A stretch of 23,711 nucleotides of DNA from a virus. How positions within the stretch are numbered: position 1 is the stretch's first letter; each line of letters starts with the position of its first letter. The DNA lies in IMG/VR virus record IMGVR_UViG_3300024999_000402, positions 1-23,711 of that record, one strand, 5' to 3'. Shown here piece after piece: positions 1 through 23,711 of the stretch. The translations under genes and the position numbers were made by a program. The notes below the pieces were generated by a model. That model saw only the letters and a list, made by a program, of their open reading frames with translations. It was not told the DNA's origin and did not search any database.

Positions 1-141
1 GTACGGCGGGCGGATTATGCGGGTGGGTTTAGGAGGTTCGACCTCGAAGGTTTGGATAAGGGCCGGGAACCTTCTGCGGCTTGGCTGGAGGAGTCGGTTT
101 AGGTGCATGGTCAGCAGTTCTGCTCTTTCGGACTGGAACAT
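1..141 (-). CDS. Hypothetical protein, N-terminal part, cut by window edge
   Basis: An open frame starts at an ATG at 141-139 (minus) and stays open for 47 codons to the edge of the window. An AAGGAG ribosome binding site lies at 150-155, about 8 bases before the ATG. The visible part begins MFQSERAELLTMHLNRLL and is rich in Arg, Leu and Pro. It follows the 161-712 gene by 19 bases and would be the next gene of the same minus-strand operon. I do not recognise the family; the start and frame are well supported, the function is unknown. Confidence 0.6.
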   Translation of the reverse strand, partial: MFQSERAELLTMHLNRLLQPSRRRFPALIQTFEVEPPKPTRIIRPPY

Positions 142-160
142 TCGGTGGTCTCCTTACCCC

Positions 161-712
161 TTAAAGTTTTGACAAGATTGTCCGAGCCTCTTCAACCAGC
201 TGCTCAAGTGCCGCCTTGACGCCTGCCGCCACTGCTCTCTCAAGGGCTTTCTGTAAGTCAGGCACCTCCAAAGATGCGGGAGGCTCGGGTTTGGCCTCTG
301 ACGCAGGGGCCGCTTTAGGCTTTACGGCCTTCGGCTTAGGAACGGCCTTCTCTTTCACTTCCGGATGCACCTCAACCAACGCCACACCGCTTGCAGTGTC
401 CAGTGTGATTGCAGAGGAGAACTTGTCCGACAGGTGGAACCGATTAGCAAAATTGGTGGCGTGGATGCTGATGTACTCTTTGCGTTTGTGGAGCCGGTGC
501 GCCCCTTCGGTCTCGTGTTTGGTCAGCCTGAGCCTGACGTTGCCCCTCACGCTGTCATAACTGAGCAGGGCGTACTCGAAGTCGTCCAAGGCGAACTCTT
601 TCCTGGCGGCGGCATTAAAGACGAACTGACCGCCCTTGCCGTAGACTGCCAGTTTAGGTATTGACGATGGCTTGCCGCCCCTGGTGCTTTTTACTGGTGA
701 TGCGTTCAACAT
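161..712 (-). CDS. Hypothetical phage protein with Lys/Ala/Pro linker
   Basis: 183 residues. Residues about 20-115 look like a beta-rich globular domain (KLAVYGKGGQFVF onward). Residues about 118-148 are a Lys/Ala/Pro-rich flexible linker, and the last 35 residues form a predicted Ala/Glu-rich helix or coiled coil. This is the layout of a folded domain tethered to a short oligomerisation helix. The start codon directly abuts the stop of the upstream gene (TAA then ATG), with GGAGGAGG upstream, so translation is probably coupled. I do not recognise the family. The N-terminal part vaguely recalls phage AbrB-like proteins, but too weakly for an assignment. Confidence 0.75.
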   Translation of the reverse strand: MLNASPVKSTRGGKPSSIPKLAVYGKGGQFVFNAAARKEFALDDFEYALLSYDSVRGNVRLRLTKHETEGAHRLHKRKEYISIHATNFANRFHLSDKFSSAITLDTASGVALVEVHPEVKEKAVPKPKAVKPKAAPASEAKPEPPASLEVPDLQKALERAVAAGVKAALEQLVEEARTILSKL

Positions 713-928
713 TTATTCCTCCTCCAAGTTTTTCTCGGCTATGCGGGTGAGGTCGATGGTCTGGCTAGAGGCGAACGGGTTATCGTCATCGATAGCTTTC
801 ACTCGAAAAACTGTCGCCCTGCTGTCCGGGTCTCTCAGGGTGTTCAGGGCCGACATGGCGGCGTCGATAGGGGAGAGGGCAGGCAGTTCGATCTCCCAGG
901 ATACGTGGTACTCTTTGTAAGTTTCCAT
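713..928 (-). CDS. Small conserved phage/plasmid hypothetical protein
   Basis: 71 residues from the ATG at 928-926, chosen over an upstream in-frame ATG because AAGGAGG (934-940) precedes it at good spacing. The protein reads METYKEYHVSWEIELPA, then SPIDAAMSALNTLRDPDS and ATVFRV. This matches a widespread family of about 70-residue proteins of unknown function in phages, plasmids and bacterial chromosomes (pattern WEI-D/E, SP-x-x-AA-x-x-AL, RDP-x-S, ATVF-x-V). It is probably a small alpha/beta domain. It sits between the split gene at 939-1193 and the 161-712 gene in the operon. Function unknown. Confidence 0.8.
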   Translation of the reverse strand: METYKEYHVSWEIELPALSPIDAAMSALNTLRDPDSRATVFRVKAIDDDNPFASSQTIDLTRIAEKNLEEE

Positions 929-938
929 CCCATCCTCC

Positions 939-1028
939 TTAAATTTCCCAGCCGAACATAACCGGATCATGGTGCCCTTCAAACATTACCGAGAGGGCGT
1001 AGTCGTCGTAAGGTATCTGCTCGTCTGC
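939..1028 (-). pseudogene. C-terminal continuation of the 1029-1193 gene beyond an in-frame TAA
   Basis: Directly after the TAA at 1031-1029, the same frame stays open for 29 codons to a second TAA at 941-939. It encodes a segment with IPYDDYALSVMFEGHH. In the family of the upstream 54-residue protein I expect an acidic stretch, then a hydrophobic beta strand ending in EGHH near the C-terminus, which is what this stretch supplies. The frame has no good start of its own. Either the gene is broken by a nonsense mutation, the TAA is read through, or the base is a sequencing error. Confidence 0.5.
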
Positions 1029-1193
1029 TTAAAGGTCTTCGTTATCCGCTGCGGCGACTTCTTTCTGGCCGAACTTGAACGCCTGGGCCTCATCTTCGGC
1101 CTCGACATGGGCCACATAAACGTCCTGGCCCTGCGGGATGTCCGCGCAGAGGTAGTCCGGACGGAGTAAAACGACGGTGTATTTTTTATTCAT
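1029..1193 (-). CDS. Small conserved phage protein, N-terminal part before an in-frame TAA
   Basis: 54 residues beginning MNKKYTVVLLRPDYLCADI, followed by GQDVYVAHVEAEDEAQAF. It resembles a family of about 80-residue phage proteins with the pattern YTVVLLxPDY, GQ-x-x-Y-x-AHV, then a helix and a terminal EGHH motif. The ATG at 1193-1191 overlaps the TGA stop of the Cys-repeat gene (ATGA), with AAGG just upstream, so translation is coupled. The frame stops at a TAA (1031-1029) about two thirds of the way through the family's usual length; the missing third is encoded in frame directly after it. Function unknown. Confidence 0.65.
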   Translation of the reverse strand: MNKKYTVVLLRPDYLCADIPQGQDVYVAHVEAEDEAQAFKFGQKEVAAADNEDL

Positions 1194-1771
1194 CCTTCAG
1201 CCTCCATTTTCATAATAGTTTTAACTATCTCAATATACTGCCGATACTGTTTGCCGTGGTCGGTGCCGTTGTGTTTTTTCTCCACTGCGGACTCGAAAGC
1301 TGCGAGGTCTCCGCGAAAACAGCCGCAAACGACTTGGACAGTCTCTCCTAGCCAGTATGTCGTAGTCTGGGCGCTGCGGGAACCGATCTTCTTGCCAGTG
1401 TACCTGTTCGGGTTTTCCTTGAAGTCGGAGCAGTCGGAGCAGTAGCGACAGTCGGAGCAGCCGGAGCAGTCGGAGCAGTAGCGACAGCCGGAGCAGTCGG
1501 AGCAGTAGCGACAGCCGGAGCAGCCGGAGCAGCCGGAGCAGCCGGAGCAGCCGGAGCAGTCGGAGCAGTCGGAGCAGTAGCGACAGCCGGAGCAGTCGGA
1601 GCAGTAGCGACAGTCGGAGCAGTCGGAGCAGTCGGAGCAGTCGGAGCAGTCGGAGCAGTCGGAGCAGTTTGTGAGGGTCTTTGAAAAGTTCTCGGCCTGG
1701 ACTTCGGTGTAAATGTCAGCGTCCCAGCGGTTATTATTGTCGTCGTAGTACCAGCCATTTTTTAAGATCAT
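1190..1771 (-). CDS. Cys-x-x tandem repeat protein
   Basis: 193 residues. Residues 1-35 (MILKNGWYYDDNNNRWD onward) precede a long array of three-residue units, each with one Cys (CSD, CSG, CRY), encoded by 9-base repeats. The C-terminal domain of about 75 residues contains TTTYWLGETVQVVCGCFRG and a helix near HGKQYRQYIEIVK. This C-terminal domain with Cys-triplet repeats is a recurrent phage and bacterial type; the array probably forms a narrow beta-solenoid or binds metal, but its role is unknown. The ATG overlaps the TAA of the upstream gene by one base (TAATG), with GGAGGAGGAG before it. The complementary strand carries an accidental Thr/Ala/Pro-rich open frame. Confidence 0.85.
   Translation of the reverse strand: MILKNGWYYDDNNNRWDADIYTEVQAENFSKTLTNCSDCSDCSDCSDCSDCSDCRYCSDCSGCRYCSDCSDCSGCSGCSGCSGCSGCRYCSDCSGCRYCSDCSGCSDCRYCSDCSDFKENPNRYTGKKIGSRSAQTTTYWLGETVQVVCGCFRGDLAAFESAVEKKHNGTDHGKQYRQYIEIVKTIMKMEAEG
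1428..1668. repeat. 9-bp tandem repeats coding for Cys triplets
   Basis: About 26 tandem copies of a 9-base unit (variants of cggagcagt, cggagcagc and agcgacagt on the plus strand) encode the CSD, CSG and CRY triplets of the 1190-1771 protein. Units change only by multiples of three bases, so copy number can drift by slippage without breaking the frame. The higher-order pattern (CRY followed by runs of CSD or CSG) repeats irregularly, which suggests unequal duplication of blocks. Confidence 0.9.
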
Positions 1772-1959
1772 TATCTCTCCTCCTCCTCGAAGTGAGTCTC
1801 CGCCATGCGCAGGATAGTCTGCGGGTCCAGGCCCTCTTGATGGGCGAGGTGGAGGAGGTTGGTGGTGAGGTCGATAATATCGGTCCAGGTGTCGTCCTCC
1901 CGCTCAGGCAGGGCGTTCAAGGCTTCGTCGGCTATTGCTGCTCTTTCTTCGTTTGTCAT
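1771..1959 (-). CDS. Small acidic hypothetical protein
   Basis: 62 residues beginning MTNEERAAIADEALNALPE, mostly alpha-helical, with the motif DIIDLTTNLLHLAHQEGLDP. The ATG at 1959-1957 is preceded by AAGGAGGAAAGACAA, an excellent ribosome binding site. Its stop overlaps the start of the Cys-repeat gene by one base, so the two are likely translated together. I do not recognise a function; short acidic helical proteins of this kind are common in phage early operons. Confidence 0.75.
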   Translation of the reverse strand: MTNEERAAIADEALNALPEREDDTWTDIIDLTTNLLHLAHQEGLDPQTILRMAETHFEEEER

Positions 1960-1989
1960 TTGTCTTTCCTCCTTAATTGTCTTTAAACT

Positions 1990-2010
1990 GCCCCGGTGGT
2001 TAGCCGGGGC
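1990..2010. repeat. Perfect 7-bp hairpin in a non-coding stretch
   Basis: GCCCCGG (1990-1996) and CCGGGGC (2004-2010) pair perfectly around a 7-base loop. Further inverted repeats follow: GCCGG/CCGGC at 2108-2124 and CCCCG/CGGGG at 2139-2164. The stretch 1960-2185 between the tRNA-like gene and the 1771-1959 gene has no convincing gene. On the minus strand only a 5-codon frame (ATG at 2064) follows an AGGAGG. It may be a structured leader or processing region of the operon transcript. There is no U-run, so it is not a classical terminator. Confidence 0.5.
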
Positions 2011-2185
2011 GCTGGTGGCTATCGCCTGTGTGGGGATTGCTGGCCTTTACTCCAGCGGCGTCATGGTGGGCCTCCTATCGGGTTTAAATGGTATCTACTC
2101 CAAAAATGCCGGTTGTTGTCCGGCCTCCACTGCCTCAACCCCGCTCTCTTGCGAGATTACGGGGCGGGCTTTCGAAGGTTTTTGG

Positions 2186-2287
2186 TGGAGCAGACGGGAC
2201 TCGAACCCGCGCACTGTCGTTCACATTGGTGATCAAACCCAATGCATTGTGGTGCGACCGTGTTGCCTTACATACACTAACTGCCCC
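2186..2287 (-). tRNA. Atypical tRNA-like gene with an expanded anticodon arm
   Basis: On the minus strand a tRNA frame is clear. The acceptor GGGGCAG pairs with CTGCTCC, followed by an A discriminator. There is a 4-bp D stem GTGT/ACAC with GG in the loop, a T arm GCGGG-TTCGAGT-CCCGT, and a 5-base variable region AGTGC. The anticodon arm is about 43 bases instead of 17: GTCG/CGAC, two bulged A on the 3' side, CAC/GTG, an 8-base bulge, then ATTGG/CCAAT closing the loop GTTTGATCA. Total length is about 102 bases with no encoded CCA. The anticodon cannot be assigned safely: the middle of the loop is TGA (Ser), but base 37 would be T. It could be intron-bearing, degenerate, or specialised. Confidence 0.6.
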
Positions 2288-2297
2288 TCGTCCTTTT

Positions 2298-2585
2298 TTA
2301 AAGTCTCTCCTGGCCATACCGAGCATTTTCCGGCGTCCTCTCCTTAGCGACTGCTTCCAGTCCTTTATTTACCAGGCTGTTCGGGTCAAGCAGCGCCTTG
2401 AAAGTCAGGCCGACCATCTCTTGGGTGTGCTTCATGCTGTCGTCCCGGCCCTTACGGAGGATCGCCACCAGTTCCTTGTAATGCTCCAACTCCCTGCGAA
2501 GGTACTCGATCTCGGACTGCATGTTGATAATTTGGTGGGCGAAATCCACCACGTCAGGGTAGTTGTGCTCGTCTTGGTCTCTCAT
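2298..2585 (-). CDS. Coiled-coil hypothetical protein
   Basis: 95 residues. Residues about 12-50 (FAHQIINMQSEIEYLRREL and onward) form a predicted amphipathic coiled coil, so the protein is probably a dimer or trimer. The remainder is helical with a basic, Glu-rich tail. AAGGAGAAAGGAA precedes the ATG at 2585-2583. It lies 14 bases downstream of the dual-HTH regulator and 10 bases before the tRNA-like gene, so regulator, coiled-coil protein and tRNA are probably one transcript. Family not recognised. An accessory partner of the regulator is possible but not shown. Confidence 0.75.
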   Translation of the reverse strand: MRDQDEHNYPDVVDFAHQIINMQSEIEYLRRELEHYKELVAILRKGRDDSMKHTQEMVGLTFKALLDPNSLVNKGLEAVAKERTPENARYGQERL

Positions 2586-2599
2586 TTCCTTTCTCCTTT

Positions 2600-3229
2600 T
2601 TAATCTTCCTGGTTAAATTTCCGTTCTTTCAATGTTGCCGCCACGCCACGCAGCGTGACCAGCATGTGTCTTGGGATCACGTAGTCCCCGGATTCGTACC
2701 GGTTGACCGTTGCACGGGACACGCCGAGCAGGACGGCGAGCTGGGCCTGGTTGAGTCCGTATTCTTTGCGGATGAATTTTAAATGCTCAGGTTTGGCAGA
2801 TGGGCCAGAATCGTCTGAGGATGCCCTGTGCGGGCCGACCGTCGGCCTGGGTATGTTACCGTCCTCGTCTTGGCTGTCGTGTGCCAGAGAGAGGAATCGG
2901 TGCAGTGCTGAGGGCGCGTGCTGGCTGCGTTCGATCTGTTCCCATTCTTCAGGGAGGCGATAGAACTTCTCCGCTGCCTCTGAGATAGTCCAGCCAAGAT
3001 TTACTCGGAGGGCCGCGATGTCCTGGCCGGAGTAGGTGGGAGACGGCGGCGAGGCCAGGAGCAGATTGTTGATCTGGCTGTCCTGTTTGACCGAGACCTT
3101 TACTAGTCCGGTCTCCTTCCGCTGGAGGGTCCGGATGTCCATCAGGAGGTGGTCGGCCAGTTCGGCTTGGCTCATTTCGAGCGCGACTCGCTTGAGGAGG
3201 ATCAGGTGGTTTATTGGTTCAGTGTACAT
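2600..3229 (-). CDS. Phage transcription regulator with two XRE-type HTH domains
   Basis: 209 residues. The C-terminal domain (about 148-200) is a textbook Cro/cI-type helix-turn-helix: LKFIRKEYGLNQAQLAVLLG, then VSRATVNRYESGD. The N-terminal region (about 8-45, LLKRVALEMSQAELADHLL) is a second, more diverged HTH of the same kind. The middle (70-110) carries another helical segment, with a Ser/Pro-rich linker before the C-terminal HTH. It should bind DNA, plausibly as a repressor or switch protein. AAGGAG precedes the ATG. Its promoter (3268-3296) carries a TGTTACA element over the -10, suggesting autoregulation through the repeats beyond it. No peptidase or oligomerisation domain of the lambda cI kind is visible. 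Confidence 0.85.
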   Translation of the reverse strand: MYTEPINHLILLKRVALEMSQAELADHLLMDIRTLQRKETGLVKVSVKQDSQINNLLLASPPSPTYSGQDIAALRVNLGWTISEAAEKFYRLPEEWEQIERSQHAPSALHRFLSLAHDSQDEDGNIPRPTVGPHRASSDDSGPSAKPEHLKFIRKEYGLNQAQLAVLLGVSRATVNRYESGDYVIPRHMLVTLRGVAATLKERKFNQED

Positions 3230-3267
3230 ATCGGCTCCTTGAGGTTGGTCTTAAATCTTATGACTGA

Positions 3268-3296
3268 GTTGTAACACTGTCGGCAAGAGCTGTCAA
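3268..3296 (-). promoter_or_regulatory. Sigma70-like promoter of the regulator operon, overlapped by a repeat element
   Basis: On the minus strand: TTGACA (3296-3291), a 17-bp spacer, TACAAC (3273-3268). A TGTTACA sequence (3276-3270) lies over the -10 and belongs to a copy of the two-part repeat (3270-3285). Transcription would enter the dual-HTH regulator gene about 30 bases later. This fits repression by a protein that recognises the repeat. Confidence 0.6.
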
Positions 3297-4015
3297 GAAA
3301 AAATGTTGCGAGAGGTTACTTTTCAGTTAACAAATTAAGATTTGCTGTAATATCCACAAGATAGCTTTTTTGTAGGAAGGTGTAACATCCTTACGGCATG
3401 AAATTTTGCGGTTTTTAGAGTTTTTTGTAACATGGTTACGGCAGAAATTGGCGTTTTTGGTGTATGAAAGAAACAAATTTGAAAAAATCGTGCAGTAAAA
3501 TGTGCTTGAAATCATTGAATAAGTGGTTTTTGGTTTATTAAAAAAATTTTTATTAGAGAGAGATATATTTATTTTATGCCGTAATGATGTTACAAGGGAA
3601 TTGTGCGGTGTTGTTAGGAAGGGGCGACGGGTTGCCAGGGCATGTAACATCCTTACGGCATAAATTTTAAAAGTTCTGGTTATTTTTTTTTTTTTTTAAT
3701 AAAGTAAAATTTTTATTATTACTTATTATCTTATAAAATATATAATAATACTAGGGCTTTTGCGGTGGCTGCCCTCCAAAAAGTTTGTGAAAAAATTTTT
3801 GGCCATTTGTTTCTTTCATACACCTAGATTTCACTTTTCTGCCGCTTTGTGTTACTTTTGGATGTAACAATTATCCGCCATTGTTACACTTTGATGTAAC
3901 AAAAGCCGGCATTTATTACATTTCTTTGTTGAAAAAATCCAGGCCATGTTACATTTGTTGTATCTTTCCTGCCGTGTTTTGTTACTTAGAAGTGTTGATG
4001 TAACATTTTGCGGCA
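3270..4015. repeat. Family of two-part repeats TGTAACA-N(4-6)-CGGCA
   Basis: Nine copies are visible in both orientations. Plus strand: 3270-3285, 3381-3398, 3426-3443, 3643-3660, 3895-3911, 3999-4015. Minus strand: 3577-3594, 3840-3855, 3970-3985; the last two carry AGTAACA. Four copies are the longer form TGTAACAT-NN-TTACGGCA. The spacing changes from 6 bases in the left half to 5 in the right half. The asymmetric, repeated design resembles iterons or multi-site operators of a phage origin or control region. A related site lies in the promoter at 6401-6429. Confidence 0.8.
3459..3824. repeat. 19-bp perfect inverted repeat flanking AT-rich DNA (candidate origin core)
   Basis: GGTGTATGAAAGAAACAAA at 3459-3477 recurs as an exact reverse complement at 3806-3824. 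The outer flanks also share GGCAGAAA (about 10-15 bases beyond each copy) in the same inverted arrangement. The roughly 330 bp between them holds very AT-rich segments (about 3530-3575 and 3661-3755), a run of 15 T (3683-3697) and two of the two-part repeats. Inverted protein-binding repeats around easily melted DNA is the arrangement of many theta-replication origins. No gene is credible across 3230-4422. Confidence 0.6.
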
Positions 4016-4058
4016 GTGGTTTTCTCTTCGGAAAGGAGTATTTTGATCCCTTGATTTG

Positions 4059-4329
4059 TTAACTCAAATGTAACAATTGTTACACCACCACTTTTTTCTT
4101 GGCCTGTTTTTTGGTAAAATCGCCAGTTTTGTTAAAATAGTTAGGCCGGCCTAAATCTCGCTGCTGTGTTTTGCTACACCGTTTTGTTACTCCATCTGTA
4201 ACAAATGTTACTCCTAGTTAACAAAGTTTTTCCCTCGCGCCTGTCGCCGATGTTACATTTGCTGTAACATAGGGCGGTTTTCCCTCCCTATTTGTTAACT
4301 TGCTGTAACATTTGTTACTCTTAGTTAAC
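4059..4329. repeat. Cluster of GTAACA/TGTTAC palindromes and GTTAAC sites
   Basis: A perfect 16-bp palindrome TGTAACAATTGTTACA lies at 4069-4084. Related dyads are GTAACA-AA-TGTTAC (4198-4211), TGTTACA-N5-TGTAACA (4251-4269) and GTAACA-TT-TGTTAC (4305-4318). GTTAAC palindromes occur at 4059-4064, 4217-4222, 4294-4299 and 4324-4329. A separate 14-bp palindrome TTAGGCCGGCCTAA is at 4141-4154. The symmetric form suggests a dimeric DNA-binding protein; these look like operators related to, but arranged differently from, the two-part repeats to their left. Confidence 0.7.
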
Positions 4330-4363
4330 GTTTTCTTGTAACGTTTTGCTACTCTCAGGTAAC

Positions 4364-4396
4364 AAAAAAGCCCCACCTCATGTAACAAGGTAGGGC
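4364..4396 (-). terminator. Rho-independent terminator of the 4423-6349 operon
   Basis: On the minus strand GCCCTACCT pairs with AGGTGGGGC (9 bp including one G-T pair) around a 9-base loop, followed at once by six T. It sits 27 bases downstream of the last gene of the operon and isolates that operon from the repeat region. The loop is TGTTACATG, so it contains one copy of the TGTTACA element. Confidence 0.85.
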
Positions 4397-4422
4397 AATT
4401 TTCGTGTTCGAAATAGGGCGTT

Positions 4423-4896
4423 TTAGTCTCTTACCAGGTACGTTACTCCCTGATATTTTACCTCGTGGTAGTCCATTCGTACGCCGTCGGCGGTCGCTTC
4501 CCAGTCGATGACTAACCATGAGTGGCTGTCACCTACCGCTCCAAGGTCGTCGGCCAGGTCTTGCACGTAGCTTACCCACTCACTTTCCGGAATCATGGTG
4601 TTGCCATGCATCCATTCAGAGACTTCCTTTTCCAAGCCATTCAACTCGTCTAACTCTTCCTGGTTTTCTTCAATCCAGGTGGCAAGGTCCGCTTGCGCCG
4701 CCTCGAAATCTTCTTGCGCCTCGTCCATTGCATCCTCGTTTTCCTCGGTTTTATCCTCCTCCCTCGCGTCCTGATACTCTTGTTTTGCTGCTGCCAGTTC
4801 TTCCCGCTTCTCTTCTAAGTCTTGCTCCAAGGCTTCTTTCTCTTTCCGCAATTCACACTGGCGCTTGTATAAATCTCTGGTATCTAGGTATTGCAT
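4423..4896 (-). CDS. Phage protein with coiled coil and small acidic C-terminal domain
   Basis: 157 residues from the ATG at 4896-4894. Longer in-frame starts would overlap the upstream gene, and GGAGAGGG lies just before this ATG. Residues about 8-100 are a long, highly charged coiled coil (RKEKEALEQDLEEKREEL and onward). Residues about 105-157 form a domain with SEWVSYVQDLADDLGAV, then SWLVIDWEATADGVRMDY and GVTYLVR. This C-terminal pattern (IDWEATA, DY, Y-x-G-x-TY-x-x-R) is frequent in small phage and plasmid proteins, often next to antirestriction-type genes. A direct antirestriction role is not shown. Last gene before the terminator. Confidence 0.75.
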   Translation of the reverse strand: MQYLDTRDLYKRQCELRKEKEALEQDLEEKREELAAAKQEYQDAREEDKTEENEDAMDEAQEDFEAAQADLATWIEENQEELDELNGLEKEVSEWMHGNTMIPESEWVSYVQDLADDLGAVGDSHSWLVIDWEATADGVRMDYHEVKYQGVTYLVRD

Positions 4897-4957
4897 ATCT
4901 TTCCCTCTCCAATTTTTAAGTTTCCCTAACTCCCCATTACGGGAAGGTTCGGAGTTT

Positions 4958-5281
4958 TTAGAAATCCTGTACGATAAAAGAGCCGTCTTCCTTGCCCTCG
5001 TCGTCTTCCTCAACATCGATCCTGATAACCAGCGTCCGGTCCTCGATATCGGAAATCGTCGCGTATTCCTCGCCGTAGGCGCTCTGAAACTCGGCCAGGT
5101 TTTCATACTCCGTGAAATCGCAGCAGATAGCAATAACGTCAAGCTCCATTTCTTCGCCCGAATTAGCCTCGAAATCTTCCAAGTATTCAAACAAGGATTC
5201 CAGCCCTGCGTAACTGAAGTTCTCAGGGCGAGTTTTCTTGAAAGCGTCGATAAAGTCTGATTTGGACACTGTTTGTTTCAT
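4958..5281 (-). CDS. Conserved acidic phage protein
   Basis: 107 residues, strongly acidic. It contains SKSDFIDAFKKT, FSYAGLESLFEYLEDFEAN and ELDVIAICCDFTEYENLAEF. This matches a common phage family with the pattern F-R/D-x-AF, FSYEGLxxLFDYLEE and ELDVIALCCE(F/Y), found in early regions of many phages. Its function is unknown to me. A GGGAGG site 10 bases upstream of the ATG lies over the stop of the preceding 39-residue gene, suggesting coupling. The acidity could mean DNA mimicry, but that is speculation. Confidence 0.85.
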   Translation of the reverse strand: MKQTVSKSDFIDAFKKTRPENFSYAGLESLFEYLEDFEANSGEEMELDVIAICCDFTEYENLAEFQSAYGEEYATISDIEDRTLVIRIDVEEDDEGKEDGSFIVQDF

Positions 5282-5287
5282 GATTTT

Positions 5288-5407
5288 CTACCTCCCAAAA
5301 TTAAAAATATAGTTCATAACAAGCTGTCGCCTGATACTGAGATGCAGCCGAAAATAATTGTCGGACATAAGGCTTTTCAAGGCTTGACGGATAAGATAGG
5401 ATTTCAT
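5288..5407 (-). CDS. Small basic protein (39 residues)
   Basis: A 40-codon frame from the ATG at 5407-5405 to a TAG at 5290-5288, beginning MKSYLIRQALKSLMSDNYF and ending in a basic, hydrophobic stretch. It is supported by context: AAGGAG lies upstream, its ATG overlaps the TGA of the 5404-5655 gene (ATGA), and its end carries the ribosome binding site of the next gene. A single amphipathic helix is likely. Function unknown. Confidence 0.55.
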   Translation of the reverse strand: MKSYLIRQALKSLMSDNYFRLHLSIRRQLVMNYIFNFGR

Positions 5408-5655
5408 TTTTTAGGCTCCTTAGAATAAGGTTTGTCCAGCCATTGACCAATCGGCCAGGTTTGATTCGTGGAATAACAGTCGGATTTATAACAAAGCTTG
5501 TGAGGCGGAAAGAAAGTATTATCGTACCATTCTTTATCGGAAATATATTGCGGCGCGTAGTATTTGCCATTGTTGGCCGGAGTTAGCGCCCACGTTGGGA
5601 CGTGATCCATAGTGAATCTGTTGACATAATTTCTTTTTGCTTTTTCGAAGTTCAT
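5404..5655 (-). CDS. Conserved phage protein of unknown function
   Basis: 83 residues from the ATG at 5655-5653, which overlaps the TGA of the upstream gene (ATGA) and has GGTGAAGAG before it; the longer frame upstream is only overlap. The sequence has FEKAKRNYVNRFTMDHVP, GKYYAPQY, SDKEWYDNT and NQTWPIGQWLDKPY. I recognise this as a recurrent small phage protein (NYVNRFTM, KYYAPQY, SDxEWYxNT, SNQTWPxGxWLDKP). The many Trp/Tyr and Cys suggest a compact binding module. Function unknown. Confidence 0.8.
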   Translation of the reverse strand: MNFEKAKRNYVNRFTMDHVPTWALTPANNGKYYAPQYISDKEWYDNTFFPPHKLCYKSDCYSTNQTWPIGQWLDKPYSKEPKK

Positions 5656-5849
5656 CTCTTCACCCCCACTGTAAAAGTTTTGGTGTATGTATCGCCATTC
5701 GGCATTTCCAGCCAATCTCCGTTAATTTGCTCTTTTGCTATATCCTGGCATTCTTGATATATTATTTTGCTCAGAACAGCATAAGCTATACCGTGACCTG
5801 ATAATGCCGCTGTTAATCTCTGCGCTATTCTGCACCCTGTATTTTCCAT
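5652..5849 (-). CDS. Small conserved phage protein
   Basis: 65 residues beginning MENTGCRIAQRLTAALSGHG and ending with INGDWLEMPNGDTYTKTFT. The C-terminal WLEMPxGDTYTKTFTV reads like a small beta-sheet domain that I have seen in phage proteins of unknown role; the N-terminal half is helical. GGGAG lies 7 bases before the ATG. The stop overlaps the start of the following gene. The 85 bases upstream (5850-5934) hold an open frame but no credible start, so I leave that gap unannotated. Confidence 0.65.
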   Translation of the reverse strand: MENTGCRIAQRLTAALSGHGIAYAVLSKIIYQECQDIAKEQINGDWLEMPNGDTYTKTFTVGVKR

Positions 5850-5934
5850 AATGTTTCTCCCATTTAAAATTATTCTGTTTTAACCATTCCCGGAAACGAG
5901 CTGCTTTAACAACTCGCTTCGAGCAAGGGTCAAA

Positions 5935-6144
5935 TTATTTATCTTCTTTCCAGTGCCCAGCTATGGCAGCAATCGCCGCCTGAATGTTCTTTGGGCTCCG
6001 GCCAGTAAGTTTTGCGTAGCTGCGACAATGAGAGGCCACGGCTGGAGCCATCCATTCTTTGTCGCGACCGTCAAAAGTATCGCCAGCTACGTCTTTAATA
6101 TACTTGATCCAGAATATTTCGTGCGTCTCTTTAAGTTTCTTCAT
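5935..6144 (-). CDS. Small hypothetical protein
   Basis: 69 residues, basic and helical: MKKLKETHEIFWIKYIKDVA, then KEWMAPAVASHCRSYAKLTG and PKNIQAAIAAIAGHWKED. GAGGAA precedes the ATG closely, a weak but usable ribosome binding site. It lies 25 bases downstream of the 6170-6349 gene in the same operon. Family and function are not recognised; the AxxI-AAIAGHW ending resembles a short helical DNA- or protein-binding module only in a general way. Confidence 0.65.
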   Translation of the reverse strand: MKKLKETHEIFWIKYIKDVAGDTFDGRDKEWMAPAVASHCRSYAKLTGRSPKNIQAAIAAIAGHWKEDK

Positions 6145-6169
6145 TTCCTCGTCCCCTTGCGGTTAGGTG

Positions 6170-6349
6170 TTATTTAGCGGGTAAGGACATATACTTGCCG
6201 TCTACTGGATTACGCAGGACAACCGTCGCACCTTTCGGCCAGTAGATAGCCTTGTGGCCATAGAAGTCAATTTCCAGGGTAATGTGATTGTTGCGCTTAA
6301 TAGTGTGAATAGCTCCCGCCACCTTGACTACGTATTCCATGTTTGCCAT
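6170..6349 (-). CDS. Small hypothetical protein (59 residues), first gene of the operon
   Basis: A 60-codon frame from the ATG at 6349-6347 to a TAA at 6172-6170. It begins MANMEYVVKVAGAIHTIKR and ends with TVVLRNPVDGKYMSLPAK. The pattern suggests a small all-beta domain. GAGGT lies 7 bases before the ATG, and codon use is normal for the operon. It is the first gene after the promoter at 6401-6429, so it is probably an early protein. I do not recognise a family. Confidence 0.7.
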   Translation of the reverse strand: MANMEYVVKVAGAIHTIKRNNHITLEIDFYGHKAIYWPKGATVVLRNPVDGKYMSLPAK

Positions 6350-6400
6350 GTGCTTACCTCATTAGTTAGTGTTAATCATTAATCAATCTATGATGGTTAA

Positions 6401-6429
6401 AATGTAACATCTTGTTACGGGAGTTACAA
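6401..6429 (-). promoter_or_regulatory. Promoter of the 6349-4423 operon with an internal operator
   Basis: On the minus strand: TTGTAA (6429-6424), 17 bp, TACATT (6406-6401). The spacer and -10 contain a dyad GTAACA-AGA-TGTTAC. The plus-strand reading TGTAACAT, CTTG, TTACGGGA (6403-6422) is a near-copy of the longer two-part repeat at 3381-3660. A protein bound there would cover the promoter. Confidence 0.55.
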
Positions 6430-6469
6430 GTATTATTTTACTTGCGTTACGTTTTTTATTTGATTGTGT

Positions 6470-6640
6470 CTAGACGGACGGGATCTTGCCTTGCAGCTCG
6501 ACGTTCGGCCAGAGGTAGACCGAGAGGCAGTGCGGGCTAGATGGGATGGGTACCCCATGCTCGATAACCCAGGCAAGCCCCTTGGGGGGACGCGCCCCGG
6601 CCGGGTCGGCCTTATATCATGGGTACGCAACTGCGAAACC
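6470..6640. other. GC-rich structured island of unknown nature in the divergent control region
   Basis: Between the AT-rich promoter at 6401-6429 and the pyrimidine-rich stretch 6660-6756 lies a GC-rich block with nested inverted repeats: TGCCT/AGGCA around TCGG/CCGA (about 6487-6533), ATGGG/CCCAT with a 3-base loop, CCCC/GGGG and GGCC/GGCC. It could be a small RNA. Alternatively, minus-strand 6616-6470 is an open frame of 48 codons without a start codon, containing GLAWVIEHGVPIPSSPHC, so it may be a remnant of a gene. I cannot decide between these. Confidence 0.35.
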
Positions 6641-6756
6641 CAAAATCCCTTCGTTTTTTCGTTAACCCTGTTCCAGAATTTCCCCACCCCATCCTGGCCT
6701 AAATTTCCGTAAACCCAGTAACCTCCCCATTTTCCGTAACTCCCCTAACTTTCCTC

Positions 6757-6785
6757 TTGACAACTCTACGACTTTCGTGTTACCG
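6757..6785 (+). promoter_or_regulatory. Probable promoter of the plus-strand genes 6813-7201
   Basis: TTGACA (6757-6762), 17 bp, TTACCG (6780-6785): a perfect -35 with a poor -10. TGTTAC (6778-6783) overlaps the -10, again a half-site of the recurring element. Upstream, two imperfect copies of TTTCCGTAA followed by a C-rich stretch (about 6704-6750) also contain the TTACGG half. A weak -10 under operator half-sites fits a regulated promoter. Confidence 0.45.
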
Positions 6786-6812
6786 TGACCTAAACTCAGA
6801 GAGGAGGAGAAA

Positions 6813-6977
6813 ATGAAGACGATGGACGACAAGTATGGCGACGGGACGGACTGCGTGGTGTGCGAAGACTGCGGCATGTGCATCACCTGTGGCGACTGCA
6901 GGGACCACGGCTGTGGCAATGAAGTAGTGAGAGACACCCTCCTCTCCGACCTCGAGAGGATCTTGGAGGAGAAGTGA
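6813..6977 (+). CDS. Small Cys-rich protein (54 residues), probable metal binder
   Basis: Frame from the ATG at 6813 with GAGGAGGAG at 6801-6809, stop TGA at 6975-6977. Residues 14-34 are a run of evenly spaced cysteines (CVVCEDCGMCITCGDC, then a further Cys), that is C-x2 repeated six times. This is followed by a short acidic helix. The spacing suits a zinc or iron-sulfur site and echoes the three-residue Cys periodicity of the 1190-1771 protein. First gene of the plus-strand region; its TGA overlaps the next start by one base. Function unknown. Confidence 0.7.
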   Translation: MKTMDDKYGDGTDCVVCEDCGMCITCGDCRDHGCGNEVVRDTLLSDLERILEEK

Positions 6978-7201
6978 TGCTAGAGATCATTTACGACGAA
7001 GAAGATCAGGCCGCGTTCGACGCCGCTATTAAGGCAATTCAGGACTTTGACAAGGAGTTCTTTGGACTGGCACAGGCGGCAGGGGTGGAGGCGCACATCG
7101 CCAGGAGGCAGTTGCTGGATAGCCCTCAAAGGCAGGCCCTCCTTAGAACCGCTTTGCAAATCCGTAACTGCATGGTTCCTAAGTACGTTCTAAAACCCTA
7201 A
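6977..7201 (+). CDS. Small hypothetical protein (74 residues)
   Basis: Starts at the ATG at 6977, which overlaps the stop of the Cys-rich gene (TGATG); GGAGGAG lies before it. The protein MLEIIYDEEDQAAFDAAIKA, then DFDKEFFGLAQAAGVEAHIA and CMVPKYVLKP, is mainly alpha-helical and acidic at the N-terminus. I do not recognise a family. It forms a two-gene unit with the Cys-rich protein ahead of the packaging genes, but a separate promoter follows, so the unit may be expressed at another time. Confidence 0.7.
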   Translation: MLEIIYDEEDQAAFDAAIKAIQDFDKEFFGLAQAAGVEAHIARRQLLDSPQRQALLRTALQIRNCMVPKYVLKP

Positions 7202-7235
7202 CCCACCAAAAAAGTAACAAACCCTCACTTTCCAC

Positions 7236-7264
7236 TTGAACTTTTGTCCTAATTAGGGTAATAC
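7236..7264 (+). promoter_or_regulatory. Sigma70-like promoter reading into the small terminase gene
   Basis: TTGAAC (7236-7241), 17 bp, TAATAC (7259-7264). Transcription should begin about 7 bases after the -10, at 7271-7272, which is the start codon of the next gene. The only purine-rich match to a ribosome binding site (AGGG, 7255-7258) lies upstream of the expected start of transcription, so the message would be leaderless or nearly so. Confidence 0.6.
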
Positions 7265-7271
7265 CTGATAT

Positions 7272-7835
7272 ATGGACAAGTCTATTGCACATAGCCAATC
7301 CGGCTTACCCAACTTCCTGGAAGACGCCAGCTTCGGCCTCGACGACGTGGTCCAAGATAACTGGCTGGACGACCTGCTGACCGAGACGAAAGCCAAGAAC
7401 GCCAAATCCAAAAAGTCCAAAAACCTACCAACTCCGCTCGTCCCGGCCCCTGTCCCGCCCACCTGTCAATGGGACCCGAGACTCGTTCTCGACCTGGCGA
7501 TCGCGGTCGACGACCTCTCAGTTATCCTTGCCCGCTACGACCTCTCAGAGGCCGAGTTCAACCTGTTATCAGACACTCCCGTCTTCCGGCGAGAGCTAGC
7601 CCTTGCCATGCGCGATGCCCGGGAGAACGGCGTCGGGTTCCAAGTCAAGGCAAAAATTCAGGCCGAGAGCTACCTGTCAGTATTAGACTCTTTGGTCTAC
7701 GACAGCAACACCCCGGCCTCGGTCCGGCTGGAGTGCATCCGCTCGGCCGTGCAGTGGGGCGCTCTTCTTCCCAAGGAGGCGAAGTCCGACAGCACTCAGA
7801 ACGCTACGCAAATTAACGTTTCGATCTCATTTTGA
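7272..7835 (+). CDS. Putative terminase small subunit
   Basis: 187 residues. Residues 1-65 are acidic then Lys/Pro-rich and probably disordered. Residues about 80-175 are helical: LSEAEFNLLSDTPVFRREL, FQVKAKIQAESYLSVLDSLV, and TPASVRLECIRSAVQWGALL. The order, with a hydrophobic helix, an AESY segment, then TPxSVRLxxIRSxVxWG, is typical of putative small terminase (DNA-recognition) proteins in podophages. The large subunit is about 8 kb downstream, split off by the fibre and lysis genes. No strong Shine-Dalgarno site precedes the ATG. Identification rests on pattern and position only. Confidence 0.6.
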   Translation: MDKSIAHSQSGLPNFLEDASFGLDDVVQDNWLDDLLTETKAKNAKSKKSKNLPTPLVPAPVPPTCQWDPRLVLDLAIAVDDLSVILARYDLSEAEFNLLSDTPVFRRELALAMRDARENGVGFQVKAKIQAESYLSVLDSLVYDSNTPASVRLECIRSAVQWGALLPKEAKSDSTQNATQINVSISF

Positions 7836-7846
7836 GGAGTTACAGG

Positions 7847-8563
7847 TTAAATATGGGTCCACGAAGCTCTCTTTCTGATGTTGTTAATAGCACCTTTAGA
7901 CACCTCGTAGGTTTTTGCGAGGGTCGCGGTGTTTACATCTGTGAGGGACCGTATCTCCTCAACCTGCTCGGCGGTGAGTTTTCTGGCATGAGCGTTTTTG
8001 ACTTTCTTCCTGGCAGGGCTACCAGTTCCGAGCGCAACTCCTACGTGCCCCCACATCGCTCCCTTTTTTATAAGGTAGATGGTGTGCTTGCACACGCCGT
8101 AAATTTTAGCGATCTCGATCTGCATAAACCGCTTATTTCGAATAAGGTCGCAGATTTCTCTCACTTCCTGAGATGTAAGTTTAGCATTGCTATGCCCGTC
8201 TCCGAAGCATTGGCGGTTCCTGGAGACTTTGTCGGCGACGTTGTCAGCGTGAGTCCCAGAGAGAAGGTGGTCAGGGTTGACACACTTCCTATTGTCGCAT
8301 TTGTGGCGGATAACTGTACCCTTGGGTTGTTTTCCAAACTCCCTCTCATAGGCGTATATGTGAGGGAGGGTCTGAAGTTCTTTGTAGGCAAATCTACCAT
8401 ACCCATCAGGGCGAATGGTTCCGAGCCACTCGAGGCACCCTTGTGCAGTAGAAGTGGTAGGAATTTTATGGGAAAAACTGCAATCTTCACTGCAAAACTG
8501 CGCAGAAGATCGGCCGTCGGCGAGGAACTCAGTTCCGCAGTGGATGCATTTTTTAGTTTTCAT
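7847..8563 (-). CDS. HNH homing endonuclease, antisense to the late genes
   Basis: 238 residues from the ATG at 8563-8561; an upstream in-frame start is rejected because it lies before the predicted promoter. Order: zinc knuckle C6, C9, C24, C28; HNH_3-type nuclease at about 43-111 with VIRHKCDNRKCVNPDHL, then GTHADN; two similar C-terminal HTH modules beginning KLTSQEV and KLTAEQV, each ending in a W-containing motif, as in the DNA-recognition tails of phage HNH endonucleases. It faces the small terminase gene (12-bp gap) and lies head to head with the 8656 gene. No intron or intein is visible, so it is a free-standing mobile gene. Confidence 0.88.
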   Translation of the reverse strand: MKTKKCIHCGTEFLADGRSSAQFCSEDCSFSHKIPTTSTAQGCLEWLGTIRPDGYGRFAYKELQTLPHIYAYEREFGKQPKGTVIRHKCDNRKCVNPDHLLSGTHADNVADKVSRNRQCFGDGHSNAKLTSQEVREICDLIRNKRFMQIEIAKIYGVCKHTIYLIKKGAMWGHVGVALGTGSPARKKVKNAHARKLTAEQVEEIRSLTDVNTATLAKTYEVSKGAINNIRKRASWTHI

Positions 8564-8569
8564 AGGACT

Positions 8570-8598
8570 ATAATAAACCGTATATATGCTTTTGTCAA
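8570..8598 (-). promoter_or_regulatory. Strong promoter for a leaderless HNH endonuclease mRNA
   Basis: Minus strand: TTGACA (8598-8593), 17 bp, TATTAT (8575-8570). The A of the ATG is the seventh base after the -10, the usual initiation distance, and no Shine-Dalgarno site lies before the ATG. The endonuclease thus carries its own promoter, independent of the late operon. Confidence 0.65.
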
Positions 8599-8655
8599 CA
8601 TGAAAGTAGTATATGGTGTTAATCCGTGTTAAATATTTTATCTTAGGAGCCAACC

Positions 8656-9033
8656 ATGGCCGGAGCCACTCAGTCGTTTCTCAGGGAAAACACCAACACC
8701 AGCGCTAACGATCTGCCCGGCGAGTCCAAGGGGTTCTTGTTCTCCTTCGTGGCCGACGACACCACGGCGGCGTTCACTGCCTTCACGACTGAGCAGTCCT
8801 TCGACGGTGCCCTTGCCGCGATCGGCGCCAAGTTCGGCACCACGGCCCCTGACAGCCTGACCATCACCGTCACTGACGTGGCAGGTATCCCAGTCGCCTC
8901 CGGCACCATCACCGCCGACGGCTACATCCAGCTTGACCGGCCGATGTTCTTCGTGCCCGGGCCGCTCACCATCACGCTGACTGGGAACACGACGGTAAGT
9001 GCAGAGGCCACTGTCCCCTTGGTGTTTGCATAA
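8656..9033 (+). CDS. Putative virion structural protein, beta-rich
   Basis: 125 residues. The N-terminal half (SKGFLFSFVADDTTAAFTAF) and C-terminal half (PDSLTITVTDVAGIPVASG, PLTITLTGNTTVSAEATV) look like an Ig-like or jelly-roll beta sandwich with Thr/Ala-rich strands. I recognise this sequence style from phage structural proteins of unknown position. AGGAG precedes the ATG. The stop overlaps the start of the fibre-like gene (TAATG), pointing to a shared tail-fibre or receptor-binding module. It has no signal peptide. Exact role unknown. Confidence 0.65.
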   Translation: MAGATQSFLRENTNTSANDLPGESKGFLFSFVADDTTAAFTAFTTEQSFDGALAAIGAKFGTTAPDSLTITVTDVAGIPVASGTITADGYIQLDRPMFFVPGPLTITLTGNTTVSAEATVPLVFA

Positions 9034-10589
9034 TGACTAAGCGCTACTCACCCAGCCGGTTCCACGCGACACTTGGTGGAGGCCTTGCCCTGCCTCGCAC
9101 CGGCCTATTGTTTAGGGCGTTGGTAGCAAACGGCCTGAGTGATGATATCGGCTTATCTGTAAGCGATGCACCCCTGATAGACCCCGCCCTATGGAGCACA
9201 TTCTTTGCGCTCGATGGCGAAGGGCAGCCAGTATCAGTGCTCGACGCGGCAACCATTATCGCAAACATCCAGGCAAGCCCTCTGCTCGATATCGGCACGT
9301 TGGTTGGTACTGCGGCTAAGGGGTATGCTCTTTATGCCTACAATACAGCTGACGCGGTGCTCACTAATGCATACAACTATTTTAAATTAACCAGACCGGC
9401 CGATATTCTCGCTGCCTCTGGTGTATCTTCTGCAACGTCCATACGATCCATCAGTTTTCAACCAACCATAGTAGCAGGGCAGGATTACACAGTCCCGGTT
9501 GGCGGCGAATTGATCCTGCACGACGGCACCGTAAAAACTGCGGGGACATACCAATGGCCAGCAGATGTATCATGGTGTTCTGTGCGTGGAACGTCGAGCA
9601 CTTTCTTTGGTATTTCTGCGGTGTTTAGTTTCGTGTTTAACGGGGTGGTAAGAGCATTCACGGTCACGACCGAAACCGGCGATGACCTGACCTTTACAAC
9701 CGTTGGATACAACGCCGCATGGACCCCGCCAAGCATCATAGCTGCTCTGCTCGCAGATGCCAACGTCACCTGGCGCAAACCGGACGGTACGACGTTCACC
9801 GGCAAAGCACCGGCAATGACAAATTTTTCACAAACAGGGCAGTATCGTTGTCATGTGACTGATTGGTCAAAGGCAACGGCATTAGGATTTGCTCCAGGCG
9901 CGCCACAGTCATTCGTTAGTCTGATTAATTTTGATGTGATGTTGCCGTATATGACCGGATTGAATACTTTGACTTTCCGGGATATGTCGTCGTTTTCCGG
10001 GGACGTTACTAACTGGGTGTTTCCAACGTCTCTCACTACTCTGCCAGCTCTGTTATACAACTGTGTAAATGCGGTCGGAAACATCACCGGGTGGCAGATT
10101 CCGGTCGGAGTGACAGACCTCAATTATTCTCTGACCGGCAATTCATATCTAACTGGTACGCTCCCTAATCTATCTCTGTGCGCATCTACAAGTTATGAAG
10201 TTATCTGCTACAACAGCCCGAATATATCAGGCGATTTGTCAACCTGGACAATGCGCACAAATATCACAAGATTCAGGTTCCATTATTCTAGGCTCACATA
10301 CGGCACAGGTGGAGCGCTGCGCTCAAACGTGAGAAACGGGCTGATTTTCTCAATGGATAACTGCCTCTTGTCGAGCGCTGCAGTTGGGCGAATCCTTATC
10401 GATATAAACATGAGCGGGGCAACTGGTGTTGGTGGCTCAATAAACGTGAACACAAACGACGGTGCTCCGGATTGGGGAACCGAGGCTAGTCCAAGCGATG
10501 TAGCGTACGCGGTTGCTGATCTGATTTACAAAAATTGGACATCAATAACCGTAACTGGCGGAATCCCTGCGTGGGTTTCCGTTCTATAA
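9033..10589 (+). CDS. Putative tail fibre/receptor-binding protein with leucine-rich-like repeats
   Basis: 518 residues. Residues about 1-150 form an N-terminal virion-attachment-like region. Residues 150-290 are beta-rich. From about 300 to 430 there are irregular repeats of the type LNTLTFRDMSSFSGDVTNW and DLNYSLTGNSYLTGTLPNL, resembling leucine-rich repeats of the kind seen in phage and surface adhesins. The last 85 residues include INMSGATGVGGSINVNTND and WTSITVTGGIPAW. Base composition becomes more AT-rich after about 9350 than in neighbouring genes, suggesting exchange of this module. Probably a host-recognition protein, by inference. No reverse transcriptase for targeted mutagenesis is in the window. 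Confidence 0.6.
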   Translation: MTKRYSPSRFHATLGGGLALPRTGLLFRALVANGLSDDIGLSVSDAPLIDPALWSTFFALDGEGQPVSVLDAATIIANIQASPLLDIGTLVGTAAKGYALYAYNTADAVLTNAYNYFKLTRPADILAASGVSSATSIRSISFQPTIVAGQDYTVPVGGELILHDGTVKTAGTYQWPADVSWCSVRGTSSTFFGISAVFSFVFNGVVRAFTVTTETGDDLTFTTVGYNAAWTPPSIIAALLADANVTWRKPDGTTFTGKAPAMTNFSQTGQYRCHVTDWSKATALGFAPGAPQSFVSLINFDVMLPYMTGLNTLTFRDMSSFSGDVTNWVFPTSLTTLPALLYNCVNAVGNITGWQIPVGVTDLNYSLTGNSYLTGTLPNLSLCASTSYEVICYNSPNISGDLSTWTMRTNITRFRFHYSRLTYGTGGALRSNVRNGLIFSMDNCLLSSAAVGRILIDINMSGATGVGGSINVNTNDGAPDWGTEASPSDVAYAVADLIYKNWTSITVTGGIPAWVSVL

Positions 10590-10610
10590 GAAAAACAATA
10601 GGTGAAAATT

Positions 10611-11045
10611 ATGTTCAATATTCCGTATTGGGTTGTAACTCGTCGCGGCCAAACAGTCTATCTCGGAACCCCTGGATTTCTCTGTTTTTATCTCACAACT
10701 TTTGGGGTGCAAAACGGATCTGTAGTTTTCTCTCCTCCCGTTGGCAGTCAAATTTTCCTCGAAATCTCTCACGACCTGATTCCGATCGGCACGAGCACCG
10801 AGGATGCTCAAACCATTTTGCGAGAATACATCGAGGGGCCAAATATAATCATCGAAGACGCTGCGATGTTCAAGCTGGTTTTTCCTGATTGGGAAGCTGA
10901 CAAATATTATTACCACAATGCCCCTATGTCGGTCGGGATGAATGCGTTTGCAGCCATTGAGGACATGACCTCTGTCGCGGGGCAGTTGCCCCCTGATTTC
11001 CCGAATCTGTACTGGAAACCTTTGGAGCGTACTGACCTATACTGA
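10611..11045 (+). CDS. Hypothetical protein downstream of the fibre-like gene
   Basis: 144 residues from the ATG at 10611, with AGGTGA at 10599-10604; an in-frame GTG at 10602 is less well placed. The protein (MFNIPYWVVTRRGQTVYLGT, SPPVGSQIFLEISHDLIPIG, NAFAAIEDMTSVAGQLPPDF) looks like one mixed alpha/beta domain. Its position and its AT-richer composition, shared with the fibre-like gene, suggest a co-inherited module such as a fibre chaperone or second adhesin subunit, but no family is recognised. The 91 bases that follow contain no gene. Confidence 0.6.
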   Translation: MFNIPYWVVTRRGQTVYLGTPGFLCFYLTTFGVQNGSVVFSPPVGSQIFLEISHDLIPIGTSTEDAQTILREYIEGPNIIIEDAAMFKLVFPDWEADKYYYHNAPMSVGMNAFAAIEDMTSVAGQLPPDFPNLYWKPLERTDLY

Positions 11046-11136
11046 TATCCGGGAGGGCTACGGGGAAGCTATTGAGCATGGGTGACTGATACGAAACTAA
11101 ACTGTTGCAAAACCATAACAAACTTTTGAGGCAACC

Positions 11137-11610
11137 ATGAAAACACTCATCAGCCCCTTACTTCTCGTTCTCGCACTCACTTCGTGCGCGAACAACCAGC
11201 AAGCTACTCTTGAGTTAAAAACCGCGCAAGTGAAAATGCTCACCGAAGGCATGGCAGCCTGCAAGGACGACTCAGGGTGTAAGGTAGCCCTTACCGCATT
11301 CGTATTTGGCGGAGGCCTAGACATGCCCCAGGAAGCCGGTCCTGTGCAGTACGCCGCGGCCTTCCTACCCTATGCGAACCTTTTCTTGCAGGCCTACGGT
11401 ATGACCCTTGGTGGGGGAGGCAGTGCGAGCGCCATGTATGTCAAGGGGAGCAACAACACCTTCATAGGATGGAACCGCACCTCGGCAGATCGCAGCAGTT
11501 CAGTCAGAGCAGACTTCGGTGTAGATATGACCAGTTACTTCAACAATAAGTACTACAGTCAGACCGGAGGCGACGGTGCCTCCACACTCGGAGACACGCA
11601 AAGCCCGTAA
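11137..11610 (+). CDS. Phage-encoded lipoprotein
   Basis: 157 residues. A signal peptide MKTLISPLLLVLALTSC ends in a lipobox (LTSC, lipidated Cys17) followed by Ala-Asn, so the mature protein is an N-acylated lipoprotein. After a helical segment (ATLELKTAQVKMLTEGMA) come a Cys pair, a hydrophobic stretch with FLPYANLFLQAYGMTLGGGG, and a Ser/Gly-rich tail. GAGG precedes the ATG. Just upstream of the lysis cassette, it may be an outer-membrane lysis accessory or a superinfection-exclusion lipoprotein. It lacks the short Pro-rich form of lambda Rz1, so a spanin role is not indicated. Confidence 0.7.
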   Translation: MKTLISPLLLVLALTSCANNQQATLELKTAQVKMLTEGMAACKDDSGCKVALTAFVFGGGLDMPQEAGPVQYAAAFLPYANLFLQAYGMTLGGGGSASAMYVKGSNNTFIGWNRTSADRSSSVRADFGVDMTSYFNNKYYSQTGGDGASTLGDTQSP

Positions 11611-11636
11611 CCCTAACGAACTAGGGAGGTGCTACA

Positions 11637-11831
11637 ATGTCGCACGATCTAGGGAAGCCGATTGTCACTCATCCGCACGAGGATGAGCATGGTAACAGGA
11701 AGTGGAAAACTGACGAGTGCGCCAGAGCATGTATCAAAGGAAACAGGGAGGCGCATACGGTGGACATCTGTCCTCAATATGTGCAGAGATTGACCGCGGC
11801 GTACTGCGTGCCGGAGGAGGCAAGGGAGTGA
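11637..11831 (+). CDS. Small hypothetical protein (64 residues)
   Basis: Begins MSHDLGKPIVTHPHEDEHGN and ends RLTAAYCVPEEARE. GGGAGG lies 8 bases before the ATG. It carries three His, three Cys (one pair as CARAC) and acidic residues, which would allow metal binding, but no known zinc motif is complete. The TGA overlaps the GTG of the next gene. Not recognised. Confidence 0.6.
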   Translation: MSHDLGKPIVTHPHEDEHGNRKWKTDECARACIKGNREAHTVDICPQYVQRLTAAYCVPEEARE

Positions 11832-11938
11832 ACGACGACTATGGCCCGGCGCCGAAGAAAGAGCCGATCGTCGTGAGGGTCATCATCCCGCTCGAGAAAC
11901 TGATAAAACTATTTAAAAAGTTGTGGAGGCGGAAATGA
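11828..11938 (+). CDS. Very small basic protein (36 residues)
   Basis: Start GTG at 11828 (GTGA overlap with the preceding stop; GGAGGCAAGG upstream). The sequence MNDDYGPAPKKEPIVVRVII is followed by a basic amphipathic helix ending KLFKKLWRRK. A cationic amphipathic tail could touch membranes or nucleic acid. Its stop overlaps the next start (ATGA), and the unbroken chain of overlaps from 11637 to 12374 supports it as a real gene. Function unknown. Confidence 0.55.
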   Translation: MNDDYGPAPKKEPIVVRVIIPLEKLIKLFKKLWRRK

Positions 11939-12129
11939 GCTGCTCTTGCACATTGCCCATCAGTTGCTGCGCGAGTTGTCCAGCCAACAGGCAGCAATAC
12001 AGCACTCATGAGTTGATAGTACCTTTGGAGGTTGACCCACAGGTAGATTACGCAATTGATAGATGGTTTGCGGAGAACCAGCCAATCACTGGCAGGAAAG
12101 TTTATATCTCAACGAGGAATAGGACATGA
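11935..12129 (+). CDS. Small Cys-rich N-terminus protein (64 residues)
   Basis: Start ATG at 11935, with GGAGG five bases upstream; the in-frame GTG at 11923 is less likely. Residues 1-20 (MSCSCTLPISCCASCPANRQ) hold six cysteines, then a domain with LIVPLEVDPQVDYAIDRWFA follows. The Cys cluster could bind metal; no signal peptide. It overlaps both neighbours by four bases (ATGA). Family not recognised. Confidence 0.6.
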   Translation: MSCSCTLPISCCASCPANRQQYSTHELIVPLEVDPQVDYAIDRWFAENQPITGRKVYISTRNRT

Positions 12130-12374
12130 TACTCGATTTATTTAAAGCCTGGCAGGCTGGTCAAGAACTGGCAAACCCGGCGAAGTGGAAAAAAGGGCAG
12201 ATTCTGACGAACCTCGTCGGCGCCGTCCTTCTCGGCCTCGTCTCGGCAATCAAGGCGAAATTCCCGGAGTTTGAGTTGCCGGCCGAGGTGCAGGACTACG
12301 CAGTGGAGGTAATCTGCGGTATCCTCGCGATCGTCAATATCTACATCACCAAGGCCTCTTCCAAGAAGGTGTGA
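12126..12374 (+). CDS. Putative holin or membrane protein with two transmembrane segments
   Basis: 82 residues. After an amphipathic start (MILDLFKAWQAGQELAN) there are two hydrophobic segments, about 26-43 (ILTNLVGAVLLGLVSAI) and 60-76 (EVICGILAIVNIYITKA), with a basic C-terminus (SSKKV). This two-helix layout with a charged tail fits a class II holin, and similar proteins lie in many phage lysis cassettes. It directly precedes the LLH-type holin; the pair could act as holin and antiholin. Assignment rests on topology and context. Confidence 0.6.
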   Translation: MILDLFKAWQAGQELANPAKWKKGQILTNLVGAVLLGLVSAIKAKFPEFELPAEVQDYAVEVICGILAIVNIYITKASSKKV

Positions 12375-12375
12375 A

Positions 12376-12651
12376 ATGACCCAAAAACTGAAATTCATCC
12401 TGTCCGAGGCCTGGGCTTTCCTCCTGCCCTTCATTAAGATCCTCCTCGCCCAGAGCGGTAGGTTGTTGATGGCCGCAGCTCTTGAGGCCGTGCAAGCTGC
12501 CAGTACCATGAAAGGCGCCTCCGGCGCGGATAAGCGGGCAGCGGCCTTTGAGATCGTCAAGGCGAAACTCGCATCGCAAGGCGTCGAGATGGCAGCCTCA
12601 GTAATCAACTCGGCGATCGAGGCCGCAGTGCTGAAGATACGTGAAAACTGA
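12376..12651 (+). CDS. LLH-family phage holin-like protein
   Basis: 91 residues. One transmembrane segment at about 10-30 (AWAFLLPFIKILLAQSG) is followed by a soluble helical domain with GASGADKRAAAFEIVKAKLA and ASVINSAIEAAVLKIRE. This matches the pattern of the LLH holin family (phage holin 6 superfamily): an N-terminal membrane helix and a conserved A-x-K, I-x-x-x-IEAAV tail. It would form or regulate the inner-membrane lesion that releases the endolysin at 13200. The last codons overlap the next reading frame. Confidence 0.75.
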   Translation: MTQKLKFILSEAWAFLLPFIKILLAQSGRLLMAAALEAVQAASTMKGASGADKRAAAFEIVKAKLASQGVEMAASVINSAIEAAVLKIREN

Positions 12652-12874
12652 TTACTGCACCCTCGCTCCCGACCGGATCAAGTCCTACGACCTTGCCGGC
12701 TGATGTCTGCTTCACGACGAAGGGTACGAGGCTCGTACCGCTCCAAGGGCACAGGTTGACCAAGAGTTCCGGGAGTGAGTGATAAAGGTCGCCGGCAGGC
12801 TGATCGGCGAAGTGTACTACCTGGCAGTGCGGCTGTTCGGGTGGATATTTTGGCTTGGAGGATTTAAGGCGTGA
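12641..12874 (+). pseudogene. Conserved small phage protein interrupted by two in-frame TGA codons
   Basis: One frame from GTG 12641 to the TGA at 12872-12874 contains TGA at 12701-12703 and 12776-12778. Its three parts read LAPDRIKSYDLAG, then CLLHDEGYEARTAPRAQ-x-DQEFRE, then YYLAVRLFGWIFW. Together they match, in order, the C-terminal pattern of phage lysis-region proteins like DUF1353: C/A-x-x-HD-x-x-Y, R-x-x-x-D-x-x-F-R/E, Y-x-AVR-x-FGW. No frameshift is needed and no TAA or TAG occurs. Either it is a recently decayed gene or TGA is read through here. Other genes in the window use TGA as a true stop. Length about 77 residues if read through. Confidence 0.6.
12779..12874 (+). CDS. Possible 31-residue membrane peptide
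   Basis: GTG at 12779 directly follows a TGA and is in frame with the interrupted gene. The peptide MIKVAGRLIGEVYYLAVRLF, then GWIFWLGGFKA, has one hydrophobic segment able to span the membrane. GGGAG lies only three bases before the GTG, so initiation would be poor unless coupled. Its TGA overlaps the GTG of the next gene (GTGA). It is either a free small membrane protein of the lysis cassette or the last part of the readthrough protein. Confidence 0.35.
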   Translation: MIKVAGRLIGEVYYLAVRLFGWIFWLGGFKA

Positions 12875-13200
12875 TCGACATCGTAAAGGACTGGTGGGGG
12901 CTGATACTCGCATTAACCGCACACGCTCTCGGAGGTGCATGGTGGCTTGGCAGGATGCAGAAAGATGTCGATAACCTCAAGGCCGGAAAGTATGTCGCCA
13001 ACGAGACGTGTGCTGAACGTCAGCAGGTGCTCAAGGAGAGTCAGCAGGCTCTCAAAGAAAGCAATACAGCCCAGTTCGCCGCTGGAAATGCACAGTTTAC
13101 CGAGATAAAGGCCTTGATAGCCGCAAACGATCAGGCAAGTCAGCATCGACATCAGGAAGTAATGAATCATCTACTCAACCTGGGGAGAAATGACCGTTGA
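12871..13200 (+). CDS. Membrane-anchored coiled-coil protein of the lysis cassette
   Basis: 109 residues from GTG 12871, overlapping the preceding stop. Residues about 8-30 (WWGLILALTAHALGGAWWLG) form one transmembrane segment. Residues 31-105 are a long, Gln/Glu/Lys-rich coiled coil (ERQQVLKESQQALKESNTAQ). This is the topology of an inner-membrane i-spanin or a regulator of holin action. It sits just before the endolysin, whereas lambda Rz follows it. No partner o-spanin frame is obvious inside it, so the spanin call is tentative. Confidence 0.6.
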   Translation: MIDIVKDWWGLILALTAHALGGAWWLGRMQKDVDNLKAGKYVANETCAERQQVLKESQQALKESNTAQFAAGNAQFTEIKALIAANDQASQHRHQEVMNHLLNLGRNDR

Positions 13201-13667
13201 TGAACAAAAACCTCGAAGCGTTCCTTTGTACGATCGCTTGGGCGGAGATCGGCCCAGAAATGCTCGCTGAGTCCGACCAAGGCTACCGAATCCTTGTCGG
13301 CAGTCTTCCCGGCCGAGTGAAACTCTTCACCGACTACTCTGACCACCCCCGCAAAATGATGCGGCTCACGCCGACGCTTCGCTCGACCGCAGCCGGCCGA
13401 TATCAGATTCTTATGCGGACCTATGATCATTACCGCGCTCTCCTAAAATTACCTGACTTTTCGCCTGCTTCACAGGATGCCATAGCCGTCCAACTTATCA
13501 AAGAGCGGCGGGCATTGCAAGATATTTATGATGGGAAAATTGTTGAGGCAATCGGCAAGGTCAAAAACATCTGGGCCAGCTTGCCAGGTGCCGGTTACGA
13601 ACAAAGAGAGCACCGAATCGAGCCGCTCCTGATTGCCTACCGCGCAGCCGGAGGTACTCTCGCATGA
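13200..13667 (+). CDS. Endolysin, lambda R-type lytic transglycosylase (GH104)
   Basis: 155 residues, the size of lambda R. Landmarks match lambda R along the whole length: AFLCTIAWAE (catalytic Glu16 in W-A/S-E), LFTDYSDHPRK, STAAGRYQILM, DFSPASQDAIAVQLIKERRA, IWASLPGAGY-E-Q and AYRAAGGT. The enzyme cleaves the MurNAc-GlcNAc bond of peptidoglycan to leave a 1,6-anhydro product. It has no signal peptide, so it needs the holin genes just upstream. The ATG at 13200 overlaps the previous stop (TGATG). An insertion relative to lambda near LPGRVKLF leaves the active site intact. Confidence 0.92.
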   Translation: MNKNLEAFLCTIAWAEIGPEMLAESDQGYRILVGSLPGRVKLFTDYSDHPRKMMRLTPTLRSTAAGRYQILMRTYDHYRALLKLPDFSPASQDAIAVQLIKERRALQDIYDGKIVEAIGKVKNIWASLPGAGYEQREHRIEPLLIAYRAAGGTLA

Positions 13668-14866
13668 ACCTGGCCGACTTGTGGCGGAAGGTTTTACGAC
13701 TCGAATCCGAGTTCCAACGAGACGACAGGAGGCTCACTCGTCGCGACCTGCGAGAGAGGTTTAAGCTCTGCGAAAGAGATGCCAGGTTCCTCTACGAGTG
13801 CCTTAAAAACCGCCAGATCATCGGCGGCAAGGACGCCTCGGCGACTGCCAGGACGGTCGACAACCTCAAGCGCACCAAGTCAGACCTGGCCGCTTCCCAG
13901 CGGGAAATCGTGCGGTTGCAACGCCAGATCGAAGTCCTCTCCGACATCCGCGAGCAACACCTGAATATCCCCAAGATGCTCCTGCCCGGCGCAGGCAAGA
14001 AGGGCGAGGTGATCGCCACTGCTGTGATGTCCGACGCCCACTTCGACGAGCATGTCGTGCCGGCTGAGATCGACTTCGTCAACGGCTACGACCGGGAGAT
14101 CGCCAACGCAAGACTTGAGAAATACTACCGCTCAATCGTCCGGCTCGGCCGCGACTACTGCGGCGGTGTGACCATTGCAGGCCTCGTCCACCCTCTCGCC
14201 GGCGACCTCGTCTCAGGCATTATTCACGACGAACTGAAGGCCTCGAACTGCTACCCGATGTCCGAGACCCTCCTGCACTACTCGACCAAGATCGCCTCTG
14301 GCATTCTGATGCTCCTCGACTTTTATAAGGAGGTCTTCGTGCCCTGCGTCGTCGGCAACCACGGCCGGTTCACGCCGCATGTGGTGCATAAGGGCGCGGT
14401 CCAGGACAACTACGATTACCTGCTCTACAACATGATCGCCCGAGAACTGCAAGGCGAGAAGCATATCAAGTTCTTCATCCCGATCTCACCTGACGCCATT
14501 TATCCGGTCTACGGGACGAAATACTGCCTGACCCACGGCAACCAGTTCCGCGGCGGTTCAGGCTGGATGGGGCCGCTCGGCCCGGTCATGCGCGGGGATG
14601 TGAAGAAGAAAGGACGGCAGGCCGCAGTAGGCAAGCCCTATAACATCATGATCTGCGGTCACTTTCATAGCCAGCATACCCTCGGCGGCTGCATCATGAG
14701 TGGTTCGATGGTCGGTTACAGCGAGTATGCTAGCAACGGGAACTTCCCGTATGAGCCGCCACGGCAACCGTTCTGGCTGACGGACCCGGAGCATGGGGTT
14801 ACCCTGTCGGCACCGGTCCATTGCAAATGTGACGACGAGCCATGGGAAAAAGGACTTAATGACTAA
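13664..14866 (+). CDS. Calcineurin-like metallophosphoesterase with helical N-terminal domain
   Basis: 400 residues. Residues 1-105 are helical and basic, with an HTH-like segment (RRDLRERFKLCERDARFLYE) and a coiled coil at about 66-100. The catalytic domain carries the metal ligands in order: MSDAHFDE (D124, H126), GDLVSG (D181), GNHGR (N232, H233), LTHGNQF (H291) and CGHFHSQH (H333, H335). All motifs of an active two-metal phosphoesterase are present. Its target is unknown: nucleic acid processing at packaging or a nucleotide signal are options. It overlaps the endolysin (ATGA) and is placed between lysis and terminase genes, which hints at a role in packaging. Confidence 0.85.
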   Translation: MNLADLWRKVLRLESEFQRDDRRLTRRDLRERFKLCERDARFLYECLKNRQIIGGKDASATARTVDNLKRTKSDLAASQREIVRLQRQIEVLSDIREQHLNIPKMLLPGAGKKGEVIATAVMSDAHFDEHVVPAEIDFVNGYDREIANARLEKYYRSIVRLGRDYCGGVTIAGLVHPLAGDLVSGIIHDELKASNCYPMSETLLHYSTKIASGILMLLDFYKEVFVPCVVGNHGRFTPHVVHKGAVQDNYDYLLYNMIARELQGEKHIKFFIPISPDAIYPVYGTKYCLTHGNQFRGGSGWMGPLGPVMRGDVKKKGRQAAVGKPYNIMICGHFHSQHTLGGCIMSGSMVGYSEYASNGNFPYEPPRQPFWLTDPEHGVTLSAPVHCKCDDEPWEKGLND

Positions 14867-15065
14867 GCCGAACTACTTAGCTCTTGACAAGTACAAATTA
14901 ACTAAGCACTGTTGTCGATGTAACAAAATCGCACTGGCCGACGGCACCTGGCTGCCGGCCATACTTGTTCGGATACGAGGTATCAAGGAGTCCCATGGGT
15001 TTTGTCCTGAGTGTTTGGCATGGCAGATGCGGCTGATTGAGGAGAGGAGGAGAGAAAAGTGCTGA
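14859..15065 (+). CDS. Small zinc-ribbon protein
   Basis: 68 residues from ATG 14859 (AAGGA upstream), overlapping the phosphoesterase gene by eight bases. It has KHCCRCNKIALADGTW and SHGFCPECLAWQ: two C-x2-C knuckles about 30 residues apart, the layout of a single zinc-binding domain seen in short phage proteins and at the ends of some bacterial sensor proteins (C-x-x-C-K-x-I, then SHGxCPEC). Likely a small nucleic-acid or protein adaptor. A GGAGAGGAGG-type site at its end serves the following gene. Confidence 0.7.
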   Translation: MTKPNYLALDKYKLTKHCCRCNKIALADGTWLPAILVRIRGIKESHGFCPECLAWQMRLIEERRREKC

Positions 15066-15838
15066 AACAAAGCGGTGTCTACCAGATCGTCAACACGGTG
15101 AATGGCAAGCGATATGTGGGGAGTGCTGTATGCCTTAGAAAACGATGGTGGAACCATAGGGACAAGCTTCTCAAAAACGCACATAAATCTAAGCACCTTC
15201 AGTACTCTTGGAATAAGTACGGGGCCGACGTGTTTGTCTTTCAGCCACTACTTGTCTGCTCCAGAGAGGATGTAATTTTTTATGAGCAAAGAGCTATTGA
15301 CCATCTCTCTCCTGAGTACAACACGGCGAAAATCGCAGGGAATACTCTAGGCGTGCGATGTAGCGAGGCAGCAAAACGAAAAATAGCTGCAGCGAACAGA
15401 GGAAGAGTGCCTTCTCAGGAAACGAGAGAGAAGATTCGCAAAGCTAATACGGGACAGCGAAGAACTCCGGAACAGAAGGTGAGGATCAAAGAGGCCCTTA
15501 GTAAGGTCGAATGGTCTGTGGAGCGCAGGGAACAGGCAAGAGAGCACATGGCAAGTCTGAATAAAACTCCAATGATGAGGGAACTGGTAGGCAGTAGAAC
15601 CAGAAGTAAACCGGGCAAGGCCCCTATGACCCCCGAGAAATTAGCAAACATGATTGCGAGCCGAAAAGCCGCCGCCGAAGTAATAACGTATGGCGGGCAG
15701 TCGTTGCCGCTTATGGCGTGGTCCGATGTCGTAGGTATCCCATTGATGACCTTATACAAACGCAAAGAAAAAGGGTGGACTGTTGATGAGATGCTAGGCA
15801 TACCCTTGAAAGGTTTTCGTAAGCGAGTAGCAGCATGA
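15059..15838 (+). CDS. GIY-YIG homing endonuclease
   Basis: 259 residues from GTG 15059. The nuclease domain (1-95) has G6-V-Y8, YVGS at 19-22, an Arg-rich helix (LRKRW) and E76 in FYEQRAID, the complete GIY-YIG active site. A middle region (about 98-150) has repeated NUMOD3-like motifs (SEAAKRKIAAANRGR and TPEQKVRIKEALSK). The C-terminus has YGGQSLPLMAWSDVVGIPLM and GWTVDEMLGIP, a DNA-recognition HTH. It cuts into the packaging operon just before the large terminase, overlapping both neighbours by four to seven bases, so it is a mobile gene that has adapted to the operon. Confidence 0.92.
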   Translation: MLKQSGVYQIVNTVNGKRYVGSAVCLRKRWWNHRDKLLKNAHKSKHLQYSWNKYGADVFVFQPLLVCSREDVIFYEQRAIDHLSPEYNTAKIAGNTLGVRCSEAAKRKIAAANRGRVPSQETREKIRKANTGQRRTPEQKVRIKEALSKVEWSVERREQAREHMASLNKTPMMRELVGSRTRSKPGKAPMTPEKLANMIASRKAAAEVITYGGQSLPLMAWSDVVGIPLMTLYKRKEKGWTVDEMLGIPLKGFRKRVAA

Positions 15839-17268
15839 TAGATTTCAACTACAAGGCCACTCCGACTATATCCAGGTTCATGCGCTCGAATGCGTTCCAT
15901 CGAGCTATCATGGGTCCGATCGGATCGGCCAAGTCAACTGGGTGCTGTGTTGAGATCCTCCGGCGCAACCTTGAAATGCCTGCCTGGAACGACGGTAAAA
16001 GGTCGTCTAAGTGGGCAATAATACGTAATACCAATAAACAATTACGCGACACAACTCTTGCCACCTGGATGCACTGGATGCGGAAGCTCGGCACTTGGCA
16101 TGAGTCGAAGATGACTTTCCGGCTGAAATTCGGCGAGGTCGACTCCGAGATTCTGTTTCTCCCACTCGATACTCCCGACGATGTAGGAAGGGTTCTCAGT
16201 TTGGAGTTGACCGGAGCATTTATCAATGAATTCAGGGAGTTGCCTGTATCTATGTTCGCAGATATAAAAGGCCGACTCCGACGGTATCCGAATCCGGTAG
16301 AGGTCCCAGAGGCGTGGTACGGAATGATTATGGACACCAACCCTCCGGAAATTGACAGCGATGCCTACAAGCTGATGGAACATCTTCCACAAGAAGAGGA
16401 CAACGAGAATAGTATCATTGAGTGCGATACTTTCAAGCAGCCATCAGGCCTTTCGCCGGAAGCGGAGAACAGAGAGCACCTGCATCCAGACTACTACACA
16501 GACCTCGCCAAAGGTCAGACGAAGGCGTGGGTCGACACCTACATCCATGGGCTATATTCCCCGAGTCAAGCAGGCAAGCCGGTATATGCTGGAGTTTTTC
16601 GTCAGGACCGCCACGTTTCTCCGGTGCCGCTGAAAGCGGACCCTATCCTCCCGGTAATCATCAGCTTCGACTGCGGATTAACGCCGGCAGCAACCTTCAA
16701 GCAAATGAGCCTCGACGGCAGGGTGAAAGTTCTGAGGGAAGCCGTAGCTTTCGACATGGGCATGAAGCGATTCAGCCGGTCAATGCTCAGGCCGATCATT
16801 AAAAACTTCTTCCCAAATAACCCGCTGATTTTCATCGGCGACCCAGCCGGCAAGCGCAGAGCAGACTCGGATGAGTCGTCTGCGTTCAAGGTCCTGAAAG
16901 AAGACTACGACGAGGATGGGGCGATCGTTAAGGCGGCATCTACGAATGATCCGAAGGTTCGCATCCAGGCGACAGAGCAGATGCTCAGTCAGTATCCTGA
17001 CGGGGAGCCGCTCATGGTCATCGACCCTTCCTGCAAGTACTACATCGAAGCGTTGCGCAGCAAATACATGTACCAGAAACAAAAGGCCCGAGGAGACTAC
17101 GCCGACAGCCCAGCAAAAAATTCCTGGTCGCATGTGACAGAAGCGGGGCAATATGGTGACCTCTACCTCCTATCAGGCAAATACGACCCATCAGACCACG
17201 TTCGAGTAACCAACAGTCCGCTCGATCAAATATCAACCTACCGTCCAGCTCAACGCGAAGGATATTAA
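15835..17268 (+). CDS. terL: Terminase large subunit
   Basis: 477 residues. The ATPase has a Walker A GPIGSAKST (27-35), a Walker B-like TGAFINE ending in Glu132, and a likely adenine-binding/coupling stretch RNTNKQL at about 64-70. The RNase H-like nuclease has FDCG (Asp279) and FIGDPAG (Asp335), with a late Asp in VIDPSCKYYIE as possible third ligand. It cuts and translocates DNA into the prohead through the portal encoded next. The start overlaps the GIY-YIG stop (ATGA) and has only a weak ribosome site, so it relies on coupling with the inserted endonuclease. Confidence 0.93.
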   Translation: MIDFNYKATPTISRFMRSNAFHRAIMGPIGSAKSTGCCVEILRRNLEMPAWNDGKRSSKWAIIRNTNKQLRDTTLATWMHWMRKLGTWHESKMTFRLKFGEVDSEILFLPLDTPDDVGRVLSLELTGAFINEFRELPVSMFADIKGRLRRYPNPVEVPEAWYGMIMDTNPPEIDSDAYKLMEHLPQEEDNENSIIECDTFKQPSGLSPEAENREHLHPDYYTDLAKGQTKAWVDTYIHGLYSPSQAGKPVYAGVFRQDRHVSPVPLKADPILPVIISFDCGLTPAATFKQMSLDGRVKVLREAVAFDMGMKRFSRSMLRPIIKNFFPNNPLIFIGDPAGKRRADSDESSAFKVLKEDYDEDGAIVKAASTNDPKVRIQATEQMLSQYPDGEPLMVIDPSCKYYIEALRSKYMYQKQKARGDYADSPAKNSWSHVTEAGQYGDLYLLSGKYDPSDHVRVTNSPLDQISTYRPAQREGY

Positions 17269-17269
17269 C

Positions 17270-19360
17270 ATGAACACCAGCACCCAGGAACTCATCAAAC
17301 TCGGCGCCACCTTGAAGGGGCAACTCGATCAGTTCATCCATGATCGCAACTTCTGCGAGCAGCAGTGGCTGAAGAACCTCCGCCAGTACATGGGCAAGTA
17401 CGACCCGGAGGTTGAGCGGGCCATCCCGGCCGAACGCTCCAAGGTCTACCCGCGGGACACCCGGGTCAAGGTTAAGGGCGGCGTTGCCAAGATGATGGAG
17501 ATGATGTTTCCGAGCCAGGAGAAGAACTGGGAATTGTCAGTCTCGCCTAACCCATCGATCCCCAAAGAGGCGCTGCAGGAGATCCTGAACGTCCTGCAAG
17601 AGAACGAGGTTATGCTCGCTGACCAGGAGCAGCGGGCGCCTCGGCCTATTACAAGCGACGCGATCGAGCGTGAAGTCCGGGCCTTTGCCAACAAGCGCAA
17701 GGATAAGATGGAGGCGGAGATCGCCGACCAGCTTGCCGACCCCGGCATCGACTACCCGCAGTTGTGCAAAAAGGCCGTGCGAAGCGGCTACATCTATGGC
17801 TTCGGCGTCGCCCGGTGCCCGATGGTCCGGACCCAGACCGAGCGTGTGTGGGAGATGGACGAGATGCTAGGCACCTACGTTGCCAAGGAGAAGGCACTTC
17901 GCCGGCCCTATCTCGAGTACGTTCGCATCTGGGACTACTATCCGGACCTCTCGGCCAAGTACTGGGAAGACCAAGACATGGGGTTTGAGCGGTACGTACT
18001 CTCCCGCCACGACTTCCGCCAACTCGGCAAACGCGACGACTTCATCAAGGAGAACATCACTGAGTACCTGAAGAACAATCAGTCCGGCAACTATAAGGAG
18101 AAGGCCTACGAGGCGGAACTCCGGTTGCTGGACAAGACTTCCAATCTTGCCGATCGTACTGCCCGCAGGTACGAGGTTTACCGCGGCCTCGGCTTCGTCT
18201 CAGCCCACACCCTGCAAGCCTGCGGCGTGCCGGTAAAAGACTCTGAACTCGATCAGGACATCCTGGCCGATGTCTGGTTCATCGACGACGTAATCATCAA
18301 GGCCCAAGTCGCCAGCTTCGGCGACAGACACTCCGACCAGTACCATGCCTTTATCTACACCGAGGATGAGGACAGCGGCCTGACCGGCGTCGGCCTGCCC
18401 GAGGAGATCAGGGACTCGCAGATGTCGCTCTGTGCTTCAACCAGGGCACTCATGGACAACATGGCGGCAACCGCCGGCCCGATCCTTGAGGTCAACACTT
18501 CACTCCTGCCCAGAGGCAGGAAGACCATTGGTGCCGTTCACGCCTTCCAAGTGATCGAGCGAGAGGGCGACGGGCCAGAGGCCCAGTACCCGGCAGTCAG
18601 AGACATCAAGACCGACTCTCATGTGGGCGAGATCCTGAACATCATTGAGATGCAGCGCCAGCAACTCGACATCGAGAGCAATCTGCCGGCCTTCACCATG
18701 GGCGGGATGCAGCAGCCGCTCGGCGAAGCATTCAGGACCAGCAACAACATGTCAATGATGATGGGCGGGGCCAACATGGTGACGAAAGACACCGTCCGCG
18801 CCTTCGACAGGTTTACGACTTCCCTCTTAAACAGCCTGCTCCGGTGGAACATGGAGTTCAACCCGAACGAGTCCCTGAAGGGAGACTACCAGGTCGTTGC
18901 CAAGGGCAATCTATCGCTCGTAGCGAAAGAGGTCCGGGGCGCGGCCCTTGACCAGTTCGTCATGACCCTCTCGCCGGAGGAGCGGGCGATTCTCGACACC
19001 TACGGCCTGCTTATCGACCGCCTGAAGTCCCGCGATCTGCCGGTTGACCGGGTCCTGCCGAAAGAAGAAGCCACGGCTATCCTGCAGGGGATGCGTGACG
19101 CTGCCTCCCAGGCCTCTCAGATCGAGCAGGGCCTGACCCAGGCCAAGACCGAGGACACCGCGGCAGCCGCTCAGAAGAAAACGCTTGAGGCGCAGGTCCT
19201 TGCGGATTCGACCGAGGCGACGATCCAGGAAATTTTGTCGCGGGTTGAGAGTAATCTGGCGAATGCCAAATCGGCAGAGGATAAGAACCAGTTGGAGAAC
19301 CTGAAAATGTTGCTGTCGACGGCAACTGAGAAGAAGGAGAAAGCTGATGCACGAAAGTAA
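17270..19360 (+). CDS. Portal protein (head-tail connector)
   Basis: 696 residues, a large podovirus-type portal. The N-terminal part has WLKNLRQYMGKYDPEVERAI and YPRDTRVKVKGGVAKMMEMM, the middle GVARCPMVRTQTERVW, YVRIWDYYPDLSA and FEVNTSLLP-like stretches, and a helical core at about 470-510 (FTMGGMQQPLGEAFRTSN). Residues about 610-696 are an Ala/Gln/Glu coiled coil (barrel-like tail). The dodecamer forms the DNA entry channel. It follows terL by one base (AAGG site) and overlaps the next gene by 14 bases. The family call is from overall pattern and position, and is strong in this context. Confidence 0.88.
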   Translation: MNTSTQELIKLGATLKGQLDQFIHDRNFCEQQWLKNLRQYMGKYDPEVERAIPAERSKVYPRDTRVKVKGGVAKMMEMMFPSQEKNWELSVSPNPSIPKEALQEILNVLQENEVMLADQEQRAPRPITSDAIEREVRAFANKRKDKMEAEIADQLADPGIDYPQLCKKAVRSGYIYGFGVARCPMVRTQTERVWEMDEMLGTYVAKEKALRRPYLEYVRIWDYYPDLSAKYWEDQDMGFERYVLSRHDFRQLGKRDDFIKENITEYLKNNQSGNYKEKAYEAELRLLDKTSNLADRTARRYEVYRGLGFVSAHTLQACGVPVKDSELDQDILADVWFIDDVIIKAQVASFGDRHSDQYHAFIYTEDEDSGLTGVGLPEEIRDSQMSLCASTRALMDNMAATAGPILEVNTSLLPRGRKTIGAVHAFQVIEREGDGPEAQYPAVRDIKTDSHVGEILNIIEMQRQQLDIESNLPAFTMGGMQQPLGEAFRTSNNMSMMMGGANMVTKDTVRAFDRFTTSLLNSLLRWNMEFNPNESLKGDYQVVAKGNLSLVAKEVRGAALDQFVMTLSPEERAILDTYGLLIDRLKSRDLPVDRVLPKEEATAILQGMRDAASQASQIEQGLTQAKTEDTAAAAQKKTLEAQVLADSTEATIQEILSRVESNLANAKSAEDKNQLENLKMLLSTATEKKEKADARK

Positions 19361-19841
19361 ATTCAAGACCATGAGGCACATAGAGACGGTTCGAAATTTC
19401 CTGAACGCAGCCGTCCGAGAGTTACTGCATCGCGGCGAGTGGCACGACCAAAGCAAGCTGCAAGCGCCGGAAGTAGAGGTGTTCGCCGAGTACACGGCCA
19501 AGCTCAGAAACTGCGCCTATGGATCGGAAGAGTATAAAGGCTTCCTACAAGGGATGCAGGTCGCCCTCGACCACCATTACGCTGCTAACTCCCATCACCC
19601 TGAGTACTTCAAAGGACCCTGTGTGCAGTCGCCGCTTGAGCAGATGACTCTCATCGACCTGCTTGAGATGCTCTGCGATTGGAAAGCCGCAACTCTCCGA
19701 CATGCTGATGGTGACATCTTCAAGAGCATCCAGATAAACCAGGAGCGGTTCGGATACTCAGACGAGGTAAGGATGATTTTGTCGAACACGGCGAAGTGGC
19801 TTAACACTCGCAATGTGGAAAACTTCGCGGAGGAATCATGA
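19347..19841 (+). CDS. DUF5662-like phage protein
   Basis: 164 residues, all helical. It has the pattern of the DUF5662 family: HIETVRNFLNAAVRELLHRG, HDQSKLQAPE, YGSEEYKGF, ALDHHYAANSHHPEYF, LIDLLEMLCDWKAATLRH and FKSIQINQERFG. Conserved His/Asp residues (HDxSK, HHY, HHPE, D in LCDW) could form a metal site like those of HD-type hydrolases; that is inference. It overlaps the portal gene by 14 bases with AAGGAG inside it. Frequently found in phage genomes; role unknown. Confidence 0.82.
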   Translation: MHESKFKTMRHIETVRNFLNAAVRELLHRGEWHDQSKLQAPEVEVFAEYTAKLRNCAYGSEEYKGFLQGMQVALDHHYAANSHHPEYFKGPCVQSPLEQMTLIDLLEMLCDWKAATLRHADGDIFKSIQINQERFGYSDEVRMILSNTAKWLNTRNVENFAEES

Positions 19842-20188
19842 AAATACCTGAGTTTCCTTCATACCAAACCCAAGTATGCAATAGCGGCGGGCGGCAGTAC
19901 TCGGTAGCCAGGCTGATAACGCTGGCGAAAGACCTGCCTGTTATGGACATCCCGCTTGACCATATGAGCGTTTATACCAGGTACAGCGATCTTACGCTAC
20001 GTGAGGTTGTAATGCACATGAAGACTGCCCTAGACTCCGATTTGTCCTGCCCCATCATCCTCGACGAAGATGGAGATGTGCTAGACGGCAGGCACCGGAT
20101 AATGAAGGCTATCCTGCAAGGTGAGAAAACAATCAAAGCGGTGCGGTTCGACGAGAACCCCGAGCCGTGCCGGATACTGGAGGACTGA
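19838..20188 (+). CDS. ParB/sulfiredoxin-like domain protein
   Basis: 116 residues. The segment LSCPIILDEDGDVLDGRHRI, then MKAILQGEKTIKAVRF, is the core of a ParB-type nuclease/CTPase fold (P-I-I-L-D, G-x-x-x-DGRHR). N-terminal to it are helices with MDIPLDHM and LREVVMHMKTAL. It lacks the long ParB HTH and dimer domains, so it is a minimal, single-domain member, as in many phages. Possible roles are nucleotide binding, DNA nicking or partition. It overlaps the DUF5662 gene (ATGA). Confidence 0.75.
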   Translation: MKIPEFPSYQTQVCNSGGRQYSVARLITLAKDLPVMDIPLDHMSVYTRYSDLTLREVVMHMKTALDSDLSCPIILDEDGDVLDGRHRIMKAILQGEKTIKAVRFDENPEPCRILED

Positions 20189-20379
20189 TGGACGACCCAC
20201 GAAAAGCAAAAACTCTTGGAGAAGCCTGCGACAATGGGGACGGCACATTCAGCGGGATAAACCTGCTGTCTTGGTTGTCCGAAGTGCTTAACCCGGGCAA
20301 AGGCCTGAGTGCGGAGGAGGTTCGCAAGATTGCGGACGAAGTGATCGCGAAGCGCAAAGGAGGCACGAATGCAGCCTGA
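20188..20379 (+). CDS. Small hypothetical protein (63 residues)
   Basis: Starts at ATG 20188, overlapping the TGA of the ParB-like gene (TGATG). The sequence MDDPRKAKTLGEACDNGDGT, then NLLSWLSEVLNPGKGLSAEE, ends in a basic helix EVRKIADEVIAKRKGG. The C-terminus overlaps the next gene by 11 bases. It looks like a small helical adaptor; family unrecognised. Confidence 0.65.
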   Translation: MDDPRKAKTLGEACDNGDGTFSGINLLSWLSEVLNPGKGLSAEEVRKIADEVIAKRKGGTNAA

Positions 20380-20560
20380 CAGAGAAACCGAAATCCTTGA
20401 AGCCCTGCCCGCTGTAGCCCACGAGCGAGGGGTAAAACTTCTGCTCGAGCTTTTCGCCCTCCGGCGAGAAAAACACCGGGACAAGCTGGAGAATAATGAA
20501 GATGCAACAATTCGAGGGAGGGCAAAAGAATGTAAGGACCTCCTCAATCTTTTCGGTTGA
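20369..20560 (+). CDS. Small helical protein (63 residues)
   Basis: MQPDRETEILEALPAVAHER, then GVKLLLELFALRREKHRDKL, ending LLNLFG: a charged, fully alpha-helical protein with coiled-coil potential. AAAGGAGG lies before the ATG inside the previous gene. Its stop codon forms part of the -35 of the promoter for the scaffold gene (TGA within TTGACA), so the coding end and promoter are fused. Function unknown. Confidence 0.65.
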   Translation: MQPDRETEILEALPAVAHERGVKLLLELFALRREKHRDKLENNEDATIRGRAKECKDLLNLFG

Positions 20561-20586
20561 CAACTTCTGTAACAATCTGATACAGT
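20557..20586 (+). promoter_or_regulatory. Scaffold/capsid promoter with a TGTAACA element in the spacer
   Basis: TTGACA (20557-20562), an 18-bp spacer and TACAGT (20581-20586), preceded by TGA as an extended -10; a 17-bp reading gives ATACAG. TGTAACA (20568-20574) lies between the two boxes. It is the clearest promoter in the head-gene part of the late region and would boost scaffold and capsid expression. Confidence 0.65.
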
Positions 20587-20623
20587 AATACATACGTACT
20601 ATTCTTAGGAGGATTCCCTTACG

Positions 20624-21616
20624 ATGGAAGATAATACTGAGGACGTAGGACTCACCGATTTCGATCTGGCCTTTGAGGCCGCTGCCGGCCTGGGAGATGG
20701 CGCCGAGGACACCGCCCAGGACGAAGGCACAGCCGATGTAGGAGCAGGTGAAGGCGAAGGTACTGCTGCCGCAGAAGGTACTGCTGCCGACACCGCCGCC
20801 AAAGAAGCCGCCGACAAAGCTGCTCAGGAAGCCGCTGACGCCGCTGCAAAGGAAGAGGCGGATAAGGTCGCTGCCGAGGCCGAAGCCAAGCGTGTTGCCG
20901 ACGAGGCAGCCGCCAAGGATACTAAGCCGCCCGTCGTAGACCCGGCAAAGGAAGCGGCCGACGCCGCGGCCAAACTCGAAGCCGACCGCGTAGCCAAAGA
21001 AGCCGCCGACAAGGCCGCAGCCGACGCTGCTGCCAAAGAGCAGTTCACCGATGCGGACCAAGAGGTCCTCGCCCGAACTGCCGAGGATTTTCCGGATGTT
21101 GCCAAGGCCTTCGAGATTCGTGAGCGGGTCCTCCTTGCCAAGATCGAGAACCTGTTGTCCGGAAAACTCGGACAACTGACCTCTCAGTTTGAGCAAAGAC
21201 TTGCTCCCGTTCTGCCAGTTGTGCAGGACTATGCGCAAAGCGCGTTCTCCTTGGCGATTACCAAGGTTCACCCAGATGCGTATCAGATACTCCCGCAGGT
21301 GGAGGCCTGGGTAGGTACTCAGCCTAAGTTCATCCAAGATCGTATGAACACCATTTTGGATGGCGGCTACAAAGGCGCTATCGAGGATACCATCGAATTA
21401 TTTAGTGTTTTTAAAAAGGCCAATGTTGTTGAGGGCGCACACTCCGACGACCAGGCTAAGTTAGAAGCGGACAATGCTGCGAAAGCCGCAGCGGAGGCCG
21501 ACCGTGAGAAAAAGCTGAAAGCTCAGGAAGGTGTCCGTAGCCGGCAGACAGCACAGAAAAGCAGCATTGACGAGAACGACTTCGAAGGAGCGTTCGCACT
21601 GGCTGCAAACTCGTAA
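20624..21616 (+). CDS. Capsid scaffolding protein
   Basis: 330 residues. Residues 1-140 are an acidic start followed by a very long Ala/Glu/Lys/Asp coiled-coil repeat (AAKEAADKAAQEAADAAAKE and similar). Residues 145-270 form a helical domain (EVLARTAEDFPDVAKAF, GKLGQLTSQFEQRLAP, PDAYQILPQVEAWVGTQ). The C-terminus is again charged and helical (ADNAAKAAAEADREKKLK). The composition, length and place between portal and capsid genes are those of podovirus scaffolds, which direct prohead assembly and then leave. TTAGGAGG precedes the ATG. Confidence 0.85.
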   Translation: MEDNTEDVGLTDFDLAFEAAAGLGDGAEDTAQDEGTADVGAGEGEGTAAAEGTAADTAAKEAADKAAQEAADAAAKEEADKVAAEAEAKRVADEAAAKDTKPPVVDPAKEAADAAAKLEADRVAKEAADKAAADAAAKEQFTDADQEVLARTAEDFPDVAKAFEIRERVLLAKIENLLSGKLGQLTSQFEQRLAPVLPVVQDYAQSAFSLAITKVHPDAYQILPQVEAWVGTQPKFIQDRMNTILDGGYKGAIEDTIELFSVFKKANVVEGAHSDDQAKLEADNAAKAAAEADREKKLKAQEGVRSRQTAQKSSIDENDFEGAFALAANS

Positions 21617-21636
21617 CCTACAGGAGGAATTGAATC

Positions 21637-22638
21637 ATGGGTACTCAGACCGTAAGTGACATTGGCCTCAGAACTGCAGGCATGGTTGCAGCCGATCTGC
21701 TCAAACGTGCCGATCCCGCGCTCGTTATGCAGCCGTTTTTGCAGGCCAAGCCCATCCCGAAGAACTCTTCGGACACCGTTAAATTCCGGCGCTACGCGGC
21801 CCTTGCCGCCGCCACGACCGACCTGACCGAGGGCGTAACCCCTCCCGGCAGCGCGATCACCAGCTCCGACTATCAGGCGACACTCGCCCAGATCGGCGAC
21901 TGGGTCGGCATCACCGATAAGGTCGCCGACACCCACGAAGACCCGATCATCAAGGAGTACAGTGACATCCTCGCCAAGCAGGCCGCTCTCACTGTTGAGA
22001 CCAAACTGTTCTATGTTATGCGGGCCGGGACGAACATCTACTATGCCAACAGCAACCAGACGACCGATGTCAACACTCCGCTGACCAAAGCCCTGCAGCA
22101 GAAGATTACTCGCGGGTTCAAACGGCAGAACGCCTCCGTCATCACCAAGAAGTTGTCCAGTTCTCCGAACATGGACACCGTGAACGTAAAGCCCAGCTTC
22201 ATTGCTTTCGTCCATCCCGATCTCGAGCCGACCATCCAGGCGATTGCCGGGTTCAAGGATGTGGTCGACTATGGCAGCATGACACCCTATCCGACTGAGA
22301 TCGGCTCCGTAGGCGATGTTCGATACTTGACCTCCACCGTGTTCGAGGCCTGGGCCGATGCAGGCGGGGCCAAAGCCGGTTCCGGCACCACGATGATCTC
22401 CACCACCGGCGTCAATGCTGATGTGTACCCGGTCATCTACATCTCTGCCGACTGCGCAGCCGTCACCCCGCTGAAAGGCGCCACCGCGCTCACCCCGTTC
22501 GTTAAGAACCCGGGCGAGTCCCGCGAAGGCGATCAGCTTGGACAGCGCGGCTGGATCGGTTGGAAATCTTACTTCGCCGCTCTGATTTTAAATCAGTTGT
22601 GGGTAGCAGTTTGCAAGGTTGCCGTACCTGAACTGTAA
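21637..22638 (+). CDS. Major capsid protein, N4-gp56 family
   Basis: 333 residues. Pattern of the N4-gp56-type HK97-fold capsid proteins: an N-terminal ADLLKRADPALVMQPFLQ and KPIPKNSSDTVKFRRYAAL, then LTEGVTPPGSAITSSDYQA and ATLAQIGDWVGITDKVADTH, a long helix with LAKQAALTVETKLFYVMRAG, PSFIAFVHPDLEPTIQAIAG, and a C-terminal LGQRGWIGWKSYFAALILNQ. It builds the icosahedral shell around the scaffold. AGGAGG precedes the ATG; a terminator follows. Codon use is strongly biased to C/G-ending codons as expected for a highly expressed gene. Confidence 0.93.
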   Translation: MGTQTVSDIGLRTAGMVAADLLKRADPALVMQPFLQAKPIPKNSSDTVKFRRYAALAAATTDLTEGVTPPGSAITSSDYQATLAQIGDWVGITDKVADTHEDPIIKEYSDILAKQAALTVETKLFYVMRAGTNIYYANSNQTTDVNTPLTKALQQKITRGFKRQNASVITKKLSSSPNMDTVNVKPSFIAFVHPDLEPTIQAIAGFKDVVDYGSMTPYPTEIGSVGDVRYLTSTVFEAWADAGGAKAGSGTTMISTTGVNADVYPVIYISADCAAVTPLKGATALTPFVKNPGESREGDQLGQRGWIGWKSYFAALILNQLWVAVCKVAVPEL

Positions 22639-22644
22639 TCAATC

Positions 22645-22667
22645 GAGGGGCTTACGCCCCTCTTTCT
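22645..22667 (+). terminator. Rho-independent terminator after the capsid gene
   Basis: GAGGGGC (22645-22651), loop TTAC, GCCCCTC (22656-22662), then TTTCT. A perfect 7-bp GC-rich stem with a short T-run. It would reduce transcription of the following genes relative to capsid, or fix the 3' end of the capsid message. Confidence 0.8.
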
Positions 22668-22689
22668 AAGTCCTTGAAGGAGGAACACC

Positions 22690-22995
22690 ATGGATTACAC
22701 CGATAATTTTTTCCAGACCGGCGAGATCGCTGTTGCGAACCCGGCCGCTGCTGTCACCGTTACCCTCGGATGGGTGCCTCGATATATCCGGGCGTACAAC
22801 GTCAACAACCTGGCGTCCTATGAGTTTTTCGAGGGGATGGATGCAGGCACCAGCCTCGACAATGCCAACCACGCCGATACCCAGAACTCTCTGAATGCCG
22901 CCGGGGCGATCACCCTGACCAGTAACGGCTTCACTCTGGGCCTCGACATCTGCGATACCGCTGCCGACGTAGTTTACTGGGCAGCCTGGCGCTAA
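22690..22995 (+). CDS. Small putative virion protein
   Basis: 101 residues, beta-rich, Ala/Thr/Asn-rich: MDYTDNFFQTGEIAVANPAA, TLGWVPRYIRAYNVNNLASY, GAITLTSNGFTLGLDICDTA, ending VVYWAAWR. GAAGGAGG precedes the ATG. It resembles small phage structural proteins found just after capsid genes (decoration or head-completion), which often have the pattern GFVPRYVRV-x-N. It has no signal peptide or membrane segment. Confidence 0.7.
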   Translation: MDYTDNFFQTGEIAVANPAAAVTVTLGWVPRYIRAYNVNNLASYEFFEGMDAGTSLDNANHADTQNSLNAAGAITLTSNGFTLGLDICDTAADVVYWAAWR

Positions 22996-23004
22996 GGAGG
23001 AATC

Positions 23005-23667
23005 ATGGCTAAGACATGGGAAAAACTCCAAAACGTTGAGGTGGAGTCCTTGCGGACGGCGGCGCTGCTTGTCGGCGCTCCAGGCTCGGAAGTGCAACTC
23101 ACTGCGACACCGGCGGAGTTAAACCTGCTGGACGGCTTGACCGCTACAACCACGGAGATCATCCAAGGCTGTGACCTTTCTACGCAGGTTGTGATGGCCC
23201 CGGGCGCAGGTTTTGCCGGCACCGGGACGCTGTATAAGGCCTCGGTCATTAAGCACGGCGATGTCATTAAAACCGAGATCATCATCGACCTGACCGGTGC
23301 AGCGTCCTCGACCACCGACCTCGACATCATCGGCACCAGCGGCGTATCGCACATCGGCCAGTTCACTGCGCTGAAAAACGGCACCTGCATGGGGGGGAAA
23401 ATGACCTGTCTGGAAGTGCCGACAGGCGGGGTAGTAGACATCGACCTCTACGCGGCGACGGAAGGAACCGGCGCGTTTGACGGCGGCATCGGTGCCCTAG
23501 TTGAAACCGCACTGGTTACGGCCGGCGGCAACTGGACTCTCGGGTTGTCAAAGCCTCTTCTGGCTGATGTGGCTGCCAACAAGTACCTGTACCTCACTGG
23601 CGGCGCCGCCGGGACCGCGGCAGCCTATACGGCCGGGCGGTTCCTGATCGAAATCTGGGGCGTATAA
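23005..23667 (+). CDS. Putative head fibre or decoration protein
   Basis: 220 residues. Residues about 33-55 (TATPAELNLLDGLTATTTEI) are a motif that recurs in phage fibre and head-decoration proteins as a short trimeric beta-helix or stalk. The rest (VIKTEIIIDLTGAASSTTDL, VSHIGQFTALKNGTCMGG, GVVDIDLYAATEGTGAFDGG) is a beta-rich domain. AAGGAGG lies before the ATG, nine bases after the previous stop. A terminator follows. Probably on the capsid surface; distinguishing a head fibre from another structural role is not possible here. Confidence 0.65.
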   Translation: MAKTWEKLQNVEVESLRTAALLVGAPGSEVQLTATPAELNLLDGLTATTTEIIQGCDLSTQVVMAPGAGFAGTGTLYKASVIKHGDVIKTEIIIDLTGAASSTTDLDIIGTSGVSHIGQFTALKNGTCMGGKMTCLEVPTGGVVDIDLYAATEGTGAFDGGIGALVETALVTAGGNWTLGLSKPLLADVAANKYLYLTGGAAGTAAAYTAGRFLIEIWGV

Positions 23668-23682
23668 GCAAGTCTCCTCGAG

Positions 23683-23708
23683 GGGAGGGTGCAGAGTCCC
23701 TCCCTTTC
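23683..23708 (+). terminator. Rho-independent terminator after the decoration gene
   Basis: GGGAGGG (23683-23689), an 8-base loop, CCCTCCC (23698-23704), then TTTCATT at the window edge. The stem is perfect; the T-run is short. Together with the terminator at 22645 it delimits the 22690-23667 pair as a separate unit. Confidence 0.7.
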
Positions 23709-23711
23709 ATT

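Follow-up and report, generated by a model that had tools for sequence, protein, structure and literature searches.

A locus-confined array of two-part words beside an AT-rich tract covaries with a multi-HTH protein and may mark a replication origin in uncultivated phages

In a group of ~60-kb uncultivated phages, a two-part DNA word recurs in a conserved noncoding hub next to an AT-rich tract, and from one phage to the next the word changes together with an HTH protein encoded next to it. We studied this locus in an IMG/VR record of 23,711 bases (the window, meaning that whole stretch) and in related genomes. As judged from sequence comparison, we put it at slightly better than even that the locus serves as a replication origin, alone or combined with an early control region. 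Because the window is a fragment and lacks its own primase gene, we know its replication genes solely through relatives; long genomes in the group carry genes for a DUF927 primase-helicase, a family-A DNA polymerase (PolA) and an SNF2-type helicase.

TGTAACA occurs 20 times on the two strands of the window where 1.7 copies are expected, and 17 of the 20 lie within 3270–4387. Dinucleotide shuffles of the gap that holds these 17 (3230–4422, 1193 bp) contain 0.37 copies on average and at most three, so the original prediction of a dense TGTAACA array (17 in ~1.19 kb against ~0.4) was borne out. The composite GTAACA-N4-6-CGGCA is found nine times in the gap (shuffle mean 0.004) with its halves in one order only, the other three arrangements having no copies there, and each of the gap's nine CGGCA is part of a composite. 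The prediction had claimed at least nine such composites in constant order at nine positions, all of which are correct, with the reverse copies at 3840 and 3970 beginning AGTAACA, not TGTAACA. Its distinction between a spacing of 6 on the left and mostly 5 on the right also holds: the spacing is 4 at 3270, 6 at 3381, 3426, 3577 and 3643, and 5 at 3840, 3895, 3970 and 3999. A scan of the full record, proposed at the time as a check, confined the composites to the gap, with no exact copy in the rest of the record and, using a looser word pattern (2 mismatches), three weak matches in the window outside the locus. The region had been described as gene-free, consistent with our finding that for its single ORF of at least 60 aa (3327–3650, minus strand) the nearest relative has no equivalent at the aligned position. 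Rfam and tRNA searches of the window returned nothing, no near match was found in phage DNA, and the exact word appeared in viral contigs as two single copies, probably by chance.

Next to the array is the gene for the multi-HTH protein (2600..3229, minus strand), for which a candidate sigma70 promoter, TTGACA-17-TACAAC (3268..3296, minus strand), was recognised by eye and was not reported by the pattern scan. The word with a spacing of 4 (3270..3285, plus strand) overlaps the -10 and spacer of this promoter, and a TTGACA-like/TATA-like pair can be seen by eye at the same edge of the array in relatives. The word scan then places two copies with a spacing of 6 on the plus strand, TGTAACATCCTTACGGCA at 3381..3398 and TGTAACATGGTTACGGCA at 3426..3443. 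The two remaining copies of this spacing form the core inverted pair, whose left word is TGTAACATCATTACGGCA (3577..3594, minus strand) and whose right word is again TGTAACATCCTTACGGCA (3643..3660, plus strand), with 22-nt arms and 48 nt between them; the 18-mer TGTAACATNNTTACGGCA is common to all four. In the core pairs of the window (3573–3664) and of relatives, centre-to-centre distances are ~50–57 or 70–78 bp, that is, ~5 or 7 helical turns. Immediately to the right is the AT-rich tract with a poly-T run (3659..3758), followed by the four words with a spacing of 5 from the word scan, AGTAACACAAAGCGGCA (3840..3856, minus), TGTAACAAAAGCCGGCA (3895..3911, plus), AGTAACAAAACACGGCA (3970..3986, minus) and TGTAACATTTTGCGGCA (3999..4015, plus). 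An exact 20-bp inverted repeat, GGTGTATGAAAGAAACAAAT (3459–3478 and 3805–3824), flanks the AT tract at a distance; the nearest relative keeps at most one arm. The right end of the array holds three copies of the palindrome GTAACAWWTGTTAC, at 4070..4083 (GTAACAATTGTTAC, consisting of the constant half only), 4198..4211 (GTAACAAATGTTAC, then GTTAAC) and 4305..4318 (GTAACATTTGTTAC, then GTTAAC, with a counterpart in the nearest relative). GTTAAC occurs five times in the array, at 3326 and at four places within 4058..4329 (4058, 4217, 4294 and 4324). Finally, the upstream minus-strand operon ends in an intrinsic terminator (4370..4396, minus strand) whose hairpin contains a TGTTACA word, and a similar hairpin is present in the nearest relative.

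A search with the major capsid protein gave 35 related loci. The closest long genome, G001 (61,771 bases), has the gene order of the window and is 92% identical in TerL, 92% in the portal protein, 89% in the capsid protein and 69% in the HTH protein. Its counterpart of the gap retains the poly-T/AT tract, the terminator and the right-end palindrome, and its inverted pair reads GTAACGACTTAGGGCGTAA where the window has TGTAACATCCTTACGGCAT. Other genes of the window were also compared with this genome. A cysteine-rich triplet-repeat protein (1190–1771, minus strand), in which S-D/G-C is repeated many times, has an 80% identical homologue there with a different repeat number, and two homing endonuclease-like ORFs, HNH-type (7847–8653, minus) and GIY-YIG-type (15059–15838, plus), are absent from it, the neighbouring genes lying close together at both places. 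TerL matches are split in two pieces in G004, G005, G007 and G012.

The same layout, with still other words, is common to genomes less closely related to the window (G002, G005, G008, G010, G011 and G012) and to the contigs L121–L125, and an inverted word pair with 30–48 nt between its arms lies just left of the AT-rich tract in 13 of 14 compared loci, the exception being G009, which has no clear pair. The word is TGTAACATWWAGTGGTAA in G012, TGTATCATATCGCGGACC in L121, L122, L124 and L125, GAACAGCGTGGKAAATGT in G008 and G010, and TTATTGGTTTGTGTAA in G011; the pairs of L123 (TGTAACATNNNNGTGCG), G002 (TGTAACATCNNNTTCCGA) and G005 (of the type TGTAAC-TCCA-GTGTAG) were identified by eye, as the scan left them unranked. 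The words of G002, G005, G010, G011 and L123 are each based on two copies, and many of the compared loci come from few metagenomes. The word thus differs between relatives and is alike inside each genome. With up to three mismatches allowed, two to four words are found in the locus and none elsewhere in G002, G008, G010, G011 and G012; for the 12-mer of G001, with two mismatches allowed, there are eight inside the locus and six outside. An exact-pattern search in relatives found nothing because the word is replaced there. The original prediction had held that absence of the motif from the same place in close relatives, in a freely varying region, would speak against it; the exact word is indeed missing, yet variation in the region is not free, as homologous places carry a different word.

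No close isolate was found for this phage group, the closest by TerL being 39.5% identical. In Pseudomonas phage Rollin, the best isolate TerL match, the 3.3 kb examined contain no comparable AT tract or repeats, and the lowest-stability 100 bp of that phage lie outside those 3.3 kb (117 against a mean of 152). A search of genome contigs for hosts or prophages gave just two weak partial matches. The stretch encoding the C-terminus of the DNA polymerase is present at both ends of the 65-kb G002 record (L051 and L054), so that this record seems to be self-overlapping and nearly a whole genome.

In the window, the 100 bp of lowest stability are those of the AT-rich tract centred at 3709, and the corresponding tract holds the minimum in seven of nine records; the exceptions, G009 and G011, count against an origin, as does the lack of a clear word pair in G009. 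In the G012 clade a 43-bp AT tract is 96% identical between word types, above the flanking coding DNA. Locus-confined words, an inverted pair at the least stable DNA and a tract conserved beyond nearby coding DNA together fit an origin, and the tract is a candidate unwinding element. GC skew, which had been suggested as a check, did not support an origin at this place: there is no sign change at the tract as a bidirectional origin would predict, and the minimum is ~3–4 kb from it, close to where early genes give way to late ones. The tracts of G002, G005, G009 and G011 contain CTACTACTA runs reminiscent of the DnaA-trio found at bacterial origins. To the right of the tract in L120–L125 is a 52-bp noncoding block, TTTACATTTTTTCAG..AAAAATCATC, that is 95% identical between word types and contains two TTTTTTCAG units; in the window, TTTGAAAAAATC-like units are found at 3478, 3928 and 4110. 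This block is possibly a helicase or host-factor site.

The protein encoded beside the array (209 aa) contains three XRE-type HTH domains (residues ~9–58, 68–118 and 147–208), matches Pfam HTH_3 with E=3e-16 and is modelled by AlphaFold2 with moderate confidence (pLDDT 79.6, pTM 0.55) as three four-helix bundles. The nearest solved folds are Aca2, HigA2 and P22 C2, in a search that matched single HTH domains only, none with E below 0.001; no homologue was found in phage isolates and no match to a Rep or O family. Most relatives have two HTH domains, and three are found in the window and G001. In the G012 clade, where flanking DNA is similar enough to compare directly, the C-terminal HTH coding sequence is 84% and the TGTWACA halves 84–88% identical between word types; the figures for the N-terminal HTH coding sequence and the variable halves are 52% and 31–37%. 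Within a word type the same four segments are 83–100% identical, and L121, L122, L124 and L125, which are of one type, are alike in HTH coding sequence, word halves, AT tract and right-end cluster. This right-end cluster of constant half-sites is 91% identical between types. At the protein level, L120 (G012), L121 and L123 share 90–98% in the C-terminal HTH and 31–46% in the N-terminal HTH. Similarly, G002 and G005 are 100% identical in the C-terminal HTH and 73% in the N-terminal HTH, with their TGTAACA halves retained and the other halves altered. In G010 and G011 both HTH domains and both word halves differ.

Tandem HTH domains and two-part words thus covary across loci, strongly supporting the protein that had been proposed as the binder, and we consider it very probable that the protein encoded at 2600–3229 reads the words. 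The constant TGTWACA half would match the C-terminal HTH and the variable half the N-terminal HTH. Two stretches are type-specific, one comprising the N-terminal HTH, the promoter and the left word pair and the other the right words, and they look like exchanged cassettes between the conserved C-terminal HTH, AT tract and right block. Among the loci, those of the window and G001 alone contain GTTAAC, and they are also the two with a three-HTH protein, which is suggestive of a link between the third HTH and GTTAAC; these are sister lineages, so the match amounts to one event. The reading of G001 is complicated by an extra two-HTH gene (L047, 14476–14820, minus strand) between its array and main HTH gene, which is absent from the window.

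We propose that the multi-HTH protein acts as a linear reader of the two-part words, to which it would bind with its C-terminal HTH on the TGTAACA half and an upstream HTH on the CTTACGGCA-like half. The inverted word pair beside the AT-rich tract might then form a looped complex that helps the tract to open, and the DUF927-type primase-helicase and family-A DNA polymerase could load at the opened tract. A change of type in relatives would replace the N-terminal HTH and, in every word, the half that goes with it; the C-terminal HTH, the TGTWACA halves and the AT tract would remain. That the layout is kept while half of the word and half of the protein are replaced together points to a replication start with a swappable 'password'.

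Of the functions first suggested for the array, origin iterons and a multi-operator switch fit best. In a hub for transcription control only, the protein would repress or activate its own leftward early operon and upstream promoters, with words and palindromes serving as operators and the AT tract as a promoter-enhancing or nucleoid-protein element. This reading is unlikely in our judgement, yet deserves serious consideration. XRE-type HTH proteins are usually repressors, which counts against the origin reading; the nearest folds and the XRE-family domains fit such a hub, the candidate promoter in the window contains a word, and palindromic half-sites lie close to the operon terminator. The proximity of promoter and core pair bears on both readings: a candidate promoter 100–280 bp from the pair counts against an origin, but this same distance (~100–280 bp), with no conserved promoter recognised beside the pair, also fits poorly with a hub. 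Moreover, a full word lies inside the promoter in the window only, and a 43-bp tract so conserved between types, with a stability minimum, exceeds operator needs. Partition, also suggested originally, and packaging are extremely improbable: repeat clusters are typical of parS sites and the position is intergenic, but no ParA-type ATPase (PF13614) was found in nine records, some of them incomplete, and the locus is ~12 kb from the terminase and unlinked to it.

The nearest known arrangements also bear on who reads the words. Iteron-type origins, such as phage lambda ori/O and those of the plasmids P1, F and RK2, combine an initiator-binding repeat array with an adjacent A+T-rich tract and use replicon-specific words (PMC5043065), and the locus resembles them in its nine composites and 17 heptamers, in the two to eight copies per relative and in the tract, whose unwinding would be expected on this reading. 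It differs in that the reader would be a tandem or triple XRE-type HTH protein, a putative initiator whose word specificity is indicated by covariation, in that the near-universal element is one inverted pair, and in that one word half is exchanged together with one HTH domain. In SaPIs the Rep helicase recognises the iterons directly, through its C-terminal domain, and SaPIbov1 Rep has a relative in the DUF927 protein Cch (PMC7581432); like these SaPI/SCCmec modules, the present group has intergenic origin-like iterons and a DUF927-type helicase in the genome. That the primase-helicase reads the words, with the HTH protein incidental, is nevertheless highly improbable, and we rejected it. Word specificity tracks the separate HTH protein, the primase-helicase gene is 90–93% identical whatever the word type (the L123 contig lying outside this comparison), and the G010 and G011 primases are 82–100% identical per block, mostly at least 88%, and 98–100% in the C-terminal part despite unrelated words. 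In G001 the helicase gene is also far from the locus (56.4–59.3 kb against 15 kb on the contig). The near-constancy of this gene further indicates that the word types are not merely older lineages. The primase-helicase could still recognise the conserved tract or some other block that is conserved.

An immunity locus that silences the genome, as in Cluster A mycobacteriophages, is improbable, although there is a resemblance: their monomeric repressor places two DNA-binding domains on an asymmetric word (PMC9283540), and words diverge with the protein (PMC6550527), as appears to be the case here. Stoperators are dispersed over the genome, however, and the words described here are confined to one locus, which has an AT tract; no tyrosine integrase was found in nine records. 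In lambdoid immunity regions, regulator specificity is exchanged with its sites among otherwise similar phages, whereas here one HTH domain and one word half are swapped and the other half stays. A limited search of open-access papers found no description of such a joint exchange of HTH domain and half-word at a single origin-like locus.

More tentatively, and at rather less than an even chance, these may be phages without a detectable integrase that carry origins of exchangeable specificity, in which a beads-on-a-string HTH initiator devotes one HTH to each word part (two HTH to two parts, three HTH to three words), types switch by swapping an HTH with its half-words, and similar phages fall into incompatibility-like types. 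At least five word/HTH combinations within one phage group provide a natural domain-swap series for reading the HTH-to-DNA code. An uncultivated phage group would gain an origin together with a partner protein specific for its words, and the locus offers a testable case of phages diversifying the specificity of an origin or control region, much like plasmid incompatibility groups.
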